Positions 1 to 64,000 of a stretch of 64,000 nucleotides of DNA are shown piece by piece. Numbering within the stretch: position 1 is the first letter of the stretch; each line of letters begins with the position of its first letter. The notes under the pieces are model-generated. The model did not search any database. It saw only the letters and a program-made list of their open reading frames with translations, and was not told the DNA's origin. The stretch covers positions 4,622,001 to 4,686,000 of the forward strand of contig NZ_FNSI01000001.1 in the NCBI RefSeq assembly GCF_900104955.1, given 5' to 3'. This stretch comes from Beijerinckia sp. 28-YEA-48. Its GTDB lineage: Bacteria; Pseudomonadota; Alphaproteobacteria; Rhizobiales; Beijerinckiaceae. The position numbers were made by a program, and so were the translations under genes.

Positions 1-754
1 GGCCACCCTTGGCGCCAACGAACAGAGGTCCGTCTGCCGGCAGCGAGAAGGGGCAAAGCTCCAGATAATTTTCGACCGCCTGCCGCACTGGCTGGATGAC
101 CGGCGTCATGCGGGTTTTGCGGCCTTTGCCGGTGACGGTGAGCTGGTCGACGGCGCCGACCGGCGCTTCGGAGCGGCGGATCGACAAGGCCTCGGAAATG
201 CGCAGGCCCGCGCCATAGAGCAGGGCGAGGACGGCGGCGTCGCGTGCCAATATCCACGCTGGGCGCGTGTCGCCGGCCCGGCTCTCGGTCTGGGTCATGC
301 CCCGGGCGGCGGCCGGAGACACCGGTTTGGGCAGGGAGCGGGCGATTTTCGGGGTCTGCACCAAAGAGAAAACCGAAGCAGAGCCTTTGCCGTGTTTTTC
401 CAGAAAGCGGGCGAAGGAGCGTAGGCCGGCGAGCGCCCGCAGCAGCGAGCGGCTTTCGACGCCGGTGGACCGGCGGCTGGCCATGAAGCTGCGCAGGTCA
501 GCCGGCGCCAGGGCGGCGAACAGGGGTAGCGACACCGGCTCGCCGAAATGGTCCTGCAGGAAGGCGATAAATTGTCTGAGATCGCGTCCGTAGGCGGTGA
601 GCGTATGGTCGGCCAGCCGTCGCTCGGTGGCCAGTGCCGTCAGCCAGCGGCGCACCTCGGCCGCGAAGGCCGCGTCGGCACCGGGCAGGACAAGGCCTGA
701 AAAGGCGGCGGGGGAGTTGGCCGCCGTCGTGTCGGTTGTTATTTGATCGGTCAT
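1..754 (-). CDS. xerC: Tyrosine recombinase XerC, 3' part beyond the left edge
   Basis: This is the N-terminal 251 residues of a tyrosine recombinase. With XerD (at 32223) it resolves chromosome dimers at dif. The ATG lies at 752-754 and the frame stays open to base 1, so the C-terminus is outside the window. An N-terminal SAM-like core-binding domain (LADHTLTAYGRDLRQFIAFL) is followed by the catalytic domain, with the first catalytic Arg in GAGLRISEAL and the catalytic Lys in TGKGRKTR. The HxxR box and the Tyr nucleophile would be off the edge. XerC rather than XerD is chosen because a better XerD is present elsewhere in the window. That assignment is family-level inference. Confidence 0.9.
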   Translation of the reverse strand, partial: MTDQITTDTTAANSPAAFSGLVLPGADAAFAAEVRRWLTALATERRLADHTLTAYGRDLRQFIAFLQDHFGEPVSLPLFAALAPADLRSFMASRRSTGVESRSLLRALAGLRSFARFLEKHGKGSASVFSLVQTPKIARSLPKPVSPAAARGMTQTESRAGDTRPAWILARDAAVLALLYGAGLRISEALSIRRSEAPVGAVDQLTVTGKGRKTRMTPVIQPVRQAVENYLELCPFSLPADGPLFVGAKGG

Positions 755-855
755 GGGTCCAGCCTCGCCTGGGCCGGCTAATTTTCGGTTTCAGGCGAGG
801 CGGAACCTGGGAGACCCCCAGGGGGATCTATTTGAAGGGGCCGACTTTAAAGGGC

Positions 856-1179
856 TTATTTGCCCGCTTGGATCTGCTCGATGGCCTGGGCGAACAATTC
901 GTCCATGGTGCGGCGGATCTGGTGGTCGGACTGCTGCACGCCGGCGGCGTCGAAATCCTTGCGCAGCTTACGGAAAACGTCCTCGTCGCCGGCTTCTTCG
1001 ATATCCGCGACAATCACGGCCTTGGCATAGAGGTCGGCGTCGTCGCCGGTTTTGCCGAGTTTTTCGGCAGCCCAAAGACCGAGCAGCTTGTTGCGCCGGG
1101 CATTGGCCTTGAAGCGAAGCTCCTCATCGTGGGCAAACTTCTTCTCGAAGCCTTCCTCGCGCTTGTCAAAGCTGCTCAT
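856..1179 (-). CDS. DUF1476 protein, F1Fo-ATPase inhibitor zeta subunit family
   Basis: A 107-residue soluble, charged, helical protein. It begins MSSFDKREEGFEKKFAHDEE and carries the family hallmark ARRNKLLGLWAAEKLG. In Paracoccus this family is the zeta subunit, whose N-terminus inserts into F1 and blocks ATP hydrolysis. In most other Alphaproteobacteria it is annotated only as DUF1476. The start at 1177-1179 is preferred over an upstream in-frame start at 1227 because a GAGG Shine-Dalgarno stands about 9 bases before it and the family begins at this Met. It is divergent from purC, as in many Hyphomicrobiales. The inhibitor role is from family knowledge. Confidence 0.85.
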   Translation of the reverse strand: MSSFDKREEGFEKKFAHDEELRFKANARRNKLLGLWAAEKLGKTGDDADLYAKAVIVADIEEAGDEDVFRKLRKDFDAAGVQQSDHQIRRTMDELFAQAIEQIQAGK

Positions 1180-1497
1180 ACCTGGGGGTCCTCTCGGGGG
1201 TTGGCGGGGTGATTTAGCGGTCCCCATATAAGGCGCGGCCGTGACGATTGAAAGTGCGCCCCGGCGGCCGGGTGCTTGATGGCGAGCTGTTTCAGGCGCG
1301 GCAATTTGCTGGGCAAGAAAGGGCTTTGGCGCGCAGCTGGCGATTGTCAGGAGCAGCGGGACGGGATAGGAGGAAGCCCGCTCCGGAACGTTCAGCGAAG
1401 GGCCGAATCATTTGTCTGGCCGGTGCGGTCCGCAAGCCGGACGACCCGCTCCCGAGGCCGTCAATCGGATGCCGATCCTCAAACCACGGTAACGTCG
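1180..1497. other. Divergent intergenic region before purC
   Basis: About 320 bases between the zeta-subunit gene and purC, which diverge. It must hold both promoters. I see no convincing -35/-10 pair, riboswitch or terminator. An open frame runs through it in phase with purC from 1276, but its translation has no resemblance to the family and is treated as untranslated. Confidence 0.5.
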
Positions 1498-2262
1498 ATG
1501 AAATCCAAACGCCGCATCTACGAAGGCAAGGCCAAGGTTCTTTTTGAAGGGCCAGAGCCAGGCACGCTGATCCAGCATTTCAAGGACGACGCGACCGCCT
1601 TCAATGCCAAAAAGCATGAAGTGATCGACGGCAAGGGTGTGTTGAACAACCGTATCTCGGAATATGTGTTCCAGCACCTGAACGAGATCGGTGTGCCGAC
1701 GCATTTCATCCGCCGGCTCAACATGCGCGAGCAACTCATTCGCGAGGTCGAGATCATTCCGCTCGAAGTCGTCGTGCGCAATGTCGCCGCCGGCTCGCTG
1801 TCGCAGCGCCTGGGGATCGAGGAAGGCACGCAGCTGCCGCGCTCGATCATCGAATTCTATTATAAAAACGACCAGCTCAACGATCCGATGGTGTCGGAAG
1901 AGCACATCACGGCCTTCGGCTGGGCGACGCCGCAGGAAATCGACGACATCATGGGCCTCGCCATCCGCGTCAACGACTTCCTGTCGGGCCTGTTCCTGGG
2001 CGTCGGCATTCGTCTCGTCGATTTCAAGATGGAGACGGGCCGGCTGTGGGAAGGTGACATGATGCGCATTGTCGTCGCCGATGAAATCTCGCCGGATTCG
2101 TGCCGGCTGTGGGACATCAAGTCGTCCGACAAGCTGGACAAGGATCGGTTCCGTCGCGACATGGGCGGGCTTGTTGAAGCCTATACGGAAGTCGCCCGTC
2201 GGCTTGGCATCATGAACGACAACGAGGCGGCGCGTCCCACTGGTCCCAAACTGGTTGAATAG
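1498..2262 (+). CDS. purC: Phosphoribosylaminoimidazole-succinocarboxamide synthase
   Basis: A SAICAR synthetase of 254 residues. It joins CAIR and aspartate using ATP in de novo purine synthesis. The protein starts [18 protein letters not shown], the usual N-terminus with the ATP-grasp EGKAK loop. It has the conserved [11 protein letters not shown] and LVDFKMETG segments and ends at normal length. The start is set at the ATG 1498-1500 because family homology begins there, although the frame is open further upstream. It is the first gene of a purC-purS-purQ-purL run on the plus strand, so the cluster covers FGAM synthesis and the SAICAR step. Confidence 0.97.
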
Positions 2263-2340
2263 TCGTTTTATAATAGCCTTTCCGTAAGAACTGTGTCGGC
2301 CTCTGCCGTTGTCGGCGGAGGTCGCGATCTGGAGCAAAGA

Positions 2341-2580
2341 ATGAAAGCGCGTGTCACCGTCACGTTGAAGACGGGCGTTCTCGATCCGCAGGGTAAAGCC
2401 ATCGAGGGCGCGCTGCGTTCGCTCGGCATCGATGGTGTCGACAGCGTGCGGCAAGGCAAAGTATTCGACATCGAGCTGGGCACGGCCGATAAAGCTGGCG
2501 CCGAGGCGGCGTTGAAGAACGCCTGCGAGAAGCTGCTCGCCAATACGGTGGTCGAGAACTATCGCGTCGAAATTCTCTGA
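2341..2580 (+). CDS. purS: FGAM synthase subunit PurS
   Basis: A 79-residue small subunit of the three-part formylglycinamidine ribonucleotide synthase, where it bridges PurL and PurQ. The sequence begins MKARVTVTLKTGVLDPQGKA and ends ENYRVEIL, both typical of PurS. A GGAG lies 8 bases before the ATG at 2341, so the longer in-frame version from 2293 is rejected. It is followed 18 bases later by purQ. The separate small subunit means this organism uses the small PurL type rather than the fused enterobacterial enzyme. Confidence 0.95.
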   Translation: MKARVTVTLKTGVLDPQGKAIEGALRSLGIDGVDSVRQGKVFDIELGTADKAGAEAALKNACEKLLANTVVENYRVEIL

Positions 2581-2598
2581 GGCGATGGAGATCTTTCG

Positions 2599-3297
2599 AT
2601 GAAAGCCGCCGTCCTTCTGTTTCCGGGCATCAATCGCGAGAATGATGTGGCGCGCGCGCTGGCGCAGGCCGGCGTCAAGCCGACCATCGTTTGGCACGCC
2701 GAACATAATCTGCCGCAAGGTACCGATCTCGTCGTCGTGCCCGGCGGCTTCAGCTATGGCGACTATCTGCGCTGCGGCGCCATTGCCGGCCGCGCCAATA
2801 TCATGGACGCGGTGCGCGCCCATGCGGCACGCGGCGGCCTGGTGCTGGGCATCTGCAACGGCTTCCAGATTCTGTGCGAGAGCGGCCTGCTGCCTGGCGT
2901 GCTGATGCGCAATCGCGATCTGAAATTCGTCTGCAAGGAACAGCACCTGCGCGTCGAACGTCATGACACGCCCTACACCAATGCCTATGGTCACCATCAG
3001 ATCATCAAGGTCTGCATCGCCCATGGCGAAGGCAATTATGTTGCCGATACGCAGACGCTCGTGGCGCTTGAAGGCGACGGCCGGGTGGCCTTCCGTTATT
3101 GCGATGCGGCCGGCCATGTTGGCGGCAAGGGTAATCCGAACGGCTCGATGAACGACATCGCCGGCATCTATTCGGAGAAGCACAATGTGCTCGGCATGAT
3201 GCCGCATCCGGAAAACCTGATCGATTCTCTTGTCGGCGGCATCGATGGCCGCGGCATGTTCGAAAGTCTTGGCGCGTTCGGCGCGCGCGCCGCATGA
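2599..3297 (+). CDS. purQ: FGAM synthase glutaminase subunit PurQ
   Basis: A class I glutamine amidotransferase of 232 residues that supplies ammonia to PurL. The nucleophile is Cys86 in GICNGFQ. The catalytic His-x-Glu lies near the C-terminus in MMPHPEN. The N-terminus MKAAVLLFPGINRENDV and the oxyanion segment VVPGGFSYGDYLRCG are standard. It sits between purS and purL with short spacers, consistent with one transcript and complex assembly. Confidence 0.97.
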   Translation: MKAAVLLFPGINRENDVARALAQAGVKPTIVWHAEHNLPQGTDLVVVPGGFSYGDYLRCGAIAGRANIMDAVRAHAARGGLVLGICNGFQILCESGLLPGVLMRNRDLKFVCKEQHLRVERHDTPYTNAYGHHQIIKVCIAHGEGNYVADTQTLVALEGDGRVAFRYCDAAGHVGGKGNPNGSMNDIAGIYSEKHNVLGMMPHPENLIDSLVGGIDGRGMFESLGAFGARAA

Positions 3298-3336
3298 GGC
3301 GTGCCGCCGTTTCTTTCTCGCGCGGTCCGTAACCGG

Positions 3337-5553
3337 ATGGAACCAGTGCATCGTAACGAACCTGAAATCACGCCGGCCCTTGTTGCTGAACATGGGCTGA
3401 AACCCGATGAATATGAGCGCATTCTCGCTCTGATTGGGCGCACGCCGACGATAACTGAACTCGGCATTTTCTCAGCGATGTGGAACGAGCATTGTTCCTA
3501 TAAGTCGTCGCGCCTGCATCTGCGTTCCTTGCCGACGAAGGCGCCGTGGGTGATCCAGGGGCCGGGCGAAAACGCGGGCGTCATCGACATCGGTGACGGC
3601 GATGCCTGTATCTTCAAGATGGAAAGCCACAACCATCCGTCGTTCATCGAGCCCTATCAGGGCGCGGCGACTGGCGTTGGCGGCATTCTGCGCGACGTCT
3701 TCACCATGGGCGCGCGGCCCGTGGCTTGTCTCAATCTACTGCGCTTCGGTTCGCCCGATCATCCGCGCACGCGTCATCTGCTTGAAGGCGTGGTCGCCGG
3801 CATCGGCGGCTATGGCAATTCCTTCGGCGTGCCGACGGTCGGTGGGTCGGTGAATTTCGATAAGCGCTATGACGGCAACATCCTCGTTAACGCCATGGCG
3901 GTGGGCATCGCCAAGGCGAATGAGATTTTCTACGCCAAGGCGACGGGCGTCGGCCGGCCGATTGTCTATCTCGGTTCCAAGACTGGGCGCGATGGCATTC
4001 ACGGCGCGACGATGGCCTCAGCCGAATTCGACGAGAACAGCGACGAGAAGCGCCCGACGGTGCAGGTCGGCGATCCGTTCTCGGAAAAGCTGTTGCTCGA
4101 AGCAACGCTTGAGATCATGGCCAAGGGCTGCGTCATCGCCATCCAGGACATGGGTGCGGCGGGCCTCACCTCTTCGGCGGTCGAGATGGGTGCCAAGGGC
4201 GATCTCGGCATCGAACTCGATCTTGATAAAGTGCCGTGCCGCGAAGAAGGCATGAGCGCTTACGAGATGATGTTGTCGGAGAGCCAGGAGCGTATGCTCA
4301 TGGTGCTCGATCCCGCCAAGGAAGAAGAGGCCGAAGCCATCTTCCGCAAATGGGGCCTCGACTTCGCGGTGATCGGCAAGACCACCGACACGCTGCGTTT
4401 CGTCATCAAGCATCAAGGCGAAGTGAAAGCCGATCTGCCGATCAAGGAACTCGGCGATGAGGCGCCGCTCTATGATCGGCCGCATGTGGAAACACCGAAG
4501 CTGCCGGTCATCGACGCGGCGCAGATCAATGCGCCGATGCCGCATGATCAGGCGCTGCTGCAATTGCTGGCTTCGCCCGACCAGTGCTCGAAGCGCTGGG
4601 TGTGGGAACAGTATGACCATCTCATTCTCGGCAACACCGTGCAGCAGCCCGGTGGTGACGCGGCGGTGATTCGTCTTGGCGATGGGCCGAAGGGTCTGGC
4701 GCTGTGCACCGACGTGACGCAGCGTTATTGCGAGGCTGATCCGTTCGAGGGCGGCAAGCAGGCGGTGGCCGAAGCCTGGCGCAATTTGACTGCGACCGGC
4801 GCGCTGCCACGTGCGCTGACCGACAATCTCAACTTCGGCAATCCGGAGCGGCCCGAGATCATGGGCCAGTTCGTTGGCTGCGTGCGCGGCATCGGCGAAG
4901 CGGCGCGGGCACTCGACTTCCCGATCGTCTCGGGCAACGTCTCGCTCTACAACGAGACTCAGGGGCGCGGCATCCTGCCGACACCGTCCATTGGTGGCGT
5001 TGGACTAGTTGCTGATGTGACGAAGACCGTCGGCATTGGCTTCCGTTCGGTTGGCGAAACCATCCTGCTGATCGGTGAAACCCAGGGCTGGCTCGGTCAG
5101 TCGATCTATCTGCGCGATGTCTGCGGCCGCACCGAGGGCGCGCCGCCGCCGGTCGACCTGGCGGCCGAGCGCCGCAATGGCGATGCGGTGCGGGCCCTGA
5201 TTGGTACTGGGCTGATCGCCGCCTGCCACGATCTCTCCGATGGTGGCCTGGCGCTTGGCTTGGCGGAAATGGCGCTGCCTTACGGTGTCGGCGCGACGAT
5301 CGCCGATCCGGCCGAGGGTGTGTCGCTCACCGGCTGGCTGTTTGGCGAAGACCAGGGGCGCTATCTCCTGGCCTGCCAGACGCCCAACCTTGAGGATGTC
5401 GAGGCGCAGCTGCGCGCCGCCGGCGTGCCCTTTGCGGTTATTGGTCGCACCGAAGGCAATGTTCTGGCCCTGCCCGGCGCTGCCCCGCTCTCCGTCCGGG
5501 CGATGCAACGGTCGCATGAGAGCTGGCTGCCGGATTACGTCGGCAAGGCCTGA
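3337..5553 (+). CDS. purL: FGAM synthase large subunit PurL
   Basis: The ATP-dependent synthase subunit (738 residues from this start) of the small PurL type that needs PurS and PurQ. Visible markers are [20 protein letters not shown] at the N-terminus, [14 protein letters not shown], the substrate loop MESHNHPSF and [11 protein letters not shown]. These belong to the duplicated AIRS-type domains. A GTG at 3301 would add 12 residues, but it lies only a few bases after the purQ stop and precedes the family homology, so the ATG at 3337 is chosen with moderate certainty. Its stop is 14 bases before the next small gene, suggesting read-through transcription into bolA-grxD. Confidence 0.96.
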
Positions 5554-5567
5554 CACAGGAGCTGCGG

Positions 5568-5771
5568 ATGGTCTTCATCGAGGTGAAATCGCTGGGCGGC
5601 ATCAATTATCTGCGCGCCGCCGATGTGGTGGCGGTGCAATATGTCGAACCGAGGAAGAGCACGGTGGTTCTGGGCACCGGGGCGTTGATCCAATGCGTCG
5701 AGGCGGCCAAGGATATCGCCGAGCGGGTCGAAGCGGCTGTCGCGGCCACCGCGGCGGGATTGAAAGGGTAA
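5568..5771 (+). CDS. Small protein of unknown function between purL and bolA
   Basis: A 67-residue ORF starting MVFIEVKSLGGINYLRAADV and ending in an Ala-rich helix. A GGAG Shine-Dalgarno lies about 7 bases upstream of the ATG. It fills the space between purL (14 bases upstream) and bolA (4 bases downstream) with no slack, which supports it as a real operon member. The first half looks like beta strands and the second half like one amphipathic helix. There is no signal peptide, membrane segment or Cys. I do not recognise the family and propose no function. Confidence 0.7.
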   Translation: MVFIEVKSLGGINYLRAADVVAVQYVEPRKSTVVLGTGALIQCVEAAKDIAERVEAAVAATAAGLKG

Positions 5772-5775
5772 GACC

Positions 5776-6009
5776 ATGGCGATGCAGGCGAATGAGATCG
5801 AACGGCTGATCCGGGAGGCGCTGCCGGATGCCCAGGTCGAGATCAAGGACCTGGCCGGGGACGGCGACCATTATGCCGCCACGGTCGTTTCGGCCGCTTT
5901 CAAGGGTAAGAGTCGGGTCCAGCAGCACCAGATCGTCTATGCGGCGCTGAAAGGCCAGATGGGCGGCGTCTTGCATGCCCTGGCCCTGCAGACGAGCGTC
6001 CCGGATTAG
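5776..6009 (+). CDS. bolA: BolA family protein
   Basis: A 77-residue BolA/IbaG-type protein. The class II KH-like fold is indicated by AAFKGKSRVQQHQIVYAAL, with its helix-turn and conserved His. It ends with GVLHALALQTSVPD. BolA proteins pair with monothiol glutaredoxins to handle [2Fe-2S] clusters, and grxD follows directly, so a joint role in iron-sulfur trafficking or iron sensing is likely. A second BolA homologue lies at 52599-52877. This one, beside grxD, is the likelier glutaredoxin partner. Confidence 0.92.
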   Translation: MAMQANEIERLIREALPDAQVEIKDLAGDGDHYAATVVSAAFKGKSRVQQHQIVYAALKGQMGGVLHALALQTSVPD

Positions 6010-6092
6010 CACCCTCTGGCAGGGGCTCTGCGGAGCGTCTATATAGGCAAATGACAGCGGAGCCTTGACCTCCGTTTTGAAAGGATTTGGCC

Positions 6093-6434
6093 ATGGCCAA
6101 TGCGCAGGAACAGATTGCCAAGGAAATCGCCGGCAACGACGTCGTGCTGTTCATGAAGGGCACGCCGCAATTCCCGATGTGCGGTTTCTCCAGCCAGGTT
6201 GTGCAGATTCTCGATTACCTGGGCGTCCCCTTCAAGGGCGTCAACGTGCTCGACGACGAAGGCATCCGCCAGGGCATCAAGGAATTCTCCAACTGGCCGA
6301 CCATTCCGCAGCTCTATGTGAAGGGCGAATTCGTCGGCGGTTGTGACATCATCCGCGAAATGTTCCAGGCCGGCGAGCTTGCCGCGCATTTCAAGGACAA
6401 TGGCGTGCCGGTGTCCGAGGCGGCCAACTCCTAA
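6093..6434 (+). CDS. grxD: Monothiol glutaredoxin GrxD
   Basis: A 113-residue Grx4/GrxD-type monothiol glutaredoxin that binds a glutathione-ligated [2Fe-2S] cluster and transfers it. The active site is CGFS with Cys30, preceded by the conserved [33 protein letters not shown] is the glutathione-binding region. The ATG at 6093 has AGGA 7 bases upstream, and the in-frame TTG at 6087 is less likely. It is downstream of bolA on the same strand, with an 83-base gap that may hold its own promoter. Confidence 0.96.
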
Positions 6435-6450
6435 ACTTCCTGCCTGAGGG

Positions 6451-6509
6451 TCTAGAGCAAATCACGTTTCGGTAGAAACGTGATTTTGCTTAGATTCTCT
6501 TATTTGGAC
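6451..6509. repeat. Palindromic intergenic repeat, copy A
   Basis: A perfect 12-bp stem (AAATCACGTTTC at 6459-6470 and its complement at 6475-6486) around a GGTA loop, followed by a 25-bp module (6485-6509). That module recurs at 36036-36060 with one mismatch. The hairpin lies between the convergent grxD and DUF167 genes and could also act as a terminator. The module runs into the DUF167 coding region, so the last codons and stop of that gene are repeat-derived. Confidence 0.8.
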
Positions 6510-6820
6510 AGCAGGGCCGTCAGCTTTTTGTCTATCTCTTGAACATCGCCTGAAATCGCCAGCACCTTGCTGCGTGCGGTGGCGCCGCTGCGCAGGCTCA
6601 CCGCCGAGCGCGGCAGGCCGAGTGTTTCAGCCACCAGCCGAATCAGCGCCACATTGGCTTTGCCGTCTTCAGGCACCGCGCGGACCCGGACTTTCGCGAC
6701 CGTCGAACCGTTCGCCAGGGTAGCGCTGCCGTCAATATTGTCGCGCGCCGCTTTCGGCGTCAGTCGCACCGAGAGCAGCACTTCGCCGTCACGCAGCGTC
6801 CAAGGCCGGGCGGCGCCCAA
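6500..6820 (-). CDS. DUF167 (YggU-type) protein
   Basis: A 106-residue DUF167 family protein of unknown biochemical role. The core is VRLTPKAARDNIDG, then RVRAVPEDGKANVALIRLVA and the Gly/Ser segment LRSGATARSKVLAISG. It lies 12 bases after yggT, the usual pairing in Alphaproteobacteria. The start is odd: the frame is closed by a stop just upstream, so the TTG at 6818-6820 or a later codon must serve, and no strong Shine-Dalgarno is visible. Its last three codons and stop overlap the dispersed repeat at 6451-6509, so the C-terminal tail appears to have been replaced. Confidence 0.85.
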   Translation of the reverse strand: MGAARPWTLRDGEVLLSVRLTPKAARDNIDGSATLANGSTVAKVRVRAVPEDGKANVALIRLVAETLGLPRSAVSLRSGATARSKVLAISGDVQEIDKKLTALLSK

Positions 6821-6832
6821 TCACTTGCCCAG

Positions 6833-7129
6833 TCACATGCCGATGAAGGACGGGTAGATGTAATAGGCGATGATTCGCTGCAGCAGGAAGATCAGCAGCA
6901 GCAGCACGACCGGGGACAGGTCGACCGCGCCCATATTGGGCAGGATATTGCGAATCGGACGCAGCAGCGGTTCGGTGACGGCGGTCAGGGCCGACCAGAT
7001 CGCCCGCACGAAATCATTGCGATAGTTAATCACGTTGAAGGCGATCAACCAGGACAGGACCGCCGAAACGACGATCACCCACGTATAGAGATCAAGGACA
7101 AGCAGAATAACGTCCAGAATCGCACGCAT
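6833..7129 (-). CDS. YggT family membrane protein
   Basis: A 98-residue integral membrane protein with two hydrophobic blocks. The first is MRAILDVILLVLDLYTWVIV, and the second is VVLLLLIFLLQRIIAYY near the end. The conserved PLLRPIRNILP linker lies between them. YggT proteins are linked to membrane organisation or osmotic shock tolerance in some bacteria, but no reaction is known. The ATG at 7127-7129 fits the family; an open extension to 7246 has no homology. It is probably co-transcribed with the DUF167 gene. Confidence 0.9.
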   Translation of the reverse strand: MRAILDVILLVLDLYTWVIVVSAVLSWLIAFNVINYRNDFVRAIWSALTAVTEPLLRPIRNILPNMGAVDLSPVVLLLLIFLLQRIIAYYIYPSFIGM

Positions 7130-7334
7130 AGGCCCACCGGCTGCAAGAGGATCACTGCGCCGGTTTAGAGCATTTTTTCCCATTGGGGAATGGCTTGAGG
7201 GGCGTTTGCAAGGATTGGCTTGGCAATGTCCGCGCCGGACGCCCACCGCCCTGTGTTAGCGCCTCATTCTTGCCAGTCTTGCGTTGACAGTGCGCCAGCC
7301 GGGCCGTAAACCACGGCCGCTGGATCCTAGATCC

Positions 7335-7776
<442 letters not shown>

Positions 7777-8943
7777 ATGAAACGTGGTGGATTGCTTTTG
7801 GGACTAGCAGCGTCGTTTCTGGCGACGGCGGTCCTCGCGCAGCAGCCCGTCAAGATCGGCATGATCACGACGCTGTCGGGGCCTGCGGGTTATCTGGGGC
7901 AGGACGTGCGCGACGGCTTCAAGCTCGCTGTCGACATGGCCGACGGCAAGCTCGGCGGCGTGCCGATCGAGATGGTTGTCGAGGACGATGGTCTCAAGCC
8001 TGGCCAAGGCAAGCAGATCGCCGAACGGATGATGACGGTCGATAAGATTAAGCTGATCAGCGGTCTGGTCTTCTCCAATGTGGCCTCCGCTGTCGTGCCC
8101 GATGTTCTCGATGCGGGTGGCATCGTCATCAGTCCAAATGCCGGCCCTTCGGAATTCGCTGGCCGCGAGTGTCATCGCAACTACTTCGTGATGTCCTGGC
8201 TCACCGACACGATGCAGGGCAGCGCTGGGCGCAATGCCACGCAGCTTGGTTACAAGCGCGCTTTTGTTCTGGCGCCGAACTATGCCGCCGGTCGTGATGC
8301 GATCACTGGCTTCAAGCGTTTCTTCGAAGGTCAGGTCATCGGCGAAATCTATACGCGCCTCGATCAGACCGATTTCGCCGCCGAGATGGCGCAGATCCGC
8401 GCGGCCAAGCCCGATGTGGTATTCCAGTTTCAGCCCGGCGGTCTCGGCATCGCGTTCCTGCGCCAATATCAGCAAGCTGGCCTGTTGGGGACGATTCCGA
8501 TGGTGATCGCCGAGCCGTCCATGGATCATGCGATTCTGAAAGCTGTCGGCGAGTCGGCACTCGGACTGAACGTCTCGGGAAATTGGAATACCGATCTCGA
8601 CAACGCCGCTAACAAGACTTTTGTCGCCGCTTTCACCAAGGCCTATGGCCGCGTGCCGACGATGTATGCCGCACAGGGGTATGACACGGCGCGCGCCATC
8701 GGCGCGGCGCTGGGCAAGACTGGCGGCAAGGTTGATGACGCAGCCGCATTCCGCACCGCGATGCTGCAAGCTGATTTTGAATCGGTGCGCGGTTCTTTCA
8801 AGTTCGGCGTCAATCAGCATCCGGTTCAGAACTGGTATGCCATGATCGTGGAGAAAGACGCGAACGGCGCGCCGACGTTGAAGACGACGGGCACGATCCT
8901 GTCGAACTATGTCGATCCCTTCGCCGAGCAGTGCAAGCCGTAA
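7777..8943 (+). CDS. ABC transporter substrate-binding protein, LIV/urea type (orphan)
   Basis: A periplasmic binding protein (type I fold, Peripla_BP_6 family) of 388 residues. A Sec signal peptide, MKRGGLLLGLAASFLATAVL, ends near Ala-Gln. The mature protein starts PVKIGMITTLSGPAGYLGQD, typical for branched-chain amino acid, urea or aromatic acid binders. AGGAG stands about 5 bases before the ATG at 7777. No permease or ATPase gene adjoins it. Either it serves a transporter encoded elsewhere or shares the LIV system at 15-18.5 kb. The ligand cannot be read from sequence. Confidence 0.88.
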   Translation: MKRGGLLLGLAASFLATAVLAQQPVKIGMITTLSGPAGYLGQDVRDGFKLAVDMADGKLGGVPIEMVVEDDGLKPGQGKQIAERMMTVDKIKLISGLVFSNVASAVVPDVLDAGGIVISPNAGPSEFAGRECHRNYFVMSWLTDTMQGSAGRNATQLGYKRAFVLAPNYAAGRDAITGFKRFFEGQVIGEIYTRLDQTDFAAEMAQIRAAKPDVVFQFQPGGLGIAFLRQYQQAGLLGTIPMVIAEPSMDHAILKAVGESALGLNVSGNWNTDLDNAANKTFVAAFTKAYGRVPTMYAAQGYDTARAIGAALGKTGGKVDDAAAFRTAMLQADFESVRGSFKFGVNQHPVQNWYAMIVEKDANGAPTLKTTGTILSNYVDPFAEQCKP

Positions 8944-9100
8944 CGCGCTGTTCGCTGCCTGGAGCCTTTGCTTCAGGCGGCGATACTCTTGGCATCGTCG
9001 TGCCTGCCACCGGGAATTGTCTCAGGGCGTTCGATGAGTCAGACTGCTCGGTGCGTTCCTAGGCCAGGAACATGGCCGAGGAAGCGCTGAGGAAACGCCA

Positions 9101-9793
9101 ATGACGAAATATCTTCTGGTCAGCTTCAAGACATGCCCATGGGTGCAGCGGGCGGCGATCGTCTTGCGCGAGAAGAAGGCCGAATTCGAATTCACCCATA
9201 TCGATCAGAACAATCGACCCGATTGGTTCCTGGCCATTTCTCCGCACAAAAAAGTGCCGGTGCTGCGTATCGACGATAAGGTGTCGCTGTTTGAATCCAA
9301 CGCGATCGCCGAATATCTCGACGAGACGATCGCGCCGCGCTTGCACCCCGACGATCCCGTGGTGCGCGCGCTCAATCGTGCCTGGACAGATTATCTGCCG
9401 ACCTTCGCCAGCGCCGTGACCAGCCTCGCCTATGCCGCGAGCGAGGCGGACTACACCCAAAACGTCCGCGATCTTTCGGTGCCGTTCCAGCGGCTGGACG
9501 ATGCGCTTGGCAATCAGGGAGATGGGCCCTTCTTCAACGGTGTGCGCTATTCCTTGGTCGATGCGGCCTATGCGCCGTTTCTGCAGCGATATTTTTTCCT
9601 CGATCGGATCAAGCCGATCGGCGTCATCGAAAAGTTCCCGCGTCTGCAGGCCTGGGGCCAGGCGCTCGTCGCGCGCCCGTCGACGCATTCTTTTCCGGCG
9701 GCGGAATTCGAGGCTACGTACCGGTCTGTCTTGAAGCAGCGGCAGAAATGGCTGGCGCAATTCATTGCGCCAGATGCGGTCGCGGCGGCTTGA
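9101..9793 (+). CDS. Glutathione S-transferase family protein
   Basis: A 230-residue cytosolic GST. An N-terminal thioredoxin-like domain (about 1-80) contains SFKTCPWVQRAAIVLREK, with Cys12-Pro13 at the active-site position of omega/beta-like GSTs. The cis-Pro segment is KKVPVLRIDD, and LFESNAIAEYLDE binds glutathione. The C-terminal helical domain contains GPFFNGVRYSLVDAAYAPFL. GAGGAAA stands before the ATG. No operon partner is evident. It could be a glutathione-dependent reductase or a detoxifying transferase; the substrate is unknown. Confidence 0.9.
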   Translation: MTKYLLVSFKTCPWVQRAAIVLREKKAEFEFTHIDQNNRPDWFLAISPHKKVPVLRIDDKVSLFESNAIAEYLDETIAPRLHPDDPVVRALNRAWTDYLPTFASAVTSLAYAASEADYTQNVRDLSVPFQRLDDALGNQGDGPFFNGVRYSLVDAAYAPFLQRYFFLDRIKPIGVIEKFPRLQAWGQALVARPSTHSFPAAEFEATYRSVLKQRQKWLAQFIAPDAVAAA

Positions 9794-9862
9794 GCGGGGC
9801 CTGGCTTTCGCGGTGACGGTGGACGCCCGTAACGCGCGATTGCTATCGGCGGGGTCTCCGAA

Positions 9863-9872
9863 TTATCTATAA
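9863..9872 (+). promoter_or_regulatory. BioR box upstream of bioR
   Basis: The decamer TTATCTATAA exactly matches the known BioR operator of Hyphomicrobiales. It ends three bases before the bioR ATG. The overlapping TATAAA could serve as a -10 element, which would make the bioR mRNA nearly or fully leaderless. The position predicts autorepression. Confidence 0.85.
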
Positions 9873-9875
9873 AAG

Positions 9876-10532
9876 ATGACGACAGCCAAAGACGACACGC
9901 TCGCGGTGCGGATCAGCAAGGTACTGGCCGAGCGCATTATCGCGGGCGCCATCGCGCCGGGCGTGAGGCTCGGCCAAGACCATATTGCCGAGGAATTTGG
10001 CGCCAGCCATGTGCCGGTACGCGAAGCTTTTCGCCGTCTCGAGGCGCAGGGGCTCGTCGTCAGCGAGCCGCGCCGGGGCGTTCGGGTGGCTGGTTTCACC
10101 GTCGAAGAGGTCAAGGAGGTCGCGGAAATGCGCGCCGCGCTGGAAGTGCTGGCGCTGCGTCATGCTGCGCCGCATCTGACTAAGGCTTTGTTAGATCAGG
10201 CGGAAGAGGCGACGCGGGCCGGCGACAAGGCCACCGATGTGCAGGCCTGGGAGCAGGCTAACCGGCATTTCCACCGCCTCATCCTGACGCCCTGCGCTAT
10301 GCCACGCCTGTTGAAGGCGATCGACGACCTGCACACTGCCAGCGCCCGCTTCCTGTTTTCAGGTTGGCGGGCCGAATGGGAGGCGCCGACCGATCGGGAT
10401 CATCGGGCGATTCTCACTGCGCTGCGGGCCGGGCAGGTGGAGACGGCCGGATTGGTGCTTGGCCGACATGTCCAAACGATCGGCCAGAAGCCCTGGCAAA
10501 CCAGTCGCTTGCGCTCCACCGCGCGCAGCTGA
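9876..10532 (+). CDS. bioR: GntR-family biotin regulator BioR
   Basis: A 218-residue GntR/FCD-type regulator. The N-terminal winged helix-turn-helix (about 10-75) includes HIAEEFGASHVPVREAFRRL and RGVRVAGF. The C-terminal FCD-like all-helical ligand domain contains EMRAALEVLALRHAAPHL and the HFHRLIL segment. It is assigned to BioR because an identical BioR operator precedes both this gene and bioY-bioB downstream. In Agrobacterium and Brucella, BioR represses biotin synthesis and uptake. There is no Shine-Dalgarno between the operator and the ATG, so translation may be leaderless. Without the operators it would only be called a GntR regulator. Confidence 0.9.
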   Translation: MTTAKDDTLAVRISKVLAERIIAGAIAPGVRLGQDHIAEEFGASHVPVREAFRRLEAQGLVVSEPRRGVRVAGFTVEEVKEVAEMRAALEVLALRHAAPHLTKALLDQAEEATRAGDKATDVQAWEQANRHFHRLILTPCAMPRLLKAIDDLHTASARFLFSGWRAEWEAPTDRDHRAILTALRAGQVETAGLVLGRHVQTIGQKPWQTSRLRSTARS

Positions 10533-10604
10533 TGAAGGCCTCTGCGGCCAAGCTCTTGCAATTCCTCGCCGTCTGTGGACTCTTTTAGCGATAGAGTTAG
10601 AAAA

Positions 10605-10614
10605 TTATCTATAA
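10605..10614 (+). promoter_or_regulatory. BioR box overlapping the bioY-bioB promoter
   Basis: A second exact TTATCTATAA. Its right half plus the next T forms TATAAT at 10610-10615, a perfect -10 hexamer, so BioR binding would directly cover the promoter. The bioY ATG follows at 10636 with GGAAGAG before it. Confidence 0.85.
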
Positions 10615-10635
10615 TTTTGCGATGGAAGAGTAGCG

Positions 10636-11205
10636 ATGCATGACATTGGTGTGCGGCCGGTCGAAAGCCGCGCCGTCTGGTCTTTCCCTCTCACCGTGGT
10701 CGCTGGTGCGGCCGTCATGACCTTGGCTGCCAAGGTGCAGGTTCCGTTCTGGCCGGTGCCGATGACCCTGCACACCTTGGCGGTGATGGGCTTCGCGGTC
10801 GCCTTCGCGCCGCGCCGCGCCGTCGCGATTTTCCTGGCCTATCTGGCGGCGGGTGCCGCCGGCCTGCCGGTCTTTGCAGGCTCGCCGGAACGTGGCATCG
10901 GGCTCGCCTATCTGGCAGGTCCCACCGGCGGCTATCTCGCCGGCTATCTCTTGGCGTCTGGCCTTGTCGGCCGGCTCGCCTCCGGCAAAGGCACGCTGGG
11001 TCGTTTCGCGGCCATGCTCGCCGGGCTGGCGGTGGTCTATGCCCTTGGCGTCGCCTGGCTCGCGGTCTATGTGCCCGCCGGTCAACTGTTCGCCGTCGGT
11101 GTCGCGCCGTTTCTACTCGGCGATCTCGTCAAGATTGCTCTTGTCGCTGCTGGCTGCAGTCTGTTGCCGGCTCTCTTCGCGCGCTTGCGGGATAAACGTT
11201 CATGA
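10636..11205 (+). CDS. bioY: Biotin transporter BioY
   Basis: A 189-residue membrane S-component of an ECF-type biotin transporter with about six transmembrane helices. The signature region is [18 protein letters not shown] near the N-terminus, followed by [18 protein letters not shown]. BioY can work alone or with BioM/BioN, which are not in this window. It is controlled by the BioR box at 10605 and overlaps bioB by four bases (ATGA), so the two are translationally coupled. This arrangement joins biotin uptake to the last step of synthesis. Confidence 0.95.
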
Positions 11206-12176
11206 GTGCCGCGGATGAAACGATCCGGCACGATTGGACGGTTGACGACATCGTCGCGCTGCATGACCTGCCGCTGCTGGAATTGGTAGGCCGCGCCAAT
11301 GCTGTACATCGCCAGCATCACGATCCCAACAAAGTGCAACGGGCGAGCCTGTTGTCGATCAAGACCGGGGGATGTCCGGAAGATTGCGGCTATTGCTCGC
11401 AATCGGCGCATCACCGCGAGGTGAAGCTGACGCGCGACAAGCTGATGAACCCGCAACAGGTGATCGCGCTGGCGACGACAGCGAAAGCGGCGGGCGCGGA
11501 TCGCTTCTGCATGGGCGCAGCGTGGCGTCAGGTCCGCGATGGCAAGGAGTTCGATGCGGTCATCGACATGGTCAAAGGCGTGCGCGCGCTCGGCATGGAA
11601 GCTTGCGTGACGCTGGGCATGTTGCAGCCGCATCAGGCCGAGCGCCTCGCTGACGCCGGGCTCACCGCCTACAATCACAATCTCGATACGAGCCCAGAAT
11701 TCTACGGAAAGATCGTGTCGACGCGCACCTATCAGGATCGTCTCGACACGCTGGCGACCGTGCGTTCCTTCGGTATCGATCTGTGTTGCGGCGGTATCAT
11801 CGGCATGGGGGAGACGATCCGCGATCGCGCTTCGATGCTGCACGTGTTGGCGCAAATGGATCCACATCCCGAGAGCGTGCCGATCAATGCGCTGGTGGCT
11901 GTCGCGGGAACGCCGCTGGCACACCGCTCGCGCATCGATCCGCTCGAACTGGTGCGCATGGTGGCGACGGCTAGGATTGTGATGCCGACATCGACGGTGC
12001 GGCTGTCCGCCGGTCGTTCACATCTCAACCGTGAAGCACAGATTCTCTGCTTGATCGCCGGCGCGAATTCGCTGTTCTACGGTGACACGCTGCTGACGAC
12101 ACCGAATGCTGATCTTGGCGAAGACGCGGATCTGTTCGCGGCGATCGCAGAGCCGGAAAGTGTCCCCGCTGCTTGA
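11202..12176 (+). CDS. bioB: Biotin synthase
   Basis: A radical-SAM biotin synthase of 324 residues that inserts sulfur into dethiobiotin. The [4Fe-4S]/SAM motif is CPEDCGYC with Cys58, Cys62 and Cys65. Other family marks are [20 protein letters not shown] and the late [11 protein letters not shown], with the arginine that ligates the [2Fe-2S] cluster. It follows bioY with an ATGA overlap. bioF, bioD and bioA are absent here, so the cell either makes dethiobiotin from genes elsewhere or salvages it. Expression is presumably repressed by BioR. Confidence 0.97.
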
Positions 12177-12205
12177 CATCGCGACGGGCGTGGTTTCAGA
12201 CTGTG

Positions 12206-12325
12206 CCCATTCCAGGGAGATCCCCGGCAAGGGGCTGAGAAACCGCTGGCACGCCGGACATCGTCCGGATGAACGCGCGGAAATCCTTAGAACCTGATCC
12301 GGTTCATACCGGCGTAGGGATTGGA
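12206..12325 (+). promoter_or_regulatory. TPP riboswitch (THI element)
   Basis: A thiamine pyrophosphate riboswitch before thiO. The conserved cores are visible: GGGGCTGAGA (12231 onward) and AACCTGATCCGGTTCATACC with GGCGTAGGGA after it. P1 can form between 12206-12213 and 12317-12324, P2 between AGGGA and TCCTT, and an extra stem CCGGAC/GTCCGG lies on the P3 side. It leads into a hairpin that masks the thiO ribosome binding site. Confidence 0.95.
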
Positions 12326-12361
12326 TTTCGCCCCGCTCGCCACTCGCACGAAGCGCTCGAT

Positions 12362-12386
12362 CTCCTCCCCGGCGCCGTCCGAGGAG
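12362..12386 (+). promoter_or_regulatory. Hairpin masking the thiO Shine-Dalgarno
   Basis: CTCCTC at 12362-12367 is the exact complement of GAGGAG at 12381-12386, which is the Shine-Dalgarno five bases before the thiO ATG at 12392. It looks like the expression platform of the TPP riboswitch, acting on translation start. No poly-T terminator is visible. The pairing is seen in the sequence; control by it is inferred. Confidence 0.65.
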
Positions 12387-12391
12387 TTGCG

Positions 12392-13591
12392 ATGCGAGGC
12401 CCACCCACCACCACCCTACGGCGTTTTCGTCAGAACGTCCAAGATGAGAACACGCCTGCGGCGCAGGATGTGCCGAGGTCGACTGACATTGCCATTATTG
12501 GTGGTGGTCTGATCGGCCTGTCGATTGGCTGGCGCCTGGCGCGCCGTGGTCTCGACGTTACGTTGTTCGAACGCGGCAGCATCGGGCAGGGCGCGAGCCT
12601 TGCCGCCACCGGCATGCTGGCCGCCGCCGCCGAACTTGAACCCGGCGGCGAGACGCATCTGGCCTTGGCCCTGGAAAGCCAGCGGCTGTGGCCCGACTTT
12701 GCACGCGCGCTTGAAAACGAAGGCGGCGTTGATATCGACTATCGCGCCGATGGCGTTCTGCTGGTGGCGCTTGGCCGCGAGGAGGTCGATCGTCTGCGCA
12801 TGCGCTACGATCTGCAACAACGCGCCGGCCTTGAGACGCAGTGGCTCAATGGCCCGCAATGCCGGAGCCTGGAGCCGGGCCTCAAACCTTCCGTCACCGC
12901 CGGCATTCTCTGTCCCGCTGATCATCAAGTCGATCCGCCACGCGTTATGGCGGCGCTGCGCCAAGCCTATCTGGCGCAGGGCGGCCAGCTTGTTGAGCAT
13001 TGTGAGGCGCACCTGGAGTTGGCGGGCGGCAAAGCCGTTGGTGTGGCGACGCAGTATGGCGTGTGCCCCTCTCGCATTGTCATCGCGGCCGAGGGCGCTT
13101 GGACAAAGCTCGCGGGCCTCGACATTCCCGTGCGGCCGCTGAAGGGGCAATCATTGGCGTTGCGTCCTGCGTCAGGCCCAGCACCGCTGTCGCGCATGGT
13201 CTGGACCGAGCAGATTCATTTTGCGCCCAAGAGCGATGGGACTTTGATCGTCGGCGCCACGATGGAGGAATGCGGCTTCGACGACAGCGTCACCGCCGGC
13301 GGTGTCTACGCTTTGCTCGAAGGGGCGCGGCGCGCACTTCCTGCTGTCGAAGAAATGCCGTTGGAGGCCGTATGGTCCGGCTTCCGCCCGACTTCAATCG
13401 ACGATGCGCCAATCCTCGGCGATACCGGCATCTCGGGCCTGCTCGTTGCCACGGGCCATCACCGCAACGGCTATCTGCTGGCGCCCGTCACAGCGGTCGC
13501 GATCGAACAGTGTGTCATCGACACTCACATCACTGGGCCAGCCGCTGAGTTCGGCCCGTCCCGTTTCGCACCCGTGGGAGCCCGCTCATGA
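12392..13591 (+). CDS. thiO: Glycine oxidase ThiO
   Basis: An FAD-dependent glycine oxidase of 399 residues. It makes the dehydroglycine used by ThiG for thiazole formation. The dinucleotide-binding motif is IIGGGLIGLSIGWRLARRG, followed by GASLAATGMLAAAAE. The C-terminal part has VWSGFRPTSIDDAPILG and the substrate-contact region GHHRNGYLLAP. The start is placed at 12392 because GAGGAG stands five bases upstream; an earlier ATG at 12269 lies inside the riboswitch. It leads thiO-thiS-thiG-thiE, all tightly overlapped. thiC is not in this unit. Confidence 0.93.
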   Translation: MRGPPTTTLRRFRQNVQDENTPAAQDVPRSTDIAIIGGGLIGLSIGWRLARRGLDVTLFERGSIGQGASLAATGMLAAAAELEPGGETHLALALESQRLWPDFARALENEGGVDIDYRADGVLLVALGREEVDRLRMRYDLQQRAGLETQWLNGPQCRSLEPGLKPSVTAGILCPADHQVDPPRVMAALRQAYLAQGGQLVEHCEAHLELAGGKAVGVATQYGVCPSRIVIAAEGAWTKLAGLDIPVRPLKGQSLALRPASGPAPLSRMVWTEQIHFAPKSDGTLIVGATMEECGFDDSVTAGGVYALLEGARRALPAVEEMPLEAVWSGFRPTSIDDAPILGDTGISGLLVATGHHRNGYLLAPVTAVAIEQCVIDTHITGPAAEFGPSRFAPVGARS

Positions 13592-13800
13592 AGCTGATCG
13601 TTAATGGCCAGAGCCGCGACAGCGCTGCCCAAACACTCGATGCGCTCTGGCACGAGGAGACCGCCGAACTCGATCTGCCAGGGCCGAAGGGCTTTGCCAT
13701 CGCACTGAACGGCAAGGTGGTGCGGCAGGCCGATTGGGCCAAGACGCCTTTGTCCAATGATGACCGCGTGGAAATCATCCGCGCCTTTGCGGGAGGTTGA
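13588..13800 (+). CDS. thiS: Sulfur carrier protein ThiS
   Basis: A 70-residue ubiquitin-like sulfur carrier starting [11 protein letters not shown] and ending in the essential Gly-Gly (AFAGG), which is adenylated and thiocarboxylated before sulfur transfer to the thiazole. It overlaps the thiO stop by four bases and is followed one base later by thiG. Length and terminus are normal. Confidence 0.95.
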
Positions 13801-13801
13801 T

Positions 13802-14565
<764 letters not shown>

Positions 14566-14569
<4 letters not shown>

Positions 14570-15189
14570 GTTTTGCGAACAGATTGCCGGACCAATTGCT
14601 GGTCGTTACCGACCGGCATCAGGCGTCACGAGATTTGCCGGATGTGATCTCGGCGCTCCTTGCTGGCGGTGCGCGCTGGATCTGGTTTCGTGATCGCGAT
14701 CTTGCCGCAGCGGAACGCCGCGCCTTGGCGTTGCGTCTGTATGAATTGACGCAAGTCGCAGGGGCCATGCTGACCATTGGCGGCGATATTGGGCTCGCCG
14801 CCGAGGTGGGCGCGCAAGCGGTGCATCTGTCGCCTACTGACGACGTGCCTGCGGCTCGCGCGCTGCTTGGCGCTGATGTGCTGGTTGGCATCTCGGCCCA
14901 CAACGAGGCCGATATTCAGGCAGCGCTCGCGGCCGGTGCCGACTATGTCACCTTGAGCCCGATTTTCCCTACTGCCAGCAAGCCGGGCTACGGCCCGGCT
15001 TTGGGTCCGGGGATGCTACGGCGGGCCAGCGCGCTCGGCCTGCCGATCCTGGCGCTTGGCGGTATCACCACGGATCGCGCTTCCGCCTGTCAGGCAGCGG
15101 GGGCCGCTGGCGTTGCGGTGATGGGCGAGGCGATGCGCGCCGATGATCCCGCAGCACTCGTTCGCAGCTTCCGCGCGCATGTGTCTTAA
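14566..15189 (+). CDS. thiE: Thiamine-phosphate synthase ThiE-like (divergent)
   Basis: A 207-residue TIM-barrel protein of the ThiE/TenI family that would couple HMP-PP and thiazole phosphate. The GTG start overlaps the thiG TGA, and the frame is otherwise open far upstream inside thiG. The late motif [17 protein letters not shown] and the phosphate loop LALGGIT are good ThiE features. The middle deviates: the usual QxR(D/E)K motif is WFRDRD, the Asn-Asp segment reads TIGGD, and HLGQ is HLSPTDD. It may therefore be a divergent ThiE or a TenI-like protein. Confidence 0.8.
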
Positions 15190-15193
15190 GCCG

Positions 15194-15898
15194 CTAAAGC
15201 CCGAGATAGGCCTGGCGCACACGTTCGTCGGCGAGCAGTTCGGCGCCGGTGCCCGATAGGGTGACGCGGCCGTTTTCGAGCACATAGGCGCGGTTGGCGA
15301 TCTTCAGCGATACGGCGACATTCTGCTCGACCAGCACACAGGTCATGCCGGCGGCGTTGAGCGCGCGGATGGCTTTCAACACGTCGTGGACGATGGAAGG
15401 GGCGAGGCCGAGTGACGGCTCGTCGAACATGATCAGCTCTGGCTCGCCCATCAGGCAGCGGCCGATGGCCAGCATCTGTTGTTCGCCGCCCGACAGCGTA
15501 CCGGCGGCCTGGCCGAGGCGCTCCGACAATTTCGGGAACATCGCTTCGACCCGCTCGCGATTGCGGGCGCGGCTGGCCCGCGCGCGCGGCAGCATGGCGC
15601 CCATGTCGAGATTCTCTGCCACGGTGAGCGAGGGGAACACCTGTCGCCCTTCGGCCACCTGGCCGATGCCGAGATTGCAGACGAGATGGCTCGGCAGGCC
15701 GGCGATCTCCTTGTCGTGGAAGCGGATGCGGCCGTCCGCTGGCTTGATCATGCCACCGATGGTGCGGATCAGCGAAGTCTTGCCGGCGCCGTTGGCGCCG
15801 ACGATGGCGACGATGGTGCCGGCTTCGACTTCGAGGCTGACATCGTCGAGAGCCTGGGCGTCACCATAGAAGACATCGAGGTTTTCGACTGTGAGCAT
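15194..15898 (-). CDS. livF: LIV-type ABC transporter ATP-binding protein LivF
   Basis: A 234-residue ATPase subunit of a branched-chain-type amino acid importer. Walker A is GANGAGKTS, the signature is LSGGEQQM, and Walker B is ELIMFDEPSLGLAP. The start is the ATG at 15896-15898, which overlaps the livG stop; a GTG one codon earlier is also possible. It is the last gene of livH-livM-livG-livF. Confidence 0.93.
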   Translation of the reverse strand: MLTVENLDVFYGDAQALDDVSLEVEAGTIVAIVGANGAGKTSLIRTIGGMIKPADGRIRFHDKEIAGLPSHLVCNLGIGQVAEGRQVFPSLTVAENLDMGAMLPRARASRARNRERVEAMFPKLSERLGQAAGTLSGGEQQMLAIGRCLMGEPELIMFDEPSLGLAPSIVHDVLKAIRALNAAGMTCVLVEQNVAVSLKIANRAYVLENGRVTLSGTGAELLADERVRQAYLGL

Positions 15899-16620
15899 CA
15901 CAGGTCCTCCACGCCGAGATAGGACTCGATCACCGCGCGTTCGCGCAAAACGGTGTCAGGCGCGCCCTGCGCGATCACCGCGCCGTGCTGGAGGACGAGA
16001 ATGCGCGAGGCGAGTGCGGTGACGGCGCGCATCACATGCTCGATCAGCAAAATGGTGAGGCCGGTGCGATTGAGATCGCGCAGGATGGAGACGATGCGGT
16101 CGGTTTCCATCGGCCGCAGGCCGGCCATCACTTCATCGAGCAGCAGAAGTTTGGGTTTCGTCGCCAAGGCGCGGGCGACTTCCAGGCGCTTGCGGTCGGG
16201 TAAAGTCAGGCTCGAAGCGGTTTGCATGCGTTTGGTGGCGAGATCGAGCTGTTCCAGGATGTCCCGCGCCACGGTGCGCGCTTCGCCGATCGTTTTGGCA
16301 TGCAGCAAAGCGCCGATCACCACATTGTCCTCAACGGTGAGGGCGGGAAACGGCTTCACCAGTTGGAACGTGCGGCCGATGCCGCGCCGGGCGATCTCGT
16401 CGGCGCGCCGGCCATCGATTGGCTGGCCATCGAAATGGATCGACCCGCTGTCCGGCGTCATGGCACCAGCGATCATGTTGAAGAGCGTGGTCTTGCCGGC
16501 ACCATTGGGTCCGATCACCGCGAAGATTTCGCCGGGTTCTACGTCGAAGCTCACTTCGCTTACCGCAGTCAGGCCGCGAAAGCGTTTGGTGACATGGGTA
16601 ACAGAGAGCAAGCCGGTCAT
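15898..16620 (-). CDS. livG: LIV-type ABC transporter ATP-binding protein LivG
   Basis: A 240-residue ATPase subunit with Walker A GPNGAGKTTLF. The signature region is shifted to SLTLPDRKRLEVARAL, which is usual for LivG and replaces LSGGQ. Walker B is KLLLLDEVMAGL. LivG normally carries an insert relative to LivF, as seen here. It overlaps livM upstream and livF downstream by a few bases, indicating one transcript. Confidence 0.93.
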   Translation of the reverse strand: MTGLLSVTHVTKRFRGLTAVSEVSFDVEPGEIFAVIGPNGAGKTTLFNMIAGAMTPDSGSIHFDGQPIDGRRADEIARRGIGRTFQLVKPFPALTVEDNVVIGALLHAKTIGEARTVARDILEQLDLATKRMQTASSLTLPDRKRLEVARALATKPKLLLLDEVMAGLRPMETDRIVSILRDLNRTGLTILLIEHVMRAVTALASRILVLQHGAVIAQGAPDTVLRERAVIESYLGVEDL

Positions 16621-17615
16621 TTGCCTGCTCTGTCGAGGCGAAGATAGCGGGCGAGCCAGGGCCAGACGCCTGAGGGCCGCAGCGAAATGATGATCATGAG
16701 GATGAGGCCGTAGAAGATCGATTTGGCGCCGGGAACGTTCAGGCCCGAGCTTTGGATGAAGGTCGTGAGGCCTTCTCCCAAGGGCGTCAGAATGATGGCG
16801 CCAACGATCGGGCCGAAGATCGTTCCCAGTCCACCGATGATCGGCGCGAGAATCAGCTCGATTGAACGGCTAATGTCGAAGATCTGCGACGGAAACAGGT
16901 TGCGATAGTAGAAGCCATAAAAGACGCCACCGACAGAGGTCATGCCGGCGGAGATCAGCATGGCGATCATGCGCACGCGAAAGACATCGATTCCTACGGC
17001 CTGCGCCGCCAGCGGATCTTCACGCACGGCGAGCCAGCGATAGCCGAGTGGGGATTGCCGCAGCCAGGCCACGAGCGCCGTTGCCGCCACAGCCAGCGCC
17101 AGCGCCACATAGTAGAAAAAGCCGACGCCGCCGTTCAGATTCCACCAATCGTGCGCCGTTGGGCTGACGGGCAGGAACAGGCCGCCGGAAGCACCCGTGA
17201 TTTGCAGATGGTCGAAGCCGATGCGCGTGAATTCAGCGAAGGCGATGGTGAGCAGGGCGAAATAGACACCTTCGACACCGAAACGCCAACCGAGCCAGCC
17301 GACGATCAGTCCGGCTGACGCGGCAACGGCGATGGCAATAAAGACGCCGATCCAGGGACCGATGCCGAACAGCAGCCAGAGCGTCGTCGCTGTATAGGCG
17401 CCGAGGCCCAGGTAAAGGGCGTGGCCAAGCGACAATTGGCCGGCGAAGCCCATCAGCAGATTCCACGCCTGGCCGAGATAGGCGAAATAAAGCACCAGGA
17501 TGAGAACCGACAGCAGATAGCGGTCGACGACAAATGGCGCCACGATGAAAGCCAGCAACAGCAGCAGACCAAGCCATATCCCGTGCCGGGGCATCTGCGT
17601 CCAAAGCGTATTCAT
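16617..17615 (-). CDS. livM: LIV-type ABC transporter permease LivM
   Basis: A 332-residue inner-membrane permease with about nine or ten hydrophobic helices. The conserved LIV region is YLGQAWNLLMGFAGQLSLGH near the N-terminus. The EAA-like loop is GYRWLAVREDPLAAQAVGID. Late segments GGLGTIFGPIVGAIIL and LMIIISLRPSGV are standard. Its ATG overlaps the livH stop by four bases. Confidence 0.93.
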   Translation of the reverse strand: MNTLWTQMPRHGIWLGLLLLLAFIVAPFVVDRYLLSVLILVLYFAYLGQAWNLLMGFAGQLSLGHALYLGLGAYTATTLWLLFGIGPWIGVFIAIAVAASAGLIVGWLGWRFGVEGVYFALLTIAFAEFTRIGFDHLQITGASGGLFLPVSPTAHDWWNLNGGVGFFYYVALALAVAATALVAWLRQSPLGYRWLAVREDPLAAQAVGIDVFRVRMIAMLISAGMTSVGGVFYGFYYRNLFPSQIFDISRSIELILAPIIGGLGTIFGPIVGAIILTPLGEGLTTFIQSSGLNVPGAKSIFYGLILMIIISLRPSGVWPWLARYLRLDRAGK

Positions 17616-18478
17616 AGGCGGCGCCCCATGAGGCCTTGGGGGCGCAGGATCAGCACCAGAATTAGCAAGCCGAAGGAGAACATGCTTTTCATCGACGGCT
17701 GAATGAAGAAACCCGCGAGCGCTTCCGACACGCCAATCAGGACACCGCCGACCAAGGCGCCGGCCATGGAGCCCAAGCCGCCGATGATGACGATGACAAA
17801 GGCCATCAAGGTGTAGGACGGGCCGAGGCTCGGAGAGGCGTCGGCAATCGTCTCCATCAAGGCGCCAGCGGCGCCGATGCAGACGAAGCCAACCCCGAAC
17901 GTGACGGCATAGAGTTGTTTGACGTTGAGCCCGACAACGGCCGCGCCTGTGAGATTATCGGCGCAGGCGCGGATCGCGGTTCCGGTGCGCGTGTAGCGAA
18001 AGAACAGAAATAGGAGCGCCGAGACCGCGAGCGCGGCGCAAGCCGCCAGCACTCGCACCTTGTCGAGGATCAACGGGCCCAGCTCGTAGCTGTCGAAGCT
18101 ATAGGACAGATTGACCGGCCGCGCGTCCGGCCCAAAGGCAATCAGCAGTCCATTGACGACTACCGTCGCCAGTCCGACGAGAAGGATGAATTGCTCGTGT
18201 TCGGCGCGGCCAATGAACGGATTGATCAAAGTTCGCTGCAACACATAGCCGAGGACAAAAAAAGCCACGGCGATTGGCAGAAGTGAGATCAACGGATCGA
18301 GATGGAGCATTTCGAACATGACGAAGGCGGCATACATCGCCACCACGGCGAATTCGCCATGGGCGAAATTGACGACGCGCATGACGCCGAAGATCACCGA
18401 CAGGCCAAGCGCCATCAAACCATAGACGAGACCGGTCAGCAGGCCTTGAACGATGATATTCAAGGTGATGGCCGTCAT
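17612..18478 (-). CDS. livH: LIV-type ABC transporter permease LivH
   Basis: A 288-residue permease with about eight helices. It begins with the hydrophobic TLNIIVQGLLTGLVYGLMAL and FGVMRVVNFAHGEFAVVAMY, both typical of LivH. The EAA-like loop contains TGTAIRACADNLTGAAVVGL. It is the first permease gene after the binding protein at 18732, separated by about 250 bases that hold a palindromic repeat. Confidence 0.93.
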   Translation of the reverse strand: MTAITLNIIVQGLLTGLVYGLMALGLSVIFGVMRVVNFAHGEFAVVAMYAAFVMFEMLHLDPLISLLPIAVAFFVLGYVLQRTLINPFIGRAEHEQFILLVGLATVVVNGLLIAFGPDARPVNLSYSFDSYELGPLILDKVRVLAACAALAVSALLFLFFRYTRTGTAIRACADNLTGAAVVGLNVKQLYAVTFGVGFVCIGAAGALMETIADASPSLGPSYTLMAFVIVIIGGLGSMAGALVGGVLIGVSEALAGFFIQPSMKSMFSFGLLILVLILRPQGLMGRRL

Positions 18479-18574
18479 GACGTACTGATCCTCAAATCTT
18501 GAGTCCTCGATAACTTAGTCCTGAAGGGGCGCTTTGCGATAGGCGAAACAAGTAGTCTATGGCCGAAGCCGGAG

Positions 18575-18710
18575 TGTCATCCCGGGCGCCGAAGGCGACC
18601 CGGGAACCAGGGACCAAAAGGCGCGAACGCCAATCGGCGATAGCTCGAAGTAACGCAGCCTTTGACTCCTGGATCCCGGATCGCGCCGTTGGCGCGTCCG
18701 GGATGACACA
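18575..18710. repeat. Long imperfect palindrome between livH and its binding protein gene
   Basis: The left arm begins TGTCATCCCGGGCGCC and the right arm ends TCCGGGATGACACA. Inner parts also match (ACCAGG against CCTGGAT). Together they form an imperfect palindrome of about 136 bp in an otherwise non-coding gap. Such elements are common dispersed repeats in Bradyrhizobium and its relatives. It probably partly terminates or stabilises mRNA between the binding-protein gene and the permease genes. Confidence 0.75.
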
Positions 18711-18731
18711 GAGGCTGCGGCTCGACGCTGC

Positions 18732-19970
18732 TCAGGTGCGCCCCTGCCACGGCGGCTCGGGGAGAACCGGCGTCATGGTCGCCACGTCGGCCGGCAGGAC
18801 GACGGTTGGCACGCGCCCGCGGTTTTGCACGACAGCGGCCGGGATATTGGTGTTCTGGCCTTTCTCGTCGAAGGTGATCGGCGGTCCAATCATGGCGTGA
18901 TCGGCCAGGTTGGTGGCCTTCAACGCTTTCATCAGTTCAACGCCATTGGTCGTGCCAGCGCGTTTAAACGCATCGGCGGCGGTGAGCAGTGCGTCGAAGG
19001 TGAAGCCGACGTTGAAACATTCGATGGGGAAGCGGAAATCGGGCTGCATTTTCTTGAAGGCGGCTTCCAGCGCCTGGGTCGACTTCGACTTGGGGTTGGC
19101 CCAAGGCAAAGCATAGGCGTGGTAGTCGGCCAGCGGCCCCAGCGCCTTGAAAAACTCTTCGTCATAGAGACCGGGCGACCCGGGCGAGAGAATGGCCATC
19201 GGCTGGAATTTCTGCCGCACAACATCGCGCACCAGTTTGATCGCATCGGCGGCGCGGGTCACTACCAGAAGAATATCCGGGTTGAGACTACGCATCTTGG
19301 TGACTTCGACTGAGAGGTCCTGCGCCTTGGGATCGTAGGCGATCGATTCGACCAGTTTGAACGGCATGTTGGCGGCCGGGAACAGCTTGTCCATGCCCTG
19401 TCGCTGCGCCATGCCGAAGGTGTCGTTGGCGTGCAGGAAGACCGCCGTTTTCGGCGCGACTTTGGTGACGTCGATCAGCGCCTTGATCTGCTGCAGGCCG
19501 CCGGTGACCAGCATCTGCCCGGTGGGGAAGTTGCGCACCAGGAATTTATAGCCCTGTTCGGTCAGTTGCGGCGCGGCAGCGATGTTGACGACGAGCGGCA
19601 CCTGACGCTGTTCGCACACCTGCGCGATGGCCAGGGTTCCGGCCGAGTCGAAGGCGCCGACAATGCAATGGGCGCCATCGTTGATGGCGCGTTCCGCCTG
19701 GGTGCGTGCCACATCGGGATTGGACTCGATGTCGATGTGAACCAGTTCGACCTTATAGCCGAGGTCGGCCAGGACCGGGGCCGAGACCAGGGCGCCGCGG
19801 TGGCAGCTCTGGCCGGCCTGGGCGAGATAACCCGATCGGGGCAGCAGAACGGCGATTTTCAGGGTTTGCGCCTGCGCCCGCAGGATCGATGGGGAAGCCA
19901 GCACCGCGGTACCGACGGCGGTGCCCGCCAAAACGGTGCGGCGGCTGAACTTTGATCGGTCATTCAACAT
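18732..19970 (-). CDS. ABC transporter substrate-binding protein of the LIV system
   Basis: A 412-residue periplasmic binding protein (Peripla_BP_6). The N-terminus carries twin arginines (KFSRRTVLAGTAVGTAVL), suggesting Tat or Sec export, and the mature region starts near QTLKIAVLLPRSGYLAQAG. AGGAGG stands 7 bases before the ATG at 19968-19970, which rules out the 67-residue upstream extension. It is the likely receptor of the livH-M-G-F transporter downstream. The ligand is unknown. Divergence from phenylalanine hydroxylase makes an aromatic or branched amino acid plausible, as inference only. Confidence 0.9.
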   Translation of the reverse strand: MLNDRSKFSRRTVLAGTAVGTAVLASPSILRAQAQTLKIAVLLPRSGYLAQAGQSCHRGALVSAPVLADLGYKVELVHIDIESNPDVARTQAERAINDGAHCIVGAFDSAGTLAIAQVCEQRQVPLVVNIAAAPQLTEQGYKFLVRNFPTGQMLVTGGLQQIKALIDVTKVAPKTAVFLHANDTFGMAQRQGMDKLFPAANMPFKLVESIAYDPKAQDLSVEVTKMRSLNPDILLVVTRAADAIKLVRDVVRQKFQPMAILSPGSPGLYDEEFFKALGPLADYHAYALPWANPKSKSTQALEAAFKKMQPDFRFPIECFNVGFTFDALLTAADAFKRAGTTNGVELMKALKATNLADHAMIGPPITFDEKGQNTNIPAAVVQNRGRVPTVVLPADVATMTPVLPEPPWQGRT

Positions 19971-20367
19971 GGAAGATCCTCCTGCCCCGCCGCTCTCGAG
20001 GCGGCGATCTGATCGCATCATTATGGTTCGTGATGGCGAATGGCTGCCGATGGCATGGAAGCGGCGACACTGTGTCGGGCCGGCCCCTTGCCTCGGTTGG
20101 ACTTCGCCTCGATGGAAAGTCTTGGTCTCCTCCAATCTTTCAGCAAAACATCCGTGAGCGGGACTTATCAATTAGTTCAGTATCGCGCCCGGACGTCTGC
20201 TCTGGGCGGAGTTTCGCCTGCTCTTTCGGCTTTGTCGAGCAGATGCGCTCGCCGGCGGAAACAATCGTTTCAAACGCTCGTCGCTCATTATGTGCGGAGA
20301 GCGTCGGCGAGATCACTTCAGTGGTGACCGCATGGAAAATCTCGTCGTTTTCTGCTAAGCTCTCTCC
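19971..20367. other. Divergent regulatory region, binding protein and phhA
   Basis: About 400 bases between two divergent genes. It should contain both promoters. A short dyad around 20311-20328 (TCACTTCAGTGGTGA) lies about 45 bases before phhA and could be an operator, for instance for an Lrp/AsnC regulator. That is a weak suggestion. No gene is supported here. Confidence 0.4.
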
Positions 20368-21237
20368 ATGACAACGGTCTTGTCTACTTCCCCGCCGCCT
20401 GGTGCGGCCGCCGACTGGACCATCCCGCAGGCGTGGACCAGTTATCGTCCCGATGAGCATGCCATGTGGGACCGGCTGTTCCAGCGCCAGTCCGCCATGT
20501 TGCCGCAGCGCGTGACGCCGGCTTTTTTCGAAGGGCTCGACATCCTACGCCTGTCGAAGCCGGGCATTCCCGATTTCAACGAGCTCAACGATCGACTGAT
20601 GAAGGCGACTGGCTGGCAGGTGGTGGCCGTGCCGAGGCTGGTGCCTGACGAAGTGTTCTTCGAGCATTTGGCCAACCGGCGCTTTGTCGCGGGCCGTTTC
20701 ATCCGCACGCCGGCGCAGATCGATTATCTGGAAGAGCCGGATGTCTTCCACGATGTGTTCGGCCATGTGCCGTTGCTCGCCAACCCGGTGTTCGCCGATT
20801 ACATGCAGGCCTATGGCCAAGGTGGCTTGCGCGCCGCCGGCCGTGGCGCCATCGAGAAACTGGCGCGGCTTTATTGGTACACGGTGGAGTTTGGCTTGAT
20901 CCGCGATGGCGATCACTTGCGGCTCTATGGCGCCGGCATTGTCTCGTCCTACGGCGAATCGATCTTCGCGCTCGATGATCCCTCGCCCAATCGCATCGGC
21001 TTCAATGTGAAGCGATTGATGCGGACTAATTATAAGATCGACGATTATCAGCAGACCTATTTCGTCATCGACAGCCTGGAAGATCTTTTAGACAAGACGC
21101 TCAACACCGATTTTGCGCCGATCTACGAAGAGCTCGAAGGGGTGCAGGCCTATGCGACCGATGCGGTGCTGCCCGACGATGTGGTCTATCATCGGGGCAC
21201 GCAGGCCTATGCGCAAACGCATTCGAAGGTAGGGTGA
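20368..21237 (+). CDS. phhA: Phenylalanine 4-monooxygenase
   Basis: A 289-residue pterin-dependent phenylalanine hydroxylase that makes tyrosine. The iron ligands are His128 and His133 in [11 protein letters not shown] and Glu174 in [18 protein letters not shown] and the C-terminal catalytic domain are complete. As in bacterial enzymes, no regulatory ACT domain is present. The next gene, pterin carbinolamine dehydratase, overlaps its stop, and this pair is standard for cofactor recycling. It would open the route from phenylalanine to tyrosine and homogentisate. Confidence 0.96.
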
Positions 21238-21530
21238 TGATCAAGAAACTGGATGCGGCGGCACGCGACAAGGCCTTGGCGGCTCTAAGCCACTGGCGCT
21301 ACGAATTCGAGCGCGATGCCATCGTGCGCGATTTTAAATTCGCCAATTTCGTCGAGGCTTTTTCGTTCATGTCGGCGGTGGCGCTGCTGGCGGAGAAGGC
21401 CGACCATCATCCCGAATGGTCGAATGTCTATAGTCGCGTCTCGATTCTGCTGACCACCCACGACGCCAAGGGCCTGTCCGAGCGCGACATCGCGCTGGCG
21501 CGGGAGATTGATCGGTTGGCCAAGGCGTAA
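21237..21530 (+). CDS. phhB: Pterin-4a-carbinolamine dehydratase
   Basis: A 97-residue dehydratase that recycles the oxidised tetrahydropterin cofactor of PhhA. The conserved motif reads [16 protein letters not shown], with the catalytic His-His and the later [12 protein letters not shown]. The ATG at 21237 overlaps the phhA TGA (TGATG), so translation is coupled; the GTG one codon earlier is an alternative. Its stop lies three bases from the convergent FecR-domain gene. Confidence 0.95.
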
Positions 21531-21533
21531 GCC

Positions 21534-23951
21534 TCAGCGTTTGCCGATGAAAATGCCCGTGCCCATGTAGGGCGCTCCGCCATTGTTCTGGAACATGAAG
21601 CGGCCGCCGGTCTCGATGGCGTTCGGGCCATAGAACGAGCCGTCGAAAGCGCCGGTTAAACCGGGGCTGGACATTGCGCCGTAGAAATTGACGCTGTTGG
21701 CGCCAAAGCTCGAGGCGCCGGTGTAGTTGCGGCCGTCGAGATTGTTGATGGCGAAGGTGCCGGTGCGGGCGCCGAAATCGACCGTATGAGAGAAATCGCC
21801 ACCGGCGACATATTCGCTGCTACCGGCGCGGATATTGGCGATCGCATTGCCCGTATAAGTGCCGGAACCGGTGATAGGCATGCTGGCGATGTCGGTTGGC
21901 TGCCCGGCGACCCAGGTGTTGAGATTGCCGGTGCGCAATTGCTGGCGCGAACCGTCGCTCGATGTGTAATTGATCTCGCCGGACCAGAAGCCCCATTGGG
22001 CGTAGTCGTAGTTGTGCCACTGGGTGACGGTGGGGAAAAAGCTGCGCGCCGTGGCGCGGTCCTGCGCCTCGAACATGCTCCAGGGCACGAGCAGCATGCG
22101 ATTCGGCCGGCTCGGATCCGACGGGCGCAGGTCCCCGTTGTTGTTGGTGGTGATCTCCGACGGCTGATAATCGAGGGCGTAGGAATTGCCGGTGACGGTG
22201 CCGCCATTGCGCGACACCTGCTCGCGCATCACCCAGGTGTTGCGATCAATATAGGCGGACCGCGTCGGTGCATTGGCGTCATTCGGATTCTCGCCGAACT
22301 GGAACAGGCCACCAATGGCAGAGCCAATGGCGTTGCCCGTCGCTTCGACAAAGGAGATGAAGCCCGAGCCAGTTGACCGGTTCGGATTGAACTGCAGTTG
22401 CGTATCACCATAGACGGTGCCGGGATCGGCGTTCGGTGTCGCATTGCCATTCGGGTCGATGCTGAAAGACTGCATCGTGCCGGCGGCATACCCCTGCCAC
22501 GTTCCCGCTGCGCGATCGGCGCCGATATTGCCGGGCGCGGGGCCTCCGGCCACGGGGATCAGATAGCTGTAGGTCGTGGTCGGTGACGTGCCGCCGAGAT
22601 GCTGGGTCGCCAGATCAGGGACGATCGCGCCACTTGAGGGCACATAGCGGTTCTGGGTGAGAACCATCTGCGTCGGTAGCGCATCATTGTTGAGCGCGAC
22701 GCTACCGGGAACCGACGTCAGATTGCCGCTGGAGAAGCCAGCGCCCTGGCCGGCGCTCTGGCGGCTGGCGGCGACAAAGCCGCCGGTGAAGCGTGAGCCA
22801 TTGGCGGTGCCGTCACTGATGAAATTGCCGGTGGCGCCAGCAAGGGTCGAACGTTGGTTCGCACCCTGTCCATCGATAGACAAAGCCGCGGTGGCGAAAC
22901 GGGTGCGTGAACCAGCGGTGCCCTCACCGCCATTGCGATAGCCATAGGCTGGCGTCACGATCACCGGGCCGTTGGTGATGAAGTTGCCCATCAGATAGGG
23001 CGCACTGCCAGCGCTGACGAGCGCATAGGTGCGCGGTTGATAGGTCAGTGGCGGCGGCGGTGGAGGGGGTGGGGGCGGCGGAGGCGGCGGGCCTACATTC
23101 GGATTGGTGCGCTGCGCCGCAGCGGTGCCCGCCGTGGCGTTCTGGATCACCGGCTGCTGATTGAGGAACTGCGGCGAGCTCGACAGGACACGTGGCCCAT
23201 TGGCCGACGTGCTGGCCTGCTGCTGCGGGATGGTGTTACGCGGCTCGGTCATCGCATTGGTGCGGCCGAGGTCGTTGAGCGTGGCGATTGTATCGGTCGG
23301 CGGCGTCCTGGAGCCACCGGTCTGGGCGGTGCGGCTGGTCAGTTGCTTGTTGGCATCATCGAGCTGCGCTTGCGTCACGCGGGTGGGTGTTGGCGGTGGC
23401 TGATTGCCATCGACGATCTCGACGCCGAAGCCAGGGCGGGACATCACTTCGGTGCCGCCATTGGTCGTCACCGTGGTGCGGCCGAACAGGTTCGTCACCT
23501 GCGTGCCTTGCGGCGTCTGGAAGATCATTGCCACGCCGCCACGCACGCCGATCGTCGCCGTCGGCGTTTTGATGGCGACATTGCCGCTCTTGCTGATCTG
23601 GCCGCCGACAAAGCGCATGGCGCCGCGGGTCAGGCTGATGGCGGTGCGGCCGCTCTGGGCACTCGGATCGTAGACGAACTCGTCGATGACGAGCTGGCTG
23701 TTGGGGCCGATGCTGAGCGTCGATTTATCGACGAAGGTGACCTGCAGCGAACCGGAGGCCGAGGTGGCGATGCGTTCGCGGAAGATAACGTCGCTGCCCA
23801 TGTCGACGGTACGCGTCGCGCTGCCGCGCTGTGCTGTCGTTGCCGGATTGACCGCGCCGGCGGTGCCGACCCGCTGTTGCGCCACGGCGGATGTGGCGGC
23901 GGCCAGCGCCAGAAGCGACAGGCCGGAGAGGAAAGTTGAACGAAATTTCAT
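21534..23951 (-). CDS. Exported FecR-domain protein with poly-proline linker and TbpB-like C-terminal barrel
   Basis: An 805-residue protein. A Sec signal peptide ends at AAATSAVA-QQ with no lipobox, so it is probably not a lipoprotein. A FecR-type beta domain follows (about 40-150: RIATSASGSLQVTFVDKSTL, TPTATIGVRGG). A low-complexity linker then includes 14 consecutive prolines. A long Gly/Asn/Thr-rich region ends in a barrel-like repeat (GSGTYTGNAIANI, DFGARTGTFAINNL, GAFDGSFYGPNAIETGGRF, GTGIFIGKR) resembling the TbpB/Slam-cargo barrel. The upstream gene encodes a Slam-like outer-membrane protein, so this is its likely cargo. The ATG at 23951 has better spacing from GGAGAGG than the one at 23954. 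Function is inferred; no binding ligand is known. Confidence 0.75.
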   Translation of the reverse strand: MKFRSTFLSGLSLLALAAATSAVAQQRVGTAGAVNPATTAQRGSATRTVDMGSDVIFRERIATSASGSLQVTFVDKSTLSIGPNSQLVIDEFVYDPSAQSGRTAISLTRGAMRFVGGQISKSGNVAIKTPTATIGVRGGVAMIFQTPQGTQVTNLFGRTTVTTNGGTEVMSRPGFGVEIVDGNQPPPTPTRVTQAQLDDANKQLTSRTAQTGGSRTPPTDTIATLNDLGRTNAMTEPRNTIPQQQASTSANGPRVLSSSPQFLNQQPVIQNATAGTAAAQRTNPNVGPPPPPPPPPPPPPPLTYQPRTYALVSAGSAPYLMGNFITNGPVIVTPAYGYRNGGEGTAGSRTRFATAALSIDGQGANQRSTLAGATGNFISDGTANGSRFTGGFVAASRQSAGQGAGFSSGNLTSVPGSVALNNDALPTQMVLTQNRYVPSSGAIVPDLATQHLGGTSPTTTYSYLIPVAGGPAPGNIGADRAAGTWQGYAAGTMQSFSIDPNGNATPNADPGTVYGDTQLQFNPNRSTGSGFISFVEATGNAIGSAIGGLFQFGENPNDANAPTRSAYIDRNTWVMREQVSRNGGTVTGNSYALDYQPSEITTNNNGDLRPSDPSRPNRMLLVPWSMFEAQDRATARSFFPTVTQWHNYDYAQWGFWSGEINYTSSDGSRQQLRTGNLNTWVAGQPTDIASMPITGSGTYTGNAIANIRAGSSEYVAGGDFSHTVDFGARTGTFAINNLDGRNYTGASSFGANSVNFYGAMSSPGLTGAFDGSFYGPNAIETGGRFMFQNNGGAPYMGTGIFIGKR

Positions 23952-23963
23952 CATCCTCTCCGA

Positions 23964-25370
23964 TCAATAGCGAGCCGTGGGGCCCATCACGATGGTGAAA
24001 TTATTGGTGCGGTAGTTCGCCAGGCTGGACGTGGTTTTCGACCAGACCAACTGGGCGCCGAAGCCGAAATTCTCATGCACCGGCATGTCGAAAGCAACAC
24101 CGGCGCGCCAATCGACATCGTTGCGGCGGATCAGCGGGTCGATGACGATGTTGGGCGTCGTGTAGCGGGTGGCGTAGCGGCTGACGAAGGGCGTCACCGT
24201 CCAGCGCTTCTGGATCGCGGCGAAAGGCGGATCGAAATCCATCGCCAGAGACGCCTCAAAACCGTTCTGGTGGAAGGAGTTATACGTCAGCACCGAGGCA
24301 TTGTTGCCAAGCATGGCGCGCAGGTTCAGCCGTGCCCAAGGCGCCAGCGGATAGACGAAATTGGCATAGGCGATGTCGAGCTTGCCGGTCTGGCCGTAGG
24401 CGGTCGGATAGGTGAACGAATTAGAGAAAGTGCGGTCGCGGCGTTCGGCGCCGACTTCGATAATGCCGCCGAAGGGTGTCGGCGCGGCGACGCTGGCGCC
24501 ATAGCCCAGCGTGCGCATGTAGGGATTGCCGCCAAGCTGGAAGCCATTGGCGATGAGATAGGGGCGGAAGGTCCAGCCGGTCAGCACATCAGGCAGGATG
24601 GCGAGGCGTGGGCCGGTGCTGATTTCACCGAGCAGCAGATCGAGTTGGGTGAAGCGGTTCTGCCGGGTCGCATAGCCCTGCACCAGGGTTTCCCAGGTGT
24701 CGCCGCGCTGGTTGTCGAAATCGTAGACATAGCGCACGCCGCCGAGCGCGAAGAGATTCCAGTCGGGCGCGCGACGGAAGTTCTGGCTGATCTGGCCGTC
24801 GAAGCCGAAGACGCGGGCGTTGCCGCCATCGGGCCCGGCATTGGCATTGCTCTGGTGGCGCACGCCGATCTGGCCGAAAGCCGTAATGCCATGGCGGCTG
24901 TTGCGGCGCTCGATCTCGGTCAGATAGGGCTGCACGCGAGCGCGTACTTCGAATGGTACATCCGGTTCGGCCAACACGGTTTCGAGATAGGATTTCGCCT
25001 GCGTGTAAGAGCCGAGGCGAAAATAGAGAATGCCGAGTTCGAGACGCACGCGGCCGAGCTTGCTGTTGTAGAACAGGATGCGTTCGAGCGCGCCGATGGC
25101 GGCTTCGTAGTCCTGCACCTGCGAGGCAACTTCAGCGAAGCGGAACGCCAGAGCCGCATCGCTTGGATTGTGCAAGGAGGCCTGGAACAATTGTTCGAAT
25201 TCGGTGCGCTGCGCGGTCTGCGCTTGCGGCGAGGTCGTGGAGAGGACGAGGAACGCCGCGCTCAGCGCGGTGATGATCTGACGATGATGCTGGCCGAGAG
25301 TGGCGCCGAGGTGCCCGGCACGTCTCCACACATTCGCCGGCCCGCGACCCGGCGAGATCTTCGCAGTCAC
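23964..25370 (-). CDS. TPR/beta-barrel outer-membrane protein, Slam-like (type XI secretion type)
   Basis: A 468-residue protein. Its signal sequence (TALSAAFLVLSTTSPQAQ) follows an unusually long 30-residue n-region. TPR-like helices come next at about 55-155 (ALAFRFAEVASQVQDYEAAI, VRLELGILYFRLGSYTQAKS). A C-terminal beta-barrel of about 300 residues is rich in alternating aromatic strands and ends in Tyr, as outer-membrane proteins do. TPR followed by barrel is the Slam (surface lipoprotein assembly modulator, DUF560) layout. The start is a GTG with AAGGAG seven bases upstream. The stop is 12 bases before the FecR/TbpB-like gene, pointing to a transporter-cargo operon. An alternative is a generic TPR outer-membrane protein. 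Confidence 0.75.
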   Translation of the reverse strand: MTAKISPGRGPANVWRRAGHLGATLGQHHRQIITALSAAFLVLSTTSPQAQTAQRTEFEQLFQASLHNPSDAALAFRFAEVASQVQDYEAAIGALERILFYNSKLGRVRLELGILYFRLGSYTQAKSYLETVLAEPDVPFEVRARVQPYLTEIERRNSRHGITAFGQIGVRHQSNANAGPDGGNARVFGFDGQISQNFRRAPDWNLFALGGVRYVYDFDNQRGDTWETLVQGYATRQNRFTQLDLLLGEISTGPRLAILPDVLTGWTFRPYLIANGFQLGGNPYMRTLGYGASVAAPTPFGGIIEVGAERRDRTFSNSFTYPTAYGQTGKLDIAYANFVYPLAPWARLNLRAMLGNNASVLTYNSFHQNGFEASLAMDFDPPFAAIQKRWTVTPFVSRYATRYTTPNIVIDPLIRRNDVDWRAGVAFDMPVHENFGFGAQLVWSKTTSSLANYRTNNFTIVMGPTARY

Positions 25371-25495
25371 CCCTACGCTCCTTCACGCACGCCAGCTGGC
25401 TGTCCAGGCCAACTTACCCCAAGTAAACCATATAGGACCGGACTACGACTGTATACCCGGCCCAGAGTGTCGCGCTGTACTGTGACGCGAAAGCC

Positions 25496-25771
25496 TCAAT
25501 ACTGGTTAAGGCCGGCGTGTTCCATTTCGCCCCGATCGAGAGCGGCGGTGATCGCCTTCACCAGTTCGCGGGCGGTTTCAGCCGACAGTTCCACGGCGAT
25601 GCGTTCGCGCCCACCCGCAGCTTCGTTGATGAAGTCGATCGACAGCGCGTGGTCGAGCGGCGTGTGGAACGGATGGTCGAAATAGACGTGGGCGGTGTCG
25701 ATGCTTTTCCAGTCCGTCTGCGCCTTGGCGCTGCCGTAGAGGGCGACCTTTTCGACGATGTAAGAGCACAT
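25496..25771 (-). CDS. Small conserved protein, possibly DUF6295
   Basis: A 91-residue protein starting MCSYIVEKVALYGSAKAQTD, with YFDHPFHTPLDHALSIDF in the middle and an amphipathic C-terminal helix. AAGGAG precedes the ATG at 25769-25771. There is no signal or membrane segment. The layout reminds me of the DUF6295 family, from memory and unverified. It lies 10 bases downstream of the dienelactone hydrolase gene on the same strand, so the two are probably co-expressed. No function is proposed. Confidence 0.75.
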   Translation of the reverse strand: MCSYIVEKVALYGSAKAQTDWKSIDTAHVYFDHPFHTPLDHALSIDFINEAAGGRERIAVELSAETARELVKAITAALDRGEMEHAGLNQY

Positions 25772-25781
25772 GGGGAACTCC

Positions 25782-26552
25782 TTAGTTCTCGGAAAAGCGG
25801 GCGCGCGGGCCGATGGTACGATCGAGGAAGTCGATGGTCTTGCGCCAGCCGTCGTGGGCCTGTTCGGGCCGATAGGCCGGCCGATCGGCGGCGAAGAAGC
25901 CGTGTCCGGCGCCGTCGTAACGGTGGAATTCGTAGGTTTTTCCCAGCTTTTTCAGTACGGCTTCGGTCTCGTTGACCTGTTTCGGGCTCGGATTGGCGTC
26001 GTCATTGCCGAAAATGCCAAGCAGTGGGCAGCTGATGTCGGCGGAGAGGTCGATCGGTGCCACCGGCCGCGCCGGCGTGATGTCGGCGGGATCTTCGACG
26101 ATCACGCGGCCGCCCCAGCAATCGACGGCGGCATCAAGGCGCTTGAGTCGGCAGGCAGCGAGGTAGGCCTGTCGCCCACCCGAGCAGAAGCCCATCACCG
26201 CCACCTTGCCATTGCTGTTCGATTGCGCCCGCAAGAAGCCCATGGCGCCGGCGACATCACCCATCACCTGGTCGTCACTGACGCCGCCTTTGGCGCGGGC
26301 CCGCGCGGCGCAATCGTCCGGAGAGCCCGGCCGTTCGCGGAAATACAGATCGGGCGCGATACAGGCGAAGCCGAAATGGGCGAGCTTGCGCGTCGCCTCC
26401 TGAATCCAGTCGTCCCAGCCGGGCATGTGATGGATCAACACGACGCCGCCGACGGTCTGCTGCGTTGTCGGCCGTGCGTAATAGGCCTGTCCAGCTTCGC
26501 CCTCATGGGCGGCGAAGGGAACAACCTCGGTGACCATGCCCAGATATGACAT
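25782..26552 (-). CDS. Dienelactone hydrolase family protein
   Basis: A 256-residue alpha/beta hydrolase. The nucleophile is Cys123 in MGFCSGGRQ, which is the cysteine type of carboxymethylenebutenolidase. The likely acid is Asp184 or Asp185 in GIFGNDDANPS, and the base is His217 in GAGHGFF. It is cytosolic, with no signal peptide. It is upstream of and close to the 91-residue gene. Dienelactone hydrolases act in aromatic degradation, but many family members have other ester substrates. The nearby scoAB genes are of the acetoacetate type and do not settle the question. Confidence 0.92.
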   Translation of the reverse strand: MSYLGMVTEVVPFAAHEGEAGQAYYARPTTQQTVGGVVLIHHMPGWDDWIQEATRKLAHFGFACIAPDLYFRERPGSPDDCAARARAKGGVSDDQVMGDVAGAMGFLRAQSNSNGKVAVMGFCSGGRQAYLAACRLKRLDAAVDCWGGRVIVEDPADITPARPVAPIDLSADISCPLLGIFGNDDANPSPKQVNETEAVLKKLGKTYEFHRYDGAGHGFFAADRPAYRPEQAHDGWRKTIDFLDRTIGPRARFSEN

Positions 26553-26640
26553 TCAAAACTCCCTGCGAATTTTATGGATTTTGCGGCAGCCTATCGGGTT
26601 CCGCCATTGGGCGAAATGCTTTCAGGGCCACAGAGTTCCA

Positions 26641-26670
26641 ATAAAAACGCCGGGCACGAGGCCCGGCGTT
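26641..26670 (-). terminator. Rho-independent terminator of scoAB
   Basis: The stem CGCCGGGC/GCCCGGCG with an ACGA-type loop, read on the minus strand, is followed by TTTTTAT. It lies 25 bases past the scoB stop. Confidence 0.85.
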
Positions 26671-26694
26671 AAAAGAGACAATCGATGCTGCGTT

Positions 26695-27354
26695 TCAGGC
26701 CGCGACCGCGAGGCCCGGCGCCACTTTGAACGGTGCTTCGGTCTTGCTCTTGATCTCGTCGAGAGTGACGCCATCGGCCAGTTCGAGCAGCGTGAGCCCG
26801 TCCTTGCCTTTCTGATCGACCTTGAACACGCCCAGATCGGTGATGACGATGTCGACGACACCGGCGCCGGTGAGCGGCAGGTTGCAGCGGCTGAGGAGCT
26901 TGGGGCCATCCTTGGCCACATGTTCCATGACGACGACGACTTTCTTGACGCCGGCGACGAGGTCCATCGCGCCGCCCATGCCCTTCACCATCTTGCCGGG
27001 GATCATCCAGTTGGCGAGGTCGCCGTTCTGGGCCACCTGCATGGCGCCGAGGATCGACAGATCGATGTGGCCACCACGGATCATCGCGAACGAGTCGGCG
27101 GACGAGAAGTAGCTCGTCGTCGGCAGTTCGGTGATGGTCTGCTTGCCGGCGTTGATGAGATCGGCGTCCTCATCCCCTTCATAGGGAAACGGGCCCATGC
27201 CAAGCATGCCGTTCTCGCTCTGCAGCTGCACGCTGATGCCGGCGGGAATGTAGTTGGAAACCAGCGTCGGAATGCCGATGCCGAGATTGACGTAATATCC
27301 GTCCTGCAGCTCTTTCGCGGCGCGGGCGGCCATCTGTTCGCGTGTCCAGGCCAT
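26695..27354 (-). CDS. scoB: 3-oxoacid CoA-transferase subunit B
   Basis: A 219-residue beta subunit of succinyl-CoA:3-ketoacid CoA-transferase. The catalytic glutamate is in [14 protein letters not shown], within the conserved S-E-N-G motif. [13 protein letters not shown] and [20 protein letters not shown] are typical. It works with ScoA encoded 21 bases upstream to activate acetoacetate, as in ketone-body or polyhydroxybutyrate breakdown. A clear terminator follows. PcaJ is an alternative name, but ScoA reads more like the acetoacetate enzyme. Confidence 0.94.
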
Positions 27355-27375
27355 AGTGCCTCTCCCTTTACGAAG

Positions 27376-28083
27376 CTATGCGATCACGCGCTTGCGCGTG
27401 GTGCGGAACTCGATGCGCTTGGGTGCGTCCTTCGCCACAACGATGCGATTGACGAAGATACCAGGCGTGTGGATGTGATCGGGATTGATCTGGCCGGCTT
27501 CGACCAGTTCCTCGACCTCGACCACGGTGATCTTGCCGGCGGTGGCCATCATCGGGTTGAAATTGCGCGCCGTCTTGCGGAACACCAGATTGCCTTCGGT
27601 GTCGGCCTTCCAGGCGTGGATGATCGAGAGGTCAGCGCGCAGCGCCCGCTCCATCACATATTTCTCGCCGTCGAATTCACGCACTTCCTTGCCTTCGGCG
27701 ATGATCGTGCCAACGCCGGTCTTGGTGAAGAAAGCGGGAATGCCAGCGCCGCCGGCGCGGATGCGCTCCGACAACGTGCCCTGCGGGGTGAATTCCAGCT
27801 CCAGCTCGCCCGCCAGATATTGCTGGGCGAAAATCTTGTTCTCGCCGACATAGGACGAGATCATTTTTTTGATCTGCCGGGTTTCCAGAAGCTTGCCGAG
27901 GCCAATGCCGTCGACGCCAGCATTGTTGGAAATGACAGTCAGGTTCTTGACGCCGGATTCGAGAATCGCATCGGCAAGAACTTCAGCAATACCGCACAGA
28001 CCAAAGCCGCCGGACATGATCGTCATGCCGTCTTTGAGCACACCGGCCATGGCGCTGCGGGCGTCAGGATAAACCTTGTTCAT
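27376..28083 (-). CDS. scoA: 3-oxoacid CoA-transferase subunit A
   Basis: A 235-residue alpha subunit. The start MNKVYPDARSAMAGVLKDG with MSGGFGLCGIAE matches the ScoA N-terminus. LTVISNNAGVDGIGLGKLL and FTPQGTLSERIRAGGAGIPA are family blocks. The ATG at 28081-28083 is chosen over an upstream in-frame Met because homology begins there and GGTGG precedes it. It is co-transcribed with scoB. Confidence 0.94.
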   Translation of the reverse strand: MNKVYPDARSAMAGVLKDGMTIMSGGFGLCGIAEVLADAILESGVKNLTVISNNAGVDGIGLGKLLETRQIKKMISSYVGENKIFAQQYLAGELELEFTPQGTLSERIRAGGAGIPAFFTKTGVGTIIAEGKEVREFDGEKYVMERALRADLSIIHAWKADTEGNLVFRKTARNFNPMMATAGKITVVEVEELVEAGQINPDHIHTPGIFVNRIVVAKDAPKRIEFRTTRKRVIA

Positions 28084-28198
28084 GGAACCACCGGAAAATG
28101 TCGGAAAGTGACCGCAGATGAATACCCGCCGGACCCGGTGAATCCAAGCCATTTATCGCCCGGTCCGGGCCGAGAGGTGTCAGGGGCCCGTTGACGCG

Positions 28199-28234
28199 CC
28201 AACTGAGCTGCCAACTGAGCTGCCAACTGACCTG
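28199..28234. repeat. 12-bp tandem repeat, three copies
   Basis: CCAACTGAGCTG is repeated at 28199, 28211 and 28223, with one change in the third copy, in the gap between scoA and the divergent exporter gene. It is too short and too close-packed to be CRISPR. It could vary in number between strains. Confidence 0.85.
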
Positions 28235-28339
28235 ACAGGTGGCCCGCTATGTGATGCGATCATGCCGATGCGACAATGGCAGTGGCATGTCGGGCGCGGG
28301 TGAATTATCCCTAGGTGGATTATCTGGTGGAAACGGCGA

Positions 28340-30112
28340 ATGAAAATTTTTCGGCTTTATATCCGCGTCTTGGGCCAACTCGGCAGTGAGCGCAATCTGG
28401 CTATCCTGCTGGTGCTCGCCAATCTGGCGCTGGCGATCGCGGCTTTCGCCGAGCCCGTCCTGTTCGGCCGGATCATCGACAAACTGAGCGAGGCCCAGAA
28501 GGAGGCGCGCGCGGTGAGCTGGAGCGAGCTGGGCACGCTGATCGGCGCCTGGGGCGCTTTCGGCTTTTTCACCATCGCCGCGTCGGTCCTGGTCGCCATG
28601 CATGCCGACCGGCTGTCGCATCGCCGCCGCCTCGTAGTGATGGGTCAATATTTTGAACACGTGTTGCATCTTCCGTTGGGCTTCCATTCGGCGGTTCATT
28701 CCGGTCGCCTGCTGAAGACGATGCTCGACGGCGCGACATCGATGGCAGGTCTGTGGCTGACGTTCTTTCGCGACAATTGCTCGTCCTTCGTCGGCCTGTT
28801 CATCTTGCTGCCAGCCACCATGTTCATCAATTGGCGGCTTGGCGCGCTGCTGGTGCTGCTGGTGTTCCTGTTCGCAGGGGTGATGTGGTGGGTGCTGCAT
28901 CACACCGAACGTCTGCAGGGCAAAGTCGAAATGCTGCAGACGGATCTCGCCGAGCGGGCCTCGGACGCACTGGGCAATGTGCCCGTCATCCAGAGCTTCA
29001 CGCGCATTCAGCGCGAGTCGCAGGCGCTGCGCAGCATCAGCGACATGTTCCTGGCCGCGCAGATCCCGGTGCTGTCCTGGTGGGCCCTGGCGGCGGTGGC
29101 GACGCGCGCCGCAGCGACCCTGACTTTGCTGTCGATCTTCCTGCTCGGCACCTGGCTTTACATGCATGGTCTGACGACGATCGGTCAGATCGTCACCTTC
29201 ATGAGTTTTGCCGGTCTGCTCGTGGGCAAGCTCGAACAGGTGGTCACCTTCGTCAATTGGATGCTTATGGTGGCGCCGAAGATGCAGGAATATTTCGACG
29301 TGCTCGATACCAAGCCGCAGGTCAGCGACCTGCCGGGGGCCCGCGACATCGGCCGGTTGGAAGGGCGCGTCATCTTCGATCATGTGACGTTTAACTATGA
29401 CGCGCGCCGCATCGCGGTGGACGATGTTAGTTTTGACGTTTCGCCCGGGGAAACCATCGCGCTGGTCGGGGCCACCGGATCGGGCAAGTCGACGACACTC
29501 GGCCTGCTGCATCGGGTCTACGATCCAGTCAAAGGTGCGGTGTTGATCGATGGTATCGACATTCGCGCCATGACCTTGGAATCGCTTCGCCGCAATATCG
29601 GCGTGGTGTTCCAGGAGCCGATGCTGTTTGCCCGTTCGATCGAGGAGAACATTCGCGTCGGCAAGCCGGATGCGACCGATGAAGAGATCGAATTGGCGGT
29701 CGAACGGGCGCAGGCCAAAGACTTCATCGCGCGCCAGCCCGACGGGCTCAAGACCATCGTCGGCGAACGCGGCCGGTCGTTGTCGGGCGGCGAGCGTCAG
29801 CGCGTCGCCATCGCGCGCGCGCTGTTGAAAGATCCGCCGATCATGGTGTTCGACGAAGCGACGAGCGCGCTCGACGCGACAACGGAGAAATTGCTGCAAG
29901 CGGCGCTGGAGGCGGCGATGCAGGGCCGCACAACCTTCATCATTGCGCATCGCCTGGCGACGATCCGCAATGCCTCGCGCATTCTCGTGTTCGATCAGGG
30001 CAAGGTGGTCGAGAGCGGCACGTTCGAAGAGCTGGTCGCGCTCAATGGGAAATTCGCGGCGCTGGCGCGGGCGCAATTCATGGCCGATGCCCCGGTGCCA
30101 ACCGCGCACTGA
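28340..30112 (+). CDS. NdvA/ChvA-like glucan ABC exporter
   Basis: A 590-residue half-transporter with an N-terminal six-helix permease domain and a C-terminal ATPase domain. The N-terminus (VLANLALAIAAFAEPVLFGR) and the middle (IPVLSWWALAAVATRAAATL) resemble NdvA/ChvA, which exports cyclic beta-1,2-glucan to the periplasm. Walker A is VGATGSGKST (about 374-383), the signature is LSGGERQR (about 480), and Walker B is IMVFDEATSAL. It is probably a homodimer. The cyclic glucan synthase gene is not in the window, so the substrate is inferred from similarity; a lipid or multidrug exporter remains possible. Confidence 0.85.
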   Translation: MKIFRLYIRVLGQLGSERNLAILLVLANLALAIAAFAEPVLFGRIIDKLSEAQKEARAVSWSELGTLIGAWGAFGFFTIAASVLVAMHADRLSHRRRLVVMGQYFEHVLHLPLGFHSAVHSGRLLKTMLDGATSMAGLWLTFFRDNCSSFVGLFILLPATMFINWRLGALLVLLVFLFAGVMWWVLHHTERLQGKVEMLQTDLAERASDALGNVPVIQSFTRIQRESQALRSISDMFLAAQIPVLSWWALAAVATRAAATLTLLSIFLLGTWLYMHGLTTIGQIVTFMSFAGLLVGKLEQVVTFVNWMLMVAPKMQEYFDVLDTKPQVSDLPGARDIGRLEGRVIFDHVTFNYDARRIAVDDVSFDVSPGETIALVGATGSGKSTTLGLLHRVYDPVKGAVLIDGIDIRAMTLESLRRNIGVVFQEPMLFARSIEENIRVGKPDATDEEIELAVERAQAKDFIARQPDGLKTIVGERGRSLSGGERQRVAIARALLKDPPIMVFDEATSALDATTEKLLQAALEAAMQGRTTFIIAHRLATIRNASRILVFDQGKVVESGTFEELVALNGKFAALARAQFMADAPVPTAH

Positions 30113-30205
30113 ACGTCATCTGCGCACCGGAATGTGGCGTCACGGGCCAAGGATCCGAGCGCAGTCTGCCGAAGCCTCTGTGTCATCCGTGGTTGCGGAG
30201 GACGT

Positions 30206-31903
30206 TTACGAGCGCGCCAATTCTTCCGTCAAAAACTCACGCACCTGCGCGGCATCGACGCCACGGGCGATGAAGCTGCGGCCGATGCCATGCATGAGGA
30301 TGAAGGTCAGCGAGCCACGCTGGACCTTCTTATCCTGAAACATGGCTTCGAGGATTTGGTCGGGGCCGTGGTTCCAGCCCTTGATGTGCGTGATGCTACT
30401 TGGCAGGCCACACTCGCGCAGATGCGCTTCGACACGCTCCGCATCGGCTGCGTTGGCATAGCCGAGTTTGGCTGAGAAGCGCGCCGCGCAAGCAACGCCG
30501 ATGGCGACGCCTTCGCCATGCACCAGCCGTTCGCTGTCGTAATGCAGCAGGGTTTCGAGGGCGTGGCCAAATGTGTGGCCGAGATTGAGCAGGGCGCGAT
30601 CGCCCTGTTCGGTCTCGTCGCGGGCAACGACCGCGGCTTTCGAGGCGCAGCTCTTGCGGATCGCTTCAACCAGTTCGGGGCCACGGGCGAAGATCGCCTG
30701 CCAATGGGTGGTGAGCCAGTCGAAGAATGGCGCGTCGTCGATCAGGCCGTATTTGACGATCTCGGCATAGCCGGCGCGGAATTCGCGTGGCGGTAGGGTG
30801 GCCAGCGCGCCGGTGTCGGCGAGAACGAGTGAGGGCTGATAGAAAGCGCCGATCAGATTCTTGCCGTGTTCGGAATTGATCGCGGTCTTGCCGCCGACGG
30901 AGGAATCGACCTGCGCCAGCAGGCTGGTTGGAATCTGCACGAAGCGCATGCCGCGCCGCACGGTGGCTGCGGCAAAACCGGCGAGATCGCCGACCACACC
31001 GCCGCCGAGCGCCACGACCAGATCACCTCGTTCCATCTTGGCGGCGATGATGTCATCGCAGACGCGCGCGAAGGTGCTCCAGCATTTCGATGGTTCGCCC
31101 GGTGTGATGACGATGCGGGCGTGGCGGATGCCATGGGCATCAAGGCCGCGCTCGAGCGCCGGCAGATGTTCGCGCGCCAGGTTCTCGTCGGTGACGATGG
31201 CGCAGGCGGATTTTGGAAACAGCGCGGCGATGTGGCGTCCGGCCGAGGCAATCAGATCCTGGCCGATGATGATGTCATAGGCGCGCTCGTCGAGTTCGAC
31301 GCGGACGGTGGCTTGAGTTGGTGTTTCTTGGTGCACGAGACGATCTAAACTGTTGCTGAGTTTGTCGAGGATGGCGTCGACGACCACGTCATGCGGTCCG
31401 TCGATGGAGACAACGGATAAATCGGCCTGGGCATAGATCGGACCGCGTTCGTCGATCAGTTTGCGCAGGGTCTCTTCCGGATTGGCTGTGTGGAGTATTG
31501 GCCGGTTGGTGCGCTTGCGGACGCGGCGAGCCAATACGTCGACGTCGGCATTGAGCCAGACCGAGATGCCGTGGCGGGCGATGTTCTCGCGCGTCTGCAC
31601 CTGCATGAAGGCGCCGCCGCCTGTTGCCAGCACCCGCTGCTTTTCCGCCAACAGGCGGGCCATCACCCGGCGTTCGCCGTCGCGGAAATAATTCTCACCA
31701 TTGCGGCTAAAGATTTCCGGAATGGTCATGCCGGCGGCGGCTTCGATTTCATGGTCGGCATCGACGAAATCGAGGCCGAGGCGCTGGGCTAGCCGGCGGC
31801 CGACCGAGGTTTTGCCGGAGCCCATCATGCCGACGAGTACGATCGATCGGCCGCGGAGCTGGCGGACGATGGAGGCGGCTCGGGGGTCGACTTCGGTAAG
31901 CAT
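30206..31903 (-). CDS. aroKB: Fused shikimate kinase / 3-dehydroquinate synthase
   Basis: One 565-residue frame holds two complete enzymes. Residues about 1-190 are shikimate kinase: P-loop GMMGSGKTS, shikimate-binding FVDADHEIE and FRDGERRV, and VLATGGGAF. Residues about 200-565 are dehydroquinate synthase: VVALGGGVVGDLAGFAAA, VDSSVGGKT, and metal-ligand segments RAGYAEIVKYGLI and LLNLGHTFGHALE. The two are normally adjacent separate genes (aroK-aroB) in Hyphomicrobiales. Here the linker (SLDRLVHQETPTQATVRVEL) is read through without a stop. Both are shikimate pathway steps, not consecutive ones. Alternatively, a sequencing error could have removed a stop. Confidence 0.92.
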   Translation of the reverse strand: MLTEVDPRAASIVRQLRGRSIVLVGMMGSGKTSVGRRLAQRLGLDFVDADHEIEAAAGMTIPEIFSRNGENYFRDGERRVMARLLAEKQRVLATGGGAFMQVQTRENIARHGISVWLNADVDVLARRVRKRTNRPILHTANPEETLRKLIDERGPIYAQADLSVVSIDGPHDVVVDAILDKLSNSLDRLVHQETPTQATVRVELDERAYDIIIGQDLIASAGRHIAALFPKSACAIVTDENLAREHLPALERGLDAHGIRHARIVITPGEPSKCWSTFARVCDDIIAAKMERGDLVVALGGGVVGDLAGFAAATVRRGMRFVQIPTSLLAQVDSSVGGKTAINSEHGKNLIGAFYQPSLVLADTGALATLPPREFRAGYAEIVKYGLIDDAPFFDWLTTHWQAIFARGPELVEAIRKSCASKAAVVARDETEQGDRALLNLGHTFGHALETLLHYDSERLVHGEGVAIGVACAARFSAKLGYANAADAERVEAHLRECGLPSSITHIKGWNHGPDQILEAMFQDKKVQRGSLTFILMHGIGRSFIARGVDAAQVREFLTEELARS

Positions 31904-32074
31904 GGGCGAGCCTGTATCACGACGGCGGGGGAAATTTAAACCGATCCCTTCAACCGATCCTTTCGATCCCTGACGGACCTACCCTCTGACCCATCGCACG
32001 CCGGGACTGCGCGCGGTGATTGCAATCCGTTGATATCGGTGATCAAACACGCGGATTCCGGCGTGGAGACACCT

Positions 32075-32218
32075 GTGCCGAGCCTGATTCGGTTCCTGCT
32101 TGTCATCGCGATCCTGGTCGGCCTCGTCTGGGGCGCCATGGTCGCGCTCGTGTCTTTTGTCGAGCCGCAGCCGCGCGAAATGATCCAGACAATCCCGCCC
32201 AACCGGCTCAACCGGTAG
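32075..32218 (+). CDS. Small single-span membrane protein before xerD
   Basis: A 47-residue protein with one transmembrane helix (LLVIAILVGLVWGAMVALV) and a short tail with FVEPQPREM. The GTG at 32075 is chosen because GTGGAG stands six bases upstream; a longer version from 32030 is possible. The stop is four bases before xerD. Similar small proteins stand before xerD in other rhizobia, as I recall. No function is known. Confidence 0.7.
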   Translation: MPSLIRFLLVIAILVGLVWGAMVALVSFVEPQPREMIQTIPPNRLNR

Positions 32219-32222
32219 CCCC

Positions 32223-33170
32223 ATGCGCGCGCTTCCCGCCACCACTCTTGCTCGCCAATTTCTGGAAATGGTCGCGGCCGAGCGCGGCGCGGCCAAGAAC
32301 ACGCTCGATGCCTATGGCCGCGATCTGGAAGATTATCTTGGCTTTCTCATCGAGCAGGGCCTATCGCCCGGCGATGTCGACAGCACCGGTGTCCAGGCCT
32401 ATCTGGCCGATCTTTCGGCGCGCGGCTTAAAGCCGACCTCGGCCGCCCGACGGCTTTCCTGCATCCGCCAATTCCATAAGTTTTTGCATGCGGAAGGCCG
32501 CCGCAACGACAATCCGACCATCATCATCGATGCGCCAAAAACCGGCCGGCCGCTGCCGAAAGTGTTGACGGTCGCCGATGTCGACCGGCTGTTGCAGGTG
32601 GCGCAGGAGGGGCTCGACGATCCTAGCCGCCCGGCCGGCGAGAGGCTGCGGGCGGCGCGCATGTCCTGCCTGTTGGAATTGCTCTATGCGACCGGGCTAC
32701 GGGTGTCGGAGCTGGTGTCGCTGCCGCTGAGCGCGGCGTCGCGGCAGCAATGGCTCACCATCCGTGGCAAGGGTGGGCGCGAGCGGATCGTGCCGACCTC
32801 GGACGTGGCGCAAAAGGCGATGGCGGCCTATCGGGCGCTGTTTGACGAACTGCGCCCCGGGCAGGCGACTCAACCCTGGCTGTTTCCCGCCGACAGCGAG
32901 AGTGGTTATCTGACCCGCCAGGCCTTCGCCCGGGACCTGAAAACCACGGCGGCGGCCGCCGGCATCGCCGCCGCCCGCATCAGCCCACATGTGCTGCGCC
33001 ATGCCTTCGCCAGCCATTTATTGCAAAACGGCGCCGATTTGCGGGTGGTTCAGGAGCTTTTGGGCCACGCCGACATCTCGACCACACAAATTTACACCCA
33101 CGTGCTGGACGAGCGGACGAAAGCCATGGTGCGCGACCTGCATCCGCTGGCCGACGATCCGTCCGAATAG
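32223..33170 (+). CDS. xerD: Site-specific tyrosine recombinase XerD
   Basis: A 315-residue recombinase that partners XerC at dif for chromosome dimer resolution. The N-terminal SAM-like domain is AKNTLDAYGRDLEDYLGFLI. Catalytic residues are the Arg of TGLRVSELVSLPL, the Lys of RGKGGRERIVP, HVLRHAFASHLL with His-x-x-Arg, LGHADISTTQIYTHV with the second His, and the Tyr nucleophile. It is complete. It follows the small membrane protein by four bases. Confidence 0.95.
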   Translation: MRALPATTLARQFLEMVAAERGAAKNTLDAYGRDLEDYLGFLIEQGLSPGDVDSTGVQAYLADLSARGLKPTSAARRLSCIRQFHKFLHAEGRRNDNPTIIIDAPKTGRPLPKVLTVADVDRLLQVAQEGLDDPSRPAGERLRAARMSCLLELLYATGLRVSELVSLPLSAASRQQWLTIRGKGGRERIVPTSDVAQKAMAAYRALFDELRPGQATQPWLFPADSESGYLTRQAFARDLKTTAAAAGIAAARISPHVLRHAFASHLLQNGADLRVVQELLGHADISTTQIYTHVLDERTKAMVRDLHPLADDPSE

Positions 33171-33242
33171 GTCCATTTCCGAGCCTATCTTCTTGACTTC
33201 GAGGGGGCTGGAGGCCAGTTTCCGCGCGCCGAGCCAACCCCA

Positions 33243-33285
33243 GAGCAAATTGCGATAAAACCGTAATTTTGCCTCGGCTCTTTGT
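33243..33285. repeat. Possible diverged copy of the dispersed repeat
   Basis: GAGCAAAT, then an A/T-rich middle, then AATTTTG with a following GGCTCTTTG resembles the arms of the palindrome at 6451 (GAGCAAATC ... GATTTTGCT). The match is partial, and the pairing CAAATT/AATTTTG is imperfect. It lies in the 200-base gap between xerD and accA. Confidence 0.35.
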
Positions 33286-33369
33286 TTTGACACGTCTTTG
33301 TGGCGTTTGGCCGGTTAACTGACTTGGTCAAACTGCAAAACGCTCCATAGCTCAGTTTCCCAGGTGCCG

Positions 33370-34323
33370 ATGCGTTCCTATCTGGATTTTGAAAAACCTG
33401 TCGCCGAACTTGAAGCCAAGGTCGACGAATTGCGCGCCGTCGCCGATCGCGATGGCAGCATCGCCATTGGCGATGAACTGACGCAGCTTGAGGCCAAGGC
33501 CGCCAAGGCGCTCGGCGATCTCTACGGCAAGTTGACGCCGTGGCAGAAGACGCAGGTCGCGCGGCATCAAAGCCGCCCACATTTTGGCAATTATATCAAA
33601 GGCCTGATCGAGGATTTCACGCCTCTCGCCGGCGATCGCAAGTTTGCCGAGGATGAAGCCATCGTGTGCGGCTTCGGCCGCTTTCGCGGCCAGTCGGTCT
33701 GTGTCATGGGCCAGGAAAAGGGCTCCGACACGGAAGGCCGGCTCCGGCACAATTTCGGCATGGCGCGGCCGGAAGGCTATCGCAAGGCGGTGCGGCTGAT
33801 GGAATTGGCCGACCGGTTCGGCATTCCGGTCATTTCGTTGGTCGATACGGCCGGCGCCTTTCCTGGCATCGATGCCGAGGAGCGGGGCCAGGCCGAGGCC
33901 ATCGCGCGCTCCACCGATGCCTGTCTGCAGCTCGGCGTGCCGAATATTTCGGTGATTGTTGGGGAAGGCGGATCGGGCGGCGCCGTCGCCATTGCCACGG
34001 CCAATCGCGTGCTGATGCTGGAACATTCCATTTATACAGTGGCTTCGCCGGAAGCCTCGGCGTCGATTCTGTGGCGCGATAGCGCCCGCAAGCAGGATGC
34101 GGCGACGAATATGAAGATTACTGCCCAAGATTTGCTGAAATTCGGCATCATTGATGCCATCGTGCCGGAGCCGATGGGGGGTGCCCACCGCGATCCGGAG
34201 AAAGCTATTCAGTGGACTGGCGATGCCATCGAGACGTCGCTGCGCAGCATGGACAACATGCCGCCAGAGGCGATCAGGCTGGCTCGTGAAGAGAAGTTTC
34301 TGGCGATCGGTCGCCGGCTTTGA
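33370..34323 (+). CDS. accA: Acetyl-CoA carboxylase carboxyltransferase subunit alpha
   Basis: A 317-residue alpha subunit of the carboxyltransferase half of acetyl-CoA carboxylase, for malonyl-CoA synthesis. It starts MRSYLDFEKPVAELEAKVDE, the standard coiled N-terminus. The core has ALGDLYGKLTPWQKTQVARH, VDTAGAFPGIDAEERGQAEA and VGEGGSGGAVAIA, the oxyanion Gly-Gly. The ATG at 33370 has AGG five bases upstream; the GTG six bases earlier is rejected. Length is normal. It appears to be transcribed alone. Confidence 0.96.
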   Translation: MRSYLDFEKPVAELEAKVDELRAVADRDGSIAIGDELTQLEAKAAKALGDLYGKLTPWQKTQVARHQSRPHFGNYIKGLIEDFTPLAGDRKFAEDEAIVCGFGRFRGQSVCVMGQEKGSDTEGRLRHNFGMARPEGYRKAVRLMELADRFGIPVISLVDTAGAFPGIDAEERGQAEAIARSTDACLQLGVPNISVIVGEGGSGGAVAIATANRVLMLEHSIYTVASPEASASILWRDSARKQDAATNMKITAQDLLKFGIIDAIVPEPMGGAHRDPEKAIQWTGDAIETSLRSMDNMPPEAIRLAREEKFLAIGRRL

Positions 34324-34504
34324 TGGGTTGGCGAAGGCGTTTCTGTTGATGCGCCTTTGCCCTAGGACGCCGCACAGTTAACATATCGTTTACCCTATCC
34401 GGGAATTCGATCCAGCCTCAGTAACCTGCGTGTAACGATAACGGCCGTAAATCGGTTCGGGCCGCTTAATTTTCCTAACGCCGTTTAGACGGATTTGCTG
34501 CGCA

Positions 34505-35977
34505 ATGACTTTGAAGAAGTTTGCTTCCAGCGCCACTTCGGCGAAAGCGATGAAAATCGCGGCGGCGCTCGTGGTCGCCGGCGTGCTTGCCGCCTGCCAG
34601 GATTCTGGCGGGTTGCGCAGTGCCAGGGCTTATCAGCCGATTCCGGCCGAGACATTGGCGCTGATCCAGACCAAGGGCTCGTCGAAGAACGCGCCGATCC
34701 TCATCCGGACTTATAAGAAAGAGTCCGAGCTCGAGATCTGGAAGCAGACCGCTGACGGCTCTTACGTTCATCTCAAGACCTATCCGATGTGCCGCTGGTC
34801 CGGCCAGCTTGGTCCAAAGCGCCGCGAAGGCGACCGGCAGGTGCCGGAAGGCTTCTATTCGATCACGCCGGCGCAGATGAATCCGAATTCGAACTACTAT
34901 CTGTCGTTCAATGTCGGCTATCCCAACGCCTATGACCGGGCGCATGGTTATACCGGCAGCATGATCATGGTGCATGGCGACTGCTCGTCGGCCGGCTGCT
35001 TCTCCATGACCGACGAACAGATCGCCGAAATCTATGCGATCGCGCGCGAGGCTTTCTCCGGTGGCCAGCAGGCCATCCAGATGCAGTCGATGCCATTCCG
35101 CATGACGCCGGAAAATCTCGCCAAGCATCGTATCGATCCGAACATGCCGTTCTGGAAAGAAATCAAGGAAGGTTACGACCAGTTCGAGGTGTCCAAGCGC
35201 GAGCCGCGCGTGGCCGTCTGTAATGGCCGCTACGCTTTTGGTTCGGCTTCGATGAACGGTGCTGGTTGCGCGCCTGTGCAAGACGCGGACGTGAGCGCGC
35301 TTGTCGCCGAACGCCGCCGCGACCAGGAAGCCAAAGTCGCCGATCTCGTCGCCAGCGGCGTGAAGCCGGTGAAGGTGGTTTATTCGGACGGCGGCCAGAA
35401 CCCGCAGTTCGCCCATGTTTCCATGGTCAGCCGGCCAGAGGCGCTCGCCGCCGGGCCGGTTGAAATCGCTCTTGATGAGAAGGGTAAGCCGGCGCCCGCG
35501 CCGCGCACTGCCGTCGCCAAGGTGACGCCGGAGGCGACCCAGCCCGCCGCCGCACCGCAGCCTGCAACAACGGCCGTCGCCCGCTCAACGGTTCAGCCGG
35601 TGCCGGCCGTGCCCGCCGCCACCGCTTTCGCGCCCGCCACTCCTGTCGCTGCGCCCGCCACGGCTTCCACCGACAAGCCGTTCTATCAGCGCTGGATGGG
35701 GATCGGCGACATTCTGAAGGCCGACGAGCAAGCCGCGTCGCCGGCAACGTCCGCCGATACGACGGCGTCGACCACGCCTTCGACAACACCTGCGGTGACG
35801 CCGGTTGTCGCGCGCCCGTCCGTCCGGCCCGCAGCGCGTTCGTCTTCGCGCCAGCAGCCGGCGCAGCAACCGGAGCAGAATTCCAAGATCGTCGATCCAC
35901 GGCAGAAGACGTCGGCTCTGCCGCAAGTCATCGCTGGGGCGCAGCAGCCGCTGCCGGCTGGGACGCTGGCGCGCTGA
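34505..35977 (+). CDS. Lipoprotein L,D-transpeptidase family protein
   Basis: A 490-residue exported protein. The lipobox LAAC places the lipidated cysteine at Cys31 after a hydrophobic signal. The YkuD-type catalytic domain (about 60-200) has His157 and Cys165 in MVHGDCSSAGCFSM, of the YafK-like branch. After about residue 330 comes a long Ala/Pro/Thr-rich tail, probably a flexible periplasmic or wall-spanning arm. Such enzymes crosslink peptidoglycan or attach outer-membrane proteins to it in Hyphomicrobiales. The start is the only sensible Met before the signal. A strong terminator follows at 36003. Confidence 0.9.
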   Translation: MTLKKFASSATSAKAMKIAAALVVAGVLAACQDSGGLRSARAYQPIPAETLALIQTKGSSKNAPILIRTYKKESELEIWKQTADGSYVHLKTYPMCRWSGQLGPKRREGDRQVPEGFYSITPAQMNPNSNYYLSFNVGYPNAYDRAHGYTGSMIMVHGDCSSAGCFSMTDEQIAEIYAIAREAFSGGQQAIQMQSMPFRMTPENLAKHRIDPNMPFWKEIKEGYDQFEVSKREPRVAVCNGRYAFGSASMNGAGCAPVQDADVSALVAERRRDQEAKVADLVASGVKPVKVVYSDGGQNPQFAHVSMVSRPEALAAGPVEIALDEKGKPAPAPRTAVAKVTPEATQPAAAPQPATTAVARSTVQPVPAVPAATAFAPATPVAAPATASTDKPFYQRWMGIGDILKADEQAASPATSADTTASTTPSTTPAVTPVVARPSVRPAARSSSRQQPAQQPEQNSKIVDPRQKTSALPQVIAGAQQPLPAGTLAR

Positions 35978-36002
35978 AGCTTTGAAATTTGTCGGATTTT
36001 GC

Positions 36003-36038
36003 ATGCCGCTGTCTCTCAAGGGCAGCGGCATTTTCTTT
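36003..36038 (+). terminator. Rho-independent terminator of the L,D-transpeptidase gene
   Basis: ATGCCGCTG (36003-36011) and its exact complement at 36023-36031 form a 9-bp stem, followed by a T-rich run TTTCTTT. Confidence 0.85.
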
Positions 36039-36103
36039 GCTTAGATCCTCTTATTTGGACGCGCTTTCATGGCGCTCGACGATTCCGTCGAGCTTTGAAA
36101 CGC
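36036..36103. repeat. Palindromic intergenic repeat, copy C
   Basis: The first 25 bases match 6485-6509 with a single mismatch (TTTGCTTAGAT then CTCTTATTTGGAC). They are followed by nested dyads: GCGCTTTC against GAAACGC and GCTCGACG against CGTCGAGC. It directly abuts the terminator. It is part of the same dispersed family as 6451 and probably 54756. Confidence 0.75.
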
Positions 36104-36113
36104 TATAGCGCGG

Positions 36114-36153
36114 CGCATAAAAAGACCCCTCCGGACGGGGTGATCCGGAGGGG
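36114..36153 (-). terminator. Rho-independent terminator of the small exported protein gene
   Basis: CCCCTCCGGA (36126-36135) pairs with TCCGGAGGGG (36144-36153). Read on the minus strand, the stem is followed by TCTTTTTATG. It lies about 70 bases after the stop of the gene at 36226. Confidence 0.85.
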
Positions 36154-36225
36154 CTGCGACGGTCCTGTGCGGTGCGGGGCGGGGTAAAGTTCAGGACCGA
36201 CGATCAGTGACGCCGTGGTTGGCGA

Positions 36226-36543
36226 TTAGTTACAGACGCGAACCGGACGCCAGCCGATGAAGTCGCCGTAAGCGTTGTAGGCCGGACGGCGGTCGACGTA
36301 GCAATAGGCCTGCGGCTCAGCCACGGGGTAATAAGCGGGGGCGTCGTAGTAGCGCGGCTGCGCTGCCTGCGCGGCGATCGCGCCGAGCGCCAGGCCGCCG
36401 ATCACGCCAGCGGCGACAGGGACACCCCAACCGCCACGGCCGCGCCAGCCAGCGTCGGCCGAAGTCGAGGTAGCGACCATCGCAGAACCCAACGCCAGGG
36501 CAGCGACGGCGGCGGTTACGGTCTTGCGGATAATCGAGCTCAT
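36226..36543 (-). CDS. Small exported glycine/aromatic-rich protein
   Basis: A 105-residue protein with a signal peptide (AVAALALGSAMVATSTSADA). A Gly/Trp-rich stretch WRGRGGWG follows, then a glycine-zipper-like hydrophobic helix GVIGGLALGAIAAQAA and a Tyr/Pro-rich tail with two cysteines. AGGAG precedes the ATG at 36541-36543. Proteins of this pattern are common and unassigned in Hyphomicrobiales. The glycine zipper suggests membrane association. It stands alone with its own terminator. Function is unknown. Confidence 0.8.
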   Translation of the reverse strand: MSSIIRKTVTAAVAALALGSAMVATSTSADAGWRGRGGWGVPVAAGVIGGLALGAIAAQAAQPRYYDAPAYYPVAEPQAYCYVDRRPAYNAYGDFIGWRPVRVCN

Positions 36544-36770
36544 GCAAATCTCCTGTGTCGGTTTCAGTTCTGCCAAACCCGCAGGTCACTGAAGCGATGA
36601 GACGACATTAGAAGATGTTTGCTGAACGCAGCGTGGCAGCGGCGTTCATACACGGTTCATCGGGGTGCCCGGGCCTGGGTATTCGCGTCGATCCGGAGTT
36701 GGTGAAACGTACCGGCGACGCCATCAGATGATGGTCACAGCCTGACGGTTCCCGCGCTTTCAATCACCGC

Positions 36771-36809
36771 AAAATAAAAGCCTCGGTTCTGCTCATCAGA
36801 ACCGAGGCT
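36771..36809 (-). terminator. Rho-independent terminator of secA
   Basis: A perfect 13-bp stem AGCCTCGGTTCTG/CAGAACCGAGGCT with loop CTCAT, followed on the minus strand by TTTTATTTTG. It starts about 30 bases past the secA stop. The rest of the 36544-36840 gap shows nothing else recognisable. Confidence 0.92.
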
Positions 36810-36840
36810 CAATCATGTGGCGGTGATGCTGAACGTCAGC

Positions 36841-39660
36841 TCAGACCAGCGCGCCGTGGCAATGTTTGAACTTCTTGCCGGAGCCGCAGGGGCAGACTTC
36901 GTTGCGACCGACCTTACCCCAGCTTGATGGATCGTCGGGATTGCGTGGCGCCGCAAGGACCGGAGCGGAGAGTGGCGCCAGGGCCGTCGCGGAGAATTCA
37001 CCGGAGGCGATCTGCGCGTTGATGGCCTCGATCGCGGCCAGATCTTCCGCCGTCGGCGGCTGATCGGAGTAACCCTGTCCGGCGAGTGGATCCTGGTTGG
37101 CGCCCGGCTCGAACGAGACTTCGACGCGCATCAGCTGCTGGGTCGCGGTTTCGTGCCAGCGGGTGATCAAGGAGTTGAACAGGTCGAACGCTTCCGACTT
37201 GTATTCGTTGAGCGGATCGCGCTGCGCGAGGCCGCGCCAGCCGATGACCTGGCGCAGGTGATCGAGCTGCACGAGATGTTCGCGCCAGTAATGGTCGAGC
37301 ACCTGCAGCACGACCTGCTTTTCGACATAGCGCATGACGTCGGGCGTGTTCTTCTCGACGCGCTCGGCATAGGCGGTATCGGCCGCCTTCTCGATGCGCT
37401 CGTTGAACTGTTCCCCGTCGATGCCCTCTTCCTTCGCCCAATCGCCGACGGGAGGTTCGATGCTGAGAATGTTTTTCAGTTCTTCGGTGAGGCCGGGGAT
37501 ATCCCAGGTCTCGGGATAGGAATCGGCCGGGACGTGTTTGCGGACCAGTTCGTCCACCACATTGGAGCGCATGTTGTGGACGGTCTCTTCCAGCGTTTCC
37601 TGCGCCATCATTTCGCGGCGCTGCTCGAAGACGACCTTGCGCTGGTCGTTCATCACGTCGTCGTATTTGAGAATGTTCTTGCGGATGTCGAAGTTGCGCG
37701 CCTCGACCTTCTGCTGCGCCTTCTCCAGCGCCTTGTTCACCCAGGGGTGGACGATGGCTTCGTCATCCTTGAGGCCGAGCTTGGTCAGCATCGAATCCAT
37801 GCGTTCGGATCCGAAGATGCGCATCAAATCGTCCTGCAGCGACAGGAAGAACTTTGAACGTCCCGGGTCGCCCTGACGGCCGGAGCGGCCGCGCAGCTGG
37901 TTGTCGATACGGCGGCTTTCGTGACGCTCGGTGCCGATGATGTAGAGGCCGCCAGCGGCGATGGCCTTTTCCTTCAACGCGGCGATTTCGCTGCGGATCT
38001 CGGCTTCGCGCGTCTCGCGCTGCTGCGGATCGGTGACGTCCTTCAACTCGTGGGCGACGCGCATTTCGACGTTGCCGCCGAGCTGAATGTCGGTGCCGCG
38101 GCCAGCCATGTTGGTGGCGATGGTGATGGCGCCCGGCACGCCGGCTTCGGCAACGATATAGGCTTCCAGTTCGTGGAAGCGGGCGTTGAGGATGGCGTAG
38201 AGTTTCGCCGGCTTGCCGGCGTTGGCGGCGGCATAGAGCTTGGAGAGCTGCTTGGGATCGTCGAAGTTGATCTGCTTGTAGCCCTGCTTGCTGAGAAACT
38301 CTCCCAGCTGTTCGGACTTCTCGATCGAGGTCGTGCCGACGAGCAGCGGCTGCATGCTGGCATTGGCCGCTTCGATTTCGCGGACGATCGCCTTCAGCTT
38401 TTCTTCGGCCGAACGATAAACCTCGTCGTCTTCGTCGATGCGCGAAACCGGCCGGTTGGTCGGGATTTCGACCACGTCGAGCTTGTAGATCTCGGCGAAT
38501 TCGTTGGCTTCGGTCGCCGCCGTGCCGGTCATGCCAGCAAGCTTCTTATAGAGGCGGAAATAGTTCTGGAAGGTGATCGAAGCCATGGTGATGTTTTCGG
38601 GTTGAACCGTAACATGTTCCTTGGCTTCGAGGGCCTGATGCAGGCCCTCCGAAAAGCGGCGGCCGGGCATCATGCGGCCGGTGAACTCGTCGATGATGAC
38701 GACTTCGTCGTTGCGGACGATATATTCCTTGTCGCGCTGGAACAGCGTGTGGGCGCGCAGCGCCTGCTGGACGTGATGGACAATGGTGACGTTGGCGGCG
38801 TCGTACAGCGACGTATCGGTGATCAGTCCGGCCTCGCGCAGCAATTGCTCGATGTGCTCGTTGCCGGCTTCGGTCAAATTCGCCGTGCGCTGCTTCTCGT
38901 CGATTTCGTAATCGGCGCGCACCAGGTTGGGGATCAGCTTGTTGATGGAGTTGTAGAGATCCGACTTGTCTTCGGACGGGCCAGAAATGATCAGCGGCGT
39001 GCGCGCTTCGTCGACCAGGATGGAGTCGACTTCGTCGACGATCGCGAAATTGTGGCCGCGCTGGGCCATCTGCGCCAACTCATACTTCATGTTGTCGCGC
39101 AGATAGTCGAAGCCGAATTCGTTGTTGGTGCCGTAGGTGATGTCGGCCGCATAGGCGGTGGCGCGCTGCTCGTCGTCGATGCCGTGGACGATGATGCCAA
39201 CGGTCATGCCGAGGTAGCGGTAAATCTGGCCCATCCATTCGGCGTCGCGGCGGGCGAGGTAGTCGTTGACGGTGACGACGTGGACGCCCTTGCCGGCCAA
39301 TGCGTTGAGATAGGTGGCGAGGGTGGCGACCAGGGTCTTGCCTTCACCGGTGCGCATTTCGGCGATGGAGCCTTCGTGCAGGACCATGCCGCCGAGCAGC
39401 TGCACATCGAAATGGCGCTGGCCGAGGGTGCGCTTGGCGGCTTCGCGGACGGTGGCGAAAACCGGAACCAGGAGGTCGTCCAGGGTCTTGCCGGTGGCGA
39501 GCTCGGCGCGGAATTTTTCCGTCGAGGCGCGCAGTTCGTCGTCGCTCAGCTTAGCGATTTCGGGTTCCAGCGCGTTGATGGCGTCGACCTTGGACGCATA
39601 TTGCTTCAGGCGTCGCTCATTGGCGGAGCCGAAGATTTTTTTCGCGATGGCGGCGAACAT
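36841..39660 (-). CDS. secA: Preprotein translocase ATPase SecA
   Basis: The 939-residue motor of the Sec pathway, acting at the inner membrane with SecYEG. Walker A is [11 protein letters not shown], and the DEAD-type Walker B is [18 protein letters not shown]. Motif blocks [17 protein letters not shown] and [17 protein letters not shown] are intact. The C-terminus carries the zinc-binding tail [16 protein letters not shown], which contacts SecB and lipids. Length is usual for Alphaproteobacteria. It is divergent from the parvulin gene, and both handle exported proteins. Confidence 0.98.
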
Positions 39661-39888
39661 TCAAAAACCCTTCTGATCCGGCGAGCCGTTCTAGGCGAGC
39701 GGGCGGCTGTAGCTTGTTCCGCTGCCCAGGCGTCGGGCGGTGTGCTCTCGGGCGCAGCGGGAAGCTGGCAGAGAGCCGCAAAACGGGCGAGAAATAAGAT
39801 CGGGGTACACCCTTGTCAATGAAACGAGTGCTTTGAAGTGGCGGGCCAATCGGCGCAGGCGGGACGTTCGCTTGTCCGACTCACGGAA

Positions 39889-39917
39889 TTGACAGATTGT
39901 GGGTTCAGTAATCCTAC
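39889..39917 (+). promoter_or_regulatory. Candidate promoter of the parvulin gene
   Basis: TTGACA at 39889-39894 and TCCTAC at 39912-39917 are separated by 17 bases, about 30 bases before the ATG at 39946. The -35 is perfect and the -10 weak. The rest of the 285-base secA/ppi divergent gap shows no gene. Confidence 0.35.
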
Positions 39918-39945
39918 CATCCTATGGCCGTTACTGGAGCTTTCT

Positions 39946-40806
39946 ATGACATTTCACCGTTTTAGGCCGTGGCTTGGCGCGGCCGGCCTTGCTATTTTTC
40001 TGGCAGGGCTCACCCCGGCTACAGCCAAGGTTTTGGCCAAGGTGGACGGTCAGGAAGTCACCGACGATGACGTCAAACTGGCGTTGGACGACATTGGGGC
40101 CACTTTACCGGCCCAATTGCAAGGCGCCGAGCGCGAAGCCTATGTGGTCGACTATCTGATCGACATGATCCTGGTTGCCCGCAAGGCCGACGCCGACAAG
40201 CTTGGCGATGGCGCCGAATTCCAGCGCCGGCTGAAATATATGCGCGAACGGGCCCTGATGGAGACGCTTTTCGCCAATCTGGGCAAGGAAGCTGTGACCG
40301 ACACCGCCCTCAAGGCGGTCTATGATCAGGCGGCCAAGGCGCAGACCAGCGAGCCGGAGATCAGAGCCCGTCACATCCTGGTGCAGACCGAGGCGGAGGC
40401 GAAAACGGCGCTGAAGCGCGTGCGCGACGGCGAAGATTTCGCCAAAGTGGCGACCGAAGTGTCGCGCGACCCCGGTTCCCAGGGCGGCGATCTCGGCTGG
40501 TTCACCAAGGACCAGATGGTGCCGGAATTCGCCAATGCGGCCTTCGCCATGGAGCCGAACCAGATTTCCGAGCCGGTGAAGAGCCAGTTTGGCTGGCACA
40601 TCATCAAGGTTGAGGAAAAGCGCACCAAGAGCTTCCCGCCCTTCGAGCAGGTGAAGGATCAGGTGACGCAATATGTCGTCCAGCGCGCCCAGCAGGACCT
40701 GATCATGAAGCTGCGCAGCGCCGCCAAGATCGAGCGCATGACGGCGGATGCCAAGCCGGCGCAAGCCGCGCCGGATGCCGCCAAACCCGAGCAGCCAAAG
40801 AAATAG
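39946..40806 (+). CDS. Periplasmic peptidyl-prolyl isomerase, parvulin type
   Basis: A 286-residue exported foldase. The signal peptide is RFRPWLGAAGLAIFLAGLTP ending near ATA-K. A SurA-like helical N-domain follows, then a PpiC/parvulin domain (about 140-235) with RARHILVQTEAEAKTAL, RDPGSQGGDLGWF and FGWHIIKVEEKR. GGAG stands eight bases before the ATG at 39946, so the longer frame from 39838 is rejected. It helps fold outer-membrane and periplasmic proteins and lies divergent from secA. The tail is Ala/Pro/Lys-rich. Confidence 0.92.
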   Translation: MTFHRFRPWLGAAGLAIFLAGLTPATAKVLAKVDGQEVTDDDVKLALDDIGATLPAQLQGAEREAYVVDYLIDMILVARKADADKLGDGAEFQRRLKYMRERALMETLFANLGKEAVTDTALKAVYDQAAKAQTSEPEIRARHILVQTEAEAKTALKRVRDGEDFAKVATEVSRDPGSQGGDLGWFTKDQMVPEFANAAFAMEPNQISEPVKSQFGWHIIKVEEKRTKSFPPFEQVKDQVTQYVVQRAQQDLIMKLRSAAKIERMTADAKPAQAAPDAAKPEQPKK

Positions 40807-40908
40807 GCGCGCCGAAACCGGTTCTGCCTCTTGCTTTGGCGCGCCGGATCGGTTTTGGAGTGCGGCGTTCGCCCAACTGGCCTTCGTGGCCGAAATCCGG
40901 AAAATTCC

Positions 40909-42156
40909 ATGGCCCAGTCCGTCGCCGTGTCTCCGCTTGCGCCGAAATCCTATCCTGAACTGCCCGCCATCGAGGGCGTGCGGTTCGCCACCGCCGCGGC
41001 CGGCATCCGCTACAAGGGCCGAACCGACGTGATGCTGGCGCTGATGGACAAAGGCACCCAGGCGGCCGGCGTCTTCACCAGGTCGAAATGCCCGTCGGCG
41101 CCGGTCGAATGGTGCCGCTCGAAGCTGAAGGGCGGCAAGGCGCGGGCGTTGGTCGTCAACTCCGGCAATGCCAATGCCTTCACCGGCAAGACCGGTCTGC
41201 AGCAGGCGAAATTCACCGCCGAACTGGCGGCCAAGGCCACCGGCGCGCCGTTGGGCGAGATTTTCCTCGCCTCGACCGGTGTCATCGGCGAGCCGCTCGA
41301 CGCCAGCAAGTTCAAGGGCGTGTTCGACAAGCTGGTGAAGCAGGCGTCGCCGGATGGTCTGCTCGACGCCGCTCGCGCGATCATGACGACCGATACCTTT
41401 CCGAAGGTCGCCACGGCGCGCGCCAAAATCGGCGGCGTCGAAGTCACCATCAACGGCATCGCTAAGGGCGCCGGCATGATCGCGCCCGACATGGCGACCA
41501 TGCTGTCCTATGTCTTCACCGACGCGCCGATCGCCGCCGCGGCCTTGCAGGCCATGCTGTCGAAGTCGGTGCAGGGCAGCTTCAATTCCATCACCGTCGA
41601 CAGCGACACCTCGACCTCCGACAGCCTGATGCTGTTCGCCACGGGAGCTGCCGCCAAGCGCGGCGCACCGAAAATCGCCAGCGCCACCGATCGCCGCTTG
41701 CTGGAATTCCGCAAGGCGCTCGATGCCGTGCTGCTCGATCTTTCCCATCAGGTGGTGCGCGACGGCGAGGGTTGTCGCAAGTTCGTCGAAGTGATCGTCG
41801 AGGGCGCGGCCACCGCTACAGCGGCCAAGAAGGTGGCTTTCGCCATCGCCAATTCACCGCTGGTGAAGACGGCGATCGCTGGCGAAGACGCCAATTGGGG
41901 CCGCGTCGTCATGGCCGTCGGCAAGGCGGGCGAGAAGGCTGATCGCGATAAGCTCGCCATCTGGTTCGGCGGCATCCGCGTTGCTCACAAGGGCCTGCGC
42001 GATCCTTCCTACGACGAGGCGAAGGTGTCGACCTATATGAGGGGCGAAGCGATCGAGCTGCGTGTCCATATCGGCGTTGGCAAGGCCAGCGGCACCGTGT
42101 GGACCTGCGATCTGACAAAGGAATATATCGCCATCAACGGCGATTACCGGAGCTGA
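40909..42156 (+). CDS. argJ: Bifunctional ornithine acetyltransferase / N-acetylglutamate synthase
   Basis: A 415-residue ArgJ. It autocleaves at Thr197 in [14 protein letters not shown] to form the active alpha/beta pair, then moves the acetyl group from acetylornithine to glutamate. [12 protein letters not shown] and the late [17 protein letters not shown] are family blocks. The family motif usually has HPNMATML; here it is APDMATML, with the catalytic Thr kept. The ATG at 40909 begins the homology. It is separated from the parvulin gene by about 100 bases. Confidence 0.95.
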
Positions 42157-42166
42157 TCCAAGCTTG

Positions 42167-43777
42167 ATGCTGCCTGAAATCCGCGACTACGACCGGCTGA
42201 TCCGCGCCTTCGAATGGCGCATGCCGCAGCGCTTCAACATGGGCGTTGCGACCTGTGATCGCTGGGCGGCGCGGGAGCCCGATCGCGTCGCCATTCTGGA
42301 AGCGCGTGGCGACGATTTCGCGCCGGTCTCCTATGGCGCCCTGCGCGAGCGTTCCAATCGTCTCGCTCAGGCGCTCATCGCGCGCGGTGTGAAGGTCGGC
42401 GATCGCGTCGCGATCCTGCTGCCGCAGATGAGCGATGTCGCCGTCGCGCATCTCGCCCTCTACAAGCTCGGCGCCATCGCCGTGCCGCTGGCGGTGTTGT
42501 TTGGCATCGATGCGATCGAATATCGTTTGCGCGATGCCGGTGCCAAGGCGCTGATCACCAATGACGCCGGCTTGCAGAAACTGCGCACCGGCACGCGGCC
42601 GGCCAGCCTCGAGATCATCCTCTCGACCGATGGTGATGATGGCGACGCCGTGGATTTCTACAAAGCCATCGCGGCCGCGCCGGCCGCGTTTACGCCGGTC
42701 GACAGCACGCCCGACGATCCCGCCCTCATGGTCTATACGTCTGGTACCACCGGCCAGCCGAAGGGCGCGCTGCATGGTCATCGCGTGCTCATCGGCCATT
42801 TGCCTGGCCTGCAATTCACCCACGAATTTCTGCCGCAGCCGGGCGACCGCATGTGGACGCCGGCCGATTGGGCCTGGGCCGGTGGCCTTCTTAATGTGCT
42901 GCTGCCGTCGCTCTATTTCGGCGTGCCCGTGGTCGCTCGCAAGTTCGAGCGTTTCGATCCGGAAGCGGCGTTCGATCTGATGGCGCGGGCCGAAGTCCGC
43001 AATGCCTTCATTCCACCGACCGCGCTGCGCATGCTGCGCGCGGTCGAGGCGCCGCGCAAACGCTTCGCTTTCAATCTGCGGACGATTTCTTCCGCTGGCG
43101 AATCGCTGGGCGCCGAGACCTATGACTGGGGTCATGAGGCGCTGGGTCTGACGATCAACGAATTCTATGGCCAGACCGAAGGCAATTATGTGCTCGGCTC
43201 CAGCGCGGCGCTTGGCGTCACGCGCCGTGGCGCCATCGGCAAGCCGATCCCCGGCCATCGTGTGGCGATCGTGCGGGCCGACGGCAGCGTCTGCGCCGTT
43301 GGCGAGCAGGGGCAGGTCGCCATGGCGCGGCCGGACCCGACCCTCTTCCTGGGCTACTGGAACAATCGCGAGGCGACCGAGAGGAAATTCATCGGCGACT
43401 GGATGATCACTGGCGACCAGGGCATGTGCGACGAAGATGGCTACATCCATTTCGTCGGCCGCGACGACGACGTGATTTCCTCGGCCGGTTATCGCATCGG
43501 GCCGGGTGAGATCGAGGATTGTCTGTTGCGTCATCCAGCCATCGCGCTGGCGGCCGCCGTCGGCAAGCCCGACGAGTTGCGCGGCGAGATCGTCAAAGCC
43601 TTCGTGGTGCTGCGCGAGGGCTATGTGCCTTCCGATGCGCTGGCTGGCGAAATCCGTGACTATGTGCGCACGCGCCTGTCGGCTCACGAATATCCGCGCG
43701 AGATCGCTTTTGAAACCGAATTGCCGATGACGACCAGCGGCAAGGTCATGCGCCGCCTGTTGCGCGACAAAGACTGA
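42167..43777 (+). CDS. AMP-forming acyl-CoA synthetase
   Basis: A 536-residue ANL-superfamily enzyme. The P-loop is VYTSGTTGQPKGAL. The adenylate-binding motif is NEFYGQTEGNYVLGS, and the hinge region is FVGRDDDVISSAGYRIGPGE. The catalytic lysine is in TTSGKVMRRLL near the end. It is closer to the acetyl/medium-chain acyl type (ACSM-like) than to long-chain enzymes. The acyl substrate cannot be read. It starts about 10 bases after argJ and may ride on its transcript. The ATG at 42167 is preferred over the preceding TTG. Confidence 0.9.
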   Translation: MLPEIRDYDRLIRAFEWRMPQRFNMGVATCDRWAAREPDRVAILEARGDDFAPVSYGALRERSNRLAQALIARGVKVGDRVAILLPQMSDVAVAHLALYKLGAIAVPLAVLFGIDAIEYRLRDAGAKALITNDAGLQKLRTGTRPASLEIILSTDGDDGDAVDFYKAIAAAPAAFTPVDSTPDDPALMVYTSGTTGQPKGALHGHRVLIGHLPGLQFTHEFLPQPGDRMWTPADWAWAGGLLNVLLPSLYFGVPVVARKFERFDPEAAFDLMARAEVRNAFIPPTALRMLRAVEAPRKRFAFNLRTISSAGESLGAETYDWGHEALGLTINEFYGQTEGNYVLGSSAALGVTRRGAIGKPIPGHRVAIVRADGSVCAVGEQGQVAMARPDPTLFLGYWNNREATERKFIGDWMITGDQGMCDEDGYIHFVGRDDDVISSAGYRIGPGEIEDCLLRHPAIALAAAVGKPDELRGEIVKAFVVLREGYVPSDALAGEIRDYVRTRLSAHEYPREIAFETELPMTTSGKVMRRLLRDKD

Positions 43778-44147
43778 CTGCGCACGGGCTCGCGTCATGG
43801 CGGGCCCGAAGTGACCTGGAAAATCACCTTGCATGGGGTTGTTCCTCAGAATCTCGTGGCACCCCCCCTTCTGACGAGATTATGCGGGTGGCTAGCGGGG
43901 CAGGTTCGGCTCGAAACGGTGGTTGCGGCCTGACCGCGCGGCTTCGATGTCTTTGTTCCCTGATCCAAGAGCCACTCTCCCCGAAGCCTGCCGCGATGAA
44001 GTCGGGCTCAAATTAGGGAGGAAGGCCGGCGGAATTATGTTCTTGTTTTGTTCTAGATAGTCGGCCACGCCGCCGCCGTTTGCGTATTCGGGATGACACC
44101 AAGGCCGTGGCGTAAAAACGCTATTGGTTCTTTCCACACAGACGCGA
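43778..44147. other. Gap before the orphan AAA ATPase gene
   Basis: About 370 bases without a supported gene, between the convergent acyl-CoA synthetase and AAA ATPase genes. A minus-strand ORF of 81 codons (43892-44137) has no recognisable content and no convincing ribosome site. It also holds a C-run near 43861. No clear terminator is visible. Confidence 0.5.
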
Positions 44148-45299
44148 TCATCGGTTTGGCCACTGCCACGCCATATGGTTGATCCCCTCGACAGTGGTTT
44201 CGCCGGTGTCCTTTTTGAGCTCGTGACTCAGCGCTCCCGCCGCCTCGAGTGTCTGCGCCAGTGTATCGGCGTGAGTGACCACAATGATCTGGCATCGTTT
44301 CGAAGCATCCTGGATGAGGCGCGCCAGCGGTGCCAGCAAGTCCGGGTGTAGGCTCGTTTCCGGTTCGTTGAGCACCATCAAGCCGGGCGGCCTAGGTGTC
44401 AGCAACGCGGCCAGGAGAAGCAGATAGCGCAGAGTACCGTCTGATAGCTCAGTTGCCCGGAGGCTCCGCAGCAGACCTTGCTGATGCATCAACAAATCGA
44501 ACTTGCCGCCGCTTTCCTTGATCTCGATCGAGGCCCCAGAAAATGCGTCATCGATCGCGATATCCAGCCCTCGATTGTCTCCGATTTCGCGGATGGTTTG
44601 AAGCGCCGCGGCCAGGTCGCCGCCATCCGAACTCAGCGCCTGTGTTCGCGTTCCAATCCGCGATGATCTTGCGGGCGCCTCCGCGTCGGTTCGAAAGTGG
44701 TCGTAAAATCGCCAGCCGCGCATCCTCTCTCTCAGAACCAGCAGTTCCGCTAGTTCCCTTGGATCGGCGGCATGGGTCATCATGCTTTCGTAGGGCGGAA
44801 GGGACGGAATGAGAACAACCCTTCGTCCCGTGCGATCGAGAGCTGTTACCGCCGGGCCGGACCGCGCAGCAAACATGTTGCGCTTGCTCAGGACATCTCC
44901 CGCCCACACGGCTTCAGCTTTGATCTCGGGATCGAGATTGAACATCGATCGACCGGGGACAGGAAAGCCAAGATCGATGGCGTAGCCATAATCTTCGGCG
45001 GCGAAGCCAAGCCGGAGAGCGACGCTGCTTTTCCTAACCGTACCTTGTATGGGATGAATGCCCTGCCGCATGGAACGCGATATCTGTTCGGGTCCCGCCC
45101 ACAAGGTCGAAGGCAATCCACCTTCCGTCGCGAGCGAGGTTATGACCCGTCCTTGGGCAACCTCCGCCAGCAGCCGCAAAGCGCGGTAGAAGCTGGATTT
45201 CCCCGTACCGTTTCGGCCGGTCACGATGGTTAGGCGTGCCAGTGGCAGGACAAGATCGCGGATGGAACGGTAGCCGGAAATTGCGAGTGAATGGATCAA
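44148..45299 (-). CDS. AAA family ATPase (ABC/SMC-like, AAA_21 type)
   Basis: A 383-residue predicted ATPase of the OLD/RecF-like class. The N-terminus is AISGYRSIRDLVLPLARLTI followed by Walker A TGRNGTGKSS. The signature-like ATELSDGTLRYLLLLAALL comes before Walker B MVLNEPETSLHPD, and the H-motif is VVTHADTL. No TOPRIM or nuclease domain is visible, so it is a stand-alone ATPase. Relatives are often found in accessory or defence loci, but here there is no partner gene. It lies between two housekeeping-type genes in gaps of weaker coding character, which suggests insertion. Confidence 0.85.
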   Translation of the reverse strand: MIHSLAISGYRSIRDLVLPLARLTIVTGRNGTGKSSFYRALRLLAEVAQGRVITSLATEGGLPSTLWAGPEQISRSMRQGIHPIQGTVRKSSVALRLGFAAEDYGYAIDLGFPVPGRSMFNLDPEIKAEAVWAGDVLSKRNMFAARSGPAVTALDRTGRRVVLIPSLPPYESMMTHAADPRELAELLVLRERMRGWRFYDHFRTDAEAPARSSRIGTRTQALSSDGGDLAAALQTIREIGDNRGLDIAIDDAFSGASIEIKESGGKFDLLMHQQGLLRSLRATELSDGTLRYLLLLAALLTPRPPGLMVLNEPETSLHPDLLAPLARLIQDASKRCQIIVVTHADTLAQTLEAAGALSHELKKDTGETTVEGINHMAWQWPNR

Positions 45300-45410
45300 G
45301 ACACCTCCTTCGGTGGAAACTGACTCGCCGGTGGAGACTTCGATAATTCATTATTGGAAGCAGCGTAATCTGTACCGCAGCAGCGCAGCGCTCGCTTCGT
45401 TTGAAAATGC

Positions 45411-46643
45411 TCACCTCTTGATGGGCGGCTGCGGCGTCGTCGTCACATGTTCGGGTCGCACGCCGATGCCGACGAAGCGAGCCGGCAGGTCGCGCAGTAG
45501 CGGGATGTAGCGAAGGTGGCGCAAGAGCCATGGCGCGCGCCCGCGCGGCTTGTCGGCGAGTGCCGGTGCGATGATACGGTTCTGCACCATCACCTGCACC
45601 CATTGCGTGACACGCACGGGCCATTCGCGGCGTTGCTGCACCAAAGCGAGATCGCTTTCCCGGATGCTACGACTGCGCAATTTCGGCGCCAGCAGATTGG
45701 CGGTGGCGATGGCGTCCTGAATGGCGAGATTGATGCCGATGCCACCGATGGGCGACATGGCATGGGCGGCGTCGCCGATGCAAAGCAGCCCCGGTTTGTG
45801 CCAGACCGGCAGGCGGTCGACGGCAACCGTCAGCAGTTTCACGTCGTCCCAGCTGCCGATCTCATGGACGCGATCGGCGAAGATCGGCGCGATCTGGACG
45901 ATGGTTTCCTGCAGGTCGGTAATGGGGTGCTGTCGCAGGGAGCCGAAAGAGCCCTTGGCGATCACATAGCCGCATTGCCAGACGTCGTTACGATTGATGG
46001 TGATGAAGATGCGGCCGGCGTCGAAATGGCCCATGGGTTCGGCATCATCGCTGGCGCGGCGGCTCAGTTTGAACCACAGCACGTCCATCGGTGCGCCGAG
46101 TGTTGTCGGCTGCAGGCCGGCCTGCGCCCGCATATGAGAATCGCGGCCGTCGCACGCCACCGTCAGGTCGGCGCGGATGGTCACGGGGCCGTCAGGCGAG
46201 GTGGCGTTGATGCCGACGATGGTGTCGCCATCGCGGATCAGTTCCGTCGCCTCGGTGCGCATCAGGATACGGAAATTGCGATAGGCGCTGGCTTTCCGCG
46301 TCAGAAAATTCAGCAGGTCCCATTGCGGCATGATGGCGATGAACGGATAGCGGATGTTGATGCGTGAGAAGTCGGCGAGGATGACGTCCTCGCCATTGAT
46401 GCTGCCGTGCAGGGTACGGATCTTCTCATGTGGCAGTTGCAGCAGTTCGTCGGCGAAGCCCAGCTCGTACATTGCTTGCAGGGTGGGTGGATGAATGGTG
46501 TCGCCGCGAAAGTCGCGCAGGAAGTCGGCGTGTTTTTCGAGGACGATGACCTCGACGCCGCTGCGCGCCAGCAGGGTGCCGAGCACCAGGCCGGCCGGAC
46601 CGCCGCCGACGATGCAGCATTGGGTGGTGAGTGAACTGGCCAC
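45411..46643 (-). CDS. FAD-dependent monooxygenase, PHBH/UbiH type
   Basis: A 410-residue class A flavoprotein. The FAD motif is CCIVGGGPAGLVLGTLLARS at the N-terminus. The second FAD motif is LLCIGDAAHAMSPIGGIGIN, with VACDGRDSHMRAQAG (DG motif) in between. It hydroxylates an aromatic or similar substrate with NAD(P)H and oxygen, as the family does; the substrate is unknown. There is no signal peptide. It lies downstream of the GNAT gene on the same strand, with about 70 bases between them. Confidence 0.9.
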   Translation of the reverse strand: MASSLTTQCCIVGGGPAGLVLGTLLARSGVEVIVLEKHADFLRDFRGDTIHPPTLQAMYELGFADELLQLPHEKIRTLHGSINGEDVILADFSRINIRYPFIAIMPQWDLLNFLTRKASAYRNFRILMRTEATELIRDGDTIVGINATSPDGPVTIRADLTVACDGRDSHMRAQAGLQPTTLGAPMDVLWFKLSRRASDDAEPMGHFDAGRIFITINRNDVWQCGYVIAKGSFGSLRQHPITDLQETIVQIAPIFADRVHEIGSWDDVKLLTVAVDRLPVWHKPGLLCIGDAAHAMSPIGGIGINLAIQDAIATANLLAPKLRSRSIRESDLALVQQRREWPVRVTQWVQVMVQNRIIAPALADKPRGRAPWLLRHLRYIPLLRDLPARFVGIGVRPEHVTTTPQPPIKR

Positions 46644-46715
46644 GGCAGACCTCCCGCAAAGAATGTAATCTGCGGGCGCAGCGTGATGCTGGCAAGCGGC
46701 GTTAAATAAAGCTGC

Positions 46716-48008
46716 TTACGAGGCTTTACGGCCGCGCAGGCGATACCAGATATGCTTGGCGAAGGCGCGGGCGCGGCGACGGGTAAGCTCGCGCGAGACA
46801 AGCGACTGGAACGACGCATTGGCGTTCTGGGTGCTGATCATCACGTCAGCGATCGGCATGCGGTCGGGCCATAGGCGGTTGATCATCGGGTGATCGGGAA
46901 TGGCGCAGGAATCGACCAGCTTGATACCCTTTTCCGTGGCCAGACGCTGGGTCAGGTCGAGGGTGAAATGCACGCCGGGTGAGAGCGCCGCCAGGCTTTC
47001 ATCATAGGCGACCTTCCAGAAGGCGGCGGTGTCGTCGGCGAAGAGGACGATGCCCATGGCGATGGGTTTGCCGTCGATCTCGAGGCTGTCGACCCAGCAG
47101 CGGCCCTCATGCGCCAGGAGGCGCGTCATGGTGCGGGTGAAGGTGGCGAGCGAGGGATCGCAGAGCAAAGCGGTGTGGCGCTGGCCCTTCCAGCCCTGCG
47201 CTTCCAACGTCAGGAAACGCTCGATGGCGTCGCGCACGTCTTCCGGCTCGCGGGCCGAAACATAGGTCAGCGTGCCTTTGTCTTCGAGGCGATGGCGCTG
47301 TCGGCGCAACTCCTTGCGGCGTTTGGCTGGCATGGCCGCCTCAAGCAGGCGATGGTTGTCCATGCCGCCGTGCAGCACCGCCCGGTGATGCTTGTCGAAG
47401 TGATGATATTGCAGCCGCCGCGCTTGGGCGTGCGACTGTAACAAGCGCGCCGTTTCCGTCGCGGTCGGGACGGAGGGGAACAGCATTGCCGAGACATTCG
47501 GCCAGACAGCCGCCATCCAGCGATGCATGAGGTCCAGCGCCTCGAAGCCGAAAGTCCTGTCGAGCAAGGGCGTGCCGAGCGCCATTTGCGGGGGCCGCCA
47601 GGATTTGACGACGGCGTGGCGGCCGCGCTTGGGCATGTGCACGGGACACAGGCCGATGAGGCGACCCGGCACAGCGCCGGGGCGCGGATCGTGGACGACG
47701 AGGAACATCGGTCGCTGCGACTCGGGGAAATGCTGTGCGGCGGACGTGGCGAAGGCTGGTTCGATGAAAATATTGCGGTCGAGGGCCCGACGGGCGAGAT
47801 CGTCCCATTCGCTCACGATGTTCATCGCCTGCGTCCAGTCGATCAGATCGACGTGGGTCGGCTTGGCGGCGGGGCTGCTGGCGCGCTCGAGCAGCAGCGG
47901 CGTGGCGGTCGCCCGGCCAAAATCGGCAATCGTCAGATTGGTGGCCAAGGACGCCGTCGCCGCTGATCGGCGCCGCCTGATCCCGAAGGGAAGCGAATCT
48001 GCACCCAT
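46716..48008 (-). CDS. GNAT acyltransferase of the CelD/FemAB-like type
   Basis: A 430-residue protein of the Acetyltransf_6 group found in polysaccharide or cellulose-linked loci. The N-terminal half has an irregular fold with RPMFLVVHDPRPGAVPGRLI. The C-terminal half carries KRRKELRRQRHRLEDKGTLT and LEAQGWKGQRHTALLCDPSL, and ends in a basic tail. The ATG at 48006-48008 with GGAG six bases upstream is preferred over 48107. No sugar gene is adjacent. The acceptor is unknown. Confidence 0.85.
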   Translation of the reverse strand: MGADSLPFGIRRRRSAATASLATNLTIADFGRATATPLLLERASSPAAKPTHVDLIDWTQAMNIVSEWDDLARRALDRNIFIEPAFATSAAQHFPESQRPMFLVVHDPRPGAVPGRLIGLCPVHMPKRGRHAVVKSWRPPQMALGTPLLDRTFGFEALDLMHRWMAAVWPNVSAMLFPSVPTATETARLLQSHAQARRLQYHHFDKHHRAVLHGGMDNHRLLEAAMPAKRRKELRRQRHRLEDKGTLTYVSAREPEDVRDAIERFLTLEAQGWKGQRHTALLCDPSLATFTRTMTRLLAHEGRCWVDSLEIDGKPIAMGIVLFADDTAAFWKVAYDESLAALSPGVHFTLDLTQRLATEKGIKLVDSCAIPDHPMINRLWPDRMPIADVMISTQNANASFQSLVSRELTRRRARAFAKHIWYRLRGRKAS

Positions 48009-48158
48009 ACCCAACTCCGCCGGGCTACCCGGCGCCCCCACGTTGAACTTGGACAGGTCGTGCCATTTTGGCACGGATGCTGTGTATAAACGTCGTTCAC
48101 CGAACAAAGGGACAAGAACCGGGCCAATGATCGGGGAAAGGTCCGGTGTTGGTTAAAA

Positions 48159-49322
48159 TCAGCGCAATAGGCCGCCGGGACGGGGATTCAGGGGATTGTC
48201 GGCGGTTGCCGCCGCATCGGGCGTATCGATCCGGGATTCGCCCGAAAAGGCGGCGAACAGGCCGCGCAGGTGGTCGGGCTCGAGATCGCGGACGATGAAG
48301 ACGATGCGCGTCGAATGATCGTCGTCGGGCCAGCGGTCGAGCCGCTGCGGCGGATGGAAGACGTGCTGCACGCCGTGGATCACCACCGGCCGGTTGGGAT
48401 CGTCGCTGAGCGCCAGGATGCCTTTCACGCGCAACAGATTGGGGCCGTGAATCTGGCGCAGCATTTCGATGAAGGTGTCGAAGGCGCCGGGCGCCAGTGC
48501 GGCGGGGCTGGTCAGGCAGAAAGCGCGGATGCTGGCGTCGTGACGATTCACATCGTGGCGATGATGGGCATGATCATGCGCGTGGCCGTGATCATGGTGA
48601 TGATGATCGTGGTCGTGATGATCCGATTCGGCCGCGTGTGTCTCGGCGTTCAGCCATTTGGTGACGTCAGGATGTTTGGACTTCGGGTTCCACAAGCCGG
48701 TGTCGAACAGATTGGCGGCCTTGGCCTCGTTCACATCGATGATCGTGGCGAAGGGTGCCAGCCGGCGCAGGCGCTCGGTGATGTCAGCGCGTGCCGCCTG
48801 ACTGGCGATGTCGCCTTTGGTCAGCACGATGCGGTCGGCGACGGCGGCCTGCTTCACCGCTTCGATATGATTGTCGAGGGTCAATGCGCCATTGACGGCG
48901 TCGACGGTGGTGATGATCCCCTGCAGGCGGAAGCGCAGCATCAGATAGGGATGGTACATAATCGTGTGCAGCACCGGCGCTGGATCGGCGAGGCCGGTGG
49001 TCTCGATGACGATGCGCGCGAACGGTTTCAGGCGGCCGTTGTCGAGGCGTTTGAGAATATCTTCGAGCGTCGAGACGAGATCGCCACGGATCGTGCAGCA
49101 CAGGCAGCCCGAGGCCATCATCAGCATGTCGCCGTCGATCTTCTCGACGAGCAGATGATCGAGACCGATCTCGCCGAACTCGTTGATGATGACGAGCGTG
49201 TCGGCGAGCGCTGGATCGCGCAACAGCCGGTTGAGCAGAGTGGTCTTGCCGGAGCCGAGGAAGCCGGTCAGGACGGTAAGGGGAACCGGAGGCGGCGGAC
49301 GGCGCTGGAGAGCTGAGGTCAT
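48159..49322 (-). CDS. COG0523 GTPase, CobW/metallochaperone type
   Basis: A 387-residue G3E GTPase. The P-loop is GFLGSGKTTLLNRLL, and the metal site is Cys73, Cys75 and Cys76 in the family motif GCLCCT. NKxD appears as LTKGD. A His/Asp-rich loop at about 227-260 (HDHDHHHHDHGHAHDHAHHR) should bind zinc or another transition metal. It may be a zinc chaperone (ZigA/Yjia-like) or CobW. cobS-cobT lie 5 kb away, which is too far to decide. There is no upstream Zur-type box that I can recognise. It follows the D,D-carboxypeptidase gene by 10 bases. Confidence 0.9.
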   Translation of the reverse strand: MTSALQRRPPPPVPLTVLTGFLGSGKTTLLNRLLRDPALADTLVIINEFGEIGLDHLLVEKIDGDMLMMASGCLCCTIRGDLVSTLEDILKRLDNGRLKPFARIVIETTGLADPAPVLHTIMYHPYLMLRFRLQGIITTVDAVNGALTLDNHIEAVKQAAVADRIVLTKGDIASQAARADITERLRRLAPFATIIDVNEAKAANLFDTGLWNPKSKHPDVTKWLNAETHAAESDHHDHDHHHHDHGHAHDHAHHRHDVNRHDASIRAFCLTSPAALAPGAFDTFIEMLRQIHGPNLLRVKGILALSDDPNRPVVIHGVQHVFHPPQRLDRWPDDDHSTRIVFIVRDLEPDHLRGLFAAFSGESRIDTPDAAATADNPLNPRPGGLLR

Positions 49323-49332
49323 CTCAGTAAGG

Positions 49333-50877
49333 TCATTCTGCCTTGTCGGTGGCGCGGCTGCTGGCGCTCAGCTGCTTCTTCTTGTCGGCGGTGGTGTTGG
49401 CGGCCGCCGGTTTTGGTTTCTCGGCTTTTTTCTCAGGCTTCTTTCCAGCCTGCGGTTTGGCGCCAGCTTGGGGCTTTGCAGTGGCTTGGGGCTTTGCAGT
49501 GGCTTGGGGCTTCACGCCTTTGGTCTTGTCGACCTTGGCGGATTGCGCGTTGCCCGAGAGGTCGAGCGGCTTGGCGGCCGCTGCTTTGGCGCTGGGCTTG
49601 GCCGGCTTGGCGCCGACTTTCGTCGGTTTCGCCAGCGTTTCGCCGGCCGGTTCGGTGGTCGTTGTCGCGACGGCGCGGCCGCGGCGGCCGGCGTTCTTCT
49701 TGCCACGCGGATTGTCGGCCGCCGGATCGGCGGCCTCGTCATCGTTGGCATGGGCGACAGTGCCGCTCCAGCCCGGCGCACGGCCGAGGTAGATCGGGAT
49801 GGGCTGGAACACCTGGCGCGGCCCCAGATCCATGCCGGAGCTGGCGAAGGCGGCGACGGGCGCCATGGCGCGCGCGCGGTCGGCAGCGAAGAAGGAGGCT
49901 GCGCTGTCGTTCTGATTGGCCGCCGTCGCCTGCGACGGATCGCCAGCGACCGGAATGCCGAAATCTTCCTCGATGCCGCGGTTGCGATTGCGACCGCAGA
50001 TTTCCGGCCGGATGTTCGGCGGGTTCGGGTCCGAGGCATCAGCGAGCGACACGACATTGCCGCCGCCGCTGGTCTGGCCCATGAAAGCGGCGTCGAGCAT
50101 CGACATCACTTTCAGAGTGCGGGCCTTCGCATTGGGCGAGCCCATGACGACGGCGATGAGACGACGGCCGCCGCGCGTCGCACTGGCGACGACATTGAAG
50201 CCCGAGGCACAGACGAAGCCCGTCTTCATGCCGTCGGCGCCGGGATAGCGGCCGAGCATGCCGTTATGATTGGTGATGATCGTGCGGCCGAGCTGCAACG
50301 CACCGATGCTGTAGAGGTCGCGGTGCTCGGGGAAGTCGCGATAGAGCGCGCGGCCGAGGATCGCCATGTCGCGGGCGGAGCTATAATGATCGTCGTTATA
50401 CAAGCCGTTCGGATTGACGAAATGCGATTCGCGCATGCCGAGCTGGCGCGCCACCGAATTCATTTCGGCGGCGAAGGCCGGCACGGAGCCCGCCACGCCT
50501 TCGGCGACGGTGACGGATACGTCGTTGGCCGATTTGACCATGATGATCTTCAGCGCATTGTCGAGCGTGACCTCGGTGCCGGGCTTAAAGCCCATTTTCG
50601 AGGGCTGCATCCGCGCCGCGCGATTGGACACCACCATCGGTGTGTCGAGCGACATGCGCCCGTCGCGCACCGCCTTGAGGGCGACATAGACGGTCATCAG
50701 CTTGGTGGTGGACGCTGGATACCAGGGGCGGGTCGCGTCTTCCTGGTAGAGGACTTCGCCGGATGCGGCGTCGATGACGAGCGCCGGGGTGGCAGAAGCG
50801 GGGGAGAACTGGGCGGAAGACAGTGAGCCGGAGAAGCAGGTGAGAAGGCCCACGATCGCAAAAGTGATGCGTTTCAT
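49333..50877 (-). CDS. D-alanyl-D-alanine carboxypeptidase with Lys/Ala/Pro-rich tail
   Basis: A 514-residue low-molecular-weight penicillin-binding protein. The signal peptide ends near SLSSA-Q. The catalytic SxxK is Ser56-Thr-Thr-Lys59 in PASTTKLMT, SxN is Ser116-Ala-Asn118, and KTG begins at Lys218. The catalytic domain covers about 25-280. The C-terminal tail (from about 390) is Lys/Ala/Pro-rich, with repeats of KPQATA/KPQAGA that suit wall contact. It trims pentapeptides in the periplasm. The tail repeats are also tandem in DNA. Confidence 0.93.
   Translation of the reverse strand: MKRITFAIVGLLTCFSGSLSSAQFSPASATPALVIDAASGEVLYQEDATRPWYPASTTKLMTVYVALKAVRDGRMSLDTPMVVSNRAARMQPSKMGFKPGTEVTLDNALKIIMVKSANDVSVTVAEGVAGSVPAFAAEMNSVARQLGMRESHFVNPNGLYNDDHYSSARDMAILGRALYRDFPEHRDLYSIGALQLGRTIITNHNGMLGRYPGADGMKTGFVCASGFNVVASATRGGRRLIAVVMGSPNAKARTLKVMSMLDAAFMGQTSGGGNVVSLADASDPNPPNIRPEICGRNRNRGIEEDFGIPVAGDPSQATAANQNDSAASFFAADRARAMAPVAAFASSGMDLGPRQVFQPIPIYLGRAPGWSGTVAHANDDEAADPAADNPRGKKNAGRRGRAVATTTTEPAGETLAKPTKVGAKPAKPSAKAAAAKPLDLSGNAQSAKVDKTKGVKPQATAKPQATAKPQAGAKPQAGKKPEKKAEKPKPAAANTTADKKKQLSASSRATDKAE
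49466..49513. repeat. 18-bp tandem repeat in the carboxypeptidase tail
   Basis: The unit GCTTGGGGCTTTGCAGTG occurs at 49466-49483 and 49484-49501, with a partial third copy after that. It encodes the repeating KPQATA residues in the minus-strand gene. Copy number may vary between strains. Confidence 0.85.
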
Positions 50878-51092
50878 TCAGGGATCCGAATCGCAATGTT
50901 GGACGGGGGCCGAACAGCCTGAAAGCCTGTCCTAATCCCGAACATCTTAAAATGAAAGTCGGGCCACAGCGATCCGACAACGGCTGGCATGAGGCGGGAT
51001 CGGCCGCGTCATACAGGTCAGCTTTGTAATTGCTGTCCAAACTGTGGCCGATTTGCGTATATTGACCGGGAATATGCCTGAGGAGGCCTGAA

Positions 51093-52259
51093 ATGAGTGC
51101 GGCAATCGTGGGGTGGGCGCATCTGCCGTTTGGCAAGCATGATGCGGAAACGGTCGAAAGCCTGGTGGTTCGGGCGGCTTCCGAGGCTTTGGCCCATGCC
51201 GGCGTGCCGGCGGAGGCGATCGACGAGATCTTCCTGGGGCATTTCAACGCTGGCTTCAGCGCGCAGGATTTTACCGCCTCGCTGGTGCTGCAGGCCGATC
51301 CCGGCCTGCGCTTCAAGCCGACGACGCGGGTGGAAAACGCCTGCGCCACCGGTTCGGCTGCGGTCCACACCGCCATCCGCTCGATCGAGGCGGGCCGGGC
51401 CAAGCTGACCCTGGTGGTCGGCGTCGAGCAGATGACCCGCACGCCGCCGGCCGAGATCGGCCGCAACCTGCTGCGCGCCTCCTATCTGCCCGAGGATGGC
51501 GATATTCCAGCTGGCTTCGCCGGCGTTTTCGGCAAGATCGCTGAAGCCTATTATCAGGCCTATGGCGATCAGTCGGATGCTTTGGCGATGATCGCGGCGA
51601 AGAATCACGCCAATGGCGTCGCCAATCCCTATGCGCAGATGCGCAAGGATCTGGGCTTTGCCTTCTGCCGGCAGGAAAGCGACAAAAATCCCTTCGTCGC
51701 CGGTCCGCTCAAGCGCACCGATTGCTCGCTGGTTTCCGATGGCGCGGCGGCACTGGTCATCGCCGATCTTGAAACCGCGCAGACGATGCCGCGCGCCGTC
51801 GCCTTCCGCGCCACGCAGCATGTGCAGGATTTCCTGCCGCGCGCCCATCGCGACATCATCGCCTTCGAGGGCTGCGCGCTGGCTTGGCGCAAGGCGCTGG
51901 AAGAGGCGCGGATCGGTCTCTCCGATCTGTCCTTCGTCGAGACCCATGATTGTTTCACCATTGCCGAATTGATCGAATACGAAGCGATGGGCCTGACCAA
52001 GCCGGGGCAGGGCGCGCGCGCCGTTGCCGATGGCATCACGGCGAAAACCGGCAAGCTGCCGGTCAATCCGTCCGGTGGATTGAAGGCCAAGGGCCATCCG
52101 ATCGGCGCCACCGGCGTGTCGATGCATGCGCTGACGGCGATGCAATTGTGCGGTGAGGCCGGCGACATGCAGATCGATGGGGCCAAGCTCGGTGGCATTT
52201 TCAACATGGGCGGCGCCGCCGTCGCCAATTATGTCAGCATTCTGGAGCGGGTCAGGTGA
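51093..52259 (+). CDS. Thiolase family protein (SCP-x/acetyl-CoA acetyltransferase-like)
   Basis: A 388-residue thiolase-superfamily enzyme. The acylation Cys is Cys84 in NACATGSAAVHTA. The HDC motif lies in VETHDCFTIAELI and the second active-site block is GLKAKGHPIGATGVSMHAL. The pattern with HDCF rather than NEAF marks the SCP2/archaeal-like thiolase branch, not the classical biosynthetic type. GAGGAGG stands before the ATG at 51093. The acyl substrate is unknown. Its stop overlaps the start of a small exported protein. Confidence 0.9.
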   Translation: MSAAIVGWAHLPFGKHDAETVESLVVRAASEALAHAGVPAEAIDEIFLGHFNAGFSAQDFTASLVLQADPGLRFKPTTRVENACATGSAAVHTAIRSIEAGRAKLTLVVGVEQMTRTPPAEIGRNLLRASYLPEDGDIPAGFAGVFGKIAEAYYQAYGDQSDALAMIAAKNHANGVANPYAQMRKDLGFAFCRQESDKNPFVAGPLKRTDCSLVSDGAAALVIADLETAQTMPRAVAFRATQHVQDFLPRAHRDIIAFEGCALAWRKALEEARIGLSDLSFVETHDCFTIAELIEYEAMGLTKPGQGARAVADGITAKTGKLPVNPSGGLKAKGHPIGATGVSMHALTAMQLCGEAGDMQIDGAKLGGIFNMGGAAVANYVSILERVR

Positions 52260-52573
52260 GACTATGGATTAGCGCGGCGCTTGCCGCGCTTGTCGTATCA
52301 TCATCGGCCTGGGCGCAGACCATGCCGAACCTGCCGCCCGGCACGTTCGATTTTTGTCCGCGCCCGGTGCGCCCGGTCTGTGTCGATGACAACGATACCT
52401 ATACCAAGCCGGCGTCGCGCAAAGCCTGCGACGAGGAGATGGCGCGTTTCGTCAAGGCGACGTTCGACTATCGCACGTGCCTGACGATCCAGATGGAGAA
52501 CGTCATCCGCGAGACCAACAAGCTTGCCGAAAAATTCCGCTGCAAGGCGGACGGCAAGCGCACTTGCGGGTGA
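52256..52573 (+). CDS. Small exported cysteine-containing protein
   Basis: A 105-residue protein. Its signal peptide (MRLWISAALAALVVSSSAWA) ends at AWA-Q. The mature part has six cysteines, as expected for disulfides in the periplasm (PGTFDFCPRP, RPVCVDDND, FDYRTCLTI). The GTG start overlaps the thiolase TGA. No family is recognised. Coupling to a cytosolic thiolase is probably positional rather than functional. It faces the convergent BolA gene. Confidence 0.75.
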   Translation: MRLWISAALAALVVSSSAWAQTMPNLPPGTFDFCPRPVRPVCVDDNDTYTKPASRKACDEEMARFVKATFDYRTCLTIQMENVIRETNKLAEKFRCKADGKRTCG

Positions 52574-52598
52574 GCGTTCGCGAAATTATTCGCGAATA

Positions 52599-52877
52599 TT
52601 ATTCCCCCGGCGCTCTGGCTTCGATGGCGAGCGCGTGAACGCCGTCGTTCAGTTCCTGCGCCAGGGCCTCGTTGACCAGGCGATGGCGCTGCAGGCGTGA
52701 TTTGCCGGCGAAGGCCGCGGCGGTGACGCGCACCGTGAAATGGGTTTCGCCGCGCGGTTCGACGCCACCGGGATGCAACATATGCCCGGCGTGTTTCGCG
52801 GAATCGTCGATGACGTCGAGGGACACCGGCGCGAGCGCAGCGGTGAGTTTCGCGACCATCGTTTCCTTAACCGTCAC
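52599..52877 (-). CDS. BolA family protein, second copy
   Basis: A 92-residue BolA homologue. The conserved core is HFTVRVTAAAFAGKSRLQRH, with RLVNEALAQELNDGVHALAI. Before it is the longer loop with HAGHMLHPGGVEPRGE typical of BolA1-type proteins, with the conserved His. It diverges from the J-domain gene and lies near cobS-cobT, as in other Alphaproteobacteria. The copy at 5776 beside grxD is shorter in that loop. The role may be iron-sulfur handling or stress morphology. Confidence 0.9.
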   Translation of the reverse strand: MTVKETMVAKLTAALAPVSLDVIDDSAKHAGHMLHPGGVEPRGETHFTVRVTAAAFAGKSRLQRHRLVNEALAQELNDGVHALAIEARAPGE

Positions 52878-53069
52878 TTCGTATCTCCATTCTAGGGTCT
52901 GGTGTTTCGCTCAGGCCGGCGTCTCAGGTCGGGCGTCGCGGGAAAATGTAGCAGAGGAGCTCGTCATTTTTGCATCCCTGCTTTGCCTTTTTCGCAGCGC
53001 AACACCATTTATTGCTTCCGGGCCCGACAGTGCTTGCCGCAGCCCCTCCACGTACCTAATGTTTCGAGC

Positions 53070-53672
53070 ATGAATCTCAATTCGCCACTCTTCGATCGGA
53101 TCAGGACTAAGGCGGAAGCGCCAGCGCGGCCGGCTGAGCCGGCGCGTATCCGTTGCGACCATCCTGGGTGCGATCTCCCGGGCGACCACCGGGCCCCGAT
53201 GGGGCGCGACCGGGAGGGACAGTACTTCTGTTTCTGCATGAACCATGTCCGCGAGTACAACAATTCCTATAACTATTTCAAAGGGATGACCGACGACGAT
53301 GTCGCCCGGTACCAGAAGGAGGCGATCATTGGCCATCGCCCGACCTGGACCATGGGCGCCAAGGGCGGCGGCAATGGATTTCGTGAGGACGGGGTCGATC
53401 CGACCGGGTTTGTCGACCCGATGGGCCTGTTCCGGGCCCGTGAGCGGGCCCAGGCCGCACCGGCGCGTCCGCGCCTGCCCGTGGCTTCGGCCAAGGCCTT
53501 GGCGGTGATGAATCTTGAAGAATCAGCCGATGCACAAACCGTGCGGGCGCGTTACAAAGAACTGGTCAAACGCCTCCACCCGGACGCCAATGGCGGCGAC
53601 CGGTCTCGGGAGGACAAATTGCGCGAGATCATCCAGGCCTATAAGCATCTGCGCAGCGTCAAGCTCGCGTAA
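53070..53672 (+). CDS. C-terminal J-domain protein
   Basis: A 200-residue cytosolic protein. The J domain is at the C-terminus (about 140-198) with VRARYKELVKRLHPDANGGD, which contains the HPD motif that stimulates DnaK. The N-terminal part has a Cys/His-bearing block (RCDHPGCDLPGDHRAPMGRD, FCFCMNHVREYN) that may bind metal. The ATG at 53070 is preferred; an upstream in-frame Met at 52902 overlaps the BolA promoter. This gene next to cobS is a common layout in Hyphomicrobiales. The client is unknown. Confidence 0.88.
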   Translation: MNLNSPLFDRIRTKAEAPARPAEPARIRCDHPGCDLPGDHRAPMGRDREGQYFCFCMNHVREYNNSYNYFKGMTDDDVARYQKEAIIGHRPTWTMGAKGGGNGFREDGVDPTGFVDPMGLFRARERAQAAPARPRLPVASAKALAVMNLEESADAQTVRARYKELVKRLHPDANGGDRSREDKLREIIQAYKHLRSVKLA

Positions 53673-53762
53673 GTTTATTGGGACCGCTGGATTTTCCGGC
53701 TCATGGCTTGAGGCCTTTCAGGGTGCGCGCACGCGCCATTAGCGTGCGGCGTTGGAGGAATG

Positions 53763-54749
53763 ATGCAAGCGGATACGAAAGAAGCGAACGGCCTGCCCGA
53801 TATCAAGGTTTCCGTGCGCCAGTTGTTCAATATCGATTCCGACATGGAAGTGCCGGCCTATTCGACGTCCAACTCTTATGTGCCGGACCTCGATGAGGAT
53901 TACATCTTCGACCGACCGACCACCCTGGCCATTCTCGCTGGCTTTGCCCGCAACCGCCGTGTCATCGTCACCGGCTACCACGGGACCGGCAAGTCGACCC
54001 ATATCGAGCAGGTCGCCGCGCGCCTTAACTGGCCGTGCGTGCGGATCAACCTCGATAGCCACGTCTCCCGTATCGATCTCGTCGGCAAGGACGCGATCGT
54101 GCTGAAGGAAGGCAAGCAGGTCACGGAATTCCGCGACGGCATTCTGCCCTGGGCCTATCAGAACAACATCGCGCTCGTGTTCGACGAATATGACGCCGGC
54201 CGCCCGGACGTGATGTTCGTGATCCAGCGCGTGCTCGAATCGTCCGGCCGCCTGACACTGCTCGACCAGAGCCGCGTGATCAGACCTCATCCGGCGTTCC
54301 GCCTGTTCGCCACCGCCAATACGGTGGGTCTCGGTGATACGTCGGGCCTCTATCACGGCACGCAGCAGATCAACCAGGCGCAGATGGATCGCTGGTCGAT
54401 CGTCACCGTGCTCAACTATCTGGCCCACGACAAGGAAGTCGACATCGTGCAGGCGAAGGCGCCGCACTATCGCGACAAGGAAGGCCGCGAGATCGTCAAC
54501 AAGATGGTGCGCGTCGCCGATCTCACCCGGAGCGCCTTCATGGCCGGCGATCTGTCGACGGTGATGAGCCCGCGTACGGTGATCACCTGGGCTGAGAATG
54601 CCGATATCTTCAAGGATGTCGGTTTCGCCTTCCGCCTGACCTTCCTCAACAAGTGCGACGAACTCGAACGCGCCCTCGTCGCCGAGTTCTATCAGCGCGC
54701 CTTCGGACAGGAACTGCCCGAGAGCACGGTGAATGTCGCGCTGAGCTAA
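53763..54749 (+). CDS. cobS: Aerobic cobaltochelatase subunit CobS
   Basis: A 328-residue AAA+ ATPase subunit of the aerobic cobalt chelatase, which with CobT drives CobN to insert cobalt into hydrogenobyrinate diamide. Walker A is [16 protein letters not shown], Walker B is [13 protein letters not shown], and the sensor region is [17 protein letters not shown]. The second of two Met codons (53763) has the better spacing from GGAGGA. It is separated from cobT by a repeat-bearing gap of about 160 bases. Confidence 0.96.
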
Positions 54750-54755
54750 GGCTCA

Positions 54756-54845
54756 GAGCATTTTCGAGCGAAGCGGACGCCGGTTCGCGTGGAAAATGCA
54801 TCCAGACGAAAACGAGTTTGGTTCTGATTTGATCAGAACCAAATT
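54756..54845. repeat. Palindromic intergenic repeat between cobS and cobT
   Basis: A dyad GCATTTTC (54758-54765) against GAAAATGC (54792-54799) encloses GAGCGAAGCGGACGCCGGTT. A separate perfect hairpin GGTTCTGAT/ATCAGAACC lies at 54820-54840. This is the widespread AGCATTTTC...GAAAATGC element of Hyphomicrobiales and is probably another module of the family seen at 6451 and 36036. Confidence 0.8.
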
Positions 54846-54911
54846 CCAGTCGAGGCGAGAACACAGGGTCCGCACCGTGCTAGGTGCGGGCGGTAATGGG
54901 ATAGCCATTTC

Positions 54912-56849
54912 ATGAGTTCCAATCGCAAACCGGCAACAAAGGGCGAAGCGCCGCAGGAGCCGTTCAAGCGCGCGGTGGCGAGCTGCATGCGCGCCATGGC
55001 AGGCGTGCGCGATCTGGAAGTGACCTTCGCGGCCGAACGTCCCTCGCTCGTTGGCGGCGATACGCCGAAGGCGCGGTTGCCGGAGCCGGCGCGCAAGCTC
55101 ACCGTGCAGGAAGCGGCGATCGTCCGCGGCCATGCTGATTCGCTGGCGCTGAAACTTGCCTGTCACGATGCCAATATGCATCGCCGATTGACGCCGACCA
55201 ATCAGGCGGCGCGCGCTGTCTTTGAAGCGGTCGAGCAGGCGCGGGTCGAATCGATCGGCTCGCGGCGCATGCAGGGCGTGGCTGGAAATCTCTCGGCCAT
55301 GCTGGAAGACCGCTATCATCGCGGCACCTATGCGGATGTGACCGATCGCGCCGATGCGCCGCTGGAAGATGCGGTGGCGATGATCGTGCGCGAACGGCTC
55401 ACCGGCCTTGCGCCGCCCAAGGCGGCGCAGAAGCTCGTCGATCTGTGGCGGCCGATCATCGAGGATCGCGCCAGCGCCGATCTCAATGCGCTGGGCGCTT
55501 CCATCGAAGATCAGCGCGCCTTCGGCAAGGTGGTCCATAAATTGTTGCAGTCCCTCGAAATGCTCGACGAGGGTGCGATGGATCAGGACGAAACCGGCGA
55601 CGAGCAGGGCGATTCCGAGCCCGATGCCAAGCCCGAGGACGCGGAAGGTGAGGGCGAGCAGGACCAGACCGGCGAGGCCGTCGAGATGGACCAGACCGAC
55701 GACGCCTCCGACGACATGGAAGACGGCGAGATGGAGGCGGAAGACGCCCCATCAGGCGAAATGCCCGAGGACGCCGACATGGGCGACGCCGACGAAGCGT
55801 CCGAGAACAAGCGTCCGCCGACCCATGGCACGATCGAACATCGCGGCCCCGATTATAAGGCGTTCTCGATCAAGTTCGACGAGACCGTGCATGCCGAAGA
55901 TCTGTGCGAGCCGGAAGAGCTGGAGCGTCTGCGCGCCTATCTCGATAAGCAGCTCAGCAATCTGTCGTCGATTGTCGCGCGTCTCGCCAATCGGTTGCAG
56001 CGCCGGCTGATGGCGCAGCAGAATCGTTCATGGGAGTTCGATCTCGAAGAGGGCATCCTCGATCCCGCACGTCTGTCGCGCGTCATCATCGATTCGCAGC
56101 AGCCGCTGTCGTTCAAGCGCGAAAAGGACATGAACTTTCGCGACACGGTCGTCACTCTGCTGCTCGACAATTCCGGATCCATGCGCGGGCGACCGATCAC
56201 CGTTGCCGCGACCTGTGCCGACATTCTGGCGCGCACTCTCGAGCGTTGCGGCGTCAAGGTGGAGATCCTTGGCTTCACCACGCGGGCGTGGAAGGGCGGG
56301 CAGGCACGCGAAGCCTGGTTGCAGGCCGGCAAGCCGGCCAATCCGGGCCGGCTTAACGATCTGCGTCACATCATCTACAAGTCAGCCGATGCACCGTGGC
56401 GCCGCGCGCGCCGCAACCTCGGCCTGATGATGCGCGAAGGTTTGCTGAAGGAGAATATCGACGGCGAGGCGGTCGATTGGGCGCATCGTCGCCTGCTCGC
56501 GCGCAGCGAACAGCGTCGCATCCTGATGGTGATTTCCGATGGCGCGCCGGTCGACGATTCAACCCTGTCGGTCAATCCGGGCAATTATCTCGAAAAGCAT
56601 CTGCGCTGGGTGATCGACGAAATCGAGAATCGTTCGCCGGTCGAGCTCATCGCCATTGGCATCGGCCATGACGTGACGCGTTATTATCGTCGCGCCGTGA
56701 CGATCGTCGATGCCGAGGAACTTGGTGGCGCGATGACGGAGAAGCTGGCTGAATTGTTCGACGAGGATTCTGGTCCAGCGACGATCATCCCTTCGCCGCA
56801 GGTGGTACGCGCGGCGCGCATGGCGCAGCAGCCGGCGCGGCCGAAGTGA
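54912..56849 (+). CDS. cobT: Aerobic cobaltochelatase subunit CobT
   Basis: A 645-residue partner of CobS. The N-terminal region is helical. At about 215-300 there is a long acidic linker ([20 protein letters not shown]). The C-terminal von Willebrand A domain has the MIDAS motif [10 protein letters not shown] and later [14 protein letters not shown]. Length fits rhizobial CobT. It works as a complex with CobS in the cytosol. A bidirectional terminator at 56925 ends the transcript. Confidence 0.96.
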
Positions 56850-56924
56850 TGTGACGGAAGCCTTGGTGTCATCAAGGCAGTGATGAGAAGCGCTGACACA
56901 GAGGTGTCGGTATTTTCCGCCAAC

Positions 56925-56956
56925 AAAAAAGCCCGGTCGCGAGACCGGGCTTTTTT
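56925..56956. terminator. Bidirectional rho-independent terminator between cobT and rpmB
   Basis: AAAAAAGCCCGGTC and GACCGGGCTTTTTT with a GCGA loop form a symmetric stem flanked by A6 and T6, so it can serve the convergent cobT and rpmB transcripts. Confidence 0.95.
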
Positions 56957-56977
56957 AATGCGATGATGTCGCTGAAA

Positions 56978-57271
56978 TCAGGCTGCGACCGCAGCCTGCT
57001 TCTTGGCGATTTCACGCTTCAGGGTCAACGCGCCCTGCGACAACTCGGCGTCACGCGCCTTGAGCAGGAAGGCGTCGAGGCCGCCACGATGTTCGACCGA
57101 ACGCAGAGCCGCGGCGGCGACGCGCAGGCGCACCGAACGCTGCAGCGTGTCGGAGATCAACGTGACATTGCACAGGTTCGGCAGGAACCGTGTCTTGGTC
57201 TTGATATTCGAGTGGCTGACGAGATTGCCAACCTGGACTGCCTTGCCGGTCAGTTCGCAACGGCGCGACAT
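56978..57271 (-). CDS. rpmB: 50S ribosomal protein L28
   Basis: A 97-residue L28. It starts [20 protein letters not shown] with [13 protein letters not shown], the family signature. The Cys-pair zinc ribbon of some L28 proteins is not present, except for Cys5 and Cys34. The ATG is at 57269-57271. It is a core ribosomal gene with its own terminator. Confidence 0.97.
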
Positions 57272-57596
57272 AGGATATTCCTTTCAAACGCTACGACAGA
57301 CGATAGCCTCAAGAACGCCGCCGGCGGGCGGATGCCTTTGTCTACGACTGAACGGAAGGCGCGACAAACCGCAATCGTTCCGGGTTCGCCGGAATTGGGT
57401 CGCGGCTCTATAGTAGAAGGGGCGGTGTGGCGTCAAGGCTTTGGCGACAAAGGCCGGCAACAAAGCTGGATCAAAAGCTGCCGTAAAGCCACACGTCGGC
57501 TGGATCGGCGGCTTATCGGCCCTGAATCCGACGAATTTACGAAGTGTAAGCTATAAGATGTTTCAAATCCGACAACAGCATCGGGTTCAAAACTTC

Positions 57597-58445
57597 ATGA
57601 TCAGCAGGGCGTTCAAAATTAAGACGATTTTGCCTAGGGGGCAGATTCTTGCCGCGCTTTCCCTGGCCGCGCTGGCGCTGCCCTGTGCCAGCGCCCAGGC
57701 TGAAACGCTGCACGCGGCCTATTCGGTTCGTATCATCGGCCTGACCTTGGGAACCGCCGGTCTCGTCGGCACGATCGAGCAGAACGCCTATCGGCTTGAG
57801 GCTTCGGCCAAGCTTGCCGGGATTGCCTCGGCGCTGACCAAATCCGAGGGCGGCGCCACCTCCACCGGCGCCATCGTCAAGGGCCGGGTGCTGCCGGCGA
57901 CCTATGCCAGCGCCTCGCAGAACACCAAGGAAACCCGCACGGTCCGCATGGCGTTGAACGCCGGCACGGTCAGTGCCGCCGAAATCGTGCCGCCAGCCGA
58001 TCCGTATCCCGATCGCATTCCGGTGACCGAGGCGCAGAAGCGCGGCATCATCGATCCGCTGAGCGCGCTGGTGATGCCGGTCAGCACGCCGGGACCGCTC
58101 GTTGGCCCCCAGGCCTGCGCCCGTACCATTCCGATCTATGACGGGATCACCCGTTTCGACGTGCCGCTGTCCTATGTGGGAACGCGCCATATGGATGTGG
58201 CTGGCTATAGCGGGCCGGTGGCTGTGTGCTCCGCCCGCTACCGGCCGATTTCCGGCCATCGCCCCGATCGGGAGGCGACCCGGTTCATGGCCGAGAACAA
58301 GCAGATGGAAGTCTGGCTGGCGCCGCTTGAAGAAGCGCGGGCGCTGGCGCCGATACGCATCACCGTCGCTACCATGATCGGCATGCTGGTGATTGAGGCG
58401 ACGCGTTTCCAGACCTCGCCCTCGACCACCGCCTCGACCCGTTAA
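57597..58445 (+). CDS. DUF3108 exported protein
   Basis: A protein of about 282 residues. A signal-like hydrophobic segment (ILAALSLAALALPCASAQ) is followed by LHAAYSVRIIGLTLGTAGLV, the beginning of the DUF3108 beta-rich domain, and later by RYRPISGHRPDREATRFMAE. Periplasmic location is expected; the function of DUF3108 is not established. The start is uncertain: 57597 gives a short n-region, 57558 and 57441 are other in-frame options, and no good Shine-Dalgarno is visible. It is divergent from rpmB and followed by a terminator. Confidence 0.8.
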   Translation: MISRAFKIKTILPRGQILAALSLAALALPCASAQAETLHAAYSVRIIGLTLGTAGLVGTIEQNAYRLEASAKLAGIASALTKSEGGATSTGAIVKGRVLPATYASASQNTKETRTVRMALNAGTVSAAEIVPPADPYPDRIPVTEAQKRGIIDPLSALVMPVSTPGPLVGPQACARTIPIYDGITRFDVPLSYVGTRHMDVAGYSGPVAVCSARYRPISGHRPDREATRFMAENKQMEVWLAPLEEARALAPIRITVATMIGMLVIEATRFQTSPSTTASTR

Positions 58446-59087
58446 CACCTCACCGGTTCACTGGCCGGTCGAACCGTCCGTCTTTTGCGAACCCGCTGGC
58501 TATCTTGGCCGGCGGGTTTTCTCATGGCGGCTCAAGCGGCGCGCCCGCGCGGTCCCCCGGCCAGGCGCGGCCGTCCCAAATCGACCGCAATCGTTAATGC
58601 CTTCAATTTCAAACCCCTATTCCCTAAGCTCTGCAATGTTCCAGCTAGTGGTATTGGAGCGTCTGGCCACCCACATATGGCGTGAACGGGGCGGGAAAGG
58701 TCGGGATGCAGCGATTCGTGCCGGTTACGTTCGTGCTGCGTACTGGAGGTAAACGGTGGATGTTCTGGTCCCTGTGGAAAATCGATTGACAGAACAGCGG
58801 CTCGGAGTCCGTCCGACAGTCGAGCGCGAGTCTAGTGAATCGCGTCTCGAGTCGAGCCGATTCACAATACATAGTAATTCTTGGATGGGTCGGAACGAAA
58901 TCTTGTGGGGAACAAAAGAAGACTCAGGAAGAGTCGCCGATTCGATGCCGATTCGTTCCCGCCCCGTTCGAATGCTGAAGAAATCTGCCCGTCCGCCGTC
59001 GCAGCATGATACACCGGCGCTGTTCCGGCAGGGTCCGGCGGGGCAACCCGCTTCCGTTGTTCGGCATCGTGCCGCAGGTTCGTTTCG
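58446..59087. other. Long gap before the Suv3-like helicase
   Basis: About 640 bases. It holds the terminator at 58490, then a stretch with no convincing gene, then a possible small ORF (58756-59091) listed separately. The region around 58800-58900 repeats short Glu/Ser/Arg-coding words such as GAGTC and CGAGTC. A promoter for the helicase must lie here. Confidence 0.4.
58490..58522 (+). terminator. Rho-independent terminator of the DUF3108 gene
   Basis: AACCCGC then GGC pairs with GCC then GCGGGTT (one T/G mismatch in the middle) around a TATCTTG loop, followed by TTCTC. It lies about 45 bases past the stop. Confidence 0.8.
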
Positions 59088-59091
59088 ATGA
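58756..59091 (+). CDS. Possible small ORF overlapping the helicase start
   Basis: A 111-codon frame with a GTG start at 58756, about 6 bases after GGAGG. Its TGA overlaps the ATG of the helicase gene (ATGA), a pattern of coupled genes. The translation is rich in Arg, Ser and Glu and has no recognisable domain, so chance is quite possible. It is listed because the signals at both ends are better than for most spurious frames. Confidence 0.3.
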   Translation: MDVLVPVENRLTEQRLGVRPTVERESSESRLESSRFTIHSNSWMGRNEILWGTKEDSGRVADSMPIRSRPVRMLKKSARPPSQHDTPALFRQGPAGQPASVVRHRAAGSFR

Positions 59092-62000
59092 ATGTTCCGC
59101 TGCCGGCGGGTCGCGCCGGCCTTCCGCCTTTTCGCTCCCGGCCGGTAACGGCGGTCCTGGGGCCGACCAATACCGGCAAGACCCATCTGGCGATCGAGCG
59201 CATGATGGGCCACACCAGCGGCATTATCGGCCTGCCGCTGCGGCTCCTGGCGCGCGAAGTCTACAACCGCATCGTCGACAAGGTCGGTCCGGCGCAGGTG
59301 GCGCTGATCACCGGCGAGGAGAAGATCAAGCCCGAGCGGCCGCGTTATTGGGTTTCCACCGTCGAGGCGATGCCGCGCGATCTCGACGTTGATTTCGTCG
59401 CGGTGGACGAAATCCAGGTCGCCGCCGACCTTGATCGTGGCCACGTCTTCACCAATCGTCTGCTCAACCGGCGTGGCCGCGAGGAGACGATGATGATCGG
59501 CGCCGAAACCATCCGGCCGCTGATCGAACGGCTGATTCCCGATGCGGTCATTGTGTCGCGGCCGCGGCTGTCGAATCTCACCTTTGCCGGCGAGCGCAAG
59601 ATTTCGCGCCTGGCGCGGCGCAGCGCCATCGTCGCCTTCTCGGCCGAGGAGGTTTACGCGATCGCCGAATTTATTCGGCGCCATAAGGGCGGCGCCGCCG
59701 TGGTGCTGGGTGCGCTCAGCCCGCGCACCCGCAATGCCCAGGTGGCGATGTATCAGAACGGCGAGGTCGATTATATCGTCGCCACCGATGCCATCGGCAT
59801 GGGCCTCAACCTCGATGTCGACCACATCGCCTTCGCCGGCGATCGGAAATTCGACGGCTGGCAATACCGCCGGCTCAACCCCAGCGAGTTCGCTCAGATC
59901 GCCGGTCGGGCCGGCCGCCACACCAATGACGGCACCTTCGGCACCACCGGGCGGTGCGCGCCTTTCGACCCGGAATTGGTCGAGGCGCTGGAGAATCACC
60001 GATTTGATGCCCTGACCACCCTGCAATGGCGCAATTCGGAGCTCGATTTTGCTCACATCGGCGCCTTGCAGGCCTCTTTGGAGCGGGAGCCGCCGGCCCA
60101 GGGCTTGACGCGGGCGCCGCTGGGAGAGGATGTTCTGGTTCTCGACGTGTTGTCGCGGGACGAGACCGTTCGCAAGAGTGCTGCCACCCGCAAAGATGTG
60201 GAGCGTCTCTGGGACGCATGCCAGATCCCCGATTATCGCAAACTATCCCCCGCCGCCCATGCGGAACTGGTGCTGACCATCTATGGTTTCATCGTTCGGG
60301 CGGGAAAAGTGCCGGAAGACTGGTTTCAACGCCATCTTTCGACTTTTGATCGCACGGATGGTGAGATTGACACATTGTCGGCGCGTATTGCACAGATACG
60401 CACCTTCAATTTCATCGCTAATCGTCCTGACTGGCTGAAGGATCCCGAGCATTGGCAGGGGATTACCCGTCAGGTAGAGGACAGGCTTTCGGACGCGCTG
60501 CATGAGCGGCTCGCCCATCGATTTGTGGACCGGCGCACCAGCGTGCTGATGCGCCGCCTGAGAGAGAACGCAATGCTGGAAGCGGAAGTAACGACGTCAG
60601 GCGATGTGCTTGTCGAGGGGCAGCATGTCGGCAGCCTGCAGGGGTTCCGTTTCACGGCTGATCCCATGGCCGAGGGCGAGGTCCAAAAGACCCTCAACGC
60701 GGCGGCGCAAAAGGCGCTGGCGAGCGAGATCGACGGGCGCGCCACGCGCGTCGGCGATGCGGTGGACGATGCCTTCGTGCTCGCCAACGACGGCACCTTG
60801 CGCTGGCTCGGCGAAGTGGTCGGTAAAATCGCCGCCGGCGATCACATCTTGAAGCCGGTCGTGCGCGTGCTCGCCGACGAACGGCTGAGCGGCGCGTCGC
60901 TTGAAACCGTGCAGCGCCGGCTCGATCTGTGGCTGGCGCAGCATGTCAAGAAATTGCTTGGTCCCTTGTTCGAGCTGGAAGCCGGCGAAGGCCTTGAAGG
61001 CATCGGCCGGGGCATCGCCTTTCAGGTGGCCGAATCGCTGGGCGTGCTCGAACGCCAGCGGGCAGCCGCCGAGATCAAGAATCTCGACCAAGCGGGGCGC
61101 GGTAGCTTGCGCAAGCTGGGATTGCGGTTCGGCGCCTATCATATCTACCTGCCGCAATTGCTGAAGCCGGCGCCGCGTTCGCTGGCGGCGCAATTGTGGG
61201 CGCTCAAGCACGGCGGTCTTGAGACGATGAAGGGGCTCGACGAAGTGGCGCATCTGGCGTCCTCGGGGCGCACGTCCTTCGCCGTCGATAAGGATGTGTC
61301 GAAAGGCCTGTATCTGGCGGCCGGTTTCCGCGCTTCGGGCGACCGCGCCGTGCGCGTCGATATTCTCGAACGTCTGGCCGATCTGGTCCGTCCGGCGATT
61401 GCCTATCGTCCCGGCGCCACGGCTGGCGATCCGCCGGCAGGCACGGCCGATGGCGATGGTTTCATCGTCACCGTGGCGATGACCTCGCTCGCGGGCTGTT
61501 CGGGCGAAACCTTCGCGTCGATCCTGCGTTCGCTTGGCTATCATTCGCAGCAGCGCAAGGGGCCGGCGATCACCGTGCCGCTGGTTCCCAAGGCCGCGAC
61601 CGAGCCGGTCAAACCGGTTCAAGCCGCAGCGGAGACGGATGCCGCGACCGAAGCCGCCGCTGTGTCCGAGGATGCACCGGCAGCTGCTGACGTGAGCGCG
61701 GAAGCGCCGGCGGTCGAGGCTGTGTCGGAGACGGTCGAGGCCGCGCCGGTGGAAGCCGTCGTGGAAGCGCCGGAGCCCGTTGCGGACGTGGTGGCTGAAG
61801 CCGAATCGGAAGCCGTGCCGCAAGCTGAGGTGGCCGAGCAAGGTGAAGTCGCCGTGGTGGCTTCGCCTGAGGTTGCGACCGCCGACGCGTCGGTTGAGAC
61901 GGCCGAGACTGCCCCAGACGTCGTCGCCGAAGACCCGATGATCGAAGTGTGGACGCCGCATCGTCGGCATGAGCCGCGTAAATTCGATTTCACCCAGCGC

Positions 62001-62375
62001 CGACCGGGACGTAACGAAGGTCGCAACGAGGGGCGTGGCGAAGGCCGCAACAGGGGCCCGCGTCCGCAGGGACGTTCCGACGGACAAACGGGCACTCCCG
62101 AGGCTGGCGTGGCGGCTGCGCCTGTCGATGGCGCGGAAGCGCCGGCGCAGCAGCAGCGGCGCGACGGTGGCCGCGATCGCTTCAAGAAGAAATTCGAAGG
62201 GCGCGGCGGTCAGAAGCCGGGCGAAGGTCGTCGGGACCGGCCGGATCAGCAGCGTCCGCAGAATCAGCGCTTCGAGCGGCCGAAGCCGAAAGAACGGCAG
62301 CCCGATCCCAACTCGCCCTTCGCCAAGCTGGCGGCGTTGAAGGAGCAGCTGGAGAATAAGGATCGCAGCAGGTGA
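59088..62375 (+). CDS. Suv3-like DEAD/DExH RNA helicase with long disordered tail
   Basis: A 1095-residue helicase. Walker A is LGPTNTGKTHLAIERM (about Gly25 to Lys31), and motif II is DEIQ with Asp107-Glu108. ATDAIGMGLNLDVDHIAFAG and QIAGRAGRHTNDGTFG are the C-terminal helicase motifs. This architecture matches mitochondrial Suv3/alphaproteobacterial Suv3-like proteins that unwind RNA for decay. After about residue 830 comes an Ala/Glu/Val-rich stretch, then an Arg/Gly/Gln-rich basic tail (RNEGRGEGRNRGPRPQGR) likely to bind RNA or partners. It is followed by the S4-domain gene with an overlapping GTG. Confidence 0.92.
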   Translation: MNVPLPAGRAGLPPFRSRPVTAVLGPTNTGKTHLAIERMMGHTSGIIGLPLRLLAREVYNRIVDKVGPAQVALITGEEKIKPERPRYWVSTVEAMPRDLDVDFVAVDEIQVAADLDRGHVFTNRLLNRRGREETMMIGAETIRPLIERLIPDAVIVSRPRLSNLTFAGERKISRLARRSAIVAFSAEEVYAIAEFIRRHKGGAAVVLGALSPRTRNAQVAMYQNGEVDYIVATDAIGMGLNLDVDHIAFAGDRKFDGWQYRRLNPSEFAQIAGRAGRHTNDGTFGTTGRCAPFDPELVEALENHRFDALTTLQWRNSELDFAHIGALQASLEREPPAQGLTRAPLGEDVLVLDVLSRDETVRKSAATRKDVERLWDACQIPDYRKLSPAAHAELVLTIYGFIVRAGKVPEDWFQRHLSTFDRTDGEIDTLSARIAQIRTFNFIANRPDWLKDPEHWQGITRQVEDRLSDALHERLAHRFVDRRTSVLMRRLRENAMLEAEVTTSGDVLVEGQHVGSLQGFRFTADPMAEGEVQKTLNAAAQKALASEIDGRATRVGDAVDDAFVLANDGTLRWLGEVVGKIAAGDHILKPVVRVLADERLSGASLETVQRRLDLWLAQHVKKLLGPLFELEAGEGLEGIGRGIAFQVAESLGVLERQRAAAEIKNLDQAGRGSLRKLGLRFGAYHIYLPQLLKPAPRSLAAQLWALKHGGLETMKGLDEVAHLASSGRTSFAVDKDVSKGLYLAAGFRASGDRAVRVDILERLADLVRPAIAYRPGATAGDPPAGTADGDGFIVTVAMTSLAGCSGETFASILRSLGYHSQQRKGPAITVPLVPKAATEPVKPVQAAAETDAATEAAAVSEDAPAAADVSAEAPAVEAVSETVEAAPVEAVVEAPEPVADVVAEAESEAVPQAEVAEQGEVAVVASPEVATADASVETAETAPDVVAEDPMIEVWTPHRRHEPRKFDFTQRRPGRNEGRNEGRGEGRNRGPRPQGRSDGQTGTPEAGVAAAPVDGAEAPAQQQRRDGGRDRFKKKFEGRGGQKPGEGRRDRPDQQRPQNQRFERPKPKERQPDPNSPFAKLAALKEQLENKDRSR

Positions 62376-62758
62376 CGATTGCCGGGCGGCAACGGCTGGA
62401 TAAGTGGCTGTGGTTCGCCCGCGTCGTTAAATCTCGCACCTTGGCGGCGAAGCTGGTGATGGATGGCTTTGTGCGCGTGAACAGCGTCAAGGCCGATGCG
62501 CCAGCCAAGCCTGTCGGTCCGGGTGATGTTCTGACGATCGCCTTGGAGCGCCAGGTGCGTATCCTCAAAGTTCTTGCGCCGGGCGTCCGGCGGGGTCCCT
62601 ATGAGGAGGCGCGCACCCTATATGAAGATTGTTCGCCACCGCCCGCCGCGCGCGATGAGACGCCAGAATTTGGCGAGCGGGAGCGGGGAACGGGCCGGCC
62701 GACGAAGAAGGAGCGCCGAAGCCACGACGCGATCTTCGGCTCTGGCAAAGTTGATTAA
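62372..62758 (+). CDS. S4-domain RNA-binding protein, Hsp15/HslR-like
   Basis: A 128-residue protein with an S4 domain (about 8-55: RLDKWLWFARVVKSRTLAAK, GFVRVNSVKA) and a basic C-terminal tail with RPTKKERRSHD. HslR binds stalled 50S subunits carrying nascent chains; the similarity suggests a ribosome or RNA quality-control role. The GTG at 62372 overlaps the helicase TGA, which links it to an RNA helicase in one operon. Confidence 0.9.
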   Translation: MTIAGRQRLDKWLWFARVVKSRTLAAKLVMDGFVRVNSVKADAPAKPVGPGDVLTIALERQVRILKVLAPGVRRGPYEEARTLYEDCSPPPAARDETPEFGERERGTGRPTKKERRSHDAIFGSGKVD

Positions 62759-62880
62759 GATGATCAGGGTTGCAATCGCCGACGCATTCAGCCAAGAGGC
62801 TGCCGATGTCAGGCAGCGGGCGTAGCCCCTGTGAATGACCGCCCAAATCCGCAAGGGGTCATGGGCGCGAGGAGAGACTG

Positions 62881-63219
62881 ATGACCTATGTCGTCGTAGA
62901 GAACTGCATCAAGTGCAAGTATATGGATTGCGTCGAGGTGTGCCCCGTGGACTGTTTCTACGAGGGCGACAACATGCTGGCGATCCATCCCGACGAATGT
63001 ATCGACTGCGGCGTGTGCGAGCCAGAGTGCCCGGCCGAGGCGATCAAGCCGGATTCGGAGCCGGGCCTGGACAAATGGCTCAAGCTCAATGCCGACATGG
63101 CCAAGTCCTGGCCAAACATCACGATCAAGCGCGATGCGCCGGCGGATGCCAAGGAATTCGACGGAAAACCGGGAAAATTCGAGGCTTACTTCACGGATAA
63201 GCCCGGCGAAGGCGATTAA
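62881..63219 (+). CDS. fdxA: Seven-iron ferredoxin FdxA
   Basis: A 112-residue bacterial-type ferredoxin with [3Fe-4S] and [4Fe-4S] clusters. Cysteines at 9, 12, 17, 21 and 25 ([20 protein letters not shown]) and at 40, 43, 46 and 50 ([15 protein letters not shown]) provide the ligands. The C-terminal extension beyond residue 60 is standard for FdxA. The ATG has GAGG upstream. It is followed by a long spacer with a candidate sRNA and then the lysine-rich gene, as in the fdxA-carD neighbourhood of rhizobia. Confidence 0.96.
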
Positions 63220-63384
63220 AGCGCGGCATTTTGGCCCGGTCGCCGTGGCGGTTTCAGCCCGGCCACTGCCAGTAGGGTCAAAGTTCCGCCATCAATTCCA
63301 GTGAATTGCAACAATCCACGCCGTTCTGGTGGGACGGCGTTAACCTTTGCGCGCGGCCAAAGCACAGTTCCATGCCGGAATTCT

Positions 63385-63413
63385 TTGATTCCAGCAGTAT
63401 TTTGTGCTATACC
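63385..63413 (+). promoter_or_regulatory. Candidate promoter before the small RNA
   Basis: TTGATT (63385-63390) and TATACC (63408-63413) are spaced by exactly 17 bases, a good sigma-70-like arrangement. A transcript would begin near 63420. Confidence 0.5.
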
Positions 63414-63419
63414 TCTTTT

Positions 63420-63494
63420 TAACAGTCGTTAATTCCGCTCACCGAGGACCCGCCGTTACAGGAGGCCGCTCCGGTTTTCCGGGGCTGTTTTTTT
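63420..63494 (+). ncRNA. Candidate small RNA or attenuated leader
   Basis: A stretch of about 75 bases begins seven bases after a promoter-like pair and ends in a strong terminator: GCTCCGG, TTTT loop, CCGGGGC, then a run of seven T. No open frame of useful length lies inside. It could be an independent sRNA or a leader whose terminator controls the lysine-rich gene at 63680. Downstream are two further small hairpins (CCGGATG/CATCCGG and CCCCG/CGGGG) before that gene. The remaining parts of the 63220-63679 gap show no gene. Confidence 0.45.
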
Positions 63495-63679
63495 GTCGAC
63501 ATGGGACAGCCCCTTGCCGGCGCTGTTTTCAATCTGAACGAGCGAGCAATTAATCACTGTTTTTGTTTAGGTAATCAGTGCTCTGCTCCCATGTGAGCGC
63601 TGCTTCTACCTAACCGGATGCTCTCTGTCATCCGGAAAATCACCCCGTCTCCACAGCGGGGTAAGCAGGAGTAGCGAGT

Positions 63680-64000
63680 ATGTCGTCGACCAAGAAAACG
63701 GCCAAAATTATAAAGGCCAAGGCTATGGCGCGTTCATCCACGAAGGAAAAGGTGAAAACCGGGCTTTCCGGCAAAACCGCGAAATCCGAAGTGGACAAGG
63801 CCAAATTAAAGGCGGCGACAAAAGACAAGGACAAGGCGGCCAGCAAGGCGAAGGACATCGCCAAACCGGTCGCGAAGACTTTCACCAAACCGGTGGCTAA
63901 GCCGGTGATCGTAAAGTCGGCTGTCAAGCCGGCGGTAGGGAAAGTGTCCGCTGAAGCCAAGGTTGACAAAAAGTCTGCCGGAACAACAGCAAAGACTGCT
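63680..64000 (+). CDS. Lysine/alanine-rich N-terminus of a protein, probably CarD family; cut by the right edge
   Basis: 107 codons from the ATG at 63680, open to the end of the window. AGGAG stands eight bases before the start. The visible part is highly basic and low in complexity (Lys, Ala, Val, Thr; for example KKTAKIIKAKAMARSSTKEK), like a histone H1 tail. In Beijerinckiaceae, Bosea and Methylobacterium, CarD transcription factors carry such lysine-rich extensions and lie next to fdxA. That context suggests CarD, but the CarD domain itself is not in view. A stand-alone histone-like protein is the alternative. Confidence 0.6.
   Translation, partial: MSSTKKTAKIIKAKAMARSSTKEKVKTGLSGKTAKSEVDKAKLKAATKDKDKAASKAKDIAKPVAKTFTKPVAKPVIVKSAVKPAVGKVSAEAKVDKKSAGTTAKTA

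Follow-up and report, generated by a model that had tools for sequence, protein, structure and literature searches.

Two adjoining genes in a 64,000-nucleotide stretch (the window) of the genome of Beijerinckia sp. 28-YEA-48, a soil-type bacterium, encode P0002, an outer-membrane protein (OMP) that by profile comparison is a remote homologue of Slam/DUF560 lying outside Pfam's Slam models, and P0001, a partner in which a FecR domain is fused to a TbpB-like barrel. In related genomes the OMP is associated with CHASE2 cyclases, and the pair may, as far as sequence can tell, serve a cyclic-AMP sensing pathway as its outer arm, beyond being a mere secretion unit. We give about an even chance to the reading in which a Slam-like translocon carries the TbpB-like part of P0001 outward while the FecR domain serves periplasmic cAMP signalling via CHASE2. 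The features of the locus are the following.

23964..25370, minus strand: P0002, Slam-like OMP with a signal region, TPR helices and a 14-strand barrel (ORF, profiles, model)
24900..25229, minus strand: TPR helical domain of P0002, residues 48-157 (Pfam TPR matches and model)
23970..24893, minus strand: predicted 14-strand beta barrel of P0002, residues 160-467 (model; profile-profile match to the Slam/PF04575 barrel)
23955..23961, minus strand: Shine-Dalgarno-like GGAGAGG ahead of the P0001 gene (sequence)
21534..23954, minus strand: P0001, with FecR domain, poly-proline linker, handle and TbpB-like barrel (ORF, Pfam, NCBIfam, PDB matches, model)
23880..23954, minus strand: putative signal peptide of P0001, residues 1-25, AVA|Q, without cysteine (read by eye)
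23481..23774, minus strand: FecR domain of P0001, residues 61-158 (Pfam, Foldseek, conservation)
23049..23090, minus strand: poly-proline run of P0001, residues 289-302, within a flexible linker of about 191-305 (sequence; pLDDT)
22011..23039, minus strand: middle beta-rich region (306-483) and handle/pedestal (484-648) of P0001 (alignment, model)
21537..22010, minus strand: C-terminal TbpB/NHBA-type beta barrel of P0001, residues 649-806 (Pfam, NCBIfam, PDB, Foldseek)

The outer-membrane protein

The predicted structure of P0002 (468 aa; mean pLDDT 89.4) has TPR-type helices at residues 48-157 and 14 long strands at residues 160-467, and bears out the first-pass annotation, which had described TPR helices followed by a barrel. 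Pfam recognised TPRs and, weakly, TPR_Slam, at 13.9 bits where the cut-off is 35.2; PF04575 (SlipAM) matched neither P0002 nor anything else in the window's genome in the Pfam search. Slam profiles for hhalign were built from 25 of the 30 Slam loci collected. The barrel of P0002 alone matched the Slam barrel profiles almost from end to end (96.6-99.7%), whereas the Porin_2 and reversed-column controls stayed at <2%; by this comparison a plain TPR porin, the other family that had been considered for P0002, was rejected. In the alignment of 64 OMP members (63 of the 80 named loci and P0002), PF04575 matched 1/64 and TPR_Slam 17/64 at E ≤ 0.01. The 50 Foldseek matches listed, of 1490 for the P0002 model, were porins, other outer-membrane barrels and BcsC, and included no solved Slam structure. 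Barrel homology and the TPR-then-barrel order thus agree with a Slam/T11SS OMP, whereas the Pfam cut-offs were missed. The first-pass proposal of a T11SS-type unit holds as regards remote Slam homology, the cargo barrel and gene linkage, but not as regards those cut-offs.

The FecR-barrel partner

P0001 is 806 aa long from its first ATG, 9 nt after P0002, and 805 aa from its second, 12 nt after it. Because GGAGAGG abuts the first ATG, translation more probably starts at the second (23951), in agreement with the 805-residue partner 12 bases on that had been annotated. The signal peptide I pattern is a by-eye reading of the sequence. P0001 has zero cysteines and therefore no lipobox, as had been stated; this applies to the window protein only, since a loose lipobox pattern was found in 4/63 FecR partners, including that of the closest relative (L096), so that absence of a lipobox may not be family-wide.

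Pfam FecR matched residues 61-158 with 50.2 bits (cut-off 24), and Foldseek matched this fold to PupR (6ovk). Conservation within P0001 is highest in the FecR domain (50%), followed by the barrel (38%) and the handle (20%). The linker shows the proline run at 289-302 and low pLDDT at residues 206-289; the FecR domain and poly-proline linker are as first annotated. The middle region 306-483 is missing from short-type relatives. A second barrel lobe in the style of bilobed TbpB was considered for the middle of P0001; residues 306-648 gave ≤1.4% in profile comparison with the C-terminal barrel, and the second lobe is therefore without sequence support.

At the C-terminus, Pfam TbpB_B_D matched residues 692-791 (29.8 bits, above the cut-off of 26) and FHBP_C fell just under its cut-off (27.9 against 28.1 bits). 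NCBIfam slam_lipo matched residues 649-790 (E 2.2e-13, 50.7 bits, short of the equivalog cut-off of 80), and PDB sequence matches were to NHBA/GNA2132 (best E 0.0013). Foldseek matches of the model were TbpB, LbpB, NHBA, fHbp and HphA, with TMt 0.71-0.72 to the NHBA C-terminal domain; model confidence is moderate (72.3), and TMt to full-length TbpB is low (0.20-0.26). Among barrel-bearing partners (n=27), slam_lipo was matched by 26/27 at E ≤ 0.001, TbpB_B_D by 8/27 and FHBP_C by 9/27; the cargo alignment comprised 26 of the 30 barrel-bearing loci and P0001. A T11SS-cargo-type barrel at the C-terminus is thus supported by sequence and predicted fold, with a TbpB/lipoprotein-C-type barrel and a T11SS-type OMP as neighbour; both the TbpB-like C-terminal pattern and the beta-barrel fold proposed earlier were recovered.

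Linkage of the two genes

The window's genome (6.4 Mb) has one OMP match and one barrel match, side by side. In 149 family genomes, the TbpB-like barrel was found in 12/31 with the OMP and 0/118 without it (Fisher 9e-10, kinship ignored), in a survey that scored ≤24 first-look candidates per genome and whose absences are not exhaustive. A FecR gene adjoins the OMP gene in 60 of the 80 named loci, as expected if the two genes are linked in relatives, and the FecR domain begins 94-146 nt past the OMP stop in 56 of these 60. The barrel is shown by 30 of the 60; the 30 barrel-less partners include L105 and L158, where the contig end cuts the partner, and the short L115 (188 aa), and these three were omitted from the alignment of FecR-only tails. 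At L111 and L157 the contig ends at the OMP. These two loci, with L105 and L158, were left without a state on the OMP tree, which was made by a quick method with SH-aLRT support only and long-branch warnings. Locus sets L034-L065 and L096-L175 partly overlap (shared contigs, two tools), and counts were therefore not added together.

A genome search found no barrel protein elsewhere in genomes with a FecR-only partner. No FecR gene was seen at eleven more distant OMP loci, and in the Nitrobacter group six loci retain the OMP without FecR. What is conserved beside the OMP is thus the FecR domain rather than the barrel; the barrel cargo first proposed as its partner is linked to it in relatives, but half of the linked partners do not show the barrel.

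Association with CHASE2 cyclases

The first-pass annotation mentioned neither CHASE2 nor NsrA-type FecR-TPR proteins. CHASE2 is present in 31/31 OMP genomes as against 50/118 others (Fisher 2.5e-10), and at 22 of the 80 named loci a CHASE2-cyclase gene, recognised by a phmmer match to the cyclase of L130 at E ≤ 1e-20, lies ≤5 kb downstream on the strand of the OMP. Cyclase domains are present in the CHASE2 proteins of L130 (Nitrobacter) and of the window's genome. The latter has a single CHASE2 cyclase (C1:1856703), unlinked to the OMP locus and with no FecR match nearby, so that the genetic tie is seen family-wide, not at the window's own locus. In Nitrobacter-group loci the OMP stands beside CHASE2 and no FecR partner was found. 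CHASE2-FecR linkage was scored at 111 CHASE2 places in 79 of 81 genomes, with weak or fragmentary matches left out, against the 150 FecR matches listed, and the linkage counts are lower bounds.

In three family genomes examined, CHASE2 genes have a gene for a FecR-TPR protein of 1211-1259 aa directly beside them. On a Sinorhizobium meliloti megaplasmid a FecR-TPR protein gene also abuts a CHASE2-cyclase gene; this protein, whose C-terminal region is different, is probably NsrA. Homology of the NsrA-type C-terminal region to P0002 was rejected (0.4% in a profile comparison that used the family proteins, not the Sinorhizobium one). NsrA is described as an outer-membrane receptor needed for CyaK and CyaD1/D2 signalling, with surface exposure limited to its barrel portion (PMC7529298), and most CHASE2 cyclases of Campylobacterota cluster with FecR and TPR proteins (PMC9239204).

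Proposed mechanism and alternatives

We infer translocation, direct contact between FecR and CHASE2, and a signalling role. P0002 and P0001 would form a dedicated outer-membrane unit, P0002 being a Slam-type (T11SS-like) barrel with its TPR domain in the periplasm. After Sec export, the handle and TbpB-like barrel of P0001 would be recognised by P0002 and brought to the cell surface; the FecR domain, in or starting from the periplasm, would link to the inner-membrane CHASE2 adenylate cyclase, and the surface state would be turned into a change in cAMP. Weighing against this are the CHASE2 genes of the 50/118 OMP-less genomes, the unlinked CHASE2 gene of the window's genome, the OMP loci without FecR, the C-terminal region of NsrA-type relatives with its lack of homology to P0002, the loose lipobox pattern in a few FecR partners, the moderate confidence of the cargo model with its low TMt to full-length TbpB, and the place of P0002 under the Pfam Slam cut-offs. 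Known FecR neighbours of Slam/TbpB genes pair with ECF sigma factors, not CHASE2, and in S. meliloti smc02177, a FecR gene whose number adjoins that of cyaD1, was dispensable for plant signal perception (PMC5498481).

It is possible, if doubtful, that P0002 exports the whole of P0001 as a soluble protein, released or surface-bound in the style of hemophilin, and, jointly with this, that FecR is an N-terminal effector module and the CHASE2 tie a regulatory neighbourhood or coincidence. The C-terminal barrel and handle resemble known cargo, the missing lipobox resembles soluble cargo, the N-terminal effector domains of published T11SS cargo vary (PMC12282271), and the unlinked CHASE2 gene would fit as well; but FecR is kept with the OMP in 60/80 loci and the barrel in only 30/80, and both the close downstream cyclase genes and the presence of CHASE2 in every OMP genome count against plain secretion.

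We consider it rather unlikely that P0001 is a half-exported, membrane-crossing sensor, with surface lobes, its linker in or under the pore and a periplasmic FecR domain touching CHASE2. If so, the secretion pore would at once be the membrane-spanning part of a cAMP receptor, and the pair would be a split, re-invented counterpart of NsrA.

A periplasmic receptor without export is decidedly unlikely. P0002 would then be a ligand-binding barrel or channel, as supposed for NsrA, with the TbpB-like barrel of P0001 seated on its TPR domain and FecR signalling to CHASE2. FecR-only partners, which show no exported module, the Nitrobacter-group loci and the barrel-only surface exposure of NsrA agree with it. 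Against it, a barrel of the P0001 type putatively targets Slam-exported proteins (PMC12282271), this barrel turned up exclusively in OMP-bearing genomes, and NsrA-type relatives have a C-terminal region of a different family.

That P0002 is an unrelated TPR porin, its Slam likeness being generic to a barrel plus TPR, is highly improbable: the lack of a PF04575 match, the TPR_Slam score far under cut-off and the Foldseek matches listed would suit it, but not the near full-length barrel profile match with its controls or the adjoining TbpB-like partner.

Comparison with known systems

P0002 resembles Slam/T11SS OMPs (DUF560; PF04575 and PF24575 TPR_Slam) in size, TPR-then-barrel order, barrel profile and TbpB-like neighbour, and differs in its Pfam scores, its FecR-bearing companion, the half of the linked partners in which no barrel is seen, and the CHASE2 association; with it, Slam/T11SS would take in an alphaproteobacterial branch beyond Pfam's models. 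P0001 shares with TbpB, LbpB, NHBA, fHbp and HphA the C-terminal barrel preceded by a handle, but has an N-terminal FecR domain and proline-rich linker and lacks a lipobox. FecR, TPR, an outer-membrane barrel and a CHASE2-cyclase partner are common to the pair and to NsrA-CyaK of S. meliloti. Unlike the two proteins here, an NsrA-type protein is a single chain, in which FecR and TPR domains are joined to a long C-terminal region that the published account describes as a barrel and that in family relatives is non-homologous to P0002; Pfam found no TbpB-like domain in the NsrA-type protein; a single-chain FecR, TPR and outer-membrane barrel protein next to a CHASE2 cyclase is not what this locus encodes. 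The FecR domain, present in both designs, is a candidate link from the outer membrane to the inner-membrane cyclase; the available part of PMC7529298 gives no explanation of the route from NsrA to the CHASE2 cyclase across the envelope.

In Lysobacter and apparently also in Acinetobacter, Slam/TbpB-type genes have separate FecR regulators with ECF sigma factors as neighbours (PMC11233812, PMC12300311), which is a precedent for FecR signalling near such cargo. Lysobacter orf4990-4994 (ECF sigma/FecR/TonB-receptor loci) share the neighbourhood of FecR, TbpB-like cargo and Slam-type OMP; their FecR is a separate, sigma-paired regulator, whereas that of P0001 is fused to the cargo and has no adjacent sigma gene. 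While FecR genes that stand separately next to Slam/TbpB genes have been published before, the fusion of FecR to a TbpB-type barrel was not found in the T11SS literature searched, in line with the first-pass view of an undescribed cargo architecture, and no link between Slam-type export and CHASE2 cAMP signalling, two fields that the pair would join, was found in the literature searched.

P0001 shares the FecR fold with FecA-FecR and PupB-PupR surface signalling, but lacks an anti-sigma part and is without a TonB-dependent receptor, and a cyclase would replace the ECF sigma factor. Inspection of the window ORFs by eye showed neither a sigma-factor gene nor a receptor gene beside P0001, and the side-by-side FecI-FecR-FecA arrangement was not seen there. 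A FecI-FecR-receptor-like set was seen, also by eye, elsewhere in the window's genome (L001).

Layout of the gene pair

The genes for the Slam-like outer-membrane protein (P0002) and its FecR and TbpB-like partner (P0001) were arranged head to tail on the minus strand, and the flanking genes were unrelated to the pair. A ribosome-binding site was assigned between the two because the stop codon of P0002 is followed by TCGGAGAGG and then by ATGATG. The features are:

20368-21530, plus strand: flanking genes, which we take to resemble phenylalanine hydroxylase and pterin dehydratase
21534-23954, minus strand: P0001, 806 aa, or 805 if the second ATG is the start
23964-25370, minus strand: P0002, 468 aa
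25496-25771, minus strand: small open reading frame of 91 aa, upstream of the pair

Relationship of the outer-membrane protein to Slam

In a Pfam scan P0002 gave TPR repeats, a TPR_Slam match far under the cut-off and no match to PF04575. Since TPR repeats and generic barrels may mislead, profiles of the barrel only were compared; the Slam profile set comprised 25 of the 30 loci obtained when 299 genomes of the phylum were searched with PF04575. The P0002-family barrel matched the Slam barrel at 96.6-99.7% (26-row, then 64-row profiles), with alignments of about the whole barrel length, and both controls, reversed columns and a Porin_2 profile, stayed below 2%. P0002 is therefore a distant homologue of Slam that falls outside the Pfam model. 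In its AlphaFold model (64 rows; pLDDT 89.4) TPR-type helices span residues 48-157, and residues 160-467 form 14 long strands. The 50 Foldseek matches listed included porins, other outer-membrane barrels and BcsC, and no Slam entry. PF04575 was detected in 1 and TPR_Slam in 17 of 64 aligned family members (E<=0.01), which may explain why the family is missing from DUF560-seeded surveys, as judged from excerpts of PMC8406197.

Domain structure of the partner

P0001 consists of a signal peptide, a FecR domain (61-158), a linker modelled at low confidence and containing a poly-proline stretch (289-302), a beta-rich middle region and a handle, followed by a barrel at the C-terminus whose match to Pfam TbpB_B_D clears the cut-off. 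Among 27 aligned partners (E<=0.001), FecR was found in 27, slam_lipo in 26, FHBP_C in 9 and TbpB_B_D in 8. The TbpB-like fold proposed for the C-terminus in the first-pass annotation was borne out, the Foldseek matches listed being TbpB, LbpB, NHBA, fHbp and HphA. The NHBA C-terminal domain aligned with the model at TMt 0.71-0.72, and the FecR part with PupR (6ovk) at an rmsd of 3.1 over 142 columns (TMt 0.52). Model quality was moderate (72.3) and TM-scores against full-length TbpB were low (0.20-0.26), for which flexible joints between the modelled domains could be responsible; the assignment rests on domain-level structure matches that agree with sequence profiles. Conservation among partners was highest in FecR (50%), followed by the barrel (38%) and the handle (20%).

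The same annotation had described the cargo as lacking a lipobox. This is certain only for P0001, which has no cysteine anywhere, because 4 of 63 FecR partners, including that of the nearest relative (L096), fit a loose lipobox pattern. A CxC-[YF]T-x-WG motif precedes the barrel in 24 of the 27 aligned partners; P0001 (residues 645-655) and L096 lack both motif cysteines.

FecR-only partners have a tail in common, for which 30 rows gave the consensus LTS-x-PGQ-x-GG-...-PTD-...-PPG-x-DPLGY-x-SIF. Two FecR partners of 472-473 aa (L060:4163-5581, minus strand; L063:6998-8419, plus strand) have a C-terminus that, on visual inspection, looks rich in beta structure and different from the TbpB-type barrel; it may be a further exported module used with the same outer-membrane family.

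Linkage in related genomes

A P0002 relative was present in 31 of 149 family genomes, the window's own included. Linkage of the two genes in relatives was confirmed: a FecR gene was adjacent at 28 of 32 fetched loci, with a barrel at 9 of the 28, and three of the four loci without FecR stop at the outer-membrane gene. Over the 80 named loci a FecR gene adjoined in 60, half of these (30) with a barrel; of the 30 barrel-less partners, two are truncated where the contig stops (L105, L158) and another is short (L115). The distance from the stop codon of the outer-membrane gene to the FecR domain was 94-146 nt in 56 of the 60. The 20 loci without FecR were two that end at the outer-membrane gene (L111, L157), six of a Nitrobacter group, 11 distant ones from other Alphaproteobacteria, and L109.

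With up to 24 candidates scored per genome, 12 of 149 genomes had the TbpB-like barrel, and each of these belonged to the 31 with the outer-membrane protein. No barrel was found in genomes where the sole partner found was FecR-only. The window's genome had one outer-membrane match, one barrel match and no PF04575 match. In a quick tree of the outer-membrane protein, which carried long-branch warnings, the barrel state occurred on deep and shallow branches, 25 FecR-only rows formed one clade (SH-aLRT 100) and eight changes sufficed for all three partner states; gain and loss are not separable from the tree alone.

At three loci (L098:10357-14248, L141:7620-11507, L173:6284-9295) the outer-membrane gene is followed by two FecR-domain genes, one with and one without a barrel in L098 and L141 and neither with one in L173; the second gene of L098 reaches into the contig end. 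At five distant loci from metagenome-assembled Alphaproteobacteria and Rhodospirillaceae (L160, L164, L171, L172, L174) no FecR was seen; the adjacent gene, on the opposite strand, encodes at each of them a protein of one kind ('APQMMGLVA...') and about 267-297 aa. Second barrel copies lie off the locus in two genomes (G109:C2:305097-305579, L200; G079:C1:6821524-6821957).

Association with CHASE2 cyclases

Neighbour clustering gave a CHASE2 adenylate cyclase as a second recurrent neighbour; the one at L130 carries CHASE2 and Guanylate_cyc domains (Pfam scan). Of the 80 named loci, 22 have a relative of it within 5 kb downstream of the outer-membrane gene and on the same strand; at 15 of the remaining 58 the sequence is shorter than 5 kb. 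A CHASE2 protein occurred in 31 of 31 genomes with the outer-membrane protein against 50 of 118 without (Fisher 2.5e-10, kinship ignored), and at least 40 of 111 CHASE2 places in the family had a FecR match no more than 5 kb away. The six FecR-less Nitrobacter-group loci have the cyclase gene downstream; the Slam-like protein is kept near it, with no FecR gene found between them (L130, L133, L136, L137, L144, L151).

A full-length relative of a CHASE2-adjoining FecR protein was found in seven genomes (G032, G099, G122, G142, G070, G051, G010), where, at the same places, CHASE2 is no more than 5 kb from FecR open frames of 1226-1327 aa. The Slam-like protein occurs in none of these genomes, but seven are too few for a test of mutual exclusion. 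In the three examined, the protein (1211-1259 aa) combines FecR with a TPR array and abuts a CHASE2 gene, and its final 600 residues matched nothing in Pfam. A Sinorhizobium meliloti megaplasmid has the same arrangement, with CHASE2 and cyclase domains confirmed in the neighbour; its FecR-TPR protein, unnamed in the record, is taken to be NsrA from size, place and organism. NsrA is described in parts of PMC7529298 and PMC13001267 as an outer-membrane receptor, with a barrel portion at residues 600-1200, needed for signalling through CyaK and CyaD1/D2. For the NsrA-type proteins of the family genomes, the FecR parts proved homologous (97.1%), and the C-terminal region showed no homology to P0002 (0.4%). 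In Campylobacterota, CHASE2 cyclases mostly cluster with FecR and TPR proteins (excerpts of PMC9239204). The FecR-CHASE2 tie is not simply generalised, because the FecR gene smc02177 was dispensable for signal perception (excerpts of PMC5498481).

CHASE2 cyclases are repeatedly accompanied by FecR, TPR and an outer-membrane protein in one of two forms, fused in the NsrA type and split, with a Slam-type barrel, in P0002/P0001, the split form bearing a TbpB-like module on half of its linked partners. In the simplest account, the Slam-like protein would carry the TbpB-like part to the cell surface and the FecR part would signal to the cyclase; the boldest point is that FecR might be left in the periplasm. 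The cyclase of the window's genome (CHASE2 and Guanylate_cyc) is unlinked to the pair, and none of the genome's three FecR matches lies close to it. A candidate rival to P0001 as its partner is a 368-aa FecR protein with a proline- and glycine-rich tail, encoded beside a dnaJ-like gene (L002:1291-2397; contig C1 near 3005114).

Precedents

Neither the fusion of FecR to a cargo barrel nor the tie to CHASE2 was found in print, although an unremarked FecR-bearing entry is possible. The main texts of PMC12282271 and PMC8406197 do not mention FecR, and that of PMC12282271 has no FecR-bearing cargo among its roughly ten architectures. No paper treating both Slam-type export and CHASE2 signalling was found, either for CHASE2 with TbpB, DUF560 or T11SS or for a FecR domain with adenylate cyclase, tetratricopeptide repeats and the outer membrane, coverage of subscription papers being thin. 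FecR beside Slam and TbpB genes is not new as a neighbourhood. A Lysobacter cluster holds a sigma factor, FecR regulator, TonB-dependent transporter, TbpB-like lipoprotein and Slam relative (excerpts of PMC11233812), and an Acinetobacter haem cluster apparently a sigma factor, FecR protein and transferrin-binding-like protein (gene-hit table, part of PMC12300311). In both clusters FecR is a separate protein, whereas in P0001 it is fused to the cargo barrel.
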